Assembly: GCA_947588745.1 (NCBI GenBank)
Contig: CANPYW010000004.1
Coordinates: 1-64,000, forward strand
Direction of reading: 5' to 3'
DNA: 64,000 nucleotides
DNA from: Candidatus Gastranaerophilales bacterium
GTDB lineage: Bacteria; Cyanobacteriota; Vampirovibrionia; Gastranaerophilales; Gastranaerophilaceae
In this document: positions 1-64,000 of the stretch, in pieces
Position numbering within the stretch: position 1 is the first letter of the stretch
How the letters are laid out: each line of letters starts with the position of its first letter
Notes under the pieces: model-generated
The model's input: the letters and a program-made list of their open reading frames with translations, nothing else
What the model was told of the DNA's origin: nothing
Database searches by the model: none
Program-made: the position numbers and the translations under genes

Positions 1-402
1 AAGAACAAAACAGTAAAGAATGTGATGCTACCTCTCGAAAAACGATATTTAATCGTTTTCCTCGGCAGAGTCAACTGTGCCAACCGCCCAAAAGAACAAA
101 ATTGTTAAGAATGTGATGCTACCTCTCGAAAAACGATACTTAATCGTTTTTCTCGGCAGAGTCAACTGCGCCAACCGCCCAAAAGAACAAAACAGTAAAG
201 AATGTGATGCTACCTCTCGAAAAACGATATTTAATCGTTTTCCTCGGCAGAGTCAACTGTGCCAACCGCCCAAAAGAACAAAATTGTTAAGAATGTGATG
301 CTACCTCTCGAAAAACGATACTTAATCGTTTTTCTCGGCAGAGTCAACTGCACCAACCGCCCAAAAGAACGTCCGTAATGTGATACTCCCCGAGTTTTTA
401 AC
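1..402. repeat. Four tandem 91-bp repeats with internal hairpin, plus a degenerate fifth copy
   Basis: The unit restarts at about 1, 92, 183 and 274, giving a constant period of 91 bp. A decayed partial copy follows from about 365 to 402. Each unit contains an inverted repeat built on AAAACGAT...ATCGTTTT with a short AT loop. Copies 1 and 3 share one set of variants (ATATTT loop, CAGTAAAG) and copies 2 and 4 share another (ATACTT loop, ATTGTTAAG), so the true duplication unit appears to be 182 bp. Because 91 is not a multiple of three, the open frames crossing it are not credible genes. The array reaches the window edge and may be longer. I see no gene in 403-497. Confidence 0.9.
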
Positions 403-497
403 AATTTACGGTATATTATGCAAAATCTAACCGTTCAAATATTCAATTTTCAAATTGCAATAAAAAATTTATATACTAAATTTCTTTCAATGTCAAA

Positions 498-962
498 TTA
501 TATTTTAGATATTAAATTTGTCATTTCTATAGCAGATTTTGCGGCATCTGCTCCTTTATTACCGGCTTTTGTACCGGCTCTTTCTATGGCTTGTTCTATA
601 TTATCGCAAGTTAATACACCGAATATAACCGGAATACAAGTTTCAAGACCTACAGCCGCAACGCCTTTTGAAACTTCCGCACAAACATAATCATAGTGAG
701 ATGTTGAACCCTTTATTACTGCTCCTAATGTAATTATTGCCCTATATTTTGAAGATTTAGCCGCAATTTTTGCAGCAAGAGGGATTTCGAATGCACCCGG
801 CACCCATATAATATCAATATTATCATCTTTTACGCCGTGACGAACCAACTCATCAACTGCCCCCGATAACAGTTTGGAGCATATAAATTCATTAAATCTT
901 GAAACGATAATGCAAAATTTTTCATTTTGTACGGTCAGCATACCCTGTATAATGTTAGCCAT
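498..962 (-). CDS. ribH: 6,7-dimethyl-8-ribityllumazine synthase
   Basis: Lumazine synthase (154 aa, usual length) condenses 5-amino-6-ribitylaminouracil with 3,4-dihydroxy-2-butanone 4-phosphate, the penultimate step of riboflavin synthesis, in the cytosol. Visible family motifs are RFNEFI near residue 22, GAFEIP at 56-61, the phosphate/catalytic block GSTSHYDY with His about 89, GVLT, and the C-terminal AGTKAGNKG. The ATG is preceded by AAGGAG. It lies 47 bp downstream of ribF on the same strand, so the two probably form a flavin operon. No FMN riboswitch is visible in front of either gene, and other rib genes are not in this window. Confidence 0.97.
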
Positions 963-1009
963 AATATCTCCTTAACAAACAGCTCATAAATTATTCTACA
1001 ATGCTGATA

Positions 1010-1960
1010 CTATAAATACAATTTTTTACCGAAAAAATTCATATTTCCGTTAATAAAATGCTTGTATATTTCGGTAAATGCCACATCTCTTTGTAATTGG
1101 TATTTCAGTTTATCCGGGGATGAAAATTTCATCTGATTTCTTATTTTTGTGATAAATGATATTTTAATATTTTTGCCGTAAATATTTTCATTAAAATCGA
1201 TTATGTGAACTTCGGTTTTAATTTTTTCGTTATTGACAGTCGGAGAATAACCGTAATTCAACACTCCGTTGTACTCTTTTCCGTTTATTTGTACGATTAC
1301 ATAATAAACCCCGTTGGGGATTTTAATTTTATCTTCGGGGTAAACTATATTTGCACTCGGGAAACCGAGTTTTGAAGCTATTTTATCTCCCTCAATCACG
1401 CAGCCTTGAATAAAAAAGTTATATCCCAGCAGTTTATTTGCTGTATAAAAATCACCTATTGAAAGCTTATTGCGAATTGTAGAACAGCTTACAATCTCAT
1501 TTTCAACCACAAAGGGAGGAACTTCATAATATTTATATCCGTATTTTCCTTGGCATGCCCGCAGCAAATCGTCATTTCCCGTTTTATTATATCCGAAATT
1601 ATGGTTAAATCCCGTAGTAATTGCTATAGGCGAAAAATATTTATACAAAATTTTGTCAAGATAATCGTTGGCACTAATATGTGATAAAGAGTTAAAATCG
1701 AGCAAAAAGACGTTATCAATGCCCAGTTTTTCGAAAATTTCCAATCTTTCATCAAGGGTTAATATCATATACATTGTATTTTGGGAAAGAACGGTTGAGG
1801 GATGTTCCTTAAATGTTATTATGCAAGATTTTGTATCATTTAATTTTGCGACATTTACGGCATTTTTTATAACGACTTTGTGTCCTAAATGAAGCCCGTC
1901 AAAAAAACCCAATGCCAAAGATGATTTATTAATATGTGACAATTCGTTAAAAATATGCAT
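1010..1960 (-). CDS. ribF: Bifunctional riboflavin kinase / FAD synthetase
   Basis: RibF (316 aa, typical length) phosphorylates riboflavin to FMN and then adenylylates it to FAD. The N-terminal nucleotidyltransferase half shows GFFDGLHLGH at residues 18-27 (the HxGH-type motif), a FNHNFGYNKTGND block and STIRNKL. The C-terminal flavokinase half begins around the LGFPSANI motif near residue 200. It is the first gene of a minus-strand pair with ribH. Its start lies 51 bp from the divergent GH13 gene, so the short AT-rich gap must hold both promoters. Confidence 0.95.
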   Translation of the reverse strand: MHIFNELSHINKSSLALGFFDGLHLGHKVVIKNAVNVAKLNDTKSCIITFKEHPSTVLSQNTMYMILTLDERLEIFEKLGIDNVFLLDFNSLSHISANDYLDKILYKYFSPIAITTGFNHNFGYNKTGNDDLLRACQGKYGYKYYEVPPFVVENEIVSCSTIRNKLSIGDFYTANKLLGYNFFIQGCVIEGDKIASKLGFPSANIVYPEDKIKIPNGVYYVIVQINGKEYNGVLNYGYSPTVNNEKIKTEVHIIDFNENIYGKNIKISFITKIRNQMKFSSPDKLKYQLQRDVAFTEIYKHFINGNMNFFGKKLYL

Positions 1961-2011
1961 ACATTAATTATAGACAAAAATAATATATTGGTTAATACTA
2001 AATTATAGGAT

Positions 2012-4117
2012 ATGAATAACAAAATAAATAATATAAATACGGATAATTCTCCTTGCAATTTTGATAATTGGCAAAAACATTTCGGAGCATATTTTTTTAA
2101 TAACGGAAATGTTCTTTTTAAGCTGTTAACATTTTCCGATGTCGAAAATGTTGTTTTAGAGTTAAAACCCGTCAAAAAGAATAAATTATTCGTAAACATG
2201 AATAAAATAAACGAATGCGTATGGGAAGCCGAATTGAAAAAAAATATTGTAAAGCAGGGTGACAGGTATCGTTTTTTAATTACCCGAAACGGAGATACAA
2301 TTCAAGTTAAAGACCCTTGCTCTATGTGGCAGGATTCATTATCTCAATGGTCAAAAATATATAACCATTCGCTTTTTAATTGGACTGATAAAGACTGGAT
2401 GTGCGGGAAAAATCATAGAAGAGTGAGCAGAATTTCCAATGATACCAACGGACTTTTATCCGTTAATTCGTTAAAAATATACGAACTGCACATTGGTACA
2501 TTTACAAATGCGGGTACATTTTTATCCGCAAAAGAAAAAATTAAACCTCTTGCCGATTTTTACAGGTTCAACGCCATAGAAATTATGCCCGTTGAAAACA
2601 CATATTCTTTTAACTGGGGGTATGACGGTGTTGATAAATATGCTCCCAATCATACATACGGCACGCCGGATGAGCTTAAAGATTTGATTAATTATGCTCA
2701 TAATTGCGGTCTTAATGTTATTATGGATATAGTACCAAATCATTTGGGGCCTGATATTGCACAATTACAAGATACAGGGCCTTATACCGAGGGTATAAAT
2801 TGTTTCGGTTACAAATTTAATTACGAAAAAGACAAATATGCACATTATGTTAGAGATTTTATTATAGGTGCAGCTCTTAACTGGCTTATTAATTACCATT
2901 GTGACGGGTTAAGAGTTGATATGACAAAATTTATGTGCAGCGATTATACAATGAAACAGCTTGCTGCAGAAGTTAATTATCACGTTCCCAATGCTTTTCT
3001 GATTGCAGAGGACGGGCGTGACAATGATATTAGAGTTACAAAACCTTTTAGTGCAAGTGAAACGGATGAAAATGAATTAAATCACGAAAAATTTATTTCC
3101 GAAATAAACAATAATAAAGTATCGTTATCAGCACTGGGGTATGATACCGAATGGGATTTCCCTTTTCATAAACAAATAACGGCTTCCGTGTTAGGCGTTT
3201 GGGATTGCAGAAGAAAAAATCTATGTGATTTTGATTATTCACTGAGGGATTCTCAAACAAGAGTTAAATATCCCATGAGTCATGATGAGATTGGAAATAT
3301 TGACGGAACAAGGCTGATTTCCAAAATTCTGGTTAAAGAACTCAATATCGAAAGCAGAGTTTGCGATTGCTGTCACAGCGAAAAATGTAAAATGGCGGCA
3401 CATGCTTCACACAGAGTTTTAACCGCACTGCTTGACGGTTCGCTTGAGAACATGAAAGAAAAAGAATATAAAGCGTTTTTAAAACAAAACAATATTGTTA
3501 AAGGTATGACTTTTGAAGATATTCTAAATGCATATCTTCGTGCAGTTAAAAAGCATAAAACGGTCATAGGAAAAATATATTCGATACCGGGGCCGAAAAT
3601 GATTTTTCAAGGTGATGAATATGCAAGCATATCTTATTTTAAATTTTTCAGAAAATTTTCCGCAGGGCCGGAATATTATTTGAGAGAAAAAGGATATGAA
3701 CCCGGTATAAGTGCATTTAATGATTCAAAGCTTGACAGCGTAACGGTATGCGACAAATATTCATACATAAATAAAGGCATTGCACAATTTGTAGCGGATT
3801 TAAACAATTTAGCCGAAAAAAATATTGCACTTAATGACGGTCATATAGAAAAAACAATAATCCATGAGCAAACGGATATACACGCTATTCATACGAGAAA
3901 TATTTATAATGAAATTTTTGCCGTTTCAAACTTTTCGGATAAAGCTTATGATACCTACGGAATTATGTTTCCGAAAGGCGAATGGCGGGAAACGATAAAT
4001 TCAAATTATAAAATATACGCAGGTGATGATTTATATACAAACAAAAATAATACATTTTCAAATTTTTCATATATTTCCGTTCCCGATAACGGTATAGTTT
4101 TCTTTGAAAAATTGTAA
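2012..4117 (+). CDS. GH13 alpha-amylase superfamily enzyme (TreZ/GlgB-like)
   Basis: A 701-aa glycoside hydrolase family 13 protein with an N-terminal CBM48-like beta domain, then the catalytic barrel starting at YELHIGTFT near residue 155. Conserved GH13 regions are readable: DIVPNH (region I), GLRVDM with the nucleophile Asp near 303, the acid/base Glu in IAED near 331, and SHDE with the third Asp near 423. The NWGYDGV, NHLGP and SHDEIGN signatures resemble maltooligosyltrehalose trehalohydrolase (TreZ) more than classic branching enzymes, but GlgB-like branching activity cannot be excluded. No treY or glgA is adjacent. A ROK sugar kinase converges on it, which fits alpha-glucan or glucose use. 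The exact reaction is unresolved. Confidence 0.8.
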   Translation: MNNKINNINTDNSPCNFDNWQKHFGAYFFNNGNVLFKLLTFSDVENVVLELKPVKKNKLFVNMNKINECVWEAELKKNIVKQGDRYRFLITRNGDTIQVKDPCSMWQDSLSQWSKIYNHSLFNWTDKDWMCGKNHRRVSRISNDTNGLLSVNSLKIYELHIGTFTNAGTFLSAKEKIKPLADFYRFNAIEIMPVENTYSFNWGYDGVDKYAPNHTYGTPDELKDLINYAHNCGLNVIMDIVPNHLGPDIAQLQDTGPYTEGINCFGYKFNYEKDKYAHYVRDFIIGAALNWLINYHCDGLRVDMTKFMCSDYTMKQLAAEVNYHVPNAFLIAEDGRDNDIRVTKPFSASETDENELNHEKFISEINNNKVSLSALGYDTEWDFPFHKQITASVLGVWDCRRKNLCDFDYSLRDSQTRVKYPMSHDEIGNIDGTRLISKILVKELNIESRVCDCCHSEKCKMAAHASHRVLTALLDGSLENMKEKEYKAFLKQNNIVKGMTFEDILNAYLRAVKKHKTVIGKIYSIPGPKMIFQGDEYASISYFKFFRKFSAGPEYYLREKGYEPGISAFNDSKLDSVTVCDKYSYINKGIAQFVADLNNLAEKNIALNDGHIEKTIIHEQTDIHAIHTRNIYNEIFAVSNFSDKAYDTYGIMFPKGEWRETINSNYKIYAGDDLYTNKNNTFSNFSYISVPDNGIVFFEKL

Positions 4118-4129
4118 AAAAGATATAAG

Positions 4130-5095
4130 TTAATTGTTTTTTCTGTAATCTTCAAGCAATGCCGCACCTATAACCCCCGAAAAATCACCCAGTTTTGCTT
4201 TCTCAAACTTTATGGAAGCTGCAGGTGTAGGCAGAGATTTTATTTTCGCAATTTCTATAGTTCTGTTATAAAAATAATCTATTGCATTCATAAGCCCGCC
4301 GCCCAGTATTATTTTAGACGGATTATAAAAATTTATTATACTTGCAAGTCCCGAACCTAAGTATTCGGCAGCCTCGTTTAAAATTTGAGTTACAAGTTCA
4401 TCTTTGTTTTCCAATGCTTTTTTTATCATGCTTGTTTTAATCGGTTTATCTTCCACCAAATAATTAACGATATCCGATTTTCTGCCTTTTTTTAATGCAC
4501 CTGTTATACGTTTTTCAATAGCGAGTCTTGAAGCATAAGCTTCCAGACAGCCGCAACCGCCGCACCCGCAGGAACGTCCTCCGAGGTCAACTATAATATG
4601 TCCTATTTCTCCTGCCGTACCGGTTGTTCCGTATCTTATTTTACCGTCTTGAACAATTCCCGAACCGATGCCGGTTCCGACAAATACACAAACATAATCT
4701 TTTTCGCCTTTTCCCGAACCGAAATACATTTCTCCAACCGTTGCAATCTCAACGTCATTACCTAATATAACAGGAATATTAAATTCGGTTTCCAAAATAT
4801 TTTTAATATTTATATCGGCAAAATCAAGGTTAGGTGCATTAATTATAATACCGTTTTTTCTGTCAGTTTGTCCTGCAACACCAATTCCGATATTATCTAT
4901 TTCATGTTTTTGAACGGTGTTTTCATTCAAAATTTCGCTGACCGAATTAATGATTTTTTTTATTATTTTATCGTAACCTTTATCTTTTTTAGTTTTCTTT
5001 TTAACAAAATTCAAAACTTCGCCCGAATTTTTATCTACCAATGCGGTCAATATTTTAGTTCCACCCAAATCTATACCAATAGAGTATTTGCCCAT
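4130..5095 (-). CDS. ROK family sugar kinase (glucokinase-like)
   Basis: A 321-aa ROK protein that should phosphorylate glucose or a related hexose with ATP. The phosphate-1 motif DLGGTK is at residues 9-14, and the likely catalytic Asp is in LGNDVE near 114. The ROK zinc motif is complete, with His about 166 followed by Cys 176, 178, 181 and 183. The C-terminal NFYNPSKIILGGG adenosine motif is also present. There is no N-terminal helix-turn-helix domain, so it is a kinase and not a ROK repressor. It is convergent with the GH13 gene, separated by only 12 bp. Substrate specificity (glucose versus N-acetyl-sugars) cannot be read from the sequence. Confidence 0.9.
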   Translation of the reverse strand: MGKYSIGIDLGGTKILTALVDKNSGEVLNFVKKKTKKDKGYDKIIKKIINSVSEILNENTVQKHEIDNIGIGVAGQTDRKNGIIINAPNLDFADINIKNILETEFNIPVILGNDVEIATVGEMYFGSGKGEKDYVCVFVGTGIGSGIVQDGKIRYGTTGTAGEIGHIIVDLGGRSCGCGGCGCLEAYASRLAIEKRITGALKKGRKSDIVNYLVEDKPIKTSMIKKALENKDELVTQILNEAAEYLGSGLASIINFYNPSKIILGGGLMNAIDYFYNRTIEIAKIKSLPTPAASIKFEKAKLGDFSGVIGAALLEDYRKNN

Positions 5096-5191
5096 AAATT
5101 ATTTTTCCTTTTTCAATTTAAAGTATAACATTATTATCAATTTCTTTAAAGAATTTTATTACGGGAGGTTTAAATCATGGCTTAAATGGGG

Positions 5192-5197
5192 TATAAT
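5192..5197 (+). promoter_or_regulatory. Probable sigma-70 -10 element of hpf
   Basis: A consensus TATAAT preceded by GG sits 24 bp upstream of the GGAGG ribosome binding site of hpf. The -35 region at 5169-5174 (TTTAAA) is weak, so the assignment rests on the -10 box and its position. Confidence 0.45.
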
Positions 5198-5226
5198 ATT
5201 TAAGTATAGATTTATGGAGGCATTAT

Positions 5227-5604
5227 ATGCGCATTACGGTAAAAGGACGAAACATTGAGATTACGGATGCAATTCGCAGCTATGCGGAAGAAAAAATCGG
5301 GAAAGTAATGAATCATTATGATCAAATTCAATCAATTGATGTTGTTTTGAATGTTATTAAAAATCCCTCGGTTGCTCAAAGTCATACTGCTGAAGTTATC
5401 TGCAAATTTATTTCGGGGTCTGTTCAAGCGGAAGAAAATGCAGAGTCCATGTATGCAAGCATCGATTTAGTTGCTGATAAAATTAACAGACAAGTGAAAA
5501 AGTTTAAAGAAAAACAAATTTCTTCTTCAAAAACTTCATCAATCAGAACGGATAATCTTGCTGCTGAAGCTGCCGAAGCTCAAGCTTCTTCTACCGAAAA
5601 ATAA
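5227..5604 (+). CDS. hpf: Ribosome hibernation promoting factor (short form, RaiA/HPF family)
   Basis: A 125-aa protein whose first ~97 residues match the HPF/RaiA/LrtA domain (MRITVKGRNIEITDAIRSYAEE start, and the E-x-x-ADKINRQVKKFKEK helix). This domain binds the 30S decoding region and inactivates ribosomes in stationary phase. The long-form C-terminal dimerisation domain is missing. Instead there is a ~28-residue Ser/Ala/Glu-rich tail. A strong GGAGG lies 9 bases before the ATG. It stands alone between a probable promoter and a strong terminator, consistent with a monocistronic stress gene. Confidence 0.93.
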   Translation: MRITVKGRNIEITDAIRSYAEEKIGKVMNHYDQIQSIDVVLNVIKNPSVAQSHTAEVICKFISGSVQAEENAESMYASIDLVADKINRQVKKFKEKQISSSKTSSIRTDNLAAEAAEAQASSTEK

Positions 5605-5621
5605 AAGTATTTGATTAAAAA

Positions 5622-5652
5622 AAGAACCTGATATTTATCAGGTTCTTTTTTT
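5622..5652. terminator. Bidirectional intrinsic terminator hpf/leuD
   Basis: Perfect 10-bp inverted repeat AAGAACCTGA / TCAGGTTCTT with a 6-base loop, flanked by A-run and T-run, between two converging genes. Confidence 0.92.
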
Positions 5653-5654
5653 GT

Positions 5655-6149
5655 TTATTTTTTTGAAATTTTTTCTTTAGTATAATTAATTAATCCGCCC
5701 GCATTAATCAATTGCTGTATTTCTCTCGGGAATGCATTGCAATGATATTCTTTGCCGGTTGTTAAATTTTTTACAATACCTTTTGATAAATCTGCCTCAA
5801 GTATATCTCCTTTTGAAGTTTCATCGGGCAAATAAGGATGTTCTATAATAGGTAGCCCTATATTAATCGCATTACGATAGAAAATTCTTGCAAAACTTTT
5901 TGCAATTACAACGGATACGCCCGATGCTTTAATTGCAATGGGTGCGTGTTCTCTTGAGCTTCCGCAGCCGAAATTTTCACCCGCAACAATTATGTCATTT
6001 TGTTTAACATTTTTTGAGAACGATATATCTATATCTTCCATACAATGCATGGCAAGTTCTTTAGACGAAGCCGTATTTAAATATCTTGCAGGTATAATTA
6101 CATCCGTATCTATATTATCAGTGTATTTCCAAACATTTCCATTTATCAT
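5655..6149 (-). CDS. leuD: 3-isopropylmalate dehydratase small subunit
   Basis: LeuD (164 aa from the chosen start) forms the swivelling small subunit of isopropylmalate isomerase in leucine synthesis. The [13 protein letters not shown] start, the [14 protein letters not shown] signature and [16 protein letters not shown] are all present. I chose the internal ATG at 6149 because GAGG lies upstream of it and the family begins at this point. An upstream in-frame ATG at 6194 has no ribosome binding site and would add 15 non-conserved residues. The catalytic subunit leuC and leuA/leuB are not in the window. A homologous small subunit of homoaconitase or citraconate isomerase would look alike. Confidence 0.9.
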
Positions 6150-6238
6150 TTTCTTTACAACCTCGTAATTATGTATTATACTAAGATTATACATAACATG
6201 TAAGAAATGTTAATAGCACTACTAAAAAGGAGATTTAA

Positions 6239-6436
6239 ATGATGGAAATGATCGGTGAAGCAGCAGGACAAATTTGGAATTACCTGAATGAAAATGGGGA
6301 AACAACAATAACAAAAATGAAAAAAGATTTAGATTTAAAATCTAACTTTGCTGAACTCGGACTCGGCTGGTTAGCAAGAGAAGGTAAAGTTACAATGTCT
6401 AAAAAAGGTGCAGCTACAAACGTAAAATTAGTTTAG
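6239..6436 (+). CDS. Small winged helix-turn-helix protein (DUF2582-like)
   Basis: A 65-aa protein whose whole length looks like one winged-helix unit: IGEAAGQIWNYLNENGE, TITKMKKDLDL, FAELGLGWLAREGKV and a closing beta strand. This matches the small DUF2582-type winged-helix family of unknown role. AGGAG ends 6 bases before the ATG. A second ATG follows immediately and could also be used. It is monocistronic, between a divergent leuD and a terminator. DNA binding is inferred from the fold only. Confidence 0.8.
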   Translation: MMEMIGEAAGQIWNYLNENGETTITKMKKDLDLKSNFAELGLGWLAREGKVTMSKKGAATNVKLV

Positions 6437-6460
6437 ATATATTTTCTGTTTATGTAATAT

Positions 6461-6492
6461 AAAAAGTTCGGTATTTAATCCGGGCTTTTTTT
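6461..6492 (+). terminator. Intrinsic terminator after the winged-helix gene
   Basis: AAAAAGTTCGG / CCGGGCTTTTT stem with two wobble pairs and an 8-base loop, followed by a T-run. Confidence 0.8.
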
Positions 6493-6520
6493 ATGCTTTT
6501 ATAAAATAAAAAGGTAAATT

Positions 6521-7177
6521 ATGCGATTAATAAAAAAAGTAATTACACAAATTAAAGAAGATATAAAAACTATTTACGAAAAAGACCCTGCGGCAGAAAA
6601 TCTGCTTGAGGTTTTATTTTGTTATCCGGGGCTTCACGCTCTTATTATGCACAGAATAGCACATAAGCTAAATTATTGGAAAATTCCTCTAATTCCAAGA
6701 ATTATTTCCAATATTTCCCGTTTCTTTACCGGTATAGAAATTCACCCCGCCGCAAGAATAGGCAGACGTTTTTTTATAGACCATGGTATGGGTGTTGTAA
6801 TAGGTGCTACTACGATTATCGGTGATGATGTATTGCTGTATCAGGGGGTTACATTGGGCGGTACGGGTAACGAACACGGAAAACGACATCCCACTTTGGG
6901 TGATAATATTGTTGTGGGTTCGGGTGCAAAAGTATTGGGCAATATAACAATCGGCTCTAATTCCAGAATAGGAGCGGGTTCCGTTGTTGTCGACAATGTT
7001 CCCGAAAATTCAACCGTAGTTGGTGTTCCCGGCAGAATTGTAAGGCAGAAACTCTTAATACAAGGTCAATTAATGCACAACAGAATTCCCGACCCCGTAA
7101 CATGCCAGCTGAACAGATTAAAATATGAATTGCAAGAGTTAAAAGACGAAATAGAAGAATTAAAAAAGGGTCGATAA
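6521..7177 (+). CDS. cysE: Serine O-acetyltransferase
   Basis: CysE (218 aa) acetylates L-serine with acetyl-CoA to give O-acetylserine, the precursor of cysteine. The N-terminal helical part ([20 protein letters not shown]) is followed by the left-handed beta-helix of hexapeptide repeats. It includes the catalytic [19 protein letters not shown] and the loop [20 protein letters not shown]. The C terminus is a charged, probably coiled-coil tail ([15 protein letters not shown]), a little longer than in the minimal bacterial form. AAGG precedes the ATG. No cysK is adjacent. Confidence 0.95.
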
Positions 7178-7192
7178 AAAGATTTATCGACC
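7162..7192 (-). terminator. Intrinsic terminator of the minus-strand gene at 7223-7834, overlapping the cysE stop
   Basis: Perfect 10-bp stem GGTCGATAAA / TTTATCGACC. The T-run lies on the minus-strand side (complement of A 7162-7167), so it stops transcription of the leftward gene. The plus-strand side has no T-run. The stem contains the cysE stop codon. Confidence 0.75.
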
Positions 7193-7222
7193 TATATTAT
7201 ATGAAATTTATATTATTGCCTA

Positions 7223-7834
7223 TTAATGTTTTGTGCCGTCGCCGAACAATCCGTCAATGCATTTTGTTCCTAAGCCTACCAGACCGAAGAAAGCTTTTTG
7301 AAGAATATTTGAATGAGTTTCTTCAATATCGAGATTGCATGTTTCGTTTAATAAGTCTTCTCTTGAGGTAGCATCGCATTTTTTTGCACCCCACAATAAT
7401 TGTTGGTCTTCAAGGCTTGAATTTTTCTTTGCGTGTTTTGTAATATAATCTTCCAACATAACGCCGTCAAGCTGAGTTTCGATTAAAGTTTTTGCTACTG
7501 CTCTTAATTGAGCATCATCGCCGCTTTCGGATATAAGCTGAGCATATCTTTCCTGACCCGACATTTCCTCCAGAAGTTCTTTGTATGCATTCAGAGCTTT
7601 ATCTTCTTCACCGTTTAATAAATAAGTTTTAAACTTTGATATATCCGATGATACGGCAGCATCTCGTCCTGCTATTGCTATTTCGTATGATTCTTTTGAT
7701 TCAACATAGTCATATTTATTTTCGAGATAATCGCTGTTATACATACTTGATATTGAAACACCGCCATTAATTAAATTTGCCGATGATGTTGCAGAACCGT
7801 TTAAAAAACTGCTGTTTTGAAATGCTACCGTCAT
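7223..7834 (-). CDS. Uncharacterised protein containing a repeat-like CDATSR segment
   Basis: A 203-aa protein I do not recognise. The N-terminal ~30 residues are rich in Ser, Asn and Gly (FQNSSFLNGSATSSANLINGG) without a classical signal peptide. The middle is charged and helical (DKALNAYKELLEEMSGQERYAQLI). The C-terminal ~25 residues are hydrophobic and glycine-rich (FFGLVGLGTKCIDGLFGDG). Residues near 152-158 (KKCDATSR) are encoded by DNA that closely matches the core of the 91-bp repeats at the left end of the window (see findings). It is a monocistronic unit with its own terminator. Codon and base use look like the neighbours. Function unknown. Confidence 0.75.
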   Translation of the reverse strand: MTVAFQNSSFLNGSATSSANLINGGVSISSMYNSDYLENKYDYVESKESYEIAIAGRDAAVSSDISKFKTYLLNGEEDKALNAYKELLEEMSGQERYAQLISESGDDAQLRAVAKTLIETQLDGVMLEDYITKHAKKNSSLEDQQLLWGAKKCDATSREDLLNETCNLDIEETHSNILQKAFFGLVGLGTKCIDGLFGDGTKH

Positions 7835-7965
7835 AACTAACCTCCACTACCATAAAATTATTTTAACTAACCACATCTATATAAAAACATTTTGAATTTA
7901 AGAATTTACTCTAAAATTAAAATTCTTAATAATTTTTAATAAATAATGATATAGAAAAATAAGAT

Positions 7966-8529
7966 TTAAAAAGGTTTGAAAATTATTCCCAAAATAGCAC
8001 CTGTTAATATTGTTATTAAAGGATTTTTTTTGAAAAATGAGAATGGAATGATTAAAGCAAGGAAGATAAATAAATCTTTTGTATCTATGTTTGAAGGTAT
8101 TATAAAACTGAAATTTTCACCCGTAATCGTTTGATAAAGAAGTTTTATTGCAATAGATGTTAAAAGAGCACAGGCTGCAGGTTTAAGACCTTTAAAAATG
8201 TAATCGGTATATATGCAGGATTGAAATTTGTTAAAAAGTTTAATAAACAAAACTGTTATAATAAAGGGAGCAAGGACAATCGATAATGTGGATATAATTG
8301 CACCCGTTATTCCTGCGGTTGTATAGCCCGTATATGTTGCCATGTTTATTCCTATCGGCCCCGGAGTAATATTTGAAATTGCAAGCATATTTGTTAATTC
8401 GTCATTTGTAAACCAATTATATTTTGTAACAAGAAAGTATAAAAACGGAATGGAAGCGTAACCACCGCCTATAGTGAATAATCCTATTTTAAAAAATTCG
8501 TAGAATAAAAGTAAATACAATTTAATCAT
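7966..8529 (-). CDS. Chromate transporter family protein, second half-size subunit
   Basis: A 187-aa integral membrane protein with about five to six hydrophobic segments, belonging to the short-chain CHR (chromate ion transporter) family. Family marks are FFKIGLFTIGGGYASIPFL near the N terminus and AISNITPGPIGINMATYTGY. It overlaps the upstream CHR gene by 8 bp, so the two are translationally coupled and probably assemble as a heterodimer equal to one full-length ChrA. Chromate efflux is the named family activity. In an organism of this kind the natural substrate may be another anion. Confidence 0.9.
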   Translation of the reverse strand: MIKLYLLLFYEFFKIGLFTIGGGYASIPFLYFLVTKYNWFTNDELTNMLAISNITPGPIGINMATYTGYTTAGITGAIISTLSIVLAPFIITVLFIKLFNKFQSCIYTDYIFKGLKPAACALLTSIAIKLLYQTITGENFSFIIPSNIDTKDLFIFLALIIPFSFFKKNPLITILTGAILGIIFKPF

Positions 8530-9073
8530 GTAATTTCCTCATAACGGAGCAGAAAATAACGGAAATAATGCCGGATAACAGTATTACTATTGCGGGAGAA
8601 ATATTTGATGCCAAAAGTAAAACCAAAATGATAAAAAACAGAGTGTAAGCAAATTTTGAGTTTATGCTTTTTGACCATAAATCTTTAATTGTAATAATTA
8701 TTAACACGACAACGGCAATTCTTATGCCGCCGAATGCATTTTGGATGTATGTGTATTCCGTAAATTTCGATAATATATTTGCAAGCAGTAAAATTGTAAT
8801 GAAAGACGGAAGAATAATCCCCGATATTGCTGCAACGGCACCTAAAAGTTTTCTTGCCCTATATCCCGCACATACGGCAATATTACCTGCAATTATGCCC
8901 GGAATACACTGGCTCATTGCAAAAAAATTAACAAGTTCATCTTCACTCATCCATTTTTTGTCATCGACTATATGTTTTTTAAGCAAAGGAACTATAACGT
9001 AACCGCCGCCCAGGAGTTGTATACCTATAAAACAAAATATATAAAATATTTCAAATAATGATGGCTTCTTCAT
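8522..9073 (-). CDS. Chromate transporter family protein, first half-size subunit
   Basis: A 183-aa partner of the downstream gene and a second short CHR-family domain. It shows CFIGIQLLGGGYVIVPLLKKHIV and AMSQCIPGIIAGNIAVCAGY, the family's conserved GGG and P-G-x2-x-N motifs. About six membrane segments are visible. It is the first gene of the two-gene minus-strand operon and diverges from the cstA-like gene. Note that the second motif reads CIPGIIAGN here against TPGPIGIN in the partner, so the two halves have diverged and are not recent duplicates. Confidence 0.9.
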   Translation of the reverse strand: MKKPSLFEIFYIFCFIGIQLLGGGYVIVPLLKKHIVDDKKWMSEDELVNFFAMSQCIPGIIAGNIAVCAGYRARKLLGAVAAISGIILPSFITILLLANILSKFTEYTYIQNAFGGIRIAVVVLIIITIKDLWSKSINSKFAYTLFFIILVLLLASNISPAIVILLSGIISVIFCSVMRKLHD

Positions 9074-9104
9074 AAAATTGATTATGACACAAATATTTAA
9101 TTAT

Positions 9105-9133
9105 TTATCAAAATAATTGTCATGTGTTAGAAT
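9105..9133 (+). promoter_or_regulatory. Probable promoter of the cstA-like gene
   Basis: TTATCA at 9105-9110, a 17-base spacer and TAGAAT at 9128-9133. The predicted transcription start falls on or next to the ATG at 9140, and there is no Shine-Dalgarno sequence, suggesting a leaderless transcript. Confidence 0.4.
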
Positions 9134-9139
9134 ACAAAT

Positions 9140-10582
9140 ATGAAAACATTTATTTTAGGTTTATTAATATTATTAACGGGATATATTATTTATTCCAAAT
9201 ATACCGAGAGGCAGTTTGAAATATCTTCGGAAAAGACGCCTGCCGAAAAAATTAATGACGGTGTTGATTATGTTCCAATCGGCAAAAAAAGGAATATGTT
9301 AATTCATCTTTTAAATATAGCGGGACTCGGGCCTATATTGGGGGCTATTCAGGGAATATTATTCGGGCCGGTTGCTTTTATATTAATTCCTTTAGGCTGT
9401 ATTTTTATGGGTGGTGTGCATGATTATTTCAGCGGAATGATATCCGTAAGAAATAACGGATCACAAATTACGGAGTTAATAAAAAAGTATTTGGGTAACA
9501 ATTCCTATAAGATATTTATTGTTATAGTTTCCGTAATGCTTCTGTTACTTGCTTCTGTTTTTGTATATACATCCGGTGATTTAATGGCGGAAAGATTTTT
9601 TAAACAGACCGATTTTTCACTTTCGAACCCAGTTATTATATCGATATACTGTCTTATTGCTTTATATTATATAACCGCCACATTATTCCCGATTGATAAA
9701 ATTATTGGAAGATTTTATCCGATATTGGGTTTATTGCTGCTTATAGGTACGGGGCTTGTAGTTATCGGCTTTTTTACCCGGGGTGTGAATTTAACCGAGC
9801 TTGATTTAACGGATATAAATATACATCCTCAAAAAAATCATCTTATTCCGATGTTTTTTATGACCGTCAGCTGCGGGCTGTTATCAGGTTTTCATTCAAC
9901 CCAATCAACAATAATATCAAGAACATTAATGAGTGAAAAAGACGGAAAAAATGTTTTTTACGGCATGATGTGCGTTGAATCGTTAATTGCAATGATATGG
10001 GCTGCCGCTGCCATGCATATCTACAACGGAAATTTAGTAAGTTCGGATTTGGTAGGAAGCGTTAATGTAATAAATACCATAGCTGATGTTTTTGTTTATC
10101 CGTCGCTTGCCTTTATTGTAACAATCGCAGTCGTGGTTTTGCCGATTACATCCGGAGATACCGCACTCAGAGGTTTACGAATGATTTTGGGTGAAGCATT
10201 AAAAATAAATCAATCTAAAGCCGTAAACAGATTGTTAATAATATTCCCCATTGCAATTATAATAGTAAGCATAATCGTTTGGGCAAAAATGAATTCCGGA
10301 AGTTTTACGATTGTTTGGAGATACTTTAATTTTGTAAATCAATTAATTGCAATACCCACATTTTTATATGCTACCGTCTTTTTATGCAAAAATAAAAAAA
10401 ATTATTTAATAGCATTTATTCCGGGGCTTTTTTATATTTTTATTACATCAACATTTATTTTAAATTCAAAAATAGGGCTTGGTTTATCGTATAAAGTTTC
10501 CGTAATATCAGGTATCGTTTTAACATTATTGTTTGCAATTCTGTTTAAAAAGAAACTGAGGGATATTAATATAAATGAGTGA
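9140..10582 (+). CDS. CstA family carbon starvation / pyruvate or peptide transporter
   Basis: A 480-aa polytopic protein with about 13 hydrophobic segments. CstA signatures include [30 protein letters not shown] (with the conserved H-F/L-x3-AG-x-GP type motif), [25 protein letters not shown], and [15 protein letters not shown]. It is shorter than the ~700-aa enterobacterial CstA/BtsT proteins and lacks their C-terminal extension, as in many short homologues. Known family members import pyruvate or peptides during carbon limitation. It overlaps the next gene by 8 bp, heading a cluster that continues to 13785. Why a carbon-starvation carrier is coupled to glycan-type genes is not clear. Confidence 0.9.
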
Positions 10583-12143
10583 TAATGAAAATTCCGGTAA
10601 GCAAATTATCATAATTGGTGCTGGGCCTGCGGGGTTAAGTGCCGCATATCATATTTTAAAAAATTCCGATTATAAACCGTTAATTTTGGAAGAGACCGAA
10701 TATATCGGCGGTATTTCAAGGACTCATAACTATAAAAATAACAGAATGGACTTAGGCGGGCACAGGTTTTTTACGAAAGATAAACAGGTAATGGATTTTT
10801 GGAAAGAGATTTTTCCGGTACAGGGGAAACCCTCTTTGGATGAAATTATTCTGAATTCTTCAAATACAAAATATGAGCCATCCGAAGTCGACCCCGAAAA
10901 AATCGAAAATTTATTTTTAAAACGAAGAAGAATTTCAAGGATTTATTTTTTAAAAAAATTTTTTGATTATCCCATAAGTTTTAAACTTCAAACATTTATG
11001 AATATGGGGTTAAAAAATGTATTTTTATCGGGTATTTATTATATTTTTTCAACAATTCATAAAAGGAAAGAAAACTCGCTTGAAGATTTTTATATAAACA
11101 GGTTTGGTAAAAAACTTTATAAAATGTTTTTTGAAAACTATACAGAAAAAGTTTGGGGTATCCACCCTTCAAAAATATCGCCGGAATGGGGTGCTCAACG
11201 TGTTAAAGGACTTTCCGTTTTAAGTCTTTTAAAACATTGTATTTTTAAATCATCAAACAATAAAAATGTTGAAACATCTTTAATTGAAGAATTTTTGTAT
11301 CCCAAAAGAGGCCCGGGGCAGCTTTATGAAGCAATTGCGGATAAAATTGTTCAAATGGGCGGAAAAATTATATTAAACAATAAAGTTGTAAAAATAGATT
11401 TTGATAACGGCAATGTTAAAAGTGTTATTACGTTTGATAAAGACGGAAATGAAAATTCGTATCCCTGCACGCATCTGGTTTCTTCCATGCCCGTAAAGGA
11501 TTTGGCCGCAGCATTTATTAATATCGAAATACCCGCCGATGTCAAAAATGCGGCATTAAATCTGCCGTACAGAGATTTTATAACCGCCGGACTTCTTGTA
11601 AAAAAGCTTGCAATAAAAAATAATTCCCAATATAAAACCGTGGGCGATATTATTCCCGATTGTTGGATATATGTTCAGGAACACAATGTTAAGTTAGGCA
11701 GAGTTCAAATATTTAACAATTGGTCGCCTTATATGCCGTCGGATTTTCGTAATACCGTGTGGATAGGGTTGGAATATTTTTGCAATGAAGGTGATGATTT
11801 ATGGAATATGGACAAAGATGAGTTTATAAAAATGGCATCTTTGGAAATAGAAAAAATCGGTCTTGTTAAAAGGGAAGATATAACAGATGCCGAATTAATC
11901 AGGGTAAAAAAGGCATATCCCGCATATTTCGGTTCATATAAAGATTTCGGTAAAGTAAAAGAATTCCTTAACGGTATTCAAAATCTTTATTTGATAGGAA
12001 GAAACGGACAACACAGGTATAATAATATGGACCATTCGATTTTAACGGGAATTAAAGCTGCGGAAATAATTATTTCCGGCAGTTCTTCAAAAGATGAAAT
12101 TTGGAATGTAAATACCGAAAATGAATATCATGAACAAAAATAA
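10575..12143 (+). CDS. FAD-dependent oxidoreductase, UDP-galactopyranose mutase / protoporphyrinogen-oxidase-like
   Basis: A 522-aa flavoprotein. The N terminus has the Rossmann dinucleotide motif [17 protein letters not shown] (residues ~12-27) and an acidic strand end. It is followed by [22 protein letters not shown], typical of the UGM-like FAD proteins that sit in surface-glycan clusters. [27 protein letters not shown] block and the C-terminal [19 protein letters not shown]-contact motif are intact. The genuine substrate is unknown, and true UDP-galactopyranose mutase is less likely since the length and motifs fit the larger uncharacterised subgroup. It overlaps the cstA-like gene by 8 bp and the downstream membrane protein by 23 bp. 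Confidence 0.88.
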
Positions 12144-13785
12144 CATATTGGAATTTATAAAAAGCAACAAAACCGAATGCATTGTTTTTTTCTTGTATGT
12201 TTTTTTGCTGATTGTTCTTTCTTTGTATCATGAACCCTGGTTTGATGAGCTTCAGGCATGGGGTGTTTCAAAAGACAGTTTATACAATATATTTTTCCAT
12301 GCTCCGCATTATGAAGGGCATCCTCCCTTATGGTGTTTGATATTAAAATGTTTTTCTTATTTTAATGTACCCGTTGAAGTCGGAATAAAAGTATCCAATA
12401 TAATTTTTATATCTTCGGCAATGTTTCTTCTTATTTTTAAATCTCCGTTTTCAAAAAAGTTCAGAATGCTGCTTCCTTTTACGTATTTTTTGTTTTACCA
12501 GTACGGAATAATAAACAGACCCTATTCCATATTCTGTTTTGCTGTATTTTTATGTGCATTCTTATATAAATCACGTAATTTACACCCGTTTAAATTTATA
12601 TTATCATTATGTTTATTATGTCTTTCAAGTGCTTACGGCATTGCGGTTGCGTTCGGGATTGTGCTTGCGTGGATTATACAAATTATAAAAGAAAAAGGCA
12701 TAAAAAATCTTTGGGCGGATTTATATAAAGACTCAAGGACAAAAGCTGTTTTATTGTTATATTCGTTAATGTTTCTGCTTACGATTGAAATTTTCCCCGC
12801 AAAAAATACTTATGAAGTTAATCAGATTTTAACAACCGACTATCTTGTTAAATTTATATATTCGTTTTTTTCGCTAATATCGGATACAATTATAACTGAT
12901 GTAATCAATCCTATTAAAGACAGCATATATAAATATAATTTTACTGATTTGCTTCACGTGTATAATATTAAAGCATTTGATGAAATTATAATTGAATTTT
13001 GGCTAAGTGTTTTTATTGGTCTGATTGTAACCGTATTTCTTTTTAGAATATTTAAAAAATTAAACAATCTGACATTATATAGCCTAAGTATTTATTCATT
13101 TTTGTTTGTTGTTTTTGCTTTATATGTCTTAAAGCATCATATCGGAATTTATATAATACTTTTGATATTTGCATTTTGGGCAGCTGTTGACGAAAATAAA
13201 ACAATGGTTAAAGTAAGTAAATTTACGAACATTATTGTGAACATACTGCTTTTTATACAGATATTATGGTCGTTTACGGCTTCCATGAATGATGTATTAT
13301 ATAATTACAGTTTTGGCAGAGAGCTTTCGAATTATTTATCCCAATATAAATCTCAAAATTACAGAATAATGTCAAGCTTTTTCACAAAAGAATACTTATA
13401 TGATAAAGCTACAAAAAAGAATTTCTTTTCACCTGAAAATAAGGAAATAATAAAAGTAACAATAGTAGAACCTAATATGCAGGTAATACCCGTTTCGGTT
13501 AATCAGTATCTAAATTATAATATTTTTTATAATTTTTATATAAGTAATCCCGGCAAAGAGTATATAGTTTTAAAGAGGCTTACCAATGAAGAAATCAAAA
13601 CACAGTTGGAACTGTTTTTTAAAGACGGACTTCCCGATATAATTACGGGTGAAATAAAAATAGAAGATTTAAAAAAATATTATACGATTGTACATATATC
13701 AGAATATGGTGATATTTGGAAAAATAAAAGGCAAATATTGAAATTGCCCGTATATTTGAGAAATGATTTAATTAATAAAATTTAG
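12121..13785 (+). CDS. Polytopic membrane protein, probable GT-C type glycosyltransferase
   Basis: A 554-aa protein with about ten hydrophobic segments in its first two thirds and a soluble C-terminal tail of ~150 residues. In the first outside loop it has [15 protein letters not shown] and then HYEGHPPLW. This acidic DE-containing loop is the pattern of GT-C enzymes that use polyprenyl-phosphate sugars, such as ArnT/PMT-like proteins. It overlaps the preceding flavoprotein by 23 bp. No good Shine-Dalgarno is visible, which fits translation by re-initiation. A second ATG at 12130 is equally possible. The transferred sugar and acceptor are unknown. Confidence 0.7.
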
Positions 13786-13798
13786 CAAAAGGAATAAT

Positions 13799-16700
13799 AT
13801 GATATCAATTAATGAAAAGATAACTCCCAATGAAAAACAGCAGGAATGTATAGATACAACAGAAGGGCCGGTGATGGTTTTGGCAGGCCCCGGAACGGGA
13901 AAGACTTTTACAATTATTCAAAGAATAAAGAATATGATTAACATAAAAATCGAGCCATCATCTGTTTTATGTTTGACATATTCGGAGGCGGCCGCAAACG
14001 AAATGAAATCAAGACTGGTAAAGGAAATAGGTATAAGTGCGGCAGCCGTTTGCGTAAATACTTATCACGCATTTTGCAGCGAAATAATAAAACAGTTCCC
14101 TCAAGAATTCGAATTAACCGACGGTGTTAATCTTGCTGACGATATAACAAAAAGAAATATAATGTCGGAAGTTCTTGATGAATTAAAACCCGTAAATTAC
14201 AGGACAAAATGGGGTGATTTATATTATTTTATTCCCGAACATTTAAAATCCGTTGATGAAATAAAATCAAACAGAACGGATAAAGAAAGCTACTTTAAAA
14301 CGTTGAATACTCATCCCGATTGGCAGGGCAAGTTAAATGACTTGGAAATTGAATATAAAGAGCGTGAACAAAAAGGTAAGCTTGTAAAAACTTTTATAAA
14401 TAAATATGAAGCTCAGAAAATCAAAATTGAAAAAGCAAAAGAAACGTGGAGTATTTTTGAACTTTATGAAAAAAAATTAAAAGAAAATAATTTTATTGAT
14501 TTCAACGATATGATTAATATGGTGCTTGATAAATTTGAAATTAATGATGAATTTCTTGAAAAAGTATCATCAAAATATAAATATTTTCTTGTTGATGAAT
14601 ATCAGGATACAAATTATTCGCAAAATCAAATAGTATTTAATCTTGCAAGAGGTGCAAAAACAGATAATATATTCGTAGTCGGGGATGACGACCAAATTAT
14701 ATACGAGTTTCAGGGGGCAAAAACTGATACTCTCGAAAAATTTTTGATGTTATATCCTCAAACAAAAGTTATATGTTTAAACGAAAATAACCGTTCCACA
14801 CAAAATATTCTTGATTTCAGCTATGATGTAATCGCACAAGATGAAACAAGATTGGAGAATAATCCTAAATTTAAAGCGTATAATATTACAAAAAAATTAA
14901 CCGCAAAAAACCCGAAAATTGTTCCGTTGAATAAAAAAATTCAGGTACATGGTTTTGGTGATAACAGTCAGGAAAATAATTTCATAATAAATAAAATAGA
15001 AGAAATTATTAATTCAAATGATTTACCGAAAAATAAAGAAGATGAGTATGATTTATCACAAATAGCGATTTTGGCACGTGAAAACAATGAACTTACAAAT
15101 TTCGCAAATTTGCTTGAAGCACGAAATATAAAATATCAAATAAAAGAAAACAAAAATATTTTTGACATAAAATCATCTTTGGTTCTTTATTTTTATTTAA
15201 AAACACTGTTAAATCATGAATTATACGGAGATAAACTTTTTGGTTTGTTGTTGAATGAGCCGTTCGCAATCGCTTATGAAGATTATAATTTTCTTCTTAA
15301 ACAAAACAGACTCAATCATAAGGATTTAATTACAAATATAAAAGAGAATTTTGAAACACATAATTGGAAAGATAAAGATAAAATTTCTTCCTTTATGAAT
15401 ACGTTTGATAATTTAACAAAACTGAAAAGTACATTAAATATCAGAAATTTAATCATAAGAGTAATTAATGAAACAGGCATATTAAATTACTTTTTAAATA
15501 AGGATGAGTATAAAAGCGAAAATATTTATGCACTCAAAAAAATTGTTGATGAAGCCGTAGGTTTAATGAAACTGAAAAAAGGGGTTTGGCTTGGCAGTTT
15601 TCTTGAACACATTGATACCGCATTTAAGTCAAATATTCCGATAAATATAGATAAAGAAGAATATACATTAAATGCCGTACAGCTGTTGACTTTGCATGGC
15701 TCAAAAGGCAGAGAGTTTGAACACGTATTTATACCGAATTTGATATCAAAAAAATGGGAAAATAAGCGTGTAAATAATTCTCATTCCTTGCCTGTTGAAA
15801 AAGATAATAATTTAACGGATGAAGAAACCAAAAGACGTTCGGAACAGTTAAGATTGCTGTTTGTCGGAATTACACGTTCCAAACACGATTTAATATTGAC
15901 ATATTCAAATACAACGGATGCTTCTCCGCAGGAATTGACAAAACATCTTGAAGCCGTTATTTCAAATACCGATTTGGTTGAAACATATAATCACGACCTT
16001 ACAAAAGACGAATATATTTATGAACTTGCAAGTGCCATGAAATCCGAACCGATAGATTATTCCATTAATTTTAATGATGAATTAAAGGCAAGAACGGAAA
16101 AATTTACACTCAGTCCGAGCAGTTTAAACGGGTATATGAATTGTCCGAGGGGATTTTTATATTCTAATATTCTGAATATCCCTATTTTGGATAAGGATTC
16201 CGATGATGCTTCATACGGAAGCTCAATCCACAGAACACTTCAAGCAGCAGTTCGTTACGGACAGGATAAAAACAGCTATCCGTCGCTTGATTATTGCATG
16301 GATTATTTTGAAAAAACGCTTGATACATTTGAATATAAAACAAAGGATAAAAGGGATGAATATATCCTGAGAGGAAAAAAATGTCTGCAAAAATATTATA
16401 AACATCTTCAGGATACGCCAATAGCAAGAATATATGCAACGGAATTCAGATTTGATTTTGTATCTTATGAGGGTAAATTTATTAAAGGATTTATTGACAG
16501 AATAGAAAAAAATTCCGATTTTACCTATGAACTTTATGATTACAAAACCGGCAGTGCCAAACCCGCCACTCAAATAGCGGACGGGAAAGATTATGAAAAT
16601 TACTTAAATCAGTTAAGATTTTATAAATTTGCTTTTGAGCTTCAACATCCCGATACAAAAGTATCAAGGGCAGGTTTGATATTTGTTGAAGAACCAGATA

Positions 16701-16867
16701 AGAATTTTTATATAAATCTTACGGAAGATGATAACGAAAAAATAAAAGAAAAAATAAAATATGTATACGAAAATATGGATAAACTAAACTTTAACCCGCC
16801 CGAACCCGACAAAAGAAACTGTAAATATTGTGATTATATACATTTGTGCAAACTGAACAAAATATAA
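13799..16867 (+). CDS. UvrD/AddA-like helicase fused to a RecB-type Fe-S nuclease
   Basis: A 1022-aa protein. The N-terminal superfamily 1A helicase has Walker A GPGTGKT (~30), VDEYQDT (motif II), GDDDQIIYEFQGA (III), ENNRST (IV), TLHGSKGREFEHVF (V) and LLFVGITRSK (VI). The last ~240 residues form a PD-(D/E)XK nuclease: a His in SSIHRTLQ, GFIDRIE, the DYKTG catalytic Lys, and QLRFYKF. Four cysteines, one near 781 (NCPRGF) and three in CKYCDYIHLC near 1008-1017, match the iron-sulfur staple of AddB/Cas4-type nucleases. It probably processes DNA ends in recombination or repair. No AddB/RecC-like partner is adjacent. It is preceded by the sequence AAAAGGAATAAT, with a 13-bp gap to the GT-C gene. 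Confidence 0.9.
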   Translation: MISINEKITPNEKQQECIDTTEGPVMVLAGPGTGKTFTIIQRIKNMINIKIEPSSVLCLTYSEAAANEMKSRLVKEIGISAAAVCVNTYHAFCSEIIKQFPQEFELTDGVNLADDITKRNIMSEVLDELKPVNYRTKWGDLYYFIPEHLKSVDEIKSNRTDKESYFKTLNTHPDWQGKLNDLEIEYKEREQKGKLVKTFINKYEAQKIKIEKAKETWSIFELYEKKLKENNFIDFNDMINMVLDKFEINDEFLEKVSSKYKYFLVDEYQDTNYSQNQIVFNLARGAKTDNIFVVGDDDQIIYEFQGAKTDTLEKFLMLYPQTKVICLNENNRSTQNILDFSYDVIAQDETRLENNPKFKAYNITKKLTAKNPKIVPLNKKIQVHGFGDNSQENNFIINKIEEIINSNDLPKNKEDEYDLSQIAILARENNELTNFANLLEARNIKYQIKENKNIFDIKSSLVLYFYLKTLLNHELYGDKLFGLLLNEPFAIAYEDYNFLLKQNRLNHKDLITNIKENFETHNWKDKDKISSFMNTFDNLTKLKSTLNIRNLIIRVINETGILNYFLNKDEYKSENIYALKKIVDEAVGLMKLKKGVWLGSFLEHIDTAFKSNIPINIDKEEYTLNAVQLLTLHGSKGREFEHVFIPNLISKKWENKRVNNSHSLPVEKDNNLTDEETKRRSEQLRLLFVGITRSKHDLILTYSNTTDASPQELTKHLEAVISNTDLVETYNHDLTKDEYIYELASAMKSEPIDYSINFNDELKARTEKFTLSPSSLNGYMNCPRGFLYSNILNIPILDKDSDDASYGSSIHRTLQAAVRYGQDKNSYPSLDYCMDYFEKTLDTFEYKTKDKRDEYILRGKKCLQKYYKHLQDTPIARIYATEFRFDFVSYEGKFIKGFIDRIEKNSDFTYELYDYKTGSAKPATQIADGKDYENYLNQLRFYKFAFELQHPDTKVSRAGLIFVEEPDKNFYINLTEDDNEKIKEKIKYVYENMDKLNFNPPEPDKRNCKYCDYIHLCKLNKI

Positions 16868-16878
16868 TTTATTGATAT

Positions 16879-17661
16879 TTATGAATTTTGATTTTTCAAT
16901 CTGTCAATTATGCCGGAAATATTCTTTTTTTCGTCTTTTGGTAAATCAAAATTTAAGTAATCGGTGAAATATTCGATTGCACTTTCATTATCATTTCGAG
17001 CCATAAATAAAATTCCGAGTTTTTTATAAGACGGATGGAAATTTTCATTACAGGATATTGCTTTTAAATGGTTGGATATTGCTTTATCAATATTATCATC
17101 GGCTTCATAAGCAATTGCCGTTTGATAATATAAAACCGCATTATCCTGAATTTTTTCAAGTACGTTTTCATAATTGTCAACCGCACTCGCATAATCTCCG
17201 AGTTCGAATTGAATATTTCCTAAGTCCCAGTATGCATCCGTATTATCGGAATCAATATCAAGAATTTCAAATAATTGTGTCATTGCTAAATCATAACGGC
17301 AATCTTCTGTATAAAACCTTGATAAATAATGTTTTAAGGCAATTTCGTTCGGCATTAAGGTAACACCGTTTTCCAAAAGATTAATGGCATCAATTATATT
17401 TTTGTTTCTGAAATATACATCCGATAAATTAATATAGGTTTGAACCGATTTCGGATTAACGGATAATGTTCTTAAAAAGTATTCGGAAGCCAAATCATCT
17501 TTTGCAAGCTTTGAATAGCAAAGTCCGATGTTGTTTAACACATTGGGATTGTTTTTATCAAGTTCCAAAACACGCAAAAAAGACTCTGCCGCCTTTTCGT
17601 AATCGCCGACCTTAAAGAAATCAAGAGCTTTTTGTAATTCCGTATTTATTTCATTTTGCAT
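16879..17661 (-). CDS. Tetratricopeptide repeat protein
   Basis: A 260-aa protein made almost entirely of about seven 34-residue TPR units, with the W/L-G-Y-A-F-A-P pattern visible as NNIGLCYSKLAKDDLASEYF, INLSDVYFRNKNIIDAINLL, WDLGNIQFELGDYASAVDNY and others. No signal peptide or membrane segment is present, so it should be a cytosolic scaffold. It is convergent with the helicase-nuclease gene and divergent from yebC. Partners cannot be predicted. Confidence 0.88.
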   Translation of the reverse strand: MQNEINTELQKALDFFKVGDYEKAAESFLRVLELDKNNPNVLNNIGLCYSKLAKDDLASEYFLRTLSVNPKSVQTYINLSDVYFRNKNIIDAINLLENGVTLMPNEIALKHYLSRFYTEDCRYDLAMTQLFEILDIDSDNTDAYWDLGNIQFELGDYASAVDNYENVLEKIQDNAVLYYQTAIAYEADDNIDKAISNHLKAISCNENFHPSYKKLGILFMARNDNESAIEYFTDYLNFDLPKDEKKNISGIIDRLKNQNS

Positions 17662-17721
17662 GATTTTATATTACAATAAAATAAAAAATAAACAACATAA
17701 TTATAAAAAGAAAGGTAATGT

Positions 17722-18474
17722 ATGTCAGGACACTCAAAATGGGCGACAATTAAGAGAAAAAAAGCCGTAATTGATGCGGCAAGAGGTGTGGCATTCCAAA
17801 AGTTTTCAAGAGAAATTATAGTAGCTGCACGATTAGGCGGCCCCGACCCTAGCGGTAATTTTAGGTTAAGAACTGCTATTGACAGAGCAAAAGCGGCAGG
17901 ACTTCCAAACGATAATATAAAAAGAGCAATAGAAAAAGGTTCCGGTGCATCAGGTGCCGACAGCGTTGAAGAACTCACTTATGAGGGGTATGCGGCAGGC
18001 GGTGCGGCCGTATTCATAGAAGCAATGACCGATAACAGAAACAGAACCGCAGGCGACATAAGAAGTTACTTTACAAAATTTAACGGTAATTTAGGTGAAA
18101 CGGGCTGTGTGGGCTGGATGTTTAAACAGGTGGGTGCAATAGAATTCCCTAAAGAAACAACCGATTTCGATAAATTATTTGAAGCGGCAATAGAATCAAA
18201 TGCTCAGGATGTATCTGATGAAGATGAAATATATAAGGTAATTACGGCTCCGGAGGATTTCCAATCCTGCGTAGAAACATTGGAAAAGAACGGTTTTAAA
18301 GGTTCTTCCGCAGAATTGACAAGAATTCCCGAAAATTTAATTGAAATAACGGATGTAAAAACGGCAACAAATATTTTAAGATTAATTGAAAAATTAGAAG
18401 AACACGATGATGTACAGAATGTCTACTCTAATTTTGATATTTCCGATGAATTAATGGAAAAAGTTGACGTGTAA
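17722..18474 (+). CDS. YebC/PmpR family protein
   Basis: A 250-aa member of the YebC/TACO1 family. The start [22 protein letters not shown] is the universal family N terminus, followed by [28 protein letters not shown] and the [13 protein letters not shown] block. Members have been described both as transcriptional regulators and as factors easing translation of difficult peptides. AAAGG lies before the ATG. It is monocistronic, with a strong terminator downstream. Length is normal. Confidence 0.96.
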
Positions 18475-18496
18475 TAAATCGGAAAAAACGGTAGAA

Positions 18497-18529
18497 AGAA
18501 GATGTGCAAAAAGCATATCTTCTTTTTTT
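18497..18529 (+). terminator. Intrinsic terminator of yebC
   Basis: AGAAGATGTGC / GCATATCTTCT stem with a 5-base A-rich loop and a T7 run. Confidence 0.88.
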
Positions 18530-18551
18530 CATTTTATGACATAATATAGTT

Positions 18552-21383
18552 ATGAATGACAAAATTATAATAAGAAAAGCTAATCAGCATAATTTAAAAA
18601 ACATAAGTTTGGAACTTCCAAAAAACGAATTGATTGTATTTACCGGTATTTCCGGCTCCGGAAAGAGTTCTTTGGCATTTGATACAATCTTTGCGGAAGG
18701 TCAAAGAAGATATGTCGAAAGTTTATCAAATTATGCCAGACAATTTTTGGGACAATTGGATAAGCCTGACGTTGAAAGTATAGAAGGGTTATCTCCTTCC
18801 ATATCAATTGACCAAAAATCAACAAGCAACAATCCTCGCTCAACAGTCGGTACCGTTACCGAAATATACGATTATTTAAGACTCTTATACGCAAGAATAG
18901 GCACTCCTCACTGTCCTCACTGCGGAAGCGAAATAGCTCCTCAATCAATCGATGAAATTGTCGATAAAATATTTACGTTAAAAGAGGGAACAAAAATTCA
19001 AATATTAGCCCCGATTGTTCGTGGTAAAAAAGGCGAATATATTAACCTTTTTGAAGAACTAAAACAGGAAGGATTTATAAGAGTTCGGGCTGACGGAAAA
19101 ATTTACAACCTCGATGAGGATGAAATAGAACTTAATAAACCTCAAAAACACACAATTGAAGTCGTTGTGGACAGATTGGTTATAAAAGAAAATGCAAAAA
19201 CAAGATTGACCGATAGTGTCCAAACGGCATTGGAAAAAGCGGACGGACTTTTAATTATTGATGTTATCGGTGCCGAAGAAATGATTTTTTCGGAGAAACT
19301 GGCATGCCCAAATTGTAATATCGGGTTTGAAGAACTTGCACCACGCAGTTTTAGTTTCAACAGTCCCTATGGAGCATGCCCGTCATGTTCCGGCTTAGGT
19401 GCATTATACGAAATGGATCCGGATTTGTTAATTCCGGACAGAACCAAATCACTTGCAAACGGGGCGATATATCCGTGGGCAAAGACGGGAAATCCTTATT
19501 ATCAAGATGTATTAAAATCCGTAGCTTCTCATTTTGATATTGATATGGATACTCCTTTTGAAAATTTGCCCAAAGAACATCAGAATATTATTTTATACGG
19601 AAGCGGAAAAACTCCTGTTAAATTAAGATTTAAAGAATTCGGAGGAACAAGATATGTTACGCAGATAAGACCTTTTAAAGGTATTGTTCCTTATTTTATG
19701 AATAAATATAATGAGTCAAATTCAGATGAAATCAGAGAGTCCATACAGGAATTTATGTCGGAAATACCTTGCAGCGAATGTAAAGGTGCAAGATTAAAAC
19801 CGTTCTCGCTTGCTGTTACAATAATGGGCAAAAATATTTATGAAGTTTGCAAAATGTCCATAAAAGAGTCGTATAAGTTTTTTTCCGATTTGTATCTCGA
19901 ACTTGATGATTATAAATTAACCATTGCAAAACAAATTTTGGAAGAAATAAGAGCAAGACTTAAATTCATGCTTGATGTCGGATTGAGCTATCTTGATTTG
20001 GCAAGAGCTTCAGGCACATTATCGGGCGGCGAAGCTCAAAGAATAAGACTTGCCACACAAATAGGAAGCGGATTATCGGGGGTTCTTTATGTGCTTGATG
20101 AACCGTCAATCGGCTTACATCAGTATAATAACGATATGCTTATCAAAACACTGTTAAGGCTCAGAAATTTAGGTAATACGCTTATAGTAGTCGAACACGA
20201 TGAAGATACCATAAGAAGTGCCGATTATATCGTGGATATAGGTTTGGGGGCAGGCGTAAACGGCGGAAAAATCATAGCACAAGGCACGCTTAAAGATATA
20301 GAAAACTGTGATAAGTCTTTAACGGGACAGTATTTAAGCGGAAAAAAACAAATAAAAATTCCCTCCAAACGTAGAGAGGGCAACGGAAAATATATTGAAG
20401 TCATTAATGCTCATAAAAATAACTTAAAAAATATTAATGTGAAAATTCCTTTAGGTAAGGTCGTCGTGCTTACGGGGCTTTCCGGCAGCGGTAAATCCAC
20501 ATTAATGAATGATTTAATATATCAGTATTCTTTACATAAATTAAACGCTAATAAACCAAAACCGCAAGGTCTGGATACCATTTTAGGATTTGAAAACATT
20601 GATAAGGTAATTTGTATTGACCAATCACCGATTGGCAGAACTCCAAGGTCAAACCCTGCAACATATACGGATGTATTTACTCATATAAGAGAGTTGTTTT
20701 CAAAAACAAATGAAGCAAAAGCAAGAGGATATAATGCAGGTCGTTTCAGCTTTAACGTTAAGGGCGGTCGTTGCGAAGCCTGTAAAGGTGACGGTTTGAC
20801 AAGAATTGAGATGAACTTTTTATCCGATGTTTATGTAAAATGTAATGTTTGTAAAGGTCAAAGATATAACAGAGAAACATTGGAAGTTAAATACGGCGGT
20901 AAAAATATCTCCGAAGTGCTTGATATGAGTATATCTGAAGCACTTGAATTTTTTGAGAACATCCCAAAAATTAAATCCAGATTACAAACGTTATATGACG
21001 TCGGATTAGGTTATATGAAGCTCGGACAAAGCTCAACAACTCTTTCCGGAGGCGAAGCTCAAAGAATAAAACTTGCAAGCGAACTTAATAAGCGTGCAAC
21101 CGGTAAAACACTCTATTTGCTTGATGAGCCTACGGTCGGTCTGCATTGGTATGACTTGGATAAACTTATTAAAATTATAAACAAACTGGCTGATAATGGT
21201 AATACAATTTTAATAATCGAACATAATCTGGATTTAATAAAAACAGCCGATTATATTATAGATTTAGGCCCCGAGGGCGGTGATGCGGGAGGTAAAATTG
21301 TTGCCGAGGGAACGCCCGAAGAAGTTGCAAAATGTGAGAAATCTTATACGGGTCAATATTTAAAAAAAATATTAAATATTTAA
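18552..21383 (+). CDS. uvrA: Excinuclease ABC subunit A
   Basis: UvrA (943 aa, full length) is the damage-recognition ATPase of nucleotide excision repair. Two ABC modules are present with Walker [17 protein letters not shown] near residue 32 and [14 protein letters not shown] near 640, and ABC signatures [12 protein letters not shown] and [12 protein letters not shown]. Zinc-finger cysteines are seen at HCPHCG, CPNC...CPSCSG and CEACKGDG...CNVCKGQ. A probable -10 box (CATAAT, 18540-18545) lies only a few bases before the ATG and no Shine-Dalgarno is present, so the mRNA may be leaderless. uvrB is not in this window. Confidence 0.97.
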
Positions 21384-21420
21384 TATTTTAAAGTATTTAT
21401 TTTGAAAATTAAAAATAAAA

Positions 21421-21456
21421 TATACAAAAAAGACGGCTTAAACCGTCTTTTGTATA
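21421..21456. terminator. Bidirectional intrinsic terminator uvrA / 21480 gene
   Basis: Long stem around GACGG / CCGTC extended by TATACAAAA / TTTTGTATA, with a 6-base loop, between converging genes. Confidence 0.85.
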
Positions 21457-21479
21457 TATAAAAATCGTATAGTTTATTA

Positions 21480-22187
21480 TTAATCCGGAATATTCGGAAG
21501 TGTAGGTTCAACATCCACAGGAGGATAAGGCGTACCTATTGTCGGAGCCGGTGTTGGTATAGGTTCCGGTGCGGACTCATCCCGGTACGATAAATTCGAC
21601 TCAGTCGCACCTATAAATTGAGGAGTGGGTTCTTCGGGTATATATATATGAGTTGGTGTTGGCATAGGTTCGGGTATCGGAGTGTTTCTAATTACGGGCT
21701 TCGGAGCCGGAGAGTTTTTAATTACGGGCTTCGGAGTCGGAGTAGCTACCGGTGCCGGTATTTTATCATCCGTCATTTTTGAATTTTTAACGTGTTTACT
21801 TTTGACTTTATTTTCAACTTTTTGTTCTGATTTCTTTTCTGCTTTATGTTCTTTATGATTTTGAACAATTTTTCCGACGGCACCGCCGATAATACGACCT
21901 GCCACTGTTGATAATGCAATTGTAGCTGCTAATACTGCAACACCGATACCAACTGCCTGCTTATTACTTATTAATAAAACATCTTTTGCTTTTTCAGTCA
22001 AAGTTTCATCAACATGAACCATATATTTTGAAGCTTCCTTAACTCCGTGTTGTATGGTTTCTCTACCATTTTTTGCAACATATACGGCACCTGCGGCAAA
22101 ACCTATACCTGTTCCGACGTTTTTACCTTTTCTTACAGGTGATTTAATATTTGCATTTGAACTTACCTGTGGATTAAAATTAATCAT
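21480..22187 (-). CDS. Uncharacterised protein with glycine-rich hydrophobic core and Pro-rich tail
   Basis: A 235-aa protein I cannot assign. The N terminus MINFNPQVSSNANIKSPVRK has no signal peptide. A glycine/alanine-rich stretch (GTGIGFAAGAVYVA) and a clear hydrophobic segment (AVGIGVAVLAATIALSTVAG) suggest membrane association. A Lys-rich linker follows. The last ~90 residues are Pro/Thr/Glu-rich with repeated KPVI[KR]N[ST]P units, encoded by an imperfect 30-bp tandem duplication around 21688-21747. Such tails often span the periplasm or cell wall. It is a single gene between the uvrA terminator and the rpsA terminator. Confidence 0.7.
   Translation of the reverse strand: MINFNPQVSSNANIKSPVRKGKNVGTGIGFAAGAVYVAKNGRETIQHGVKEASKYMVHVDETLTEKAKDVLLISNKQAVGIGVAVLAATIALSTVAGRIIGGAVGKIVQNHKEHKAEKKSEQKVENKVKSKHVKNSKMTDDKIPAPVATPTPKPVIKNSPAPKPVIRNTPIPEPMPTPTHIYIPEEPTPQFIGATESNLSYRDESAPEPIPTPAPTIGTPYPPVDVEPTLPNIPD
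21688..21747 (-). repeat. Imperfect 30-bp tandem duplication in the Pro-rich tail
   Basis: Two adjacent copies of a unit containing AATTACGGGCTTCGGAG, encoding repeated decapeptides of the type P-x-P-K-P-V-I-x-N-[ST], without frame change. Confidence 0.7.
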
Positions 22188-22278
22188 TTTACTATCCTTT
22201 TAATTTAACTACAATTTTGCTAAAACTTCAAAATTATTTAATTTGCCATTTATTGATAAAATATTAAGTTTTTTTAAC

Positions 22279-22307
22279 AAAAAAGGAGAAGATAGACTTC
22301 TCCTTTT
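22279..22307. terminator. Intrinsic terminator of ispH-rpsA
   Basis: AAAAAGGAGAAG / CTTCTCCTTTTT hairpin with a short loop just after the rpsA stop. It is symmetrical, so it can also serve the opposite strand. Confidence 0.88.
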
Positions 22308-22325
22308 TACCTAAAATAAAACAAA

Positions 22326-23405
22326 TTACTTTTGAATATCTTTAACACTTAAAGCAATTCTGTGTTCTTGAGGTGTGAATTTTTTGATTAAAACTTCTAT
22401 TTCATCACCCACATTATAAAGATTGAACGGATTTGCATTAGCAGGTTCCATTTCTGCTGATGGAAGTAATGCTTCAACACCCGGATAAATATTAATAAAT
22501 GCACCAAAAGATGTAACTTTATTAACTGTACCTTTTATTACCTGACCTTCTTTAAATTCATTTTCAATAGATTCCCAGGGGTTATCACCCATTCTCTTTA
22601 AGCTTAAGCTTATACGTTTCATTTCTGTATCTATTTTTAAAATTTTAACTTCAAGTTCCTGACCTAAAGAAATAACATCGGATGGATGTTTAATTCTTTG
22701 CCAAGAGATTTCGGAAATCGGAAGAAGGCCGTCAACACCGTTTATATCAATAAATCCACCGAAATCGGCAATTCTTACAACTTCACCTTTAACAACCGAA
22801 CCAACTTCAAGGTTAGAAATGATTTCATCAACTACTTGTTCTCTTTGTTCAGCTACAGCTTGTCTTTGAGATAATATTAATTTATTTTTCTTTGCATCCG
22901 CTTCAAGAACTTTAACTTCTATATCTTGACCTATTAAACCGTCAAAGGGTGCACCTGTTCTTAACTGACTTGCCGGAACAAATCCTCTTAAATCGGATAC
23001 TTCAACAATTACGCCGCCTCTAACGATAAGAACAACTTTTGCTTTAATTGTTTCATTGTTATATTTAACGTTTTGAAGTTCCTGCCAAGCTTTTGCACAT
23101 GATAATTTCTTTAATGATAAAACAATTCTTCCGTTTTCATCATCGGTATCTTCTTTTAAAATGTAGAATTCCTTTACATCATTAATTGCTAAATAATCAG
23201 AATAATTTTTATCGTCTACCTGATTATTTGTGATTTCTCTGTTTGGTAAAAATGCTTCGGTTTTAGCTCCGATATCAACCAAAAATCCGTCATTTTCCTG
23301 TTTTATAACTATACCTTTTACAACATCTGCAACGGAAAATTTATAGTTGTAACTTTCTTCCAATAATTTTACGAATTCATCTTGTTCGTTCACTGTGTTT
23401 GCCAT
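22326..23405 (-). CDS. rpsA: 30S ribosomal protein S1
   Basis: A 359-aa S1 protein with four OB-fold S1 domains, each recognisable by its G-x-V-x...G-x-F/L-V-D/E-x-x pattern: residues ~24-95 (KGIVIKQENDGFLVDIG), ~105-175 (KVVLIVRGGVIVEV), ~190-260 (KGEVVRIADFGGFIDI) and ~278-345 (KGTVNKVTSFGAFINI). S1 helps mRNA binding and unfolding on the 30S subunit. The proteobacterial form has six domains, and the four-domain form is common outside that group. It lies 15 bp downstream of ispH and is co-transcribed with it. Confidence 0.95.
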   Translation of the reverse strand: MANTVNEQDEFVKLLEESYNYKFSVADVVKGIVIKQENDGFLVDIGAKTEAFLPNREITNNQVDDKNYSDYLAINDVKEFYILKEDTDDENGRIVLSLKKLSCAKAWQELQNVKYNNETIKAKVVLIVRGGVIVEVSDLRGFVPASQLRTGAPFDGLIGQDIEVKVLEADAKKNKLILSQRQAVAEQREQVVDEIISNLEVGSVVKGEVVRIADFGGFIDINGVDGLLPISEISWQRIKHPSDVISLGQELEVKILKIDTEMKRISLSLKRMGDNPWESIENEFKEGQVIKGTVNKVTSFGAFINIYPGVEALLPSAEMEPANANPFNLYNVGDEIEVLIKKFTPQEHRIALSVKDIQK

Positions 23406-23420
23406 TTATTTTATCCTTTC

Positions 23421-24287
23421 TTATATATTTTCCAAATATTTTATAACTTCATTTATAACGTCGTCTGGGGTTGAAGCACCTGCCGTTATACCTATATTGG
23501 TTGAATTTATAAGCAGTTCGTTATAATTCTTTAAGTCATCCGCATTTTCTATATGCACCGTATTTGTAATTTCCTGCAATATTTCAGCCAAATGAGTAGT
23601 GTTTGCACTTTTTTTACTGCCCACAACAATCATTAAATCCGACGATTTTGCAAGCTCTTTAGCTTCCTGCTGTCTTAGTGAGGTTGATTTACAAATGGTA
23701 TTAAATATTTTTAATTCTGAAACAAGTGGTATTAACTTAGATATAACTTCCTGTAAAAATTCAATTTTTTGAGTGGTTTGAATAACAACCCCCACTCTTT
23801 TTTGCTTAAATATTTCGGGTTCGATTTTATCTAAATCGGAAATATCTGATATCACAAAAACATTATCTGAATACATTTCCGCATTGGCTTTAATTGCAAC
23901 TACTTCCGGATGTTCGGGCTTTCCGAGTATAATGGCGAGATAGCCTTCTTTTGCCAATTCGACTGCTTTTTGCTGTACTTTTTTTACGTCGGGACAAGTT
24001 AAATCGACTACATCAAAACCTTTAGCCACAATTTCGTTAATTAATTGAGGAGCCATACCATGACTTCTTATAATGCAAATTCCGTCATTATTTTCGGGCA
24101 AAGATTCTACTGTTTTAATACCCAAATTTTCGAGCATATTAATAACATGAGAATTATGTATTAATTCTCCTAAAACCCAAACATTACGGGACTGATTTTC
24201 AATTTTAATTTTTTTTGTAGTTTCGACCGCTCTTTTAACGCCGTAGCAAAAACCGGCACATTTTGCCAATCTTATATTTCTATTCAG
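23421..24287 (-). CDS. ispH: 4-hydroxy-3-methylbut-2-enyl diphosphate reductase
   Basis: IspH/LytB (288 aa from the chosen start) makes IPP and DMAPP in the last step of the MEP isoprenoid pathway, using a [4Fe-4S] cluster. The three cluster cysteines are in GFCYGV, LTCPDV and TICKST. The substrate-contact histidines in IHN, SHG and KPEHPE and the ST-x-R-Q-x-E motif are present. There is no ATG. A GGAGG at 24297-24301 is 9 bases before a CTG at 24287, giving an N terminus of family length. The TTG at 24269 is the other option but lies 27 bases from that site. It forms an operon with rpsA. Confidence 0.93.
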   Translation of the reverse strand: MNRNIRLAKCAGFCYGVKRAVETTKKIKIENQSRNVWVLGELIHNSHVINMLENLGIKTVESLPENNDGICIIRSHGMAPQLINEIVAKGFDVVDLTCPDVKKVQQKAVELAKEGYLAIILGKPEHPEVVAIKANAEMYSDNVFVISDISDLDKIEPEIFKQKRVGVVIQTTQKIEFLQEVISKLIPLVSELKIFNTICKSTSLRQQEAKELAKSSDLMIVVGSKKSANTTHLAEILQEITNTVHIENADDLKNYNELLINSTNIGITAGASTPDDVINEVIKYLENI

Positions 24288-24398
24288 TTTTATAAACCTC
24301 CATTCGTTGAACTGGCAGAAAAAAATTCTACGGTATTTTTCTTATAACACGAACAAAAATTTAATACAAGAATATATCATTAAATTATATATAATATT

Positions 24399-24734
24399 CT
24401 ATTTTGCATAATAACAATAACCATGACAATCATATAGGGGAGGACCGCAAGTACTATCTCTATTTGACATATTTACACGACAATCCCATTTTATATAGCA
24501 AGTAAAATCATTATCATAATACGTTATATAGTACTGCCCGCCTTGAGTATTATAACCATCTCCGTTGGAATAATTATGTGGTATCATTGTACCTTTAGAT
24601 TTTAAGTTTGCATAAAAACCGCCGTCACATACTGGTTGCCCCGCAATAAATTCACTTCCACCGCCATCCAAAATATTATTATAAATATCAATTACTTCCT
24701 CATCCGATAAATTTTCCAAATCAAATTCATGCAT
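24399..24734 (-). CDS. Cysteine-rich small protein with double-glycine-like leader (RiPP-precursor-like)
   Basis: A 111-aa protein with no family I recognise. The N-terminal ~24 residues (HEFDLENLSDEEVIDIYNNI, then LDGG) are acidic and helical and end in Gly-Gly. That is the layout of double-glycine/Nif11-like leaders of peptides exported by C39-peptidase ABC transporters. The remainder is rich in Gly, Asn, Tyr and has six cysteines, three of them crowded into the last ~20 residues. AAGAGG sits 5-6 bases before the ATG, and the ATG is 10 bp behind the stop of the TupA-like ATP-grasp gene, so they form one transcript. It could be a ribosomal peptide substrate of that enzyme or simply a small secreted disulfide protein. 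No transporter is next to it. Confidence 0.65.
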   Translation of the reverse strand: MHEFDLENLSDEEVIDIYNNILDGGGSEFIAGQPVCDGGFYANLKSKGTMIPHNYSNGDGYNTQGGQYYITYYDNDFTCYIKWDCRVNMSNRDSTCGPPLYDCHGYCYYAK

Positions 24735-24744
24735 AAAAACCTCT

Positions 24745-25756
24745 TCACTTCAAACTAAGCATATTACCCAATCTTAAATTCCATTCTTCTTTTTCAAATT
24801 TATAAAAACCCGAAAAGGGCGTAAACGTCATTTCTTCAAAGTATAAATCGCCAAGATATTCAAACCAGTCACACCTCACGAGCTTAAAGTCCAAACATAA
24901 TTTTTGGGAAAGCTCAACCGCCAATTTCAAATTTTCGGAGGGAGGCTCTTGAACCGCCTCATAAATATCACGGAATTTTAAATCAATTTGATTGTAATTC
25001 TCATCATATACACTGCAATATCTTATATCACTGTATATTATTTTTTGAAAAATTTTAGGTTTTCCGTTAAAACAATAAATTTCATATTCAACAGGTTTTT
25101 TACTCAACTCCGTAACCATTAACGGCTCAATTAATATTTTTGGAACAATATTTTTATACTGAAGTTCAAACCCGCAGAACACGAAGAATGTTTGATACAT
25201 CCAACCGTCAAACCGCCTTTTGACTATATCAAATAATCTTCTATTCTCAAGGAATTCTGTTTTGTTTAGTATTTTAAAATGCCATTTACATCCGTTATTG
25301 GCTTTTATAATAAATCTCTCAGGTAATTCATCAAAGGGTATGTCATCAAAATTGTTGCCAATCCAAAGAACAGGCTTTAAATATTTTTCCGAAATTTTTT
25401 CTTTAACAAAATCACGAACAAGAACTTTATCGGTTAAAACTGTTTTTAAATTAGTCGTATCATTCAATTTTAACCACTGGATTTTTTCGTTAAAATTTTT
25501 CGGATTTTTTAAATTAAGTTTTTGATTTGTATATTTATAAAAAATCTTTTTTAAATATCTCGGATAATCTTTGGCATCCAAATTTACCAAAAAGTCATAT
25601 TCATAAGGCGGGTTTTTTGTAAATAACTTGCAGGTTAATGTATTTAAATTTTCTTTTATTCTACGAACAATAAGGCTGAAACGCCGTGGGGGGGGGAAAA
25701 AAAATTTTTAAATTGTAAAACTTCATATTAGACTGCATAAAATTTAAAATATTCAT
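24745..25756 (-). CDS. TupA-like ATP-grasp protein, out of frame at a poly-C tract (phase OFF as sequenced)
   Basis: The stretch below 25687 encodes a TupA-type ATP-grasp enzyme. Its markers are LKNPKNFNEKIQWLK, LPERFIIKANNGC, EYEIYCFNGKPKIF, and the C-terminal EEMTFTPFSGFYKFEKEEW. Related proteins add amino acids or build teichuronopeptide-like surface polymers. This frame has no ATG, only a TTG at 25590 that would remove conserved N-terminal sequence. ATGs at 25756, 25738 and 25726 open another frame that enters C9 (25688-25696) and stops after 31 codons. With 8 or 11 C residues the frames join, giving about 336 aa. A near-consensus promoter lies just upstream. Alternatives are a homopolymer sequencing error or a fixed pseudogene. 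Confidence 0.8.
25688..25696. repeat. Homopolymeric G9 tract (C9 on the coding strand), likely slippage site
   Basis: Nine G on the plus strand, directly followed by A8, inside the 5' end of the ATP-grasp gene. It is the only G/C homopolymer of this length I found in the window. Confidence 0.85.
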
Positions 25757-25786
25757 AAAATTACCCAAATCTAAGGTGACAAAATT

Positions 25787-25814
25787 ATTATAAAAAAAAT
25801 TTTTTAAATGTCAA
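25787..25814 (-). promoter_or_regulatory. Consensus sigma-70 promoter of the ATP-grasp/Cys-rich peptide operon
   Basis: On the minus strand, TTGACA (25814-25809), a 16-base AT spacer and TATAAT (25792-25787). Both hexamers are perfect. The predicted start is about 25780, roughly 24 bases before the ATG at 25756. Confidence 0.7.
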
Positions 25815-25864
25815 ATTATTTAATAGAAAAATAATAAAAAAAATAATTATGTTTAAAACGGATA

Positions 25865-25893
25865 TTGCAAATAAAATTTATTTTATTTAAAAT
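25865..25893 (+). promoter_or_regulatory. Probable promoter of tRNA-Gln
   Basis: TTGCAA (25865-25870), 17-base spacer, TAAAAT (25888-25893), ending 10 bases before the tRNA 5' end. Confidence 0.55.
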
Positions 25894-25903
25894 TATTTTG
25901 TAA

Positions 25904-25974
25904 TCCCGTTTCGTCTAATGGTAGGACGCAACACTCTGGATGTTGCTATCGAGGTTCGAATCCTTGAGCGGGAG
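25904..25974 (+). tRNA. tRNA-Gln (anticodon CTG)
   Basis: A 71-base cloverleaf. The acceptor TCCCGTT pairs with AGCGGGA with discriminator G. The D arm is GTCT/GGAC, the anticodon stem CAACA/TGTTG with loop CTCTGGA (anticodon CTG), and the T arm CGAGG TTCGAAT CCTTG. The weak U1-A72 pair and G73 are identity features of glutamine tRNAs. CCA is not encoded. It reads CAG codons. A TTG-anticodon isoacceptor must be elsewhere. Confidence 0.93.
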
Positions 25975-26004
25975 TTTTTTAATGCAATAGAAAAGGAGCA
26001 TAAA

Positions 26005-26208
26005 ATGTTTCACGTGATTACAGAACAGGATTATTCCGAATTTTCAAGAAAACAAATCGGAGAATTTTCAAAGTTTGAAAAGGCATTAGAAGCTGCACAA
26101 AAGGCTATTGACGGGAAACAAGGTTTGAGATACATAATTGAAAAAACCGACGGACATATTGATAGCTACGGAAATCAGATTGTAACTGTTGTTGCGGAAA
26201 GTGAATAA
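26005..26208 (+). CDS. Uncharacterised 67-aa protein
   Basis: A small acidic/helical protein (MFHVITEQDYSEFSRKQIGE start, VTVVAESE end) with no motif I know. AAAAGGAG lies 5 bases before the ATG, and a terminator follows directly. It lies 30 bp behind tRNA-Gln without a terminator between them, so it is probably co-transcribed with the tRNA. An ATG-less frame extension upstream would run through the tRNA and is not real. The pattern FEKALEAAQKAIDGKQGLRYIIEKTDGH suggests a small alpha-beta fold. Function unknown. Confidence 0.75.
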   Translation: MFHVITEQDYSEFSRKQIGEFSKFEKALEAAQKAIDGKQGLRYIIEKTDGHIDSYGNQIVTVVAESE

Positions 26209-26212
26209 TTAT

Positions 26213-26236
26213 AGGGGAAGCTAATGCTTTCCCTTT
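26213..26236 (+). terminator. Intrinsic terminator after the tRNA-Gln/67-aa unit
   Basis: GGGGAAGC / GCTTTCCC stem with one wobble and 4-base loop, then T6. Confidence 0.85.
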
Positions 26237-26351
26237 TTTAATAACAATTTTTTACAGAAAAATTGTTGTAATTTGAATGTTTTCAGGTTACATTTTTATT
26301 AATAAGATATAAATCCACAGAGGAAATAAGAGAATGGAGGTCATAGAAAAA

Positions 26352-29300
26352 ATGCCAAAAAAAACAATTACAGTTGATGGTAACTATGCTGCGGCTCATA
26401 TTGCTTATGCATTAAGTGAAGTTTCGGCTATTTACCCCATCACTCCATCATCTACAATGGGTGAATGGATTGATGAATGGGCATCACAACACAAACAAAA
26501 TATCTGGGGAAAAGAAGTAAGAGTTGCAGAAATGCAATCAGAAGCCGGTGCCGCAGGTGCAGTTCACGGTTCACTTGCTGCAGGTGCTTTAACTTCTACA
26601 TATACTGCATCTCAAGGTCTATTATTGATGATACCTGTTATGCATAAAATCGCAGGCGAAATGCTGCCGTCTGTTATTCATGTTGCAGCTCGTGCATTGG
26701 CAGCACAATCACTAGCTATATTTGGTGACCACACCGACGTTATGGGCTGTCGTAACACAGGGTATGCAATGCTTGCTGCTAATTCGGTTCAAGAAGAAAT
26801 GGATATGGCTTTAGTTGCTCATTTAGCTACTTATAAAGCTAAAGTTCCTTTCTTGCAGTTCTTTGACGGGTTTAGAACATCACATGAAGTTCATAAAATT
26901 GAAGAAATTTCTTATGAAGATATTGCAAGTTTAGTTGAACCTAAGTATATTGAAGAATTCAGACAAAGAGCATTAAGACCTGAAGCACCTAAATGCAAAG
27001 TTGGTGCTCAAAATACCGATGTATATTTCCAGGGTAGAGAAACGGTTAATAAGTATTATAATGCTGTTCCCGATATCGTTCAGGAATATATGGATAAAGT
27101 TGCTAAAGTTACCGGCAGACAATATCATCCGTTTGATTATGTCGGTGCATCGGATGCTACTGATGTTATTGTTGCAATAGGTTCAGGTTGCGAAACGATT
27201 GAAGAAACAATCGAATACCTGAATGCAAAAAGAGGTAAAAAATACGGTTTGGTTAAAGTAAGATTATACAGACCGTTTGACGTTAAGCGTTTCAATGCTG
27301 TATTACCTAAAACAGTAAAACGTATTACTGTTTTGGACAGAACAAAAGAACCGGGTTCAATCGGTGAACCTTTATATCTCGATGTTGTAGCAGCTTTAGA
27401 CGATAAAAATATCAGAGTTATCGGTGGACGTTACGGTTTATCTTCAAAAGAATTTACACCTTCAATGGTATTTGCTGTATATAAACATGCTGAAAATAAT
27501 GGTTTCCATGGCTTTACCGTTGGTATTGAAGATGATGTAACTCATAAATCTTTAAAAGTTGAAGAACACATTGTAACTGAACCTGAAGGTACTACAAACT
27601 GCATGTTCTGGGGTCTTGGTTCTGACGGTACAGTTGGTGCAAACAAAAATTCGATTAAAATAATAGGTCAATATACACAAAAAGATGCACAGGCATATTT
27701 CGCTTATGATTCTAAAAAATCTTTCGGTGTAACAGTTTCTCACTTACGCTTCGGTGATAAACCTATTAAATCTACATATTTAATTACCGCTCCCGATTTC
27801 GTATCATGCTCTGCACACGCTTACATAGGCAGATACGATTTATTAAAGGGAATTAAAGAGGGCGGTACTTTCTTATTGAATTCTCCTTACACAAAAGAAG
27901 AAGCTTTTGCACACTTAACACGTGACATGCAAAAGACTATAATTAATAAGAAAATTAAATTCTATAATGTTGATGCGGAAAAATTAATAAAAGAACAGCC
28001 GGGATTAAGAGGTAAAGGTGCAAATACAGTTATGATGGTTGCTTACTTCAAAGTATCCGGTATTATTCCGTTTGAACAAGCTTATGAAGGTATGAAAGAA
28101 ATGACAGTCAAAACCTTTAAGAAAAAAGGTGATGATGTTGTTAATATGAACCTTGCTTTAATTGATGCAGCAGTTAACGCTTGTCAGGAAGTTCCTGTTC
28201 CTTCTTCATTAGATGGTGTTTGTGCATTGGAAGAAGTTAAATTAATTCCTGATAATGCCGATGAATTCGCTAAGAAGATAATAGAACCTTCTATGAGGCA
28301 AAAAGGCGATGACATCCCTGTTTCTGCAATGAGTGTTGACGGTGTTATTCCTACCGGAACAGCTTGTTTAGAAAAACGAGGCATTGCACCACGTGTACCA
28401 CATTGGAACAGCCAAAATTGTTTACAATGCGGTGTTTGTGCAAGTGCATGCCCGCATGCTGCAATAAGAACGAAATTGATTGAAGCAGATAACATGAAAA
28501 ACGCACCTTCATCATTTAACGCTATTGATGCAAGACCGAATGCAAACGGAGAAAAATTCAAAGTTCAGGTTTATTGTTTAGATTGTACAGGCTGCGGTGT
28601 TTGTTTAGACCAGTGTCCTGCAAACAAAAATCCTGAAAAGCAAGCATTAACGTGGTCATCAATAGAAAAAGAAGAAGAAGCATGCGAATTGGTAAATGAA
28701 AAATTCTTTGATGAATTACCCGATAATGTTATGGGCAAGAATACGACAAAGACGATTAAAGGTGCAATGTTAAGAAAGCCATTATTTGAATTTTCAGGTG
28801 CTTGTGCAGGTTGTGGTGAAACACCTTATGTTAAACTTGTTTCACAGTTGTTTGGTGAAAATGCAATTATTGCAAATGCTACAGGATGTTCATCAATTTA
28901 TTCCGGAACATTCCCGACTATACCGTATACAACAAACAAACAAGGCAGAGGGCCGGCTTGGGCAAATTCTTTATTTGAAGATAATGCTGAATTTGGTTTC
29001 GGTATGAGATTAGCTGTTGACCAAAACAGAGATACATTAAAGACTTATGTTCAAAAAGTTCTTGAAGGTGACTCTACACCGGCTGATTTAAAAGAAGCAT
29101 TAACAAATGCAATGGCTCATTTTGATAATTCAAAGACTGAAGAAGCAGTTGCAGCTCAAGCAAAAGCTAAAGAATTAATTGCAAAATATAAAGATGCACC
29201 ATGCCCGAATCTTGCAAAAGTCAGAGAATTACAAGATTACTTTACCGATAAATCCGTATGGATTATAGGTGGTGACGGCTGGGCAAACGATATCGGATAC

Positions 29301-29885
29301 GGCGGTATTGACCACGTATTAGCTCAAAATAAAAATGTAAATATTTTGGTTCTTGATACGGAAGTATATTCTAATACCGGTGGTCAAGCTTCAAAATCAA
29401 CACCTACAGGTGCGGTTGCCAAATTCGCTACAGGCGGTAAGAGAACATATAAAAAGAATATGGGCTTAATGAGCATGTCTTACGGATATGTATATGTTGC
29501 ATCAGTTGCATTAGGTGCAGATAGAATGCAGACATTAAAGGCATTCCAGGAAGCTGAAGCTTACGATGGGCCGTCAATCATATTTGCTTATGCACCTTGT
29601 ATTGCACATGGTATTGATATGAGCAAGACTCAAACTGAACAAAAACGTGCTGTTGAGGCTGGTTATTATCCTCTATACAGATACAATCCTGCAAATGAAC
29701 AGCCGTTCAGTTGGGATGCTAAGGAACCTACAGGCAATTATCAAGAATTCATTAAATCTGAAGGACGTTACAAGTCATTACTTAAAACAAATCCCGAAGC
29801 TGCAAATGAATTATATGCAAAAGCCGAGGTTGATGCACAAAAACGTATGGCTGTGTTTAAATCAGTCGGTGAATTGATAAAATAG
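26352..29885 (+). CDS. nifJ: Pyruvate:ferredoxin (flavodoxin) oxidoreductase
   Basis: A single-chain PFOR (1177 aa from this start) that oxidatively decarboxylates pyruvate to acetyl-CoA and reduces ferredoxin, central to anaerobic fermentation. In order: pyrimidine-binding domain (AIYPITPSSTMGE), transketolase C-like domain, gamma domain, two ferredoxin [4Fe-4S] motifs (CLQCGVCASACPHA and CLDCTGCGVCLDQCP near 700 and 760), a proximal-cluster CAGCGE, and the ThDP site GGDGWANDIGYGG...SNTGGQASKSTPTG. GGAGG at 26336-26340 precedes the ATG at 26352 and the family begins MPKKTITVDGN. An ATG at 26334 would add six residues. Monocistronic with a strong terminator. Confidence 0.97.
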   Translation: MPKKTITVDGNYAAAHIAYALSEVSAIYPITPSSTMGEWIDEWASQHKQNIWGKEVRVAEMQSEAGAAGAVHGSLAAGALTSTYTASQGLLLMIPVMHKIAGEMLPSVIHVAARALAAQSLAIFGDHTDVMGCRNTGYAMLAANSVQEEMDMALVAHLATYKAKVPFLQFFDGFRTSHEVHKIEEISYEDIASLVEPKYIEEFRQRALRPEAPKCKVGAQNTDVYFQGRETVNKYYNAVPDIVQEYMDKVAKVTGRQYHPFDYVGASDATDVIVAIGSGCETIEETIEYLNAKRGKKYGLVKVRLYRPFDVKRFNAVLPKTVKRITVLDRTKEPGSIGEPLYLDVVAALDDKNIRVIGGRYGLSSKEFTPSMVFAVYKHAENNGFHGFTVGIEDDVTHKSLKVEEHIVTEPEGTTNCMFWGLGSDGTVGANKNSIKIIGQYTQKDAQAYFAYDSKKSFGVTVSHLRFGDKPIKSTYLITAPDFVSCSAHAYIGRYDLLKGIKEGGTFLLNSPYTKEEAFAHLTRDMQKTIINKKIKFYNVDAEKLIKEQPGLRGKGANTVMMVAYFKVSGIIPFEQAYEGMKEMTVKTFKKKGDDVVNMNLALIDAAVNACQEVPVPSSLDGVCALEEVKLIPDNADEFAKKIIEPSMRQKGDDIPVSAMSVDGVIPTGTACLEKRGIAPRVPHWNSQNCLQCGVCASACPHAAIRTKLIEADNMKNAPSSFNAIDARPNANGEKFKVQVYCLDCTGCGVCLDQCPANKNPEKQALTWSSIEKEEEACELVNEKFFDELPDNVMGKNTTKTIKGAMLRKPLFEFSGACAGCGETPYVKLVSQLFGENAIIANATGCSSIYSGTFPTIPYTTNKQGRGPAWANSLFEDNAEFGFGMRLAVDQNRDTLKTYVQKVLEGDSTPADLKEALTNAMAHFDNSKTEEAVAAQAKAKELIAKYKDAPCPNLAKVRELQDYFTDKSVWIIGGDGWANDIGYGGIDHVLAQNKNVNILVLDTEVYSNTGGQASKSTPTGAVAKFATGGKRTYKKNMGLMSMSYGYVYVASVALGADRMQTLKAFQEAEAYDGPSIIFAYAPCIAHGIDMSKTQTEQKRAVEAGYYPLYRYNPANEQPFSWDAKEPTGNYQEFIKSEGRYKSLLKTNPEAANELYAKAEVDAQKRMAVFKSVGELIK

Positions 29886-29906
29886 TAAATACAAAATATT
29901 TGTATT

Positions 29907-29936
29907 AAAGAGGATGCATTAGCATCCTCTTTTTTT
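29907..29936 (+). terminator. Intrinsic terminator of nifJ
   Basis: Perfect AAAGAGGATGC / GCATCCTCTTT stem with 4-base loop and T7. Confidence 0.93.
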
Positions 29937-30021
29937 AAATGTTTAATAATCTTACAAAATAGAAAAAAATAAATTAATAATATATAATATTAATTTGTAT
30001 ACGGCAAAAAAGGAGAAAGAA

Positions 30022-32433
30022 ATGTCAACAGAACATAACCGCTCTATTAAAAAAATTGCGGCTGCATTATTGCTAATGTTATTTTCCACTGTACCGGCAT
30101 TTGCTAGTGAGGCAAATTTGGTTGTGCCTAAATTTGAAGGCGATAATTATATTTTGCTTTTAGTCGGTATTATTATTTCTTTTCTTGGTTTAATTTGGGG
30201 GTTAATTGAATTTAGTCATATTAAATCATTAAAAGTACATAGATGCATGGCTGAAATTGGTAATACAATTTTTGAAACGTGCAAAACTTATTTAATTCAA
30301 CAAGGTAAATTTTTAATCGGGCTTGAAGTATTAATCGGTATTTGTATTGCATTTTACTTTGGCTCGTTACAGGAAATGAGCTTAAAAAATGTTTTAATTA
30401 TTCTTTGTGCTTCCGTTGTAGGTATTTTAGGCTCTTATGCCGTTGCCTGGTTCGGTATTAGAATGAATACACTCGCCAATGCACGAACAGCATTCGCTTC
30501 ACTAAGAAATAACCCGATGAAAGTATTGGGTATTCCTCTAAAAGCAGGCATGAGTATAGGTGTATTACTGGTAAGTATTGAATTAATTGTAATGCTTTCA
30601 ATATTATTATTTATACCGGGTGAATTAGCAGGAGCATGTTTTATCGGATTTGCGATAGGTGAATCTTTAGGTGCATCGGCATTAAGGGTTGCAGGTGGAA
30701 TTTTTACAAAAATAGCCGATATTGGTTCTGATTTAATGAAGATACAATTCGGAATAAAAGAAGATGACCCCAGAAACCCCGGAGTAATTGCAGACTGTAC
30801 AGGTGATAATGCGGGAGATTCAATAGGCCCTACCGCAGACGGATTTGAAACATACGGTGTAACAGGTGTTGCTCTTGTAAGTTTTATATTGCTCGGAGTT
30901 TTTCCGGACTACCGAATTCAATTATTAACCTGGATTTTCGTAATGAGATATTTAATGATAGTAACCTCAATCATTGCATATATTATTAATGGAGTTATAA
31001 ATAATATATTCTTTGCGGGCAAAAAAGATGTTGATTTTGAACAGCCGTTAACAAATTTAGTATGGATAACCTCAATTTTATCTATAGGCATGACATTTAT
31101 GATAAGTAATGTATTATTGTATGATATGCCGAATAATTTATGGTTAACATTATCTATAATAATAAGCTGCGGTACTTTGGGTGCTGCATTAATTCCTGAA
31201 TTTACAAAAATATTCACAAGTCCGAAGGCTAAACATACACAAGAAGTTGTAACAGCATCAAAAGAAGGCGGAGCTTCTTTAACAATCCTTTCCGGTATTG
31301 TATCGGGTAATTTTTCAGGATTTTGGATTGGATTGGTAATTGTACTGTTAATGACTGTTGCGTATTTCGCTAGTATGAACATACAAGATGTAATGATGTA
31401 TCCTTCCATATTTGCATTCGGACTTGTGGCATTCGGATTTTTAGGTATGGGGCCTGTCACAATAGCTGTAGATAGTTACGGGCCTGTTACAGATAATGCT
31501 CAATCTGTATATGAGTTATCGCTCATAGAAGAAATTCCGGGTATATCGGATGAAATTAAGAATGAATTCGGATTTGAACCTGATTTTGAAAATGCAAAAA
31601 AATATTTGGAACAAAATGATGGTGCAGGTAATACGTTTAAAGCAACGTCTAAACCTGTGTTAATCGGAACTGCGGTTGTAGGTGCAACAACAATGATATT
31701 TTCATTGATTTTGGTTATACAAGAATCATTGAAAATAAAACCATACGAAATTTTAAATATGTTAAACCCATGTACAATACTCGGATTATTAATGGGTGGT
31801 GCAGTAATATATTGGTTCTCGGGTGCTTCAATGCAGGCTGTAACAACAGGTGCATACAGAGCTGTCGAATTCATTTCAAAAAATATAAAACTTGGGGAAG
31901 CCGACGACAAAAAGGCTAATATTGAAAATTCAAAAGAAGTTGTAAAAATTTGTACTGAATATGCACAAAAAGGTATGACAAATATATTTATAGCATTATT
32001 TACGTTTGCTCTTGCGTTTGCGTGCTTTTCTGCCCCGACGGCAAGAAGCTATAATCCTGTATCATTCTTTGTAAGCTATTTAATAGCAATTGCTATATTT
32101 GGTTTATTTCAAGCTGTATTTATGGCCAATGCCGGTGGGTGCTGGGATAATGCAAAAAAAATAGTGGAAGTTGATTTGAATGAAAAAGGTACATCGCTGC
32201 ACGATGCAACAGTTGTAGGCGATACTGTTGGTGACCCGTTTAAAGATACTTCGTCTGTCGCAATGAACCCGATAATTAAATTTACGACGTTATTTGGTTT
32301 ATTGGCTATGGAAATTGCTATTTCTCCTAAATTTGAAGAATACACTCATACGGCAGGTATAGTATTGTTTTTGATTGCACTTATATTCGTAATTCGCTCA
32401 TTCTATTCAATGCGTATTCCGACAAATAAATAA
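30022..32433 (+). CDS. hppA: Membrane-bound ion-translocating pyrophosphatase
   Basis: An 803-aa V-type H+/Na+-PPase that hydrolyses pyrophosphate and pumps cations across the membrane. The substrate-site aspartates are in EDDPRNPGVIADCTGDNAGDS and GADDKK...GD-x4-DPFKDTSS-type blocks near both ends, with ~16 membrane helices between. GNTFKATSK carries Lys where K+-dependent enzymes have Ala, so a K+-independent type is likely. The first 30 residues (KKIAAALLLMLFSTVPAFA) look like a cleavable signal peptide or extra helix. AAAGGAG lies 7 bases before the ATG at 30022. A further in-frame ATG at 29995 is unlikely. The ion cannot be decided from the sequence alone. Confidence 0.95.
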   Translation: MSTEHNRSIKKIAAALLLMLFSTVPAFASEANLVVPKFEGDNYILLLVGIIISFLGLIWGLIEFSHIKSLKVHRCMAEIGNTIFETCKTYLIQQGKFLIGLEVLIGICIAFYFGSLQEMSLKNVLIILCASVVGILGSYAVAWFGIRMNTLANARTAFASLRNNPMKVLGIPLKAGMSIGVLLVSIELIVMLSILLFIPGELAGACFIGFAIGESLGASALRVAGGIFTKIADIGSDLMKIQFGIKEDDPRNPGVIADCTGDNAGDSIGPTADGFETYGVTGVALVSFILLGVFPDYRIQLLTWIFVMRYLMIVTSIIAYIINGVINNIFFAGKKDVDFEQPLTNLVWITSILSIGMTFMISNVLLYDMPNNLWLTLSIIISCGTLGAALIPEFTKIFTSPKAKHTQEVVTASKEGGASLTILSGIVSGNFSGFWIGLVIVLLMTVAYFASMNIQDVMMYPSIFAFGLVAFGFLGMGPVTIAVDSYGPVTDNAQSVYELSLIEEIPGISDEIKNEFGFEPDFENAKKYLEQNDGAGNTFKATSKPVLIGTAVVGATTMIFSLILVIQESLKIKPYEILNMLNPCTILGLLMGGAVIYWFSGASMQAVTTGAYRAVEFISKNIKLGEADDKKANIENSKEVVKICTEYAQKGMTNIFIALFTFALAFACFSAPTARSYNPVSFFVSYLIAIAIFGLFQAVFMANAGGCWDNAKKIVEVDLNEKGTSLHDATVVGDTVGDPFKDTSSVAMNPIIKFTTLFGLLAMEIAISPKFEEYTHTAGIVLFLIALIFVIRSFYSMRIPTNK

Positions 32434-32450
32434 TATACTCATACAGAATA

Positions 32451-32478
32451 AAAAGAACCGCATTAAGCGGTTCTTTTT
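32451..32478. terminator. Bidirectional terminator hppA / pentapeptide gene
   Basis: AAAAGAACCGC / GCGGTTCTTTT stem, 5-base loop, A- and T-runs on both sides, between converging genes. Confidence 0.9.
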
Positions 32479-32500
32479 GGTAGGAATAAATTTATTTTAA

Positions 32501-33022
32501 CTAATAGTCACTATTAATATTTTCTTCTTCGTCGTCGTCATCTTTTGTATAATTTGTATCAAAATCATCTGGAAGAAGCTCATTATCAGGCCATACTGTA
32601 GTATCATCAGCTCTTGTTGCCGATAAATTCGAACTTGCAGATAAATCTGATTCGGATAAATCTGCTTCTTTAACAATACAACCTGCCATATCCGCATCAG
32701 TAAAATTACAATAGTTAACAACCGAATAACTAAAATCTGTTCCGTTTAAAACACTTTCTGAAAAATCAGATTCTACAATATTTGCACGTGTAAAATCTGC
32801 CGCATTTAAGTCAGAACCCGCAAAATTACAATTTGATAAATGTGAATCAGTAAAAGATGTACCTGCTAATTCAGAGTTTGAAAAATCAATATTTTCTAAA
32901 GTAGTATTGGAAAAATCCAATTCAGTTAAATCAAGTGAATCTACAGAGGCTTTATACTGATTATAATCATCGGGCCTTTTTAGTATTAATTCTGCAAGTT
33001 CTTCTTTTGAATACATTAACAT
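32501..33022 (-). CDS. Pentapeptide repeat protein
   Basis: A 173-aa protein with about 20 consecutive A(D/N)LxX-type pentapeptides between residues ~30 and 140 (LDFSN TTLEN IDFSN SELAG TSFTD and so on), expected to form a right-handed quadrilateral beta-helix. The short N-terminal helix (YSKEELAELILKRPDDYNQY) and the very acidic tail (DDDDEEENINSDY) flank it. Some such proteins mimic DNA and shield gyrase, but no specific role can be read here. GGAGAATG-type spacing supports the start. Single gene. Confidence 0.88.
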   Translation of the reverse strand: MLMYSKEELAELILKRPDDYNQYKASVDSLDLTELDFSNTTLENIDFSNSELAGTSFTDSHLSNCNFAGSDLNAADFTRANIVESDFSESVLNGTDFSYSVVNYCNFTDADMAGCIVKEADLSESDLSASSNLSATRADDTTVWPDNELLPDDFDTNYTKDDDDEEENINSDY

Positions 33023-33230
33023 TCTCCTTAATTTCTCTACCAGCTAATATATGCTAACCATTATCTTATTCCACAATCGGATAGTTTTATAACATGCATT
33101 GTCTTTTAAATATATATAATATAATAACTTATAATTTAACAATATTTGAAGTTTTGTAAATTCAAATAGCAATTTTGTATTCAAAAAATTTTTTATATAA
33201 CCATAGGGTAGGTTATAAAGGTAAGTAATA

Positions 33231-34001
33231 GTGAAATTCAGTAATATAGGCTCGATAGTTAGTCCTGCTGATAAAATTAATATACAGCCGAAATCTAAGA
33301 CATATAGTTGTGAAAATGTAAGAAAAGCTTCTGATTTTTTTGAAACAACTCAAAAGCGTACCGCAAGTAAATCGTATACTTCAAATCCCGTTAATTTAGG
33401 TTTAAGTCCGCATTTATTATTCAGAATTTATAATAATAAAAATTATATAAAAAATTTAATAGAAAAAAATCCAAAAATAGAAAAAATTTTGAATTCCGTA
33501 GGAATAAAAAATCCTGAAATTTGTACTGATAATTTATCAAATATATCAAATTCGCATATTGTTACAACGACTGCTTATGCACTGCAAATAGCAAATCAGC
33601 TGGGATTATCTGCTGCTGACAAAAAAGCATTAGAGCAAGCTGCCGTATTCCATGACTTTGGAAAAGTGTTAATTCCCGAAAAAATTATAAATAAACCCGG
33701 TAAACTTGATGAAAATGAGAGAAAAATAATAAATGCACATACAGAGCTTGGTGCAGAACTTCTTGAAACAGCGGGCATGAGCAAAGTTATAACTAATTTA
33801 ATCAGAAATCACCATAATCCTAAGAAAAATGATTTACTCGGAAATATACTTGCTGTTGCAGATATATATTCTGCATTAAGAGAAGAAAGATGTTATAAAA
33901 AAACAATGTCTGCTAAAAGTGCTATTTCCATATTAGATAAAAAAGCTGAAAACGGTGAATTGAATACTAATGTAGTTCACGCATTAGAAAAAATTTCTTA
34001 A
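33231..34001 (+). CDS. HD-domain protein, HD-GYP-like with degenerate GYP motif
   Basis: A 256-aa protein starting with GTG after AAAGG. The first ~100 residues are low-complexity (KFSNIGSIVSPADKINIQPK) and unfamiliar. The C-terminal part is an HD phosphohydrolase: HIVTTTAYALQIA, VFHDFGKVLIPEKIINKPGKL, IINAHTELGAELL, NLIRNHHNP and LAVADIYSALREERCYKKTMS. This order matches HD-GYP domains (cyclic-di-GMP phosphodiesterases), but the HHE-GYP signature is shortened to HHNPKK, so c-di-GMP activity is doubtful. It is divergent from the pentapeptide gene with a 208-bp gap in which I see no other gene. Confidence 0.82.
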   Translation: MKFSNIGSIVSPADKINIQPKSKTYSCENVRKASDFFETTQKRTASKSYTSNPVNLGLSPHLLFRIYNNKNYIKNLIEKNPKIEKILNSVGIKNPEICTDNLSNISNSHIVTTTAYALQIANQLGLSAADKKALEQAAVFHDFGKVLIPEKIINKPGKLDENERKIINAHTELGAELLETAGMSKVITNLIRNHHNPKKNDLLGNILAVADIYSALREERCYKKTMSAKSAISILDKKAENGELNTNVVHALEKIS

Positions 34002-34003
34002 TA

Positions 34004-34040
34004 AAAAAATAGGAAGGACACGAATATCCTTCTTATTTTT
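34004..34040. terminator. Bidirectional terminator HD-gene / rpmB
   Basis: AAATAGGAAGGA / TCCTTCTTATTT stem with one wobble, 8-base loop, A-run and T-run flanks. Confidence 0.78.
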
Positions 34041-34057
34041 TATTAATCTAAATTATA

Positions 34058-34249
34058 TTAAACAGCTCTTTGAACCTTACCTGCTCTTAAACAAGATGTA
34101 CAAACTTTAACTCTTCTAACTGTGCCGTTATCTACAATTTTAACAGATTGAAGATTAGGATTTTGTCTATATACATGATGTTTATGAGAAAATGAAAGTT
34201 TTGCAGCTTTTAAAGGTTTTTTTCCGCAAATTGCACATTCAATTGACAT
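34058..34249 (-). CDS. rpmB: 50S ribosomal protein L28
   Basis: A 63-aa L28 with the bacterial start MSIECAICGKKPL and the HRVYRQNPNLQ-like segment HHVYRQNPNLQSVKI, then RVKVCTSCLRAGKV. Both Cys-x2-Cys pairs are kept, so it is a zinc-binding form. AAAGGAAAT precedes the ATG. It is monocistronic and divergent from dgt. Confidence 0.95.
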   Translation of the reverse strand: MSIECAICGKKPLKAAKLSFSHKHHVYRQNPNLQSVKIVDNGTVRRVKVCTSCLRAGKVQRAV

Positions 34250-34409
34250 TTCTATTTCCTTTCAAATAACATTATATGTTGATGATATAAGAAAAAAAAC
34301 TAATAATCAAGTGTTTGCATATAATATTATTAAATAATCGAAATAAAGATTATATTATGCGGGAAAAAAGACACTATTTGTAGTAAAATCAAAATATTGG
34401 ATTATATTT

Positions 34410-35453
34410 ATGCTAATAGACAATAAAACAATTAGAGAAGTAATAGAAGAAAAAGAGTATCTTGTCTTATCAAAGCTTGCCTCAAAAAGCAGAGAAACAT
34501 CAGGCAGAAGCCGATATGAAGAACCTTGTTCTCTTCGTACGGAATATCAGCGTGATAGAGATAGAATACTGCATTCTAAGGCATTTAGAAGGTTAAAACA
34601 TAAAACACAGGTATTCTTTTCACCCTATGATGACCATTTCAGAACAAGAATGACTCATACGCTTGAAGTATCACAAATTGCAAGAACGATTTCTCGTGCA
34701 ATCGGCTTGAATGAAGATTTAACCGAAGCTATTGCATTAGGGCATGATTTAGGACATACTCCTTTTGGGCATAGCGGAGAACGTGTATTAAACGGAATTA
34801 TGCCAAACGGATACAGACATAATGAACAAAGTGTGAGAGTTGTTGAATTTATAGAAGGGTTAAATTTAACAAAAGAAACACTTGACGGAATATTAAATCA
34901 TTCATATCATTGTATGCCAAACACTTTAGAAGGGCAGGTTGTAAGAATATCGGATAAAATTGCATATATTAATCACGATATTCAAGATGCAATAAGGGCA
35001 AAGATAATAAAAGTAGACGATATTCCGAAAGAAAGTGTTGAATATTTTTCAACTACAAACAGAATTAGAATTACTAAACTTGTAAATGATATAGTAGAAA
35101 ATAGTTTTGATAAAAATAAAATACGAATGTCTGATGAGTGCTTTGAACAGTTTGTAAATTTGAGAAATTGGATGTTTGAGCATGTCTATAATAATTCTCC
35201 CGCAAAATTAGCCGAGGATAAGGCACAAAATATCATAAAAATGTTATTCGAGTATTATTGCGAAGAATTAAATAAAATTTATCCCAATTCACAAAAAGAT
35301 AATATAATGATGACGGCATGTGATTATGTATCAGGAATGACAGACAGATATGTATTAATAAAATTTGAAGAAATATTTTTACCGGAACCGTTAATAACAA
35401 AAAATAATGACGAATTTTTGTTTAAACTGGCAAAAATGAACGGATTAGAATAG
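34410..35453 (+). CDS. dgt: Deoxyguanosinetriphosphate triphosphohydrolase-like protein
   Basis: A 347-aa HD-superfamily dNTPase (type 2 dGTPase-like), cleaving dNTP to the nucleoside and triphosphate. Conserved blocks are SKAFRRLKHKTQVFFSPYDDHFRTRMTHTLEV, the metal motif GHDLGHTPFGHSGE, RHNEQSVRVVE and RISDKIAYINHDIQDAIRA. It is the first gene of a tight cluster dgt-dnaG-rpoD (2- and 5-bp gaps), an arrangement found in several phyla and tying nucleotide pool control to replication and transcription initiation. No good Shine-Dalgarno is present before the ATG. Confidence 0.94.
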   Translation: MLIDNKTIREVIEEKEYLVLSKLASKSRETSGRSRYEEPCSLRTEYQRDRDRILHSKAFRRLKHKTQVFFSPYDDHFRTRMTHTLEVSQIARTISRAIGLNEDLTEAIALGHDLGHTPFGHSGERVLNGIMPNGYRHNEQSVRVVEFIEGLNLTKETLDGILNHSYHCMPNTLEGQVVRISDKIAYINHDIQDAIRAKIIKVDDIPKESVEYFSTTNRIRITKLVNDIVENSFDKNKIRMSDECFEQFVNLRNWMFEHVYNNSPAKLAEDKAQNIIKMLFEYYCEELNKIYPNSQKDNIMMTACDYVSGMTDRYVLIKFEEIFLPEPLITKNNDEFLFKLAKMNGLE

Positions 35454-35455
35454 TA

Positions 35456-37330
35456 ATGGATTATGAAAAAACATATAGTGAAGCTGTTGAAGAAATAAGA
35501 AATCGTCTTGATATACTGGACGTTGTTCAATCAAGAGTTGTGTTAAAAAAAAGAGGGGCAAATTACTGGGGATGTTGTCCGTTTCATAATGAAAAAACTC
35601 CTTCATTTTGTGTGAATGTACAAAAAGGAATTTTTAAGTGCTTCGGCTGTGGTGAAGGTGGAAATGCAATAACATTTTTAATGAAAATTAATAATCAATC
35701 ATTTTCTGAAGTCATACAAGATTTAGCACAGCAATTTAATATCCAATTGCCAGTTTTAAAAGGTAACAATAAAGAATTTATTGAAGAAAAGAAAAAAATA
35801 AAAAATGCAATAACAGAAGTTTGTGATTATTACCATAATAATTTGCTGACAAATAGTGAAGCATTAGGATATCTTGAAAAACGAGGAATAACCAAGGAAA
35901 TAATAGATAGCTATAAACTCGGGTTCGCAAAAAAAGGTTATAGTGAATTACAAACTTATTTTAAGGCAAAATATACTCCCCAAATTCTTGAGAAAGCAGG
36001 GCTTACCGTTAAAACAGAAAAAGGTGATACTGTAGACAGGTTTAGAAACAGAATAACTATTCCAATAAGGGATGAATTTGGTGATGTAATTGCTTTTGGT
36101 GCAAGAGCAATTGAAGCAAATCAAAAACCTAAATATTTAAACTCTCCCGATACAATTCTATACAATAAAAGCCGGATACTTTACGGTATTAATGTTGCTA
36201 AAGATGAAATGATTAAAGAAGATTATTGCGTTATCATGGAAGGTTATTTTGATGTAATATCCGCTCAGGCGGCAGGATTGAAAAATGCAATGGCGTCATG
36301 TGGTACGGCACTTACGGTTGACCATATTAAACTTATAGCTAAATATACAAAATCTAGAAAAATATTTTTGGCTTTTGATACCGATAATGCAGGTTTAAAT
36401 GCAACAAGAAGAAGCTCTGATGTTATAAAGGATGCTTTTTGCGGGCTTGGTAATATAAAAATTTTCGACCAGTCTTATGCCTCTATTAATGATGATAAAT
36501 ATGCCTGCGAAATTAGAGTAATTGCACCGTTTGAAAGCAAAGACCCCGACGAATACATTAGAGAATACGGAATTGATGAGTATAAAAAATACATCAAACA
36601 AGCACCCCTATTGATTGATTTTGAATTGGAGCAAATTTTAAAAGATTACAGGCATGACATATCTCCTACGGATAAGTTAGCAATTATAAAAAAAATCAGA
36701 CCTTTAATCGAGGAAATTCCGAATGTTATAGTTCAAAATGAATATATAAGATTAATTTCTGACCGTATAAATGTAGATGAAAGGGCATTAATAAAAGAAA
36801 TTAGTACAAACAAAAGTTATGATAACGTTATAAATACAGGGATAAGCGAAATTGTAACAAAAACTTCAAATATTTATGAAAAAGCACAAAAAAATTTATT
36901 ATGCTTGTTTTTAACAGGTGCAGACAATTCAGACATAGATTATTTAATAAAAGAAATAAAAAATGTTACATTTATAGATAAAAATTTAATTATTATCAAA
37001 GAAACGATTGACAAATTTTCATGTCAGATGAATAATGATGTGGAAAAATTGATACAAGCCCTGTATAGTCAATTTGCAGAGGATAATAATATAAAAGACA
37101 TAATAACTGACCTGATATATATGGCAGACAGCTTTAAAAATCTGACTGAAAGAGATTTTAAAGGAGCAATTCAGGAGAATATTTCAAAGATTCAACACTA
37201 CCAAACAGATTGTGAAAAAAAAGAACTAGCTTCTAAAAATAAAAATATGGGCAGCGATGATATTGAATCTATGCAATTTCAAATGCAGTTAAGAGAACGA
37301 ATAAAGAATAAACATAAAATCGGAGAATAA
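35456..37330 (+). CDS. dnaG: DNA primase
   Basis: DnaG (624 aa) synthesises RNA primers at the replication fork. The CHC2 zinc finger (Cys41, His44, Cys62, Cys65 in [12 protein letters not shown]...[10 protein letters not shown]) comes first, followed by the RNA polymerase core ([19 protein letters not shown]) and TOPRIM motifs [16 protein letters not shown] and FDTDNAG. The C-terminal helicase-binding region (~430-624) is poorly conserved, as usual. It starts 2 bp behind dgt, suggesting translational coupling, and is followed 5 bp later by rpoD. Confidence 0.96.
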
Positions 37331-37335
37331 ATTTA

Positions 37336-38448
37336 ATGAACAAAAAGAAAAATTCAGATTTATCAGTTGTGGGTATAATGGATGAAGAAGAAAGTCTTGA
37401 AAGCAGACATTCCGAAACATCCGAAATCATTATGATGCAAGAATCAGAAACTATAAGTAGAGATAGTATCGATGTTATTATGAATTCGGAACGTAATAAA
37501 ATCATAGATACTATGGAAAATGAGGATTTATTTTCTACCGATATAGCAGAAGATGATGAAGATACTGATGAAGTTTCGCTTTCTGATGCATTATTAACTA
37601 AAGGTATTTCTTTTGATGACCCTGTAAGAATGTATTTAAGAGAAATTGGACGTATTAAATTATTGACGGCTGAACAAGAAATTGAGCTTGCTAAAAAAAT
37701 TATACAAGGTGGCAATGTTGGTGCTATTGCAAAAAGAAAACTTGTTCAAGCAAATTTAAGACTTGTTGTTAGTATAGCTAAAAAATATGTAGGTCGAGGC
37801 ATGCTGTTTTTAGATTTAATACAGGAAGGAAATCTTGGTTTAATTAGAGCGGCTGAAAAATTTGACCATGAAAGAGGTTATAAATTCTCAACCTATGCAA
37901 CATGGTGGATTAGACAAGCTATTACAAGAGCAATAGCTGATCAGGCTAGAACAATAAGAATACCTGTTCACATGGTTGAAACAATAAATAAACTCAAAAA
38001 AGTTACAAGAAAACTAGCACAAGAACTTTCAAGAAAGCCGACGGAAGAAGAATTAGCTATGGAAATGAATATATCAGTTCCAAAACTTCGTGAAATTATA
38101 AAAGTAGCTCAAGAACCCTTATCATTAGAAACTCCTATCGGCAAGGAAGAAGATTCCAGATTGGGTGATTTTATAGAAGATAAGGATGCGGATGCTCCTG
38201 TTAAAACAGTTGCTCAAGAACTTTTAAGAGAAGATTTAGCAGAAGTTTTAAGCGGGCTTTCTCCTCGTGAAAGAGATGTTTTAAGATTAAGATTTGGTAT
38301 GGATGACGGACGTCAAAGAACTTTGGAAGAAGTAGGACAGTTATTTGGTGTTACCAGAGAACGAATCAGACAAATTGAAGCTAAGGCTTTAAGAAAATTA
38401 AGACATCCAAACAGAAGTAAAAGATTGAAAGAGTACATAGAAGTATAA
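37336..38448 (+). CDS. rpoD: RNA polymerase primary sigma factor (sigma-70)
   Basis: A 370-aa group 1 sigma factor. A ~95-residue acidic N-terminal extension replaces the long region 1.1 of proteobacteria. Region 1.2 ([21 protein letters not shown]), region 2 ([42 protein letters not shown]), region 3 and region 4.2 ([30 protein letters not shown]) are complete. The presence of a standard sigma-70 agrees with the TTGACA/TATAAT promoters seen nearby. It is the last gene of dgt-dnaG-rpoD and is followed by a strong terminator. Confidence 0.97.
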
Positions 38449-38453
38449 AATAT

Positions 38454-38486
38454 AAGAGGAGAATAAAATATATTCTCCTCTTTTTT
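38454..38486. terminator. Terminator rpoD / 38503 gene
   Basis: 12-bp perfect stem AAGAGGAGAATA / TATTCTCCTCTT, 5-base loop, T6, between converging genes. Confidence 0.93.
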
Positions 38487-38502
38487 CTCTTATTTTTTAT
38501 TC

Positions 38503-38988
38503 TTAATTATTTTTAATGTTGTCATAAATAATTGCGGCTTCCTCATCTGAAATATCTTTCATATAGTTTTCAACATATTGTTTTGCCATTTGAGCTTTTA
38601 TTGAAATTATATCTGCATTTTTGACCGAGTTTAAAACTTGAGATTGAAAACATTTGTTTTCTCCTACTCTAGAAGGCACTGATTCGCCGGCATTAACAGA
38701 AAAAGGGTAACGGTATCTGCTTTTTAAGACTGCGGAAACTTTTTGTCCTTTTAAATTACCTGTTATAACTGTTTCTAACCAATCTTTTTCATCATCCCAT
38801 CCGTTATCTTCGTGTGTTTTTTCAATATTAATAACGTAGTTATCGTCGAAATTATTTAATACTTTTGAACCTGAAATTTGGCTTTCTAATTCTTTTATAA
38901 ATTGTTTATTATTTAGTTCATTTTTTGTACGCTTATTTAAACTCGCTGAAAATGATAGTAATCTTGAATTAACGCTGTTTATCAACAT
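38503..38988 (-). CDS. Uncharacterised protein
   Basis: A 161-aa protein with no recognised domain. The N terminus (MLINSVNSRLLSFSASLNKR) has no signal peptide but resembles in style the Asn/Ser-rich starts of other unknown proteins in this window. The centre is mixed alpha-beta with a WDDEKDWLETVITG segment and a strand-rich VSAVLKSRYRYPFSVN. The C terminus is helical and acidic (VENYMKDISDEEAAIIYDNI). AAGGAATT precedes the ATG. Single gene, divergent from pheT. Confidence 0.7.
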   Translation of the reverse strand: MLINSVNSRLLSFSASLNKRTKNELNNKQFIKELESQISGSKVLNNFDDNYVINIEKTHEDNGWDDEKDWLETVITGNLKGQKVSAVLKSRYRYPFSVNAGESVPSRVGENKCFQSQVLNSVKNADIISIKAQMAKQYVENYMKDISDEEAAIIYDNIKNN

Positions 38989-39113
38989 AAAAAATTCCTT
39001 TCTTTATGAATATTAGCATAAAGAAAGAAAAAATTTTGTTAAAAAATAAATACAGTGTGCAATATGAGTCTATTTATAATAAAATTAAAGAAAAGTATAA
39101 AGAGGGTTTAAAG

Positions 39114-41567
39114 ATGAGAGTATCATTAGAATGGTTAAATGAATTTGTTGATATTAGTGATTTAACTGTTGAAGAAATTGTTAATAAGCTTACTATGAGC
39201 GGGCTTGAAGTGGAAAACATTGAAAAAATCGGTGCAAAATTTACAAATATTATTACGGCACAAATTCTGGCTATAAAAGCACATCCTAACGCTGATAAAT
39301 TGCATCTCGTTGATGTAGATACAGGCAGGGGAATTAAGACTGTAGTTTGTGGTGCACAAAATATTAAAGAAGGTCAGATTATACCTTATGCTTCAGTCGG
39401 TTCAAAAGTATTATCCAGAAAAACCGGTGAACAGTATGAATTGACACCTGCTGTTATTAGAGGAATTGAGTCGCAAGGCATGCTTTGTTCTCAAGATGAA
39501 CTTGGTCTTGAAAATATGCAGGAAGAAGATGGTATTTTAGTTTTAAACAGAATTTTTAAGGATATTAAAATCGGGCATGATATTAATGAATTGTTAAATA
39601 TTACTGAAGATACAATTTTAGATGTTGCACCCACTCCAAATAGAGGAGATGAAATGTCTATTGTGGGTGTTGCAAGAGAAATTGCTTCTTTGTTTAATAA
39701 AAAATTAAAATATAATCAGGTTGCTGATTTTGATTTGAAAAAATCATCAAATTTTATTGTAGAAATAATTGATAAAGATACTTGCAAATATTATTCCGCA
39801 GGTATATTAAACGATGTTCATATTAAACCGTCACCTGATTGGATGAAACGAAGATTGGAAGTTTCCGGAATAAGGTCTATAAATAATATTGTTGATATAA
39901 CTAATTATGTTATGCTTGAAACAGGGCAGCCTTTCCATGCTTTTGATAGAGATAAATTAAATGGTTATATTTGTGTCAGACGTGCCAAAAATGGTGAAAA
40001 ATTAGTTACACTTGATAATGTAGAGCGTACACTTAATACTGATTCTGTTTTATGTGCGACTAAAGATTATGGTGTTTGCATTGCGGGGGTATTTGGCGGA
40101 CATAATTCAGAAATTGATGAAAATACTAAAAATATTGTTCTTGAAGCAGCATATTTTATGCCTCATACAACAAGAAAAAATTATAGAAGTATAGGATATA
40201 AAAGTGAAGCATGTGCACGCTTTGAAAGAGGAATTGATATAGAATCGACAAAGCCTGCTTTATATAGAGCCATTAATCTTTTAATCAAATATGCAGATGC
40301 AAAATTTGACGGTATTGTTGAAACAGGTATCAACAAATCAGATGATAGAGTTATAACATTAAGGTTTAATCAAATAAAAAGGTACTTAGGCTGTAATATT
40401 GAACAGGATAAATGTGTAGAAATCTTAAAAAATCTTGGTTTTGAATTAATTAATAGAACTTCAGAAACGGCAAGTTTTAAAGTCCCAGGTTTCAGAATTA
40501 ATGATGTAATTCAAGAAGTTGATTTAATTGAAGAAATTGCAAGAATATACAATTATGACAGTATTGAACCAACATTACCTAATAAAACACATTCTCCCGA
40601 AATTACTAATGAAGAAATAATGCTAAAAAGAATAAACGCTTTATTTTTAGGATATGGATTTAATGAAGCAGTTACATCGTCATTAATAGGTGAACCTTTG
40701 TTAAATCAATTTGGTTTATCTTATAAAAAAGAGGAAGCTGTATTTGTTCAAAATCCTCAATCTGAAGATCATACAATGCTAAGACAGACTACTATTTGTA
40801 ATTTATTATCAACTTTAAAATACAATTTTGATAACGGTCAAAAGAATGTATGGTTGTATGAAACAGGTAAAACTTATTTTGTAAAACATCCTGCTGAAAA
40901 AATAAATAGCGGAGTAGAAGAAAATAGAATTATTTCCGGAATAGTTACCGGTGAAACAAATAATAATTTGTGGAAAAATAATGGAAAATTTGATTTTTAC
41001 ACATTAAAAGGAGTATTAGAAAGTTTGTTCAAGCTCTTAAATATATCTCAAAGAGTCAAATTATCGACCGGTGAAGAGTGTGAGTATCTTCATCCCGGCA
41101 GAAGTGCAAAGGTTATATTGTTAGGTAAAGAACCTGTTACAATAGGATATTTTGGAGAAATATATCCTTTAATAAAAGATAAAATGAAAATTAATCAAGA
41201 TATTTATTTGTTTGAATTAAATCTGGGTAAACTTCTTGAAGCGGCAGTTTATCATACACAAAGATATAAGCCTTTACCGCAGTTTTTGGAAGTACAAAGA
41301 GATATTTCTTTTTCAATAGATAAAACAGTTTCAAATGAACAAATCGTTTTGGCTGTTAAAAAATGTGCTAATAATAAATTGTTCAAGGGTGTAAATCTTT
41401 TTGATATATATCAAGGTGAGCATATAAAAGACGGTTGTAAAAGTTTAGCATACCGAATAATTCTTCAAAATGAAGAGGCAACTTTAACTGATGAAATAAT
41501 TGATAGTGAAATTAATAATATTAAAACCGGATTAATCAAAAAGTTTCCGACAATCAATTTTAGATAA
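39114..41567 (+). CDS. pheT: Phenylalanine-tRNA ligase beta subunit
   Basis: PheT (817 aa) is the beta subunit of the alpha2-beta2 Phe-tRNA synthetase. Domains in order: N-terminal MRVSLEWLNEFVDI, EMAP-type tRNA-binding fold (HPNADKLHLVDVDTG, VVCGAQNI), B3/4 editing domain, B5 (KRYLGCNI region), the catalytic-like core (FNEAVTSSLIGEP) and a C-terminal ferredoxin-fold anticodon-binding domain (PLPQFLEVQRDISFSID). I take the ATG at 39114, with GAGGG 7 bases before it and the family start. An upstream ATG at 39006 would add 36 unrelated residues. pheS is not adjacent, which is unusual for bacteria that keep pheST together. Confidence 0.95.
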   Translation: MRVSLEWLNEFVDISDLTVEEIVNKLTMSGLEVENIEKIGAKFTNIITAQILAIKAHPNADKLHLVDVDTGRGIKTVVCGAQNIKEGQIIPYASVGSKVLSRKTGEQYELTPAVIRGIESQGMLCSQDELGLENMQEEDGILVLNRIFKDIKIGHDINELLNITEDTILDVAPTPNRGDEMSIVGVAREIASLFNKKLKYNQVADFDLKKSSNFIVEIIDKDTCKYYSAGILNDVHIKPSPDWMKRRLEVSGIRSINNIVDITNYVMLETGQPFHAFDRDKLNGYICVRRAKNGEKLVTLDNVERTLNTDSVLCATKDYGVCIAGVFGGHNSEIDENTKNIVLEAAYFMPHTTRKNYRSIGYKSEACARFERGIDIESTKPALYRAINLLIKYADAKFDGIVETGINKSDDRVITLRFNQIKRYLGCNIEQDKCVEILKNLGFELINRTSETASFKVPGFRINDVIQEVDLIEEIARIYNYDSIEPTLPNKTHSPEITNEEIMLKRINALFLGYGFNEAVTSSLIGEPLLNQFGLSYKKEEAVFVQNPQSEDHTMLRQTTICNLLSTLKYNFDNGQKNVWLYETGKTYFVKHPAEKINSGVEENRIISGIVTGETNNNLWKNNGKFDFYTLKGVLESLFKLLNISQRVKLSTGEECEYLHPGRSAKVILLGKEPVTIGYFGEIYPLIKDKMKINQDIYLFELNLGKLLEAAVYHTQRYKPLPQFLEVQRDISFSIDKTVSNEQIVLAVKKCANNKLFKGVNLFDIYQGEHIKDGCKSLAYRIILQNEEATLTDEIIDSEINNIKTGLIKKFPTINFR

Positions 41568-41585
41568 AAGTCTAACAATATTGTT

Positions 41586-41617
41586 AAAAAGTACGAATTT
41601 TAATTCGTACTTTTTTT
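41586..41617 (+). terminator. Intrinsic terminator of pheT
   Basis: 14-bp stem AAAAAGTACGAATT / AATTCGTACTTTTT with a minimal loop, T7. Confidence 0.92.
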
Positions 41618-41747
41618 ATGCAACAAATAAATATAATATATAATAATAAATATTACTAAATTTTGTATCATAACGTAATAATTGAATAAAAAATATTGAA
41701 TTAAAGAATTAAAAAGTTATAATAATTATAGATTAGGATGTACGGAC

Positions 41748-41813
41748 ATGGTAGAAAAACAAAATGTACATATTAATTTGGGGATAATTCAAGGAGGAAT
41801 TTTTAGTGCTTAG
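41748..41813 (+). CDS. Possible 21-aa leader ORF overlapping the next gene
   Basis: ATG at 41748 with AGGA upstream encodes a 21-residue peptide (starts MVEKQNVHIN, ends GGIFSA) whose stop overlaps the GTG start of the following gene in another frame. It contains that gene's AAGGAGG binding site. This could couple translation, or it could be chance. Confidence 0.3.
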   Translation: MVEKQNVHINLGIIQGGIFSA

Positions 41814-42024
41814 AAGCAGAGATATGGGAAGATCCATTGCAGTAAGACGATGGACAAATACGGCTTTAGATTGTTACAAAAGAGGCTGTGTTTGTGAAGG
41901 TTGTTTTTATACAGACTTTTTCAGTGGTACATCACAAAAGTGTCAAATGAAAGCTTCTGTATTAGAATTGGTGAGAGTATTAGGGAAACCAAATGTTGAA
42001 ATTCAACAAGTATTGGTAGATTAA
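41806..42024 (+). CDS. Small cysteine-rich protein
   Basis: A 72-aa protein starting with GTG, supported by AAGGAGG ending 7 bases upstream. It carries basic residues at the N terminus (LRSRDMGRSIAVRRW) and five cysteines in CYKRGCVCEGCFY...KCQMK, a spacing suited to a zinc ribbon or small metal site. The remainder is a helix (ASVLELVRVLGKPNVEI). I do not recognise the family. It is a single gene with its own terminator and a 188-bp AT-rich 5' region downstream of the pheT terminator. Function unknown, perhaps nucleic-acid binding. Confidence 0.78.
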   Translation: MLRSRDMGRSIAVRRWTNTALDCYKRGCVCEGCFYTDFFSGTSQKCQMKASVLELVRVLGKPNVEIQQVLVD

Positions 42025-42042
42025 TTATCAGAATATTTTTGT

Positions 42043-42069
42043 AAAGCTTCTATTTTATAGAAGCTTTTT
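42043..42069 (+). terminator. Terminator of the small Cys-rich gene
   Basis: AAAGCTTCTAT / ATAGAAGCTTT stem with a 3-base loop and following T-run. Confidence 0.82.
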
Positions 42070-42085
42070 ATTTTGTAAAAATACT

Positions 42086-42113
42086 AAAAAAAAGAAACTG
42101 CTTATACAGTTTC
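42086..42113 (-). terminator. Terminator of the SLC1-type symporter gene
   Basis: GAAACTG / CAGTTTC stem with 6-base loop. The T-run is on the minus strand (complement of A 42086-42093). Confidence 0.75.
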
Positions 42114-42138
42114 TCTTTTTAGTTGTTTGTTTTGATAT

Positions 42139-43470
42139 TTATATTATTTCTTTATAACCTTCTGTGTTATTTAATAAATCATAATCAATTTCATTCTCGT
42201 TATCAGCTATAATTGCGGCAACAACGGCATCACTTGCTACATTTACCGTCGTTCTTAACATATCAACAATACGGTCAAATGCGAATAAGAAAGCAAAACC
42301 TTCAACCAGTTCTTGAGGAGTTAATCCTAAACCGTTAAGAACCAATGCAATTGTAATTAAACCTGCACCGGGGATACCTGCACAGGTACTTGATGAAATT
42401 AAAGCCAATACCATTATTTCTATAATTTGCATGGGTTCAAGTGTAACTCCATAAGCTTGTGTAAGGAATATAACTGCAACTGTTTGAAATAAAGCCGTAC
42501 CATCCATATTAAGCGTAGCCCCCAATGGTAAAACGAAACTACAGATTTTATGTGATATGCCTCGTTTTTCGCAGCAAGCGATTGTTAAAGGTAATGTAGC
42601 ACTGCTGCTTGCAGTACCAAATGCAACTAAGAGTGCTTCTATTATAGCGGTATAGAATGTTCCGACTGGAACTTTACTGAATACTTTCATTAATAGCGGA
42701 TAAAGAATAAAAAATTGAATAATGAAACCGCAGGCAATAACCGCAAATAATTTTGAAATTGTTGAGAATATGCTTATGCCGAATGAAGCAACAGATACTG
42801 TGGTTAAAGCGAAAATACCCGGTGCTGCAAATACCATAATCCAATCTGTTATTTTCATTGTTGCGGCGAAAACCGATTCAAAGAAAGAAACGATAGGACG
42901 ATTAATTTCTCCGACTTTAGCGAGTGCTAAAGAGAAGAATAAAGCGAAAAAGATGATTGGTATCATCTCTCCTTTTGCCAGTGATTCCAAAGGATTTTGT
43001 GGTATCATATTAAGAAATAATGCACCGACTTGACCTCTTTGTTCTGCAATTGCCTGATTAACTTGATTTTGAATGTCGATAGCCGAGGCTTGACTGATAA
43101 ATTCTTGTACACCAAGACCCGGTTTTATTGTAAGAACAAGGGCTGCACCTATGACAACCGCAAGAACAGTAATTATACCATAATAAAGGAGCATTTTCTT
43201 TCCAAATTTACCGATTTGTTTGCTGTCACCGATACTTGATATACCAACAACAATGGCACTGCAAACAAGTGGAATAACAACCATTTGAATAATTCTGATA
43301 AATGCCTGTCCTACTACATTTAAAATTTTAAGAATAGGTTGAAAAGAATCGGGATTATTATTTAAGTAGTTACCAAAAATTATACCGGCAATAATCGCTA
43401 AAAATATATGCCAATTACGTTTTATTCCTAGTCCTATGGCAACAAATAATGTTTGTACGTGTAATTTCAT
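42139..43470 (-). CDS. Dicarboxylate/amino acid:cation symporter (DAACS/SLC1 family)
   Basis: A 443-aa integral membrane carrier of the GltP/DctA/SstT family that imports acidic or neutral amino acids or C4-dicarboxylates with Na+ or H+. The two re-entrant hairpins are recognisable: the serine-rich ASSSATLPLT (hairpin 1) and GIPGAGLI (hairpin 2). The helix 7 motif NMDGTALFQ provides cation ligands, and helix 8 carries RTTVNVASDAV. About eight membrane helices are predicted. The residue after RTTVNV (SD rather than GD) does not clearly separate glutamate from serine/threonine use. Monocistronic. Confidence 0.92.
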   Translation of the reverse strand: MKLHVQTLFVAIGLGIKRNWHIFLAIIAGIIFGNYLNNNPDSFQPILKILNVVGQAFIRIIQMVVIPLVCSAIVVGISSIGDSKQIGKFGKKMLLYYGIITVLAVVIGAALVLTIKPGLGVQEFISQASAIDIQNQVNQAIAEQRGQVGALFLNMIPQNPLESLAKGEMIPIIFFALFFSLALAKVGEINRPIVSFFESVFAATMKITDWIMVFAAPGIFALTTVSVASFGISIFSTISKLFAVIACGFIIQFFILYPLLMKVFSKVPVGTFYTAIIEALLVAFGTASSSATLPLTIACCEKRGISHKICSFVLPLGATLNMDGTALFQTVAVIFLTQAYGVTLEPMQIIEIMVLALISSSTCAGIPGAGLITIALVLNGLGLTPQELVEGFAFLFAFDRIVDMLRTTVNVASDAVVAAIIADNENEIDYDLLNNTEGYKEII

Positions 43471-43673
43471 ATAAACCTCATATTCTTATCGATAAAAATT
43501 TGCTAAATACATTATATATTAATGATTTTGCACAAATTACGAATAAAATTGTACAATTATTTTAGCAATAATTCAACTATTTTATTTATGTGAATGATAA
43601 GATACACAAAAACGAATTTTGTAATAAAATTTTGTTATAATAAAATAATTATATATAAGATTAGTCGAAAGAT

Positions 43674-45095
43674 ATGTGCATGGAAAATATTAAAAATAAA
43701 AAGTTTCATTTTATTGCTGTTGGCGGTGTTGGAATGAGTGGTTTAGCAAAGTATTTAACTGAACTTGGTGCTGAAGTTAGCGGTTCTGATTTTCAAAAGA
43801 GCAAATATACTGATTTATTAATAAAATGCGGTGTAAAAGTGTCTATTGGGCATAATAGTGAACTTATAAATCCTGATATGATTGTTGTTGCCAGCAGTGC
43901 AATTAAAAATGATAATCCTGAAATTATTAGGGCTAAGGAACTCAATCTAAAGATTTATCATCGTTCTGATATATTAAAAATGATATCTGATGAATTTTCA
44001 AATAATCAGAAGTCTTGTTTTATAGGATTTTCGGGTACTCATGGTAAAACAACAACCAGCGGGTTATCTTCTTATATACTTTCAAAAGCCGGATATAGAC
44101 CATCGTTTGTTGTTGGCGGTATTATTCCTGAGTTAAATACTAACGGATTTTATTGTGATGATAAATATTTTGTTGCTGAGTTGGATGAATCTGACGGAAC
44201 AATTCAAAAATATTCTACGGATATTGCAGTTATAAATAATATTGAAGAAGATCATCTTGATTATTATGTGAATGGACTTGAAGATATAGTTAAAGTTTTT
44301 AATAATTATTTGTCCAATAAACCTTCGCAAAAAGTAATCATTAATAATGATAATTCGGGTGTGTGTTATTTTATGAAATTATATCCTGATTATAATTTTA
44401 TAACATTCGGTTTGAATTCTGCTGATTACACTGCAAAAAATATTTCTTATAAAGGTTTTGGGTCTAAATTTGATGTGTATTATAAGTCTGAATATAAAGA
44501 TACAATTGAATTAACAATTCCCGGAATGCATAATGTATACAATTCGCTTGCGGTTTATGCTGCACTTAATGAGGCGGGTGTTGATATGAGTAATTTATCT
44601 GAATACTTTACCGATTTTTCGGGAATGGGTAGAAGATTTCAAAAAGTTTGCAGTTTTAACGGTATAGAAATATTTGATGATTATGCTCATCATCCAAGCG
44701 AAATTAAAACTACATTAAAAAGTATAGCCAATACAAAAACAGAAGGAAAAAGGCTTGTTGCTGTATTCCAGCCTCACCGTTATACAAGATTAAAATCCTT
44801 GTGGGATGAGTTTAAACTTGCATTTAATGATGCCGATAAACTTATAATTCTTGATGTCTTTTCTGCGGGTGAAGATAAGATTGATAATATTTGTTCAAGT
44901 AATTTTGCACGTGAAATTTCTCATAAAGATGTTGTATACATTCCGGGTTCAATTGAAGAAGCAGCTGAAAAATTAACAAATCACATCAATAAAGGTGATA
45001 TAGTAATAACTCTTGGTGCGGGAACAATAACAAAACTCGGAAAATTAGTTGAAGAAAACTATAAAAAGGTAAATAGAATTGGTGCTGCGAATTAA
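43674..45095 (+). CDS. murC: UDP-N-acetylmuramate--L-alanine ligase
   Basis: MurC (473 aa) adds L-Ala to UDP-MurNAc in peptidoglycan precursor synthesis. The N-terminal Rossmann motif FIAVGGVGMSGLAKYL, the ATP P-loop GFSGTHGKTTTSG near 125 and the DDYAHHPSEIKTTLK and FQPHRYTR C-terminal motifs are present. Start choice is uncertain: ATG 43674 or the ATG two codons later, as neither has a strong Shine-Dalgarno. It leads the overlapping cluster murC-murB-ddl-ftsQ, a part of the classic dcw cluster. Confidence 0.96.
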   Translation: MCMENIKNKKFHFIAVGGVGMSGLAKYLTELGAEVSGSDFQKSKYTDLLIKCGVKVSIGHNSELINPDMIVVASSAIKNDNPEIIRAKELNLKIYHRSDILKMISDEFSNNQKSCFIGFSGTHGKTTTSGLSSYILSKAGYRPSFVVGGIIPELNTNGFYCDDKYFVAELDESDGTIQKYSTDIAVINNIEEDHLDYYVNGLEDIVKVFNNYLSNKPSQKVIINNDNSGVCYFMKLYPDYNFITFGLNSADYTAKNISYKGFGSKFDVYYKSEYKDTIELTIPGMHNVYNSLAVYAALNEAGVDMSNLSEYFTDFSGMGRRFQKVCSFNGIEIFDDYAHHPSEIKTTLKSIANTKTEGKRLVAVFQPHRYTRLKSLWDEFKLAFNDADKLIILDVFSAGEDKIDNICSSNFAREISHKDVVYIPGSIEEAAEKLTNHINKGDIVITLGAGTITKLGKLVEENYKKVNRIGAAN

Positions 45096-45975
45096 CGATT
45101 ATATAATTAAAAATGAATCTACCTTTCGGATAGGCGGTGCGGTTCAAGAGGTATTTTTCCCCGAAAGTATTGATGAATTGCTGGTATTATTAAAACAAAA
45201 AAATTATGATATTGTTTTGGGAAATTGTTCTAATGTTCTTTTTAGTTCACAAAAAATAAATAAAACGATAATATTAACAAAAAAGATAAATAATTTTACT
45301 TTTGACGGAAATAAACTTTATGTGAGCTGCGGTGTTAGAGGGCCTATAATATCAAATGAATGTTTAAAAAGAAATTTAACCGGATTTGAGTTTTTAATTG
45401 GATTTCCGGGCAGTTTCGGCGGAATGATAGCAATGAATGCTTCAGCACATGGACAATCTATTTCAGATACGTTTATTAAAGCAGAGATATATAATGTTGA
45501 TAAGAAAAAAGTACAAATTTTTACTAAATCCGATATGAATTTTTCTTATAGAAATTCAATAATAAAAGATAAAAATTTTATTGTTTTAAATGCTGAATTT
45601 GAACTTAAAAATGGCGAATTTGATAAAATAAAAGATATAATGGATAGAAACAAATCTTTTAGAACACAAAATCAACCCGGTCTTACCTATGGTAATGCCG
45701 GTAGTATATTCAAAAATCCTATTAATGACTCTGCTGGCAGATTATTGGATTTGTGTGAACTGAAAGGTTGTAAATCAGGCGGTGCAATGGTTTTTGAAAA
45801 ACATGCCAATATAATTATAAATTATAATAATGCAACATCTTTAGATGTGATACAATTAATGCACAAAATGTATTCAAAAGTAAAAGAAAAATATACAATA
45901 GAGTTAGAACCCGAAATAATTTATGTAGGTAGTGATAAAACGGAAAATATGTTATGGAAAGAAATGAAAAAATAA
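45079..45975 (+). CDS. murB: UDP-N-acetylenolpyruvoylglucosamine reductase
   Basis: MurB (298 aa) reduces UDP-GlcNAc-enolpyruvate to UDP-MurNAc with NADPH and FAD. FAD motifs STFRIGGAV and FLIGFPGSFGGMIAMNASAHG, the YRNS arginine, the catalytic serine in GNAGSIFKNP and the distal Glu in ELEPEII are visible. There is no ATG. TTG at 45079 or GTG at 45082 starts it, inside the last codons of murC (17-bp overlap), so translation is probably coupled. It overlaps ddl by 22 bp. Confidence 0.95.
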   Translation: MVLRINDYIIKNESTFRIGGAVQEVFFPESIDELLVLLKQKNYDIVLGNCSNVLFSSQKINKTIILTKKINNFTFDGNKLYVSCGVRGPIISNECLKRNLTGFEFLIGFPGSFGGMIAMNASAHGQSISDTFIKAEIYNVDKKKVQIFTKSDMNFSYRNSIIKDKNFIVLNAEFELKNGEFDKIKDIMDRNKSFRTQNQPGLTYGNAGSIFKNPINDSAGRLLDLCELKGCKSGGAMVFEKHANIIINYNNATSLDVIQLMHKMYSKVKEKYTIELEPEIIYVGSDKTENMLWKEMKK

Positions 45976-46910
45976 AATTTGATTACAATACGATAATAGG
46001 TGTATTATGCGGCGGCTTATCAAGTGAAAGAGAAGTATCTTTGCGTTCAGGCAAAAATGTATTGAATGCATTACAAAGGTTAGGATATAAAAATGCCGAA
46101 TTAATAAATGTTGATAAAGATATTGCTCAGGTGTTGATTGATAAGAAAATTGAAGTTGCATATAATGCTTTGCATGGCAAATATGGCGAGGATGGTTGTA
46201 TACAAGGAATACTTGAAATACTTAAAATTCCATATACGGGTTGCGGTGTAATGTCAAGTGCAATATGCATGAATAAGGAATACACAAAACGTATACTATC
46301 TACTTGCAAGGATATTCCGTTAATCAAATCTGTTTTTGTACACAAAGGTGAAGATGTAAACAAAGCGTGCGAAAAGTTAAAATATCCTATTATAACAAAA
46401 CCAGTATGTGAAGGTTCAAGTTTTGGAATGACAAAAGTAAATTCGCCGAATGAACTTGAAAATGCGTATAAAGAAGCATTAAAATATAATGATGATGTTT
46501 TAATAGAAGAATTTATAAATGGTTTTTTTGTTACTGTAGGTGTTTTGGAAGATGAATGTCGAGTTTTTGCGACTGAAATTCTTGAAATAAGACCAAAAAA
46601 TGAATGGTATGATTATGAAGCTAAATATACAAAAGGTATGTCTGATTTTATAGTTCCTTCAACATCAATATCAAAAAAAACAACGGAAAATATAAAAGAT
46701 ATTGCAATAAAGGCACATAAAACCGCAGGTTGCAGAGGATTATCAAGAATTGATTTTATGGTTATGAATGACGAGCCGTATTTTCTTGAAATTAATACAA
46801 GTCCTGGAATGACTGATACCAGCGACTTGCCGGCACAGGCTCTTGCAATGGGAATTAGTTATGATAATTTAGTTTTAATGATACTTAATAATGCGGGATT
46901 AAATAGATAA
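45954..46910 (+). CDS. ddl: D-alanine--D-alanine ligase
   Basis: Ddl (318 aa) is an ATP-grasp ligase making the D-Ala-D-Ala dipeptide of peptidoglycan. Motifs are LCGGLSSEREVSLRSG, ALHGKYGEDGCIQG, KPVCEGSSFGMTKV and the metal-binding LEINTSPGMTDTS. A Tyr follows the EGSSFGM-region in the omega-loop segment (WYDYEAKYTKG), which is the residue typical of D-Ala-specific ligases, not the VanA type. It lies within murC-murB-ddl-ftsQ, its stop overlapping the ftsQ start (TAATG). Confidence 0.96.
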   Translation: MERNEKIKFDYNTIIGVLCGGLSSEREVSLRSGKNVLNALQRLGYKNAELINVDKDIAQVLIDKKIEVAYNALHGKYGEDGCIQGILEILKIPYTGCGVMSSAICMNKEYTKRILSTCKDIPLIKSVFVHKGEDVNKACEKLKYPIITKPVCEGSSFGMTKVNSPNELENAYKEALKYNDDVLIEEFINGFFVTVGVLEDECRVFATEILEIRPKNEWYDYEAKYTKGMSDFIVPSTSISKKTTENIKDIAIKAHKTAGCRGLSRIDFMVMNDEPYFLEINTSPGMTDTSDLPAQALAMGISYDNLVLMILNNAGLNR

Positions 46911-47752
46911 TGCCTAGTGAATATGCTGTTGAAAGAAGAATAAAACAGCAGAAACTCCGCCGAAAAGCAAGACGGGGAGAAATTGCAATAAGAAGATTAT
47001 ATAAATTTATAAGATTTATATTAATAATTGCAATATTCTACGGAATACACAAAGCAGCTTGTTCGCATTACTGGTATTTTCCAACAGATATATACAGCAG
47101 CCAAAGTTCAGACAAAATTGAAATATTAGGAAACAAAATTGTTCCTAAACAAAAAATATTAAATGAAATGAGAAAGTTTCCTGTTGAATATAAGCCTATA
47201 TATCGAATAAATCCTGAAAAAATGGCACACGCTTTAGAACAGTTATCACCTGTTAAACGTGCTTATGTCAGAAGATATTGGTTTCCCGCAAGATTTGTAG
47301 TTATGATAGAAGAAGTTACTCCTGCAATTAAAATAGCTCCTACCGAATACGCTAAAGAGTTGGCGGCATATACTCTGGACGGAGAGTTTATAGGACGTGA
47401 ATTTCTTCCTTTTCAGTATGCTGATAATTCAGTCAAAGTATTGAGTTACGGGACAAAAGGCGATGATTATGAAAAGTGGGATGTAGAGAAGATTAATCAA
47501 TTGTATAAACTGGCAAAGCAACTTGAAGTATATTCAGGAGAAAAACTGGAATATATTGATTTAAGAAATCCGCACGATATATATGCAAAACTTACAAGCT
47601 GTAAATTGAGGCTTGGTGAGCTTGATGTATCATTATTTGAAAGAATAAAAGTTATTCAGCACATTTTACCGACAGTAAAAAATATGAAACTTAAAACTAA
47701 GTATATTGATTTGTCCTGGAAGAAGTCGCAATATATAAAGGAAGATGAATAA
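46910..47752 (+). CDS. ftsQ: Cell division protein FtsQ-like (POTRA domain)
   Basis: A 280-aa bitopic protein. A very basic cytoplasmic N terminus (RRIKQQKLRRKARRGEIAIRR) leads into one membrane segment (FIRFILIIAIFYGIHKAA), then a POTRA domain (DKIEILGNKIVPKQKILNEM, and the P-V-K-R-A-Y-V-R-R-Y-W-F-P strand pair) and a beta domain. FtsQ links the FtsBL complex in septum assembly. Identification rests on topology, POTRA pattern and position directly after ddl. ftsA and ftsZ, expected next, are absent because a convergent gene follows. Confidence 0.87.
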   Translation: MPSEYAVERRIKQQKLRRKARRGEIAIRRLYKFIRFILIIAIFYGIHKAACSHYWYFPTDIYSSQSSDKIEILGNKIVPKQKILNEMRKFPVEYKPIYRINPEKMAHALEQLSPVKRAYVRRYWFPARFVVMIEEVTPAIKIAPTEYAKELAAYTLDGEFIGREFLPFQYADNSVKVLSYGTKGDDYEKWDVEKINQLYKLAKQLEVYSGEKLEYIDLRNPHDIYAKLTSCKLRLGELDVSLFERIKVIQHILPTVKNMKLKTKYIDLSWKKSQYIKEDE

Positions 47753-47786
47753 ACAGTTTATTTCTTAATGATATGTTTTTATTTGA

Positions 47787-48764
47787 TTATAATCGTTCTG
47801 CAATTTTTGGTGTTAATAAATCCCAGGCAGCTTCTGTAGGGTGCAAATTTTCAGGCATGAGATAAATTCCTGTGTCTAAGTCCTCATTTGTAAGTTCTGA
47901 AGTTTCTATAACATTAAAATTGTTTTCCAATAGTTTTTGTTTTAATAATGATTTATAAGCAATTGGCTTGTTTTCGTAAAGTATAACCGTAAATTTTATT
48001 TTGTTATTCCAGTGTTGTTCAAGGGATTTTCTTGTTTCAAGAAAATAAATTAAAGCTTTTTGAGTGTATCTTTCGGCAAATAATGGACAGCCTATAGTAA
48101 AGCTAAGATATTTTAGATTTATAGCTTTAATTAAATAAGAATTTTTTAAAAAGTTAAGCCATTTACTATTGTAATCATCCATAACTAATTTGTTATTTTT
48201 CCAGGAATAACGAACATGAAAATTATCGCCGATAACGCTAAAATCAGAGAATATGAGCATTCTTAAATAATGATCGAGTATCATAATATAAATTACATCA
48301 TCTGTTTTTGGAATAACTTTAAAGAACTCATCACTATATGTGGGTGAAACTTGAAAATACATGTGTTGGAAACCGCTGCCGGGAATAGCCCTGTTGTATA
48401 CAGGACGTTTTAATAACTGTGAAAGTTTATAGCCGAAATTTTGGTTAGGATTAAGATATTGCCCATGAGCAAACGAATCACCAAAGATTAATATGGGCTT
48501 TGATTTATATTCTAAGCCTACAGGCTTTCTGCCTTGATTGATATTATTTTTGTCATTAAATAAATTTGTTAAGTCTGTATAAGGAATGACTATATACTTT
48601 GGATAAAGCAAGTTAAACTGTGGAATATGAGTGTCTACCAGCGGCGTAGGTTTTTCTTTGATTTCTGATTCAAAATATAATCTGTAGCAAAAATAATTAG
48701 CAAGGAAAAAGCCTATAACAAAAACAATTGCATTAATAAATATAACTAAAAAGAAACTTTTCAT
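47787..48764 (-). CDS. Membrane-anchored SGNH/GDSL-like hydrolase
   Basis: A 325-aa protein with an N-terminal membrane anchor (FFLVIFINAIVFVIGFFLANYF) and an extracytoplasmic SGNH-type domain. ILIFGDSFAHG near residue 92 is block I with the nucleophile Ser, YNRAIPGSG gives the oxyanion Gly/Asn region, and ENLHPTEAAWDLL at the C terminus provides the catalytic His. The usual Asp two residues before that His is replaced by Asn/Glu. Such proteins often deacetylate or esterify surface glycans. It is a single gene, convergent with ftsQ and divergent from the ribosomal operon. Confidence 0.78.
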   Translation of the reverse strand: MKSFFLVIFINAIVFVIGFFLANYFCYRLYFESEIKEKPTPLVDTHIPQFNLLYPKYIVIPYTDLTNLFNDKNNINQGRKPVGLEYKSKPILIFGDSFAHGQYLNPNQNFGYKLSQLLKRPVYNRAIPGSGFQHMYFQVSPTYSDEFFKVIPKTDDVIYIMILDHYLRMLIFSDFSVIGDNFHVRYSWKNNKLVMDDYNSKWLNFLKNSYLIKAINLKYLSFTIGCPLFAERYTQKALIYFLETRKSLEQHWNNKIKFTVILYENKPIAYKSLLKQKLLENNFNVIETSELTNEDLDTGIYLMPENLHPTEAAWDLLTPKIAERL

Positions 48765-48836
48765 ATACTTATACTATTATAAAAACTGTTTATCATAAAG
48801 AAATTTATTTTTTTTTAACAAAATTGTAAAAACCAT

Positions 48837-48864
48837 TTGCATAAAAATCTTTTTGCGGTAGTAT
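48837..48864 (+). promoter_or_regulatory. Probable promoter of the rpsE operon
   Basis: TTGCAT (48837-48842), 16-base spacer, TAGTAT (48859-48864), in the 216-bp gap before rpsE. Confidence 0.5.
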
Positions 48865-48893
48865 ATATTTGTCAGAAAAAGAAAATCCAACTC

Positions 48894-48948
48894 AACATAA
48901 AAATAAGGTCTATACCCAAATAGGCATTAGTGTTTATGTTTTTTATTT
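48894..48948 (+). promoter_or_regulatory. Attenuator-like hairpin in the rpsE leader
   Basis: AACATAAA (48894-48901) pairs with TTTATGTT (48933-48940), followed by a T-rich run. An inner CTAT...ATAG pair lies in the loop. It sits between the probable promoter and rpsE and could be a terminator/antiterminator or a ribosomal-protein binding leader. Confidence 0.4.
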
Positions 48949-48980
48949 TACGGATAAAATAGATACGAAAGGTGTTTAAA

Positions 48981-49520
48981 GTGGAAGAAACTAAAACAAA
49001 ATCTAAAAAGAAAAAAATAGAAACTACAACTGAACCTCAACAAAATGAATGGAACGAACAAGTTATACAAGTAAGCAGAGTTACCAAAGTTGTAAAAGGT
49101 GGTAAAAAACTTAGTTTTAGAGCAGTTGTTGTTGTCGGTAATAAAAAAGGACAAGTAGGCGTTGGCTGTGCAAAAGCTGCTGAAGTAATTATTGCTATAC
49201 AAAAAGCAGTAGCTGACGGAAGAAAAAATTTGATAAATGTACCTATATTTAAAACCACAATTCCTCATCCTATAACAGGACGTTCAGGTGCCGGAAATGT
49301 TATGTTAAGACCTGCAGCCCAAGGTACAGGTGTTATAGCTGGCGGTGCTGTTCGTGCTGTATTGGAACTTGCCGGTATCGAAAATATATTGAGTAAGTCA
49401 ATCGGGTCAAAGACTCCTTTGAATGCTGCTAATGCAACACTTAAAGCATTAACATCATTGAAAAATTTCGATGTTGTGGCTAAAAGACGTGGTTTATCGT
49501 TAAAAGATATGCTTAACTAA
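48981..49520 (+). CDS. rpsE: 30S ribosomal protein S5
   Basis: S5 (179 aa) with the double-stranded RNA-binding fold: [26 protein letters not shown], then the C-terminal domain [34 protein letters not shown]. The N terminus has an unusual Lys-rich extension ([10 protein letters not shown]). GTG at 48981 is chosen since AAAGG lies 6-7 bases upstream. Another GTG at 48972 is too close to that site. First gene of the rpsE-rpmD-rplO-secY-adk-map cluster, which lacks the upstream half of the spc operon. Confidence 0.96.
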
Positions 49521-49532
49521 GAGGATTAAATA

Positions 49533-49712
49533 ATGGCAAATAAAGTAAAAATAACATTGGTAAAGAGCCTTATTGGTTCAACAAAAAAACAAATAAAAAT
49601 AGCTAAGGCTCTAGGTTTAACTAAAAAAGATCAAACGGTTGAACATGAAAATACTCCGGTAATAATGGGAATGGTTAATGCTATCTCTCATTTACTCAAG
49701 GTAGCAGAGTAA
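49533..49712 (+). CDS. rpmD: 50S ribosomal protein L30
   Basis: A 59-aa L30 ([20 protein letters not shown]...) with the family core LVKS-x-IG-x2-[29 protein letters not shown] and LLKV near the end. GAGG lies before the ATG. It is placed 12 bp after rpsE and 18 bp before rplO, the standard order. Confidence 0.95.
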
Positions 49713-49730
49713 CAGGAAAGGTAATTTAAA

Positions 49731-50183
49731 ATGTCAGAAAGAATAAAATTAGTAGATTTAAAACCGGCTGAAGGTGCTACAGGTACTAAAAAAAGAGTAG
49801 GACGTGGCAGAGCTTCAGGCATGGGAAAAACATCTTGTCGTGGTAATAACGGAGAAGGGCAAAGATCCGGAAGTTCTTCAAAAAGAGGTTTTGAAGGCGG
49901 ACAAATGCCAGGTTACAGACAAATGCCGAAATTAAAAGGTTTTAAAAATTTTAACGCTATAGAATGTGCAGTTATAAATGTTGGTGATTTGGCTAATTTA
50001 AAACTTGAGGAAATTAGCTTAGAATCATTAAAAAAAGCAGGTAAAGCATCTTCAAGTGCAAAATTATTAAGAGTACTTGGTAAGGGTGAAATAGAAAAAG
50101 CAGTAACTGTTAGTGCAAAATATTTTACATCTACAGCAAAAGAAAAAATTGAAAAAGCAGGTGGAAAGGCTCAGTTAGTATAA
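49731..50183 (+). CDS. rplO: 50S ribosomal protein L15
   Basis: L15 (150 aa): the basic, glycine-rich N terminus KKRVGRGRASGMGKTSCRGNNGEGQRSGSSSKRGFEGGQMP is typical, followed by the globular domain ending VSAKYFTSTAKEKIEKAGGKAQLV. AGGAAAGG precedes the ATG. Its stop overlaps the secY start (TAATG), the classical coupling of rplO and secY. Confidence 0.97.
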   Translation: MSERIKLVDLKPAEGATGTKKRVGRGRASGMGKTSCRGNNGEGQRSGSSSKRGFEGGQMPGYRQMPKLKGFKNFNAIECAVINVGDLANLKLEEISLESLKKAGKASSSAKLLRVLGKGEIEKAVTVSAKYFTSTAKEKIEKAGGKAQLV

Positions 50184-51526
50184 TGCAACAATATACGCCA
50201 AATCAGCAAAATTTGCAGGCAATGCTGTCAAATTTAAATATTGCGGGATTAAAAACAAAAATACTGTTTACTCTTGCAATGATTATGGTATTTAGGCTAT
50301 GTGCACAGCTTCCTTTATTTGGAATTGATGCAAAGAATTTTGCGAATATGGCCGCAACTAATAATCTGATAGGCTTTTTGGATATGTTCTCAGGTGGTGC
50401 GTTAGGCCAGGTATCTATTATTGCATTAGGTATCGGGCCTTATATTACTGCATCAATCATAATTCAATTATTAGCGGTAGTAATTCCTCAACTTGAACAG
50501 CTTCAAAAAGAAGAAGGTGAGGCAGGACGTCGTAAACTTTCTCAATATACCAGAATATTTACTATATTTATAGCAGCATTACAGGCTTTTGTTTTTGTAT
50601 TGTATCTTGTCAGAACAGCAAGAGCCGCAATCATGCCTGATGTAAATATAGTGACATTTGCGGTTGGTTCAATTGTGATTTTAACAGCGGGTTCAGCATT
50701 TACAATGTGGATGGCTGAACTTATGACGGAAAGAGGAATTGGCAACGGTGCTTCCATGCTAATTTTTTGCGGTATTATATCTAAAATACCGTTTTATGCA
50801 GGTCAAACGGCAACGTTGGTAAAGGGCAATTCGTCATTACAGCCTGGCTTATTACTATTGTTATTAATCTTTTTTGCAACGATGATATTTATTGTCATAT
50901 TACACGAAGCAGCAAGGAAGGTTATAATAGTTAATCCAAGAAGGCAAGTCGGAAATAAGGTTTATGGTGGAACAAACACGTATATTCCTTTTAAGCTTAA
51001 TCCGGGCGGTGTAATGCCGATTATTTTTGCAATAGCGATATTATTGTTTCCTACAACTATATTAGGATTAGTCGGACAGGCTAATATCTCCAACGAACAT
51101 TTAAGAGATATAATAATATACATCTCTAATCTTTTAAGTCCTTCAGGGTTTGCATATAATGCTATTTATTTCATATTGATAGTATTGTTAACATTCTTTT
51201 ATGCTTCAATAATACCTAATTTGCAGCCAAAAGAAATTGCAAACAATTTGAAAAAATATGGTTCATCAATTCCGGGTATAAAACCGGGTCGTCCGACAGC
51301 AGAAGCACTTGATAAAATATTGAGCAAAACAACGTTTATAGGTGCTTTTGGTTTAGCAATTGTTGCTTTAATTCCGTCTTTAGCTTGTAAAATTACAGGT
51401 ATAACAACTTTGCAAGGAATAGGAGCTACTTCATTAATAATTATGGTTGGTGTTGCACTTGACTTTATAAATCAAGTAAGAACAAACTTACTGCCTAAGA
51501 ATTATGAAAGCTTCTTAAAGCAATAA
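50183..51526 (+). CDS. secY: Preprotein translocase subunit SecY
   Basis: SecY (447 aa) is the channel of the Sec protein export pathway. About ten membrane helices can be traced. Family marks are FSGGALGQVSIIALGIGPYITASIIIQLL (plug and TM2), MAELMTERGIGNGASMLIF, the cytoplasmic loop NPRRQVGNKVYGG, NPGGVMPIIFA, and the C5 loop SSIPGIKPGRPTAEALDKI. It is translationally coupled to rplO and followed by a terminator, so adk-map form a separate unit. Confidence 0.97.
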   Translation: MQQYTPNQQNLQAMLSNLNIAGLKTKILFTLAMIMVFRLCAQLPLFGIDAKNFANMAATNNLIGFLDMFSGGALGQVSIIALGIGPYITASIIIQLLAVVIPQLEQLQKEEGEAGRRKLSQYTRIFTIFIAALQAFVFVLYLVRTARAAIMPDVNIVTFAVGSIVILTAGSAFTMWMAELMTERGIGNGASMLIFCGIISKIPFYAGQTATLVKGNSSLQPGLLLLLLIFFATMIFIVILHEAARKVIIVNPRRQVGNKVYGGTNTYIPFKLNPGGVMPIIFAIAILLFPTTILGLVGQANISNEHLRDIIIYISNLLSPSGFAYNAIYFILIVLLTFFYASIIPNLQPKEIANNLKKYGSSIPGIKPGRPTAEALDKILSKTTFIGAFGLAIVALIPSLACKITGITTLQGIGATSLIIMVGVALDFINQVRTNLLPKNYESFLKQ

Positions 51527-51543
51527 TTCAAAAAATAAATAAA

Positions 51544-51573
51544 AAAGAACTCAATTATTTGAGTTCTTTTTTT
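51544..51573 (+). terminator. Intrinsic terminator of the rpsE-secY operon
   Basis: AAAGAACTCAA / TTGAGTTCTTT stem with 4-base loop, T7. Confidence 0.93.
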
Positions 51574-51629
51574 GTGTGGGAAAAATTGATGTGATATAAT
51601 TAAGAATAATTAGTTAATAAAAGGGGATT

Positions 51630-52289
51630 ATGATGAAAGAAGAATTTATATTTATCGGGCCTCCGGGAAGCGGAAAAGGAACTCAAACCATTAAATTATC
51701 AAATGAGTATAAGTTACCTCATATAGATACGGGTTCTCTATTAAGAGAAGCTGTTAAATCTGGCAGTAATGATGGTAAACTAGCTAACAGTTTTATGGAA
51801 AAAGGTCAGCTTGTGCCTATTGAAATAGTATCTTCAATAATTAAAGACAGACTTTTAAAACAAGATTGTCAAGATGGATTTATTCTGGATGGTTATCCTA
51901 GAAGTATTGAGCAAGCAGATGCATTAGATAAAATACTTAAAGAAATAGACAAAGATAAAAATGTAAATTTACAGGTATTCTATTTTGAAGTATCGCAGGA
52001 AAAACTTGTAGAAAGACTCGTAAATAGGCGTTCTTGTCCTAAATGCGGAGCAATATATAATATTAAAACTATGAAGTTGCAAGATGAAACAAAATGTCCG
52101 AAATGTTCTGCTACGTTAACAAGACGTGATGATGATACGGAAGAAGTTGCAGTAAAAAGATTTAAGACTTATTTTGAACAGACTTCACCGTTGATAGATT
52201 TATATAAAAAGAGAAACGTTTTAACGACAATAGATGCTTCTCTCGGAATTGATGCAATATATGAAAATTTAAAAGGAGCAATAAAATAA
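51630..52289 (+). CDS. adk: Adenylate kinase (zinc-binding long form)
   Basis: Adk (219 aa) interconverts AMP + ATP and 2 ADP. The P-loop GPPGSGKGTQ is near residue 10 and the AMP motif DGYPRS near 90. The long LID is of the zinc type with four cysteines (SCPKCGAIYN...KCPKCSATLTRRDDD). AGGGGATT precedes two adjacent ATG codons, and the second gives MKEEFIFIGPPG. The gene ends one base before map. Confidence 0.96.
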   Translation: MMKEEFIFIGPPGSGKGTQTIKLSNEYKLPHIDTGSLLREAVKSGSNDGKLANSFMEKGQLVPIEIVSSIIKDRLLKQDCQDGFILDGYPRSIEQADALDKILKEIDKDKNVNLQVFYFEVSQEKLVERLVNRRSCPKCGAIYNIKTMKLQDETKCPKCSATLTRRDDDTEEVAVKRFKTYFEQTSPLIDLYKKRNVLTTIDASLGIDAIYENLKGAIK

Positions 52290-52290
52290 A

Positions 52291-53043
52291 ATGTCTATTC
52301 ATAGAAAATCTAAGTTTGAAATAAACTTGATGAAACAAGCAGGAAATATTGTTGCTATGGTTCATGCCGCAATGAAAGAAGCAGTAAAAGAGGGGGTTAC
52401 AACAAAAGAACTTGACGATTTAGCTTATAAAATAATAAAAGCAAATAAAGCAGAACCGACATTCCTAGGTTATAACGGATTTCCTGCCACAATATGTGCT
52501 TCTCTAAATGAAAAAGTAGTACATGGTTTCCCTTCACATGAAACAGTATTAAAAAACGGTGATATAATAAGCATTGATATAGGTGCTACATATAAAGGAT
52601 TTGTAGGTGATAGTGCTTGGACATATCCTGTTGGTGAAATATCCGAGGAAAAACAAATGTTGTTAAAAGCCACAGAAGAAGCTCTTTTTGCAGGCTTAGA
52701 ACACATGAGGACAAATGATAAACTGGAAAATGTTTCCGGAGCAATAGAGGATGTTGCAAAAAAATATAATTTGGGAATAGTAAGACAATATGGCGGACAT
52801 GGTGTCGGCAGAGAAATGCATGAAGATCCTTTTGTCTTTAATTACAGAACAAACAATCCTTTAGTACTCCAAAAAGGTATGACAATAGCAATAGAACCTA
52901 TGTTAAACTTAGGATGTGATGATGTTATATTATTAGATGATAATTGGAGTGTTGTCACAAAGGATAAGAAGGCATCAGCACATTTCGAACATACTGTAAA
53001 TGTAACAGATGACGGCCCTGAAATATTAACAAAATTGTTATAA
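52291..53043 (+). CDS. map: Methionine aminopeptidase, type I
   Basis: MetAP (250 aa) removes the initiator methionine from nascent proteins. The five metal ligands are seen in order: Asp in SIDIGAT, Asp in FVGDSAW, His in GGHGVG, Glu in AIEPML and Glu/His in AHFEHTVNV. The N-terminal zinc extension of some forms is absent. It follows adk directly and precedes the bifunctional-nuclease gene by 9 bp. Confidence 0.96.
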   Translation: MSIHRKSKFEINLMKQAGNIVAMVHAAMKEAVKEGVTTKELDDLAYKIIKANKAEPTFLGYNGFPATICASLNEKVVHGFPSHETVLKNGDIISIDIGATYKGFVGDSAWTYPVGEISEEKQMLLKATEEALFAGLEHMRTNDKLENVSGAIEDVAKKYNLGIVRQYGGHGVGREMHEDPFVFNYRTNNPLVLQKGMTIAIEPMLNLGCDDVILLDDNWSVVTKDKKASAHFEHTVNVTDDGPEILTKLL

Positions 53044-53052
53044 GGAATATAT

Positions 53053-53562
53053 ATGATTGAAATGAAAGTAATGGGTATAGCCATAGATACAGCAAGCGGC
53101 TCACCTATAATAGTTTTAAATGATGCAGATAACAGAAAGGCATTACCTATTTGGATTGGTTCTGCCGAAGCAAGTGCGATAATCAGAAAGATTGAAAACA
53201 TAAAAGTATTACGTCCTATGACGCACGATTTAATCATAGATATAATTGAAAAAACCGGATATAGTGTAGACAGAATTGAAATCAATGATGTTGAAAAAGA
53301 TACATATTATTCAAGTATATATCTAAAAAATAGTGAAGATAAAGAGATAGAAATAGATGCAAGGCCTTCAGATGCAATTGCAATAGCAATAAGAGCAGAT
53401 GCTCCTATCTTTGTTTCTTCTAAAGTCTTAGCAGACGGTAGTGTATCTTGTGATACTGAAAAAGACGAAGAAGAGCTTCAAGAGTTCAGAAATTTTATAC
53501 AGAGTATAAAACCGTCTGATTTTGAAAAGCTTCTTAAAGATGACAAGCAATCGGATCAATAA
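53053..53562 (+). CDS. Bifunctional nuclease domain protein (DUF151)
   Basis: A 169-aa BFN/DUF151 protein: MKVMGIAIDTASGSPIIVLND, LPIWIGSAEASAI, RPMTHDLIIDIIEKTGY, and the best-conserved ARPSDAIAIAIRADAPIFVS. Family members in thermophilic bacteria and plants have been reported with RNase and DNase activity, but the cellular role is open. The last ~35 residues are an acidic tail. It occupies the place behind map where infA normally lies in ribosomal clusters, and is probably the last gene of adk-map-BFN. Confidence 0.92.
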   Translation: MIEMKVMGIAIDTASGSPIIVLNDADNRKALPIWIGSAEASAIIRKIENIKVLRPMTHDLIIDIIEKTGYSVDRIEINDVEKDTYYSSIYLKNSEDKEIEIDARPSDAIAIAIRADAPIFVSSKVLADGSVSCDTEKDEEELQEFRNFIQSIKPSDFEKLLKDDKQSDQ

Positions 53563-53704
53563 AATTTTTTTTAGAATGAAAATTCTTTTTAAAAGATGTT
53601 TTATTGTATTTATTCTTGTACAATTTGTTTTTTTTAATATTTTCAAATGAAGATAAACCGATGATAGTATCTTTACAAAAGACATCTATAAAAAACTTAA
53701 ACAT
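53534..53704 (-). CDS. Possible small protein, 56 aa
   Basis: ATG at 53704 with AAAGG 5 bases upstream opens a 56-aa frame (MFKFFIDVFCKDTIIGLSSF..., basic Lys/Asn-rich second half) that overlaps the tail of the BFN gene by 29 bp on the other strand. The good ribosome binding site argues for it. The skewed composition of an AT-rich gap argues against. No family recognised. Confidence 0.4.
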   Translation of the reverse strand: MFKFFIDVFCKDTIIGLSSFENIKKNKLYKNKYNKTSFKKNFHSKKNFIDPIACHL

Positions 53705-53777
53705 ATATACCTTTCTAATAAGTTGCTGTATAATTTTTAATAATGTGAATAAAAAAATCAAGTGAAAGGAAAAATTT

Positions 53778-53978
53778 ATGGGAAAAATAACAAAAGAAAT
53801 GGGAATAATTGAAGTTATTCAAGAGCATCCTGAAACAATAGAAGTATTCCAAAAATACGGTTTTGGTTGTATAGGGTGTGCTGCTTCCAGATTTGAAAAC
53901 TTAGAAGCAGGTGCTAAGGTTCATGGCATTGATCCTGATAAAATGGTTGAAGATTTAAACGCCGCTATTAAGCAATAG
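53778..53978 (+). CDS. DUF1858-type small redox protein
   Basis: A 66-aa protein with the DUF1858 / ScdA N-terminal pattern: TKEMGIIEVIQEHPETIEVFQKYGFGCIGCAAS, including the CxxC pair preceded by G-F-G, then a helix GAKVHGIDPDKMVEDLNAAI. Related domains accompany hybrid-cluster and Fe-S repair proteins, and a disulfide or cluster-handling role is inferred. AAAGGAAAAA precedes the ATG. Monocistronic, with a strong terminator. Confidence 0.9.
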   Translation: MGKITKEMGIIEVIQEHPETIEVFQKYGFGCIGCAASRFENLEAGAKVHGIDPDKMVEDLNAAIKQ

Positions 53979-53985
53979 AAAAATC

Positions 53986-54017
53986 AAAAAAGGATATTAA
54001 TTTTAATATCCTTTTTT
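53986..54017 (+). terminator. Terminator of the DUF1858 gene
   Basis: 15-bp near-perfect inverted repeat AAAAAAGGATATTAA / TTAATATCCTTTTTT. Confidence 0.93.
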
Positions 54018-54188
54018 GTTTCAAAATTCTTAATTTAACTGTATTTTAAATAAAAAATATATAAATAATCTTGATATAATTAAAAAAAGAACACATTATG
54101 TTTAAAAAATTTAAGAATAACGTGACAATTAATTATGTTTTTATTATTATTTTGATATTGATTAAAATATAGTTTAAGGAGATATAAA

Positions 54189-54680
54189 ATGGAAGTAATT
54201 CTAAAAAAAGATGTCCAGAATATTGGTGAAGCAGGTGATATAGTTAACGTAAAAGACGGATATGCGAGAAACTATTTATTACCGCAAAATTTAGCCGAAG
54301 TAGCAACAAAAGGTGCAAAAGAAAACAGAGAGAAAAATCTTGCCAGAATAAAAGCAAAACAAGAAAAATTGCATGCTGAAGCTTTAGAGTTAGCTAAGAA
54401 GATAGAAGCAATTGAAGTTTTGGAATTTTCAGCAAAAGCCGGAGAAAGCGGAAAATTGTTTGGTGCTATAACAACAAAACGATTGGCTGAAGAAATCAAA
54501 GCAAAAGCAGGTGTTGATATAGACAGAAAAACAATATCTTTGGACGCACCTATTAATAAATTAGGCAATTTTAATATGCAGATAAAACTTACATCTAAAG
54601 TAAAAGTATCATTGTCAGTAAAAGTTACGGCATCTGAAGTATTAAAAGAAGAAGTTGTTGAAGAAACTGACGAAAAATAA
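54189..54680 (+). CDS. rplI: 50S ribosomal protein L9
   Basis: L9 (163 aa) has its N-terminal domain MEVILKKDVQNIGEAGDIVNVKDGYARNYLLPQNLA, the long connecting helix (KENREKNLARIKAKQEKLHAEALELAKK), and a C-terminal domain (GKLFGAITTKRLAEEIKAKAGVDIDRK). An acidic tail of ~12 residues (EEVVEETDEK) extends the usual length. AAGGAGATATAAA precedes the ATG. The dnaB gene that often follows rplI is not present. Confidence 0.96.
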   Translation: MEVILKKDVQNIGEAGDIVNVKDGYARNYLLPQNLAEVATKGAKENREKNLARIKAKQEKLHAEALELAKKIEAIEVLEFSAKAGESGKLFGAITTKRLAEEIKAKAGVDIDRKTISLDAPINKLGNFNMQIKLTSKVKVSLSVKVTASEVLKEEVVEETDEK

Positions 54681-54685
54681 ATAGG

Positions 54686-54759
54686 AAACAGATATGATAT
54701 TAGTTCAAAATCGACGTTATTACATAATTGAGGGCTTTACGATATAATCGTATCTGTTT
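54686..54759 (+). other. Long-loop inverted repeat downstream of rplI
   Basis: AAACAGATATGAT (54686-54698) pairs with ATCGTATCTGTTT (54747-54759) with one wobble and a 48-base loop, followed by T4. It lies between the rplI stop and the next terminator. It may be a structured 3' UTR or a small RNA. I do not recognise a known motif. Confidence 0.45.
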
Positions 54760-54775
54760 TGTTGCGATAATTCTA

Positions 54776-54806
54776 AAGACCTTCTTAATAAAAGAAGGTC
54801 TTTTTT
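54776..54806 (+). terminator. Intrinsic terminator downstream of rplI
   Basis: AAGACCTTCTT / AAGAAGGTCTT stem with a 5-base loop and T6. Confidence 0.93.
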
Positions 54807-54823
54807 AGTTAAGGAGAAAAAAT

Positions 54824-54898
54824 ATGCGACGAGAAAAAACAAATATTCAGACAAATGTCCCCTTTGTCAAACTTAGAAATTTAATATGGGGCTTGTAG
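54824..54898 (+). CDS. Possible 24-aa peptide
   Basis: ATG at 54824 with AAGGAG 7 bases upstream encodes 24 residues (MRREKTNIQTNVPFVKLRNL...). It lies directly after the rplI terminator and 22 bp before the 448-aa gene, so it could be a leader peptide or remnant. There is no independent support. Confidence 0.3.
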   Translation: MRREKTNIQTNVPFVKLRNLIWGL

Positions 54899-54920
54899 TA
54901 GGAAATAAAAGGAATAAAAT

Positions 54921-56267
54921 ATGTCAATACAGGCAATATCAACAAAAGTAGTATCTACATTAGGAAATAAAGAATCATTAATACCGTTAATTGTAAAAGA
55001 CGGAGTAGACAGTGCAAGTTTAACGTATAAATCATATAAAGAAGGCGGAGTAATAGAAGGTACAGACAGAGCAATAGATGAGTTTGGTACACAAGCTATT
55101 TGGATTGGCGGAATTCCGTTTTATAAAAAACTTATAGATAAAACCGCTTATCATGCGGCAAAAATTAATCCTGAAGTTGATCCGAGAGTAATTGCAAATA
55201 ATGAATATGCAAGTTGGGCAAAAGAGAATGCAAAAGGAATAATGTCTAATACTAAAAATCAATCAGTAAAAAGTGCTTTAACCGATTGCTTAATTGATGG
55301 CGGAAATAAAGCAAAAGCTTTATTTAAAGGCAAAGTAATTGCCGCAACTGCACTAACATTGGCTACTTATTTCGGATTAACAAAATATAAACAATACAGA
55401 ACCAAAAAGTCTGTATTGAACAATATGCAGCAAAAAGTGAACAGTAGTGATAATTTAGAAAATAAAAAAGCAAGTATATTCAATGATATAGAAAAGATTG
55501 GCTCAAAAACAAATAATTTATCTTTTAAAGGTTCAAAATTATCTCCGATAAGTGAAGCAATAATGTTTAACCCTGTACATAATATGAAAATTATAGATGC
55601 CGGAATTACAACTGAAAGATTGGTGTGTTCAAGAAATACAACCGAACTTGGAGAACACGCAATTAAGGAAGGCGGTTTCTTATTTTCGTTATACGGATTG
55701 GGAAATATACTGGAAAAAGGTGTTAATCTGCTTTCAGATAAGGTTTTGAATAAACCAATAGATTTAGATATTGATGTATTAATGGATAATAATTTTTCAG
55801 CTGCGTTAGAAAACGGCAAATTGGCTGCTGATATAGAAAACCTTCCCCAAAAAGGTAAATCTTTGACTGAAAAATTAGATTTTATTGTTAAAAATCCTGA
55901 TAATGCCATTGTACAGGCTGCTAAAAAGTCAAAGATAGTATCTGAAATAAAGGATAAATCAGGTGCAAGCTATGTTGATACTTCTAAATATATAGATATC
56001 AATGAGTTTGAAAAATTAACTGAAAATATTAAAAAAATTAATGATAAGTATTTAGCTTCAAATGAACCTGTAAGAAAGTATTTGAATAAAGTAAAAGCAC
56101 TTAAGGTTTCATCTGTAATGACAAATATAATCTTATCTTGTATATTTTTAAGCTGTATTATTCCTAAAGCTGTTTATCAATACAGAAAATCAAAAACCGG
56201 AACTACAAGTTTTCACGTGGCAAATGCAATAAAAAATGATGAATTAAAAAAAGAATATTCTGCTTAA
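54921..56267 (+). CDS. Uncharacterised 448-aa protein with two hydrophobic segments
   Basis: I do not recognise this protein. It has no signal peptide (MSIQAISTKVVSTLGNKESL). A first possible membrane segment is KVIAATALTLATYFGLTKY near residue 140, and a second is VMTNIILSCIFLSCIIPKAVY near residue 400. Between them are mixed helical stretches and the motif NLSFKGS. Ser/Asn/Lys-rich composition resembles the other unknowns here. AAAGGAATAAAAT precedes the ATG. It precedes the radical SAM operon by 85 bp with a weak terminator in between, so a functional tie is possible but not shown. Confidence 0.7.
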   Translation: MSIQAISTKVVSTLGNKESLIPLIVKDGVDSASLTYKSYKEGGVIEGTDRAIDEFGTQAIWIGGIPFYKKLIDKTAYHAAKINPEVDPRVIANNEYASWAKENAKGIMSNTKNQSVKSALTDCLIDGGNKAKALFKGKVIAATALTLATYFGLTKYKQYRTKKSVLNNMQQKVNSSDNLENKKASIFNDIEKIGSKTNNLSFKGSKLSPISEAIMFNPVHNMKIIDAGITTERLVCSRNTTELGEHAIKEGGFLFSLYGLGNILEKGVNLLSDKVLNKPIDLDIDVLMDNNFSAALENGKLAADIENLPQKGKSLTEKLDFIVKNPDNAIVQAAKKSKIVSEIKDKSGASYVDTSKYIDINEFEKLTENIKKINDKYLASNEPVRKYLNKVKALKVSSVMTNIILSCIFLSCIIPKAVYQYRKSKTGTTSFHVANAIKNDELKKEYSA

Positions 56268-56287
56268 TATTTTGTGAAAAATATTAC

Positions 56288-56314
56288 AAAATCAGCTTTA
56301 TTTTGATTTTTTTT
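56288..56314 (+). terminator. Weak terminator candidate after the 448-aa gene
   Basis: AAAATCA / TGATTTT stem with a 9-base loop and T-run. AT-rich and short. Confidence 0.4.
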
Positions 56315-56332
56315 ATTTCATCATGATAAAAT
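56303..56332 (+). promoter_or_regulatory. Candidate promoter of the radical SAM operon
   Basis: TTGATT (56303-56308), 18-base spacer, TAAAAT (56327-56332), 21 bp before the first radical SAM start. Confidence 0.35.
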
Positions 56333-56352
56333 AATTAAAAAAGGGTTTTAAT

Positions 56353-57342
56353 GTGCGATACAAGAGCTGTTATTGGATTGAATCAGGAATAAATTTTGAT
56401 ATAGATGCTTATAAAGTTTGCTGTTTATACAGTGCAAAAGGCGGCGGAAATACAATTATAAAAAATAATTACAAGGGTGAACCCGTTGATTGGGATAATG
56501 TTTTTGCATTTAAAGAAATGATGAAAAATATGCATAAAAGCGGTCAAGTCTATCCTAAATGCGAAGAATGCATATATCTTGAAGAACGTGACTGGAATGA
56601 AGATCATACTAAAATAAGCATGATAAACCTTGATTATTGGACTAAATGTAATTCAAGATGTTCTTATTGCCATACAATGCAAGATAAGGACAGATATAAC
56701 AGTTTTAAAAATTATAATTTTCTTCCGATATTAAAGGATATGATTAAAAGGGATATATTAAGACCGGACGGGCATGTAAGTTTTGGCGGCGGTGAAGTTA
56801 CATTATTAAGAGAATTTGATAAATTATTGCATATATTTATGGATTTTGGTTTCCCGTTAACGAGAATACATTCTTCGTGTATAAAATATAGCAAAGCTAT
56901 CGAAAAAGGCTTGAAAAACGGATGTGTTGATTTGATTGTTTCCGTTGATTCCGGTTCAAAAGAAATGCATAAAAAAATTAAGCAGGTAAATTCTCATGAT
57001 AAAGTATGGTCTAATTTGAGAAGATATGCAGATCATCAAAAGTTTCCTTATGCCGTAAAATCAAAGTATATAGTAATCCCCGGGGAAAATGATATTCGTC
57101 AGGAAATAGATTTATGGCTTGAAAAATCAAAGCAGAACGGAATAAATTTTGTATTCCATGAAATAGAATCGAAATGGTTTTATGCCAGAAGAGAAAATGT
57201 TCCTGATGAGATAATCGATTTATTTAAGTATGCCAAAGCGAAGGCTGAATCATTGGGTTTAAGGTATGAGCTGTATGAAAGGGCTGAACACATGATGGAA
57301 TATTATCATGAAAAGAGGTTAGACCATAATGCAGGAGTATAA
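56353..57342 (+). CDS. Radical SAM protein 1, N-terminal SPASM-like cysteines
   Basis: A 329-aa radical SAM enzyme starting with GTG. The [4Fe-4S]-SAM motif CNSRCSYC is at Cys 99/103/106, unusually far from the N terminus, followed by the SAM contact VSFGGGEVT and later strands VSVDSGS and KYIVIPGEND of the partial TIM barrel. Upstream of the core, Cys 6, 23, 24, 70 and 73 lie in a segment (SCYWIESGINFD..VCCL...PKCEEC) patterned like a SPASM/auxiliary-cluster domain that is normally C-terminal. The C terminus is a conserved helix with the RYELYERAEHM pattern. First of three paralogs, overlapping the second by 14 bp. Substrate unknown. Confidence 0.85.
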   Translation: MRYKSCYWIESGINFDIDAYKVCCLYSAKGGGNTIIKNNYKGEPVDWDNVFAFKEMMKNMHKSGQVYPKCEECIYLEERDWNEDHTKISMINLDYWTKCNSRCSYCHTMQDKDRYNSFKNYNFLPILKDMIKRDILRPDGHVSFGGGEVTLLREFDKLLHIFMDFGFPLTRIHSSCIKYSKAIEKGLKNGCVDLIVSVDSGSKEMHKKIKQVNSHDKVWSNLRRYADHQKFPYAVKSKYIVIPGENDIRQEIDLWLEKSKQNGINFVFHEIESKWFYARRENVPDEIIDLFKYAKAKAESLGLRYELYERAEHMMEYYHEKRLDHNAGV

Positions 57343-58315
57343 AAGTTGTCATTGGTTGCAGCATGGTTTAAGTTTTGAAAATGATCATATTGAAATGTGC
57401 TGTTTATGTTGTCATAAAGGTGGAGGCCATTTATATATAAAAGAAAACTATAATGGTTCTGATGTAAGTTGGGATGATATATTAAATTTAAAAGAAAAAT
57501 TTATAAAAGAGAACAAAGAAGGTAAAACAGATCCAAGATGTGAAGGGTGTTTTAATCTTGTATACAGGGGTTGGGCAGACGAAGAACCGTATATAAACTA
57601 TATACATTTTAATCATTGGACGCATTGTAATAGTGATTGTATATACTGTTATACAAAATGGGACAAACAAGCTTATAATTCAAGACCGCATTATCAAGCC
57701 TTTCCGATGATTAAAGAATTGTTTAAGCGTAAATTATTTAGACCCGGAGGCGAAGTAACATTTGCCGGTGGAGAACCTACAATGCTGAATGAATTTGAAG
57801 ATATAGTAAATTTTTTATTAAAAAATGGTGCTGATAGAATAACGGTTCATTCATCGGGTATAAAGTATTCTCGTGCAATAGAAAGAGGAATAAAGGATAA
57901 AATATTATCGGTTTGTTTATCTGCTGATTCCGGAACAAGAGATACATATAAAGCTGTTAAAGGTGTAGATAAATTTGATAAATTCTGGGAAAATGCAAAA
58001 AAATATTCAAAAGCACAAAAAAATATAGATAATAAAATTTATGTTGAAACAAAGTTTATATTAATTCCGCAAATTAATACAACCAAGGTAGAGATTGATA
58101 AATGGCTTGAACATACTGTTGAAGCGGGAATAAAATCAGTAGTTGTTGATATTGAAAATGAATATTGTAAAAAACTACGCACATATAATATTGCAAGACC
58201 GCAATATTTGGTTGAATTATGCAATTATATTATACAAAGAGCTAAAGAACTTGATTTACGCATTGTAGATTACAATAATTTCAGCTATCTCGTGTCTGAT
58301 TATAATTTATTATAG
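57329..58315 (+). CDS. Radical SAM protein 2, N-terminal SPASM-like cysteines
   Basis: A 328-aa paralog of the preceding gene. N-terminal cysteines are at KSCHWLQHG, MCCLCCHKGGGH (one extra CC pair) and RCEGC. The radical SAM motif is CNSDCIYC near 100, followed by VTFAGGEPT, LSADSGTRDTYK and FILIPQIN. The W-x-x-H-C-NS context around the cluster motif is shared by all three paralogs. The ATG lies inside the end of gene 1, and the reading ends 11 bp before gene 3, so the three are co-translated. The divergence between paralogs suggests distinct substrates or sequential steps, not a recent duplication. Confidence 0.85.
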   Translation: MQEYKSCHWLQHGLSFENDHIEMCCLCCHKGGGHLYIKENYNGSDVSWDDILNLKEKFIKENKEGKTDPRCEGCFNLVYRGWADEEPYINYIHFNHWTHCNSDCIYCYTKWDKQAYNSRPHYQAFPMIKELFKRKLFRPGGEVTFAGGEPTMLNEFEDIVNFLLKNGADRITVHSSGIKYSRAIERGIKDKILSVCLSADSGTRDTYKAVKGVDKFDKFWENAKKYSKAQKNIDNKIYVETKFILIPQINTTKVEIDKWLEHTVEAGIKSVVVDIENEYCKKLRTYNIARPQYLVELCNYIIQRAKELDLRIVDYNNFSYLVSDYNLL

Positions 58316-58326
58316 AGGTGAATATT

Positions 58327-59322
58327 TTGAAAGAGTTTGAAAGTTGTGGTTATATAGAACATGGAATGGTTTTAGACCATTGCAACAGAATTAGACATTG
58401 TAATAATTTTAATCCTCGATATGGCGGTCGTCCGGTGATATATGAAAATTATTGCGGTGAGAAAATTAATTGGAAAGAATTTTTTCAAATAAAACGGGAA
58501 TTAAGAAATAAATACAGAGAAAATTCTTGTCCGGAAAGCTGTATAGGATGTGTTGGCAATGCTCAAAAGCCCTGGGATGAAGAAGATTACATTGATTATT
58601 TGCTATTAACACCATGGGTGCCATGTAATTCGCATTGTATATATTGTCAAGCACCACGTGATAAATATGTAATAGAAAATACCAAAGTATATAAAGTTTT
58701 ACCGCTTATAAAGGATATGATAAAAAATAATATATTAAAAAAAGACGGAACAATTGATTTTGCGGGTGGTGAACCTACAATATATAAAGAATTTGAAGCA
58801 CTTTTAAGTGAATTTATAAAACATGATTTTGAAAAAATAATTATTCATACGAATGCGATTAAAAAAAGTAATGCAATAATAAAAGGAATAAAAAAAGGTG
58901 TGGTTAGAATTCTAGTGTCTGTTGATGCCGGTACAAAAGCAGTGCATGAGAGGGTAAAACAGGTAAAATCTTATGATAACGTATGGAAGCACCTTGAAAT
59001 CTATGCAAAGAACCAGCCAAAAGATGCTGATAATGTTAAAACAAAATATATTATAGTTCCCGGTTTAAATGATAACGAAAGTGAAATAGATATTTGGCTT
59101 GAAAAGAGTAAAAATATCGGAATAAAGAGCGTTGTTTTAAATTTAGATTTTAATTGGATTATGGATAATATAAACAGTGATTTGACTAATTTATATAACT
59201 TGATGAAATATACTCAGAAAAAAGCAAGTGAGATGAATTTAAGATGCGAGTTATACGGGCAGATTTTTCAAGTTAAACGAGAAGTTGAAAAGACAAGAGA
59301 AGAAAATATAGCTGGATTTTAG
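58327..59322 (+). CDS. Radical SAM protein 3, N-terminal SPASM-like cysteines
   Basis: A 331-aa third paralog with CNSHCIYC as cluster motif, IDFAGGEPT, ILVSVDAGTKAVHERVK and KYIIVPGLND. Its N-terminal region has ESCGYIEHG, RHCNNFNPRYGG and a different distal set, CPESCIGC. I chose TTG at 58327 because GAGGTG (58315-58320) stands 6 bases before it and the product then aligns with the starts of the other two. GTG at 58318 lies inside that site. The stop codon directly abuts the ATG of the dehydrogenase. Confidence 0.83.
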   Translation: MKEFESCGYIEHGMVLDHCNRIRHCNNFNPRYGGRPVIYENYCGEKINWKEFFQIKRELRNKYRENSCPESCIGCVGNAQKPWDEEDYIDYLLLTPWVPCNSHCIYCQAPRDKYVIENTKVYKVLPLIKDMIKNNILKKDGTIDFAGGEPTIYKEFEALLSEFIKHDFEKIIIHTNAIKKSNAIIKGIKKGVVRILVSVDAGTKAVHERVKQVKSYDNVWKHLEIYAKNQPKDADNVKTKYIIVPGLNDNESEIDIWLEKSKNIGIKSVVLNLDFNWIMDNINSDLTNLYNLMKYTQKKASEMNLRCELYGQIFQVKREVEKTREENIAGF

Positions 59323-60303
59323 ATGAAAATTGCGATTTATGAAAAAAGACCTTATGAAACAGATGTAATCGACTTATACAGAAAAAAATATAACATTGAT
59401 TTCGTTGAAACTGATGAAATATTAGATGATAAATCAGTCGTATTATCAGAAGGATGTGATGCTGTATCTACATTAGGGTTTAGTCAGCTTGATAAAAGTT
59501 TGCTTGACCGAATTAAATTAAATGGCGTGAAATATGTTTCAACAAGAACAATAGGCTATAATCATTTTGATGTTAACTATGCTAAATCTATAGGTTTAAA
59601 ATTATCAAATGTGACTTATGCTCCAAATGGGGTCGCAGACTTTACAGTTATGCTAATGCTTATTTCAATAAGAAAATATAAGCCGGCAATGTGGCGTCAA
59701 AATGTAAATGATTATACACTCAACGGTTTAATGGGTAAAGAAATGCGAAAAATGACTGTGGGCGTTATAGGAACAGGCAGGATAGGTGCAACGGTCATAG
59801 AAAATTTATCGGGTTTTGGTTGCAAAATATTGGCTTATGATATGTTTAAGAATAATAAAATTATTGAGAAAGCTCAATATGTTGATATGGATTTCTTGTT
59901 GAAAAATAGTGATATAATTACAATTCATGTTCCATTAACACCTGCTAATAAAGAAATAATAAATAAAAATACAATAAATAAGATGAAAAAAGGTGTAATA
60001 ATAATAAATACAGCCAGAAGTGAGTTAATGAACATAAAAGACTTAACGGAAGGAATTGAAACTGAACAAATAGGTGCATTAGCACTTGATGTATTTGAAA
60101 ATGAAAACGAGATATATCATCATTATTTATCAACAGATATAATTAAAAATAGGGATATGGCATATTTAAGACAGTTCCCGAATGTAATATTAACACAGCA
60201 CATGGCATTTTTTACTGATTCAGCTGCTGAAGAAATGATTACAAATAGCATTGAAAATATAATAAGTTTTAGTAAAACTGGAACATGCCCGAATGAACTG
60301 TAA
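59323..60303 (+). CDS. D-2-hydroxyacid dehydrogenase, VanH/D-lactate dehydrogenase-like
   Basis: A 326-aa NAD-dependent D-isomer-specific dehydrogenase. STRTIGYNHFDVNYAKSIGL, YAPNGVADFTVMLML and KEMRKMTVGVIGTGRIG closely follow the VanH/D-lactate dehydrogenase pattern. The Rossmann GxGxxG is near residue 147. The catalytic Arg is in INTARSEL, Glu in LDVFENE, and His in LTQHMAFFT near 292. It would reduce a 2-ketoacid (pyruvate or a branched or sugar-derived one) to the D-hydroxyacid. It starts on the base after the radical SAM 3 stop, so it is tightly coupled to that operon. No vanA-like ligase is adjacent. The ddl at 45954 looks D-Ala-specific. Confidence 0.9.
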   Translation: MKIAIYEKRPYETDVIDLYRKKYNIDFVETDEILDDKSVVLSEGCDAVSTLGFSQLDKSLLDRIKLNGVKYVSTRTIGYNHFDVNYAKSIGLKLSNVTYAPNGVADFTVMLMLISIRKYKPAMWRQNVNDYTLNGLMGKEMRKMTVGVIGTGRIGATVIENLSGFGCKILAYDMFKNNKIIEKAQYVDMDFLLKNSDIITIHVPLTPANKEIINKNTINKMKKGVIIINTARSELMNIKDLTEGIETEQIGALALDVFENENEIYHHYLSTDIIKNRDMAYLRQFPNVILTQHMAFFTDSAAEEMITNSIENIISFSKTGTCPNEL

Positions 60304-60340
60304 AAAATAGAGGAAACCGAGTTATTTGGGTTTCCTCTTT
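60302..60340. terminator. Terminator between the dehydrogenase and Bax-inhibitor-like genes
   Basis: AGAGGAAACC / GGTTTCCTCT hairpin. The longer T-run is on the minus strand, and TTT follows on the plus strand. Confidence 0.8.
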
Positions 60341-60346
60341 AAACTG

Positions 60347-61093
60347 TTAATCAGAATTTCTGCTCATAAGCCTAGCAAGAAGTCTTAAGATTTCTAAATA
60401 GAGCCATACAATAGTAACCAGCAGTCCGAAAGAATAGTACCATTCATAAATTGCGGGGTAATTATTTTCAGAGCCAACTCTTATACTGTTAAAATCGCCT
60501 ATTAAATAAAGTGCGGCAATAAGAGCAATAACGACATTAATAACAATAGCAAGTGTTGAGTTACTTGAAAAGTACGATACAGGAATGTGGAATAACATTA
60601 GTATTAATGAAATTGAGTAAAATACAGTTACAGATAAACCGGCAATAAATAAAATTGAATAGAATTTTGAAGAGAGATTAATTTTACCTATAAAAACAAC
60701 TGCCGCCATAACAAAAACGGTTAGAATTGTAATAGTAGCCGCTTGAGAAACAATGCCTCTATATTGTGCTTCAAAAAAGCAAGAGGCGGACGATAAAACT
60801 ATCCCTTCCAAAAAAGCATAAATAGGTGATAAGTAAGGGGCTGTTTTAGGCTTAAATGAAATTATAAGGCCAAGTATTAGCCCGATAATAGCAGACGGAA
60901 TAGTTATAATATTGACTAAATCCAGCCTGCCTAATGAAAATTGATAGAATACTGCAGCGGCAGCTATAAGCATAATAGTAGAGAGTAAAACGAGCTTACC
61001 CATAGTGCCTGAAATGCTCATAGTTCTTTCTGATAATGTATAACTGTTAGAAATATTTAAATCTTTAGAAAAAATTGGATTTGAACTTCTCAT
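60347..61093 (-). CDS. Bax inhibitor-1 / YccA family membrane protein
   Basis: A 248-aa protein with about seven membrane helices. A hydrophilic N terminus (RSSNPIFSKDLNISNSYTLSERTMSISG) matches the subgroup annotated as Bax1-I. The family's late motifs are YAFLEGIVLSSASCFFEAQYRGIVSQA, LIGDFNSI and the C-terminal YEWYYSFGLLVTIVWLYLEILRLLARL. I take the ATG at 61093, with GGAGG 4 bases upstream. Members act as calcium-leak or stress-related channels, but the role in bacteria is not settled. It is divergent from eno. Confidence 0.9.
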   Translation of the reverse strand: MRSSNPIFSKDLNISNSYTLSERTMSISGTMGKLVLLSTIMLIAAAAVFYQFSLGRLDLVNIITIPSAIIGLILGLIISFKPKTAPYLSPIYAFLEGIVLSSASCFFEAQYRGIVSQAATITILTVFVMAAVVFIGKINLSSKFYSILFIAGLSVTVFYSISLILMLFHIPVSYFSSNSTLAIVINVVIALIAALYLIGDFNSIRVGSENNYPAIYEWYYSFGLLVTIVWLYLEILRLLARLMSRNSD

Positions 61094-61181
61094 ATTACCT
61101 CCATTTATAACCATCAAGATTATAGCATATAACAAACGATTATGAAATTAATAAATAAAGTATAAAAACGTGGAGTATTAT

Positions 61182-62426
61182 ATGAAATCAAAAATAAAAA
61201 ATATTTTATCAAGGCAAATACTTGATTCAAGAGGAATACCTTCAATAGAAACGGAAATTGAATTGGAAAGCGGTATAAAAGCAGCTGCGTCAGTTCCTGC
61301 GGGAACATCTACCGGCTTATATGAAGCATTTGAATTAAGAGATAACGATAAAATGAATTATTTCGGGAAAGGGGTTTTAAAAGCTGTAGCGAATGTGGAA
61401 AATATAATAAAGCCTTTATTAATTGGAGTTTCCGTATATAGTCAGAATAAAATAGATAAAATAATAATAGAAAAAGACGGATCAAAAAATAAATCAAAAT
61501 TAGGTGCAAATGCTATTTTAAGTGTGTCTTTAGCTGCTGCAAAAGCGGCGGCAAAACAAAGTAATATGCCGTTATATAAATATTTAGGCGGTGTGTATGG
61601 GGTAACAATGCCAAAACCGATGATTAATATTTTAAACGGTGGATTGCATGCTAATAATAATACTGATATACAAGAATTTATGATACAACCTGATTCAAGC
61701 TGTGATATAAAAGATAGTATAAAAATTGGGGCAGAAGTTTTTCACTCTTTAAAAAAAGAACTAGATATTCGCAGTTATTCGACTTCAGTTGGAGATGAAG
61801 GCGGTTTTGCTCCTAATTTGAAGAATAATAAAGAAGCACTTGAGTTAATATCTTGTGCAATAAGGAATGCCGGATATACTTTCAAAGAAATAAAAATATG
61901 TTTAGATATTGCGGCATCGGAACTTTATAAAAATAATAAATATATGCTAAAAAGTGAAAATAAAGAGTACACTACAGATGAATTTATAAATTATTTAGAA
62001 AATTTGAGTGACGAATATCCAATAATATCAATTGAAGACGGTCTTGCACAAAATGATATTCAAGGCTGGATAAAAATGACTCAAAGAATGGGAAAATCAA
62101 TCCAGCTTGTGGGTGACGATTTGTTTGCAACAAATTATGAACGATTAAAAGAGGGTATTGAGTGCAAAATGGCAAATGCAATATTGATAAAACCAAATCA
62201 AATAGGTACTTTGACTGAAACGTTGCATACAATTAGGCTTGCACAGAAAAATAATTACAAAACAATAATATCTCATCGTTCAGGAGAAACTGAAGATACA
62301 TTTATAGCAGATTTGGCTGTTGCAGTAAATTCTGGACAAATAAAAACAGGTTCTGTTTCACGAGGCGAAAGAACAGCAAAATATAACAGATTAATAAGAA
62401 TACAGGATGAAATATATTATAATTAA
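61182..62426 (+). CDS. eno: Enolase
   Basis: Enolase (414 aa) converts 2-phosphoglycerate to phosphoenolpyruvate. The catalytic and metal residues are kept: His in GGLHANNNTDIQEFM, Glu in GDEGGFAPN, Asp in CLDIAASE, Glu in SIEDGLAQND, Asp in VGDDLFATN, Lys in LIKPNQIGT, HRSGET, and Lys in IKTGSVSRGERTAKYN. The mobile loop near residue 40 reads PAGTSTGLYEA instead of the standard PSGASTG. The ATG at 61182 has GTGGAG 6 bases before it. It is somewhat shorter than the usual 430 aa. Confidence 0.96.
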   Translation: MKSKIKNILSRQILDSRGIPSIETEIELESGIKAAASVPAGTSTGLYEAFELRDNDKMNYFGKGVLKAVANVENIIKPLLIGVSVYSQNKIDKIIIEKDGSKNKSKLGANAILSVSLAAAKAAAKQSNMPLYKYLGGVYGVTMPKPMINILNGGLHANNNTDIQEFMIQPDSSCDIKDSIKIGAEVFHSLKKELDIRSYSTSVGDEGGFAPNLKNNKEALELISCAIRNAGYTFKEIKICLDIAASELYKNNKYMLKSENKEYTTDEFINYLENLSDEYPIISIEDGLAQNDIQGWIKMTQRMGKSIQLVGDDLFATNYERLKEGIECKMANAILIKPNQIGTLTETLHTIRLAQKNNYKTIISHRSGETEDTFIADLAVAVNSGQIKTGSVSRGERTAKYNRLIRIQDEIYYN

Positions 62427-62460
62427 ATTGCCTAAAAAAAAAGTTTATAATATAATTATA

Positions 62461-62722
62461 TGGCAGTGCTTCCACGGGGAATTTGCGAATCTCTTGACCC
62501 GAACGCATAGCGGGGTGCAGAGCCTACTGTGAGACTTTTATATTGGTTAAGGACTTTATTTCTGTTGATGATAGTATAATCAGATGTGGCGTAAAACATC
62601 GAATCGTGTCAGGACAGAAATGTAGCAGCACTAAGATGTAACTTGCGGGTATGTCTGCTTATAAAGGAGACAGGACTAAGGAAATTAATCCGTATAATTG
62701 CCGATAGGTAGTGGCACTGCTA
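62461..62722 (+). ncRNA. ffs: Signal recognition particle RNA, large bacterial form
   Basis: The 5' end GGCAGTGC...CCAC pairs with the 3' end GTGGCACTGC, closing a ~260-base RNA. The diagnostic helix 8 is present around 62609-62634 as GTCAGGACA-GAAA-TGTAGCAGC with the symmetric and asymmetric loop bases that bind Ffh, followed by ACTAAG. The 5' part (CTTGACCCGAACGCATAGCGGGGTGCAGAGCC) and the total length indicate an Alu domain as in Bacillus-type scRNA. A terminator follows. Ffh itself is not in the window. Confidence 0.9.
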
Positions 62723-62724
62723 AA

Positions 62725-62755
62725 AAGAGAATTTTTAGATAAATTCTCTTTTTAT
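62725..62755. terminator. Terminator of the SRP RNA
   Basis: AAGAGAATTT / AAATTCTCTT stem with a 6-base loop and T-run, convergent with the TPR gene. Confidence 0.9.
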
Positions 62756-63678
62756 TTTTTCTCTGAATTTTGAATTTCTTGTTTAAGCTTTTGAATGTTA
62801 CCTGTGTAGGTATTTTCATTCTTTAAAGTTAATTTGAGATATTTTACGTAATTAATTTGATTTTTTAAGAATTTATAAACTTGTGACGCCATATAATAAA
62901 CATCAGCTTCTTGTGGCATGTCAAGAATAGCTTGTCGAATAGTTTTTTCTGCTGAAGCAAATTTTTTTAGTTTAAAAAATAATTTAATTATTTGTTTTAA
63001 TGCCTCTATATCTTTAGGATTTGTTTTTAATGTTTTTTCAAGATAAAGAAGTGCTTTAGTATTATCATTTTTATTGAGATATATGGAAGCCAGATTGTAA
63101 TATGCCCAGCTGTAATCAGGTTGTTGAGCAATGATTTCCTCGTATAAACTAATTGCTTTATCCGAAATTTGTTTTTTATCATAAGAATATGCCAGATAAA
63201 ATTTAGCTATATAGTCTTGTTTATTAAGCTCTATAGCTTTTGAAAAATATTTGATGGCATTATCAAAGTCTTTCTTTTGTGAATATATTTTTCCTAACTG
63301 AAAATATGAATTTTCATCATTAGAATCCTTTTCTACAACATTAAGAAGCAGATTAGCTGCTTCATCTAAATAATTCAATTTAATATATACGCAAGCTAAA
63401 TTATACATAATATCTGCATTATCATTATCAATTGATAATGCCTTTTTATAAGCGGAAGCTGCTTTTTCTATATATTTCAATTTTTCTAAAATAATACCGA
63501 TGTTGTATAAAACTAGAGCATTATCCGGAAATTTTTTTAAAATGAAGCTAAAATTTTTTAATGCTTCTTCATTTTCGCCAATGTCTGAAAGTGCTATTGC
63601 ATATTCTTCCAATAATTTATAATCATTCGGGTTAGCTTTTACTTTTTCTTGTAGTTTTTTTATATCTGTGTTTTCCAT
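62752..63678 (-). CDS. Tetratricopeptide repeat protein
   Basis: A 308-aa cytosolic protein of about eight TPR units (for example LEEYAIALSDIGENEEALKNF, YNIGIILEKLKYIEKAASAYKKAL, FQLGKIYSQKKDFDNAIKYFSKAIEL, YNLASIYLNKNDNTKALLYLEKTL). No other domain is present. It lies 11 bp downstream of the nnrD-like gene, so the two are probably co-transcribed. It is related in style to, but clearly distinct from, the TPR protein at 16879. Confidence 0.88.
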   Translation of the reverse strand: MENTDIKKLQEKVKANPNDYKLLEEYAIALSDIGENEEALKNFSFILKKFPDNALVLYNIGIILEKLKYIEKAASAYKKALSIDNDNADIMYNLACVYIKLNYLDEAANLLLNVVEKDSNDENSYFQLGKIYSQKKDFDNAIKYFSKAIELNKQDYIAKFYLAYSYDKKQISDKAISLYEEIIAQQPDYSWAYYNLASIYLNKNDNTKALLYLEKTLKTNPKDIEALKQIIKLFFKLKKFASAEKTIRQAILDMPQEADVYYMASQVYKFLKNQINYVKYLKLTLKNENTYTGNIQKLKQEIQNSEKK

Positions 63679-63689
63679 ATAACCTGCTT

Positions 63690-64000
63690 TTAATATAATA
63701 TTTGTCTAAATGTCAATGGTATATTATTAACAACGTCAGAAGCTAAAACACCATATTCTGTTAACTTTTCAGATAATATTTGAGCTGAAAGACCATGAAC
63801 ATACGCACCCAATGTTGCAGCATCCAGCGGAGATAATTTTTGTGCTAAAAAACCTGCAATAATTCCGGTTAAAACATCTCCTGTTCCCGCTTTTGCCAAT
63901 GAAGAATTGCCTGTCGGATTTATAAATATTTTTTCTCCGTCTGTTATTATGGTTTTATTGCCTTTTAATAACGTAATACAACCATAGGTTTGAGAGGTAA
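63690..64000 (-). CDS. nnrD: ADP/ATP-dependent NAD(P)H-hydrate dehydratase (C-terminal part, runs off the window)
   Basis: The frame is open to the window edge and only the C-terminal ~103 residues are seen. LKGNKTIITDGEKIFINPTGNSSLAKAGTGDVLTGIIAGFLAQ is the ribokinase-like NNRD core. The catalytic Asp is in GTGDVLTG. YVHGLSAQILSE is the next conserved helix. The enzyme repairs damaged (hydrated) NAD(P)H together with an epimerase, often as one YjeF-type fusion. The N-terminal epimerase domain, if any, lies outside. A TTG at 63899 should not be taken as a start, as conserved sequence continues upstream. Confidence 0.92.
   Translation of the reverse strand, partial: TSQTYGCITLLKGNKTIITDGEKIFINPTGNSSLAKAGTGDVLTGIIAGFLAQKLSPLDAATLGAYVHGLSAQILSEKLTEYGVLASDVVNNIPLTFRQILY

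Follow-up and report, generated by a model that had tools for sequence, protein, structure and literature searches.

A probable phase-variable RiPP-type operon of TupA-like ligase and precursor peptide, assembled OFF, in a gut Gastranaerophilales bacterium

In its genetics, the locus considered here comes closest to the contingency loci of Campylobacter jejuni, of which strain NCTC11168 carries 29 poly-G/C tracts of at least 7 nt (PMC4965091). Its enzyme belongs with the TupA-like ligases (PF14305), among them Bacillus halodurans TupA and the C-terminal domain of C. jejuni Cj1438, and the characterised members have glucuronate or teichuronopeptide as their substrates (PMC11800379, PMC8153356). 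As for peptides matured by ATP-grasp enzymes, these are the graspetides (plesiocin, with PsnB and PsnA), in a survey of which the TupA-like family is not mentioned (PMC8939145). Also comparable are the radical-SAM RiPPs, with maturases such as SuiB (streptide), SkfB, and CteB. In the prochlorosins, one enzyme is shared by many hypervariable precursors.

Here, we analysed a 64,000-nt stretch of DNA (the window) from a Candidatus Gastranaerophilales bacterium, an uncultured gut-dwelling relative of the cyanobacteria, and place a rough probability of 0.68 on one of its loci being a phase-variable, two-gene RiPP-type operon (ligase plus precursor peptide) that was assembled in the OFF state. A strong predicted promoter would drive a TupA-like ATP-grasp ligase gene and a small precursor peptide gene, with slipped-strand mispairing at a C9 near the ATG either restoring or breaking the ligase frame, so that a single cell would produce the ligase when the tract has 8 or 11 C (ON) and a 31-residue fragment when it has 9 C (OFF). 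In the ON state, the ligase would be guided by the leader to the peptide and make an amide or ester bond there at the cost of ATP, much as happens in RiPP maturation; in the OFF state, the peptide would be left unmodified, or be poorly made because of polarity. The polarity, the bond formed, and the secretion and role of the peptide are what we infer. Open-access literature searches returned nothing on point for phase variation in Melainabacteria/Gastranaerophilales, nor for TupA-like enzymes together with RiPPs.

Promoter, tract, and reading frames

The features of the locus are as follows.

25787-25814, minus strand: predicted promoter, TTGACA (25814-25809), 16-nt spacer, and TATAAT (25792-25787), a 12/12 consensus match
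25661-25756, minus strand: short ATG-started frame of 31 codons that runs through the tract to a stop, the assembled OFF state (sequence and translation)
25688-25696, minus strand: C9 homopolymer with T8 as its 5' neighbour, the proposed slippage switch, belonging to a distinct tract size class
24745-25686, minus strand: TupA-like ATP-grasp frame of 313 codons, with its proposed start at the upstream ATG via the tract; PF14305 at 24760-25488
24399-24734, minus strand: proposed precursor peptide of 111 aa, leader model match 1.2e-10
24642-24734, minus strand: leader of the peptide, MHEFDLENLSDEEVIDIYNNILDGGGSEFIA, conserved and acidic
24402-24641, minus strand: core of the peptide, rich in Cys, Gly, and Tyr
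25904-25974, plus strand: tRNA-Gln(CTG), a divergent neighbour outside the operon

On the minus strand, the frame from ATG 25756 reads MNILNFMQSNMKFYNLKIFFPPPTAFQPYCS, passing through T8C9 before its stop, and the conserved frame stays open for 313 codons 3' of the tract until a stop at 24745-24747, with no ATG near its 5' end in the translation of 25686-24745. A single frame of 336 codons, with the tract in the 5' coding part of the ligase gene, arises at 8 or 11 C only (C9 minus one or plus two). In fact, an earlier note on this DNA had described the C9, the frame ending after 31 codons, the conserved frame without an ATG, the joining of the two by one C fewer or two more, and a perfect TTGACA-16-TATAAT upstream of the ATG, and each of these is borne out by the sequence and its translation.

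Near the 5' end of the conserved frame, the sole start-type codon is TTG 25590, which is placed inside the conserved region. A start at this codon, 3' of the tract, would leave the tract without control over the gene, and the TTG is in frame, with a 281-aa product that would keep the full Pfam match regardless of the tract. However, such a product loses the PPYEYDFL segment, which is present after the ATG in tract-free homologues, and there is no Shine-Dalgarno-like sequence ahead of the TTG. We therefore regard this start as highly improbable.

Poly-C/G tracts in the genome and its relatives

The window's genome is 2.0 Mb long with 32% GC. In 239 kb of it, the C/G runs number 38 (length 5), 2 (length 6), none (lengths 7-8), 12 (length 9), and 13 (length 10), and in the whole genome 27 (six), 1 (seven), 4 (eight), 12 (nine), and 13 (ten), which gives 30 tracts of length 7-10. 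The earlier note's remark that a long G/C run stands out here is well founded, as 25 runs of at least 9 are observed versus about 0.03 expected from the extrapolated length decay. Among the 29 tracts of at least 8, 18 fall inside ORFs of at least 100 aa when a one-base change is allowed, with 9 in phase and 9 out of phase as assembled. Moreover, tracts are positioned nearer to the 5' end than are control runs of 4-5, both in the window's genome (p=0.04) and in its relative G032 (p=0.006). The tract-bearing genes in the window's genome encode four polysaccharide pyruvyl transferases, AlgX-like acetyltransferases, a prepilin, PMP/autotransporter-like proteins, a methyltransferase, TupA-like enzymes, and a fusion of IspD, epimerase, and CDP-glycerol transferase. 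Such surface-type targets are usual for contingency loci. As in C. jejuni, then, an AT-rich genome holds about 30 C/G tracts of 7-10, many of them in frames, mainly in surface-modifying genes, and in mixed ON and OFF states. Unlike C. jejuni, the bacterium is from a different phylum, MutS is present in nearly all genomes searched, its targets include RiPP-like pairs and tract-joined gene fusions, and switching is predicted from sequence.

In the fusion (L015:1449-4571; G000 contig C15), an IspD-like domain, an epimerase domain, and a CDP-glycerol glycerophosphotransferase domain share one frame of 1036 codons by way of a C10 and a C9, and slippage would therefore drop the downstream domains. 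Elsewhere, a C10 within the 15-nt spacer that separates TTGACA from TATAAT (L009:5975-5984; G000 contig C1:10974-10983) is a candidate promoter-spacer switch. Three C9 are found within 73 nt of a C/T-rich intergenic stretch (L019:6246-6318; G000 contig C31), and an intergenic C10 adjoins a CA/TA microsatellite (L012:6038-6047; G000 contig C8).

More than a dozen TupA-like genes from several species have C/G runs of 6-10 just 5' of the conserved start, with frames that are mixed ON and OFF. In addition, near-identical paralogues differ by one tract unit, as seen with one genome per species. In G035, two tandem copies are 98% identical across the 100 nt before the tract, and one has a G10 (out of frame, OFF) and the other a G9 (in frame, ON). 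Likewise, two genes in the window's genome (L023 and L148) are identical over their first 226 upstream nt, which contain the start codon, and then continue with C9 (in phase) in the one and C8 (out of phase) in the other; these sequences diverge directly 3' of the tract, and recombination at this point is therefore also possible. Judging from such paralogues, slippage would take place in living cells. With a tract class that is genome- and family-wide, its 5' placement, paralogues in mixed frames, and near-identical copies one G apart, phase variation is well supported, and for the window operon we consider it likely on these sequence grounds.

The OFF state is a description of one assembly, with the C9 as assembled. 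A fixed pseudogene with a one-base break, or an assembly error hiding a true 8 C and an always-on gene, would account for the same letters, and in keeping with either there is a single assembly and no ATP-grasp gene was found at the corresponding site in other species, in which ispH and the tRNA-Gln region are apart from each other. Because of this, orthologous tract lengths are not comparable. Against both, the 313-codon downstream frame is intact and has the invariant ATP-grasp positions, the neighbouring long genes are whole, and the tract is one of 30, among which those inside ORFs are out of phase in half of the cases. We judge a pseudogene or assembly error to be unlikely.

Across 192 genomes of the order, tracts of at least 9 number 20-176 in many from the family (Gastranaerophilaceae-type gut bacteria, many of whose sampled genera are tract-bearing), though some genera have nearly none, and 0-6 in the other families. 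Inside the window's genus, the counts vary from 0 to more than 100. To this genus also belongs a Candidatus Gastranaerophilales MAG, apparently from rabbit (isolate name Lapin), that includes CANQCO010000028.1 (G027 contig C28). Loss of mismatch repair was considered as a cause of the tracts, but MutS is found in 39 of 41 genomes, whether these are rich or poor in tracts, and this is therefore not the explanation. Much longer C runs, of 20-30 nt or more and in some cases at the start of a contig (G007 contig C108:1-32 and G008 contig C60), may be sequencing artefacts.

The ligase, its small peptide, and radical-SAM partners

The family assignment of the earlier note holds, with residues 67-309 of 313 matching PF14305 at 101 bits (cut-off 25; 9.3e-29). 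No NCBIfam match was obtained for the ligase, and no solved structure was found that matches the TupA-like profile by sequence. An AlphaFold model (pLDDT 91.5, pTM 0.86) shows the ATP-grasp fold with high confidence, and Foldseek gave weak matches (TM about 0.4) to D-Ala ligases (Ddl), RizA (an L-amino-acid ligase), LysX/ArgX, and peptide-bound PsnB, a graspetide ligase (PsnB-PsnA2, 7drn; TM 0.38). LysX and ArgX act on the small carrier LysW. By profile and fold, the enzyme is like other TupA-like ligases and presumably carries out ATP-dependent amide ligation. Unlike the known members that act on glucuronate or teichuronopeptide, it occurs one-to-one with leader peptides and is heavily duplicated. 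On viral contigs, no close TupA-like genes were found, only distant relatives with 23-37% identity.

The ATG of the 111-aa peptide is located 10 nt 3' of the ATP-grasp stop, with GAAGAGG (24746-24740) before it. The peptide has no Pfam or NCBIfam family, and none of the related peptides scores above an NCBIfam cut-off. Nearly all close TupA-like homologues in the genus are followed by such an ORF within about 30 nt, and among the 47 enzyme/peptide pairs read, the median gap is about 11 nt. The first 30 or so residues follow the pattern L-S/T/N-x-E-E-I-x-x-L-Y/F-x-D-I-I-E, and the remainder is hypervariable. Over these pairs, Cys makes up 11.5% of the core and 0% of the leader (background 1.6%), D+E account for 28% of the leader, and the core content of D (4.7%) and E (3.6%) is below background for both. 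In the leader alignment (A2), one row had K2 entered as D, which affects the search model only.

Looked at from the side of the peptide, the fetched stretches contain 66 leader ORFs, of which 46 come directly after the C-terminus of a TupA-like enzyme, 6 are truncated where a contig or stretch begins, and about 14 have no ATP-grasp gene directly upstream, being tandem second peptides or stand-alone ones. Four stand-alone leader peptides with no directly adjacent ATP-grasp gene (L196, L190, L195, and L197) are beside small XRE-type regulators, as judged by eye, and L197 has TupA-like and radical-SAM genes nearby. Behind one TupA-like gene of G032, a tandem pair of leader peptides (L131/L132; contig C8:25583 and 25783) has a C11 and a C9 at the leader/core border.

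Directly downstream of the leader peptide, radical-SAM genes are found in 26 related loci from 14 species. One of the partners was modelled, and it displays an N-terminal beta3-alpha3 RRE-like domain followed by radical-SAM and SPASM parts; across about 425 columns, the solved structures nearest to it are the RiPP maturases SuiB (the best), precursor-bound SuiB-SuiA, SkfB, and CteB. None of the partners reaches an NCBIfam equivalog cut-off, and tracts are mostly absent from their genes. A three-gene operon of this kind is present on contig C11 of the window's genome, in which the radical-SAM gene comes after the leader and the TupA-like gene has a G8. Beside the window operon, there is no radical-SAM, protease, or transporter gene, and at other loci, contig C48 in the window's genome among them, a protein weakly similar to peptidase U32 follows. 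From the resemblance of the partners to RiPP maturases and from their RRE-like domain, we take the leader to be probably part of a RiPP-type system, in which the simplest role for the TupA-like enzyme would be that of a tailoring ligase. The locus has the makings of a RiPP, in that a modifying enzyme adjoins a short precursor whose leader is conserved and whose core varies. We hold a RiPP-type function of the window operon to be fairly likely, and on the evidence of pairing, its peptide would be the ligase substrate.

Alternatively, the gene may be a phase-variable surface-polymer enzyme, with the ligase amidating a capsule or teichuronic-type glycan and the small ORF being separate, or with the peptide attached to the glycan in the manner of a ribosomal teichuronopeptide. 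Here, the TupA-like domain of C. jejuni amidates capsule glucuronate (PMC11800379), the other tract genes in the window's genome are mostly of glycan or surface type, and glycan genes can adjoin distant TupA-like homologues. In contrast, no glycan gene adjoins the window operon, the pairs are situated among ribosomal, ispH, or phage genes, and the strict pairing, leader/core build, and RRE-bearing radical-SAM partners fit peptide maturation. We find the surface-polymer reading rather doubtful, though attachment of the peptide to a glycan would reconcile peptide tailoring with glycan modification. The earlier note had drawn a phase-variable surface-glycan gene from the TupA name; its slippage switching stands, well supported by tract class, 5' placement, and paralogues, whereas the glycan function gives way to peptide tailoring, as the leader-bearing small peptide next door fits better.

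As regards known peptide systems, the operon is like the graspetides in that an ATP-grasp enzyme adjoins a leader/core precursor, with PsnB-PsnA2 among the structural matches; unlike them, its enzyme is of the TupA-like family rather than a graspetide ligase family, and its core is Cys/Gly/Tyr-rich and acid-poor rather than acid-rich. With the radical-SAM RiPPs, many of the pairs share a partner with RRE-like, radical-SAM, and SPASM parts; unlike in those systems, an ATP-grasp enzyme and a radical-SAM enzyme meet at one precursor, and the window operon is without the latter.

Spread of the enzyme/peptide pairs

Leader and TupA-like hits number 60 and 75 in G009, 42 and 63 in G010, and 8 and 11 in the window's genome, and at a stricter threshold the leader is found only in the window's genus among 44 sampled genera of the order. 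In G009 and G010, many pairs break off where a contig ends, suggesting repeats that are nearly identical. A complete pair that has part of a TupA-like C-terminus and the start of another leader behind it (L163; G000 contig C2:36000-40000) has the appearance of a recent duplication. Two further pairs are prophage cargo, flanked by phage genes for the head-tail connector and the terminase (L173; G006 contig C50:114000-126000). Conserved leaders, hypervariable cores, and large numbers per genome are reminiscent of the prochlorosins, though here there is mostly one enzyme copy for each precursor.

The family of enzyme/peptide pairs is apparently large and undescribed. We give about even odds to a broader proposal, that TupA-like enzymes and hypervariable, Cys-rich leader peptides constitute an undescribed RiPP class confined to one gut Gastranaerophilales genus, with up to some 60-75 pairs per genome, and that poly-C slippage in the ligases, and at the leader/core border of some precursors, gives rise to phase-variable RiPP biosynthesis in which the mix of modified peptides on display differs from cell to cell. 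If true, a whole gut-bacterial family would join the holders of large poly-C/G contingency repertoires, and a new type of peptide-tailoring enzyme would be gained, along with an extensive library of natural enzyme/peptide pairs. This would also be, as far as open-access searches show, the first RiPP-type pathway switched by homopolymer slippage.
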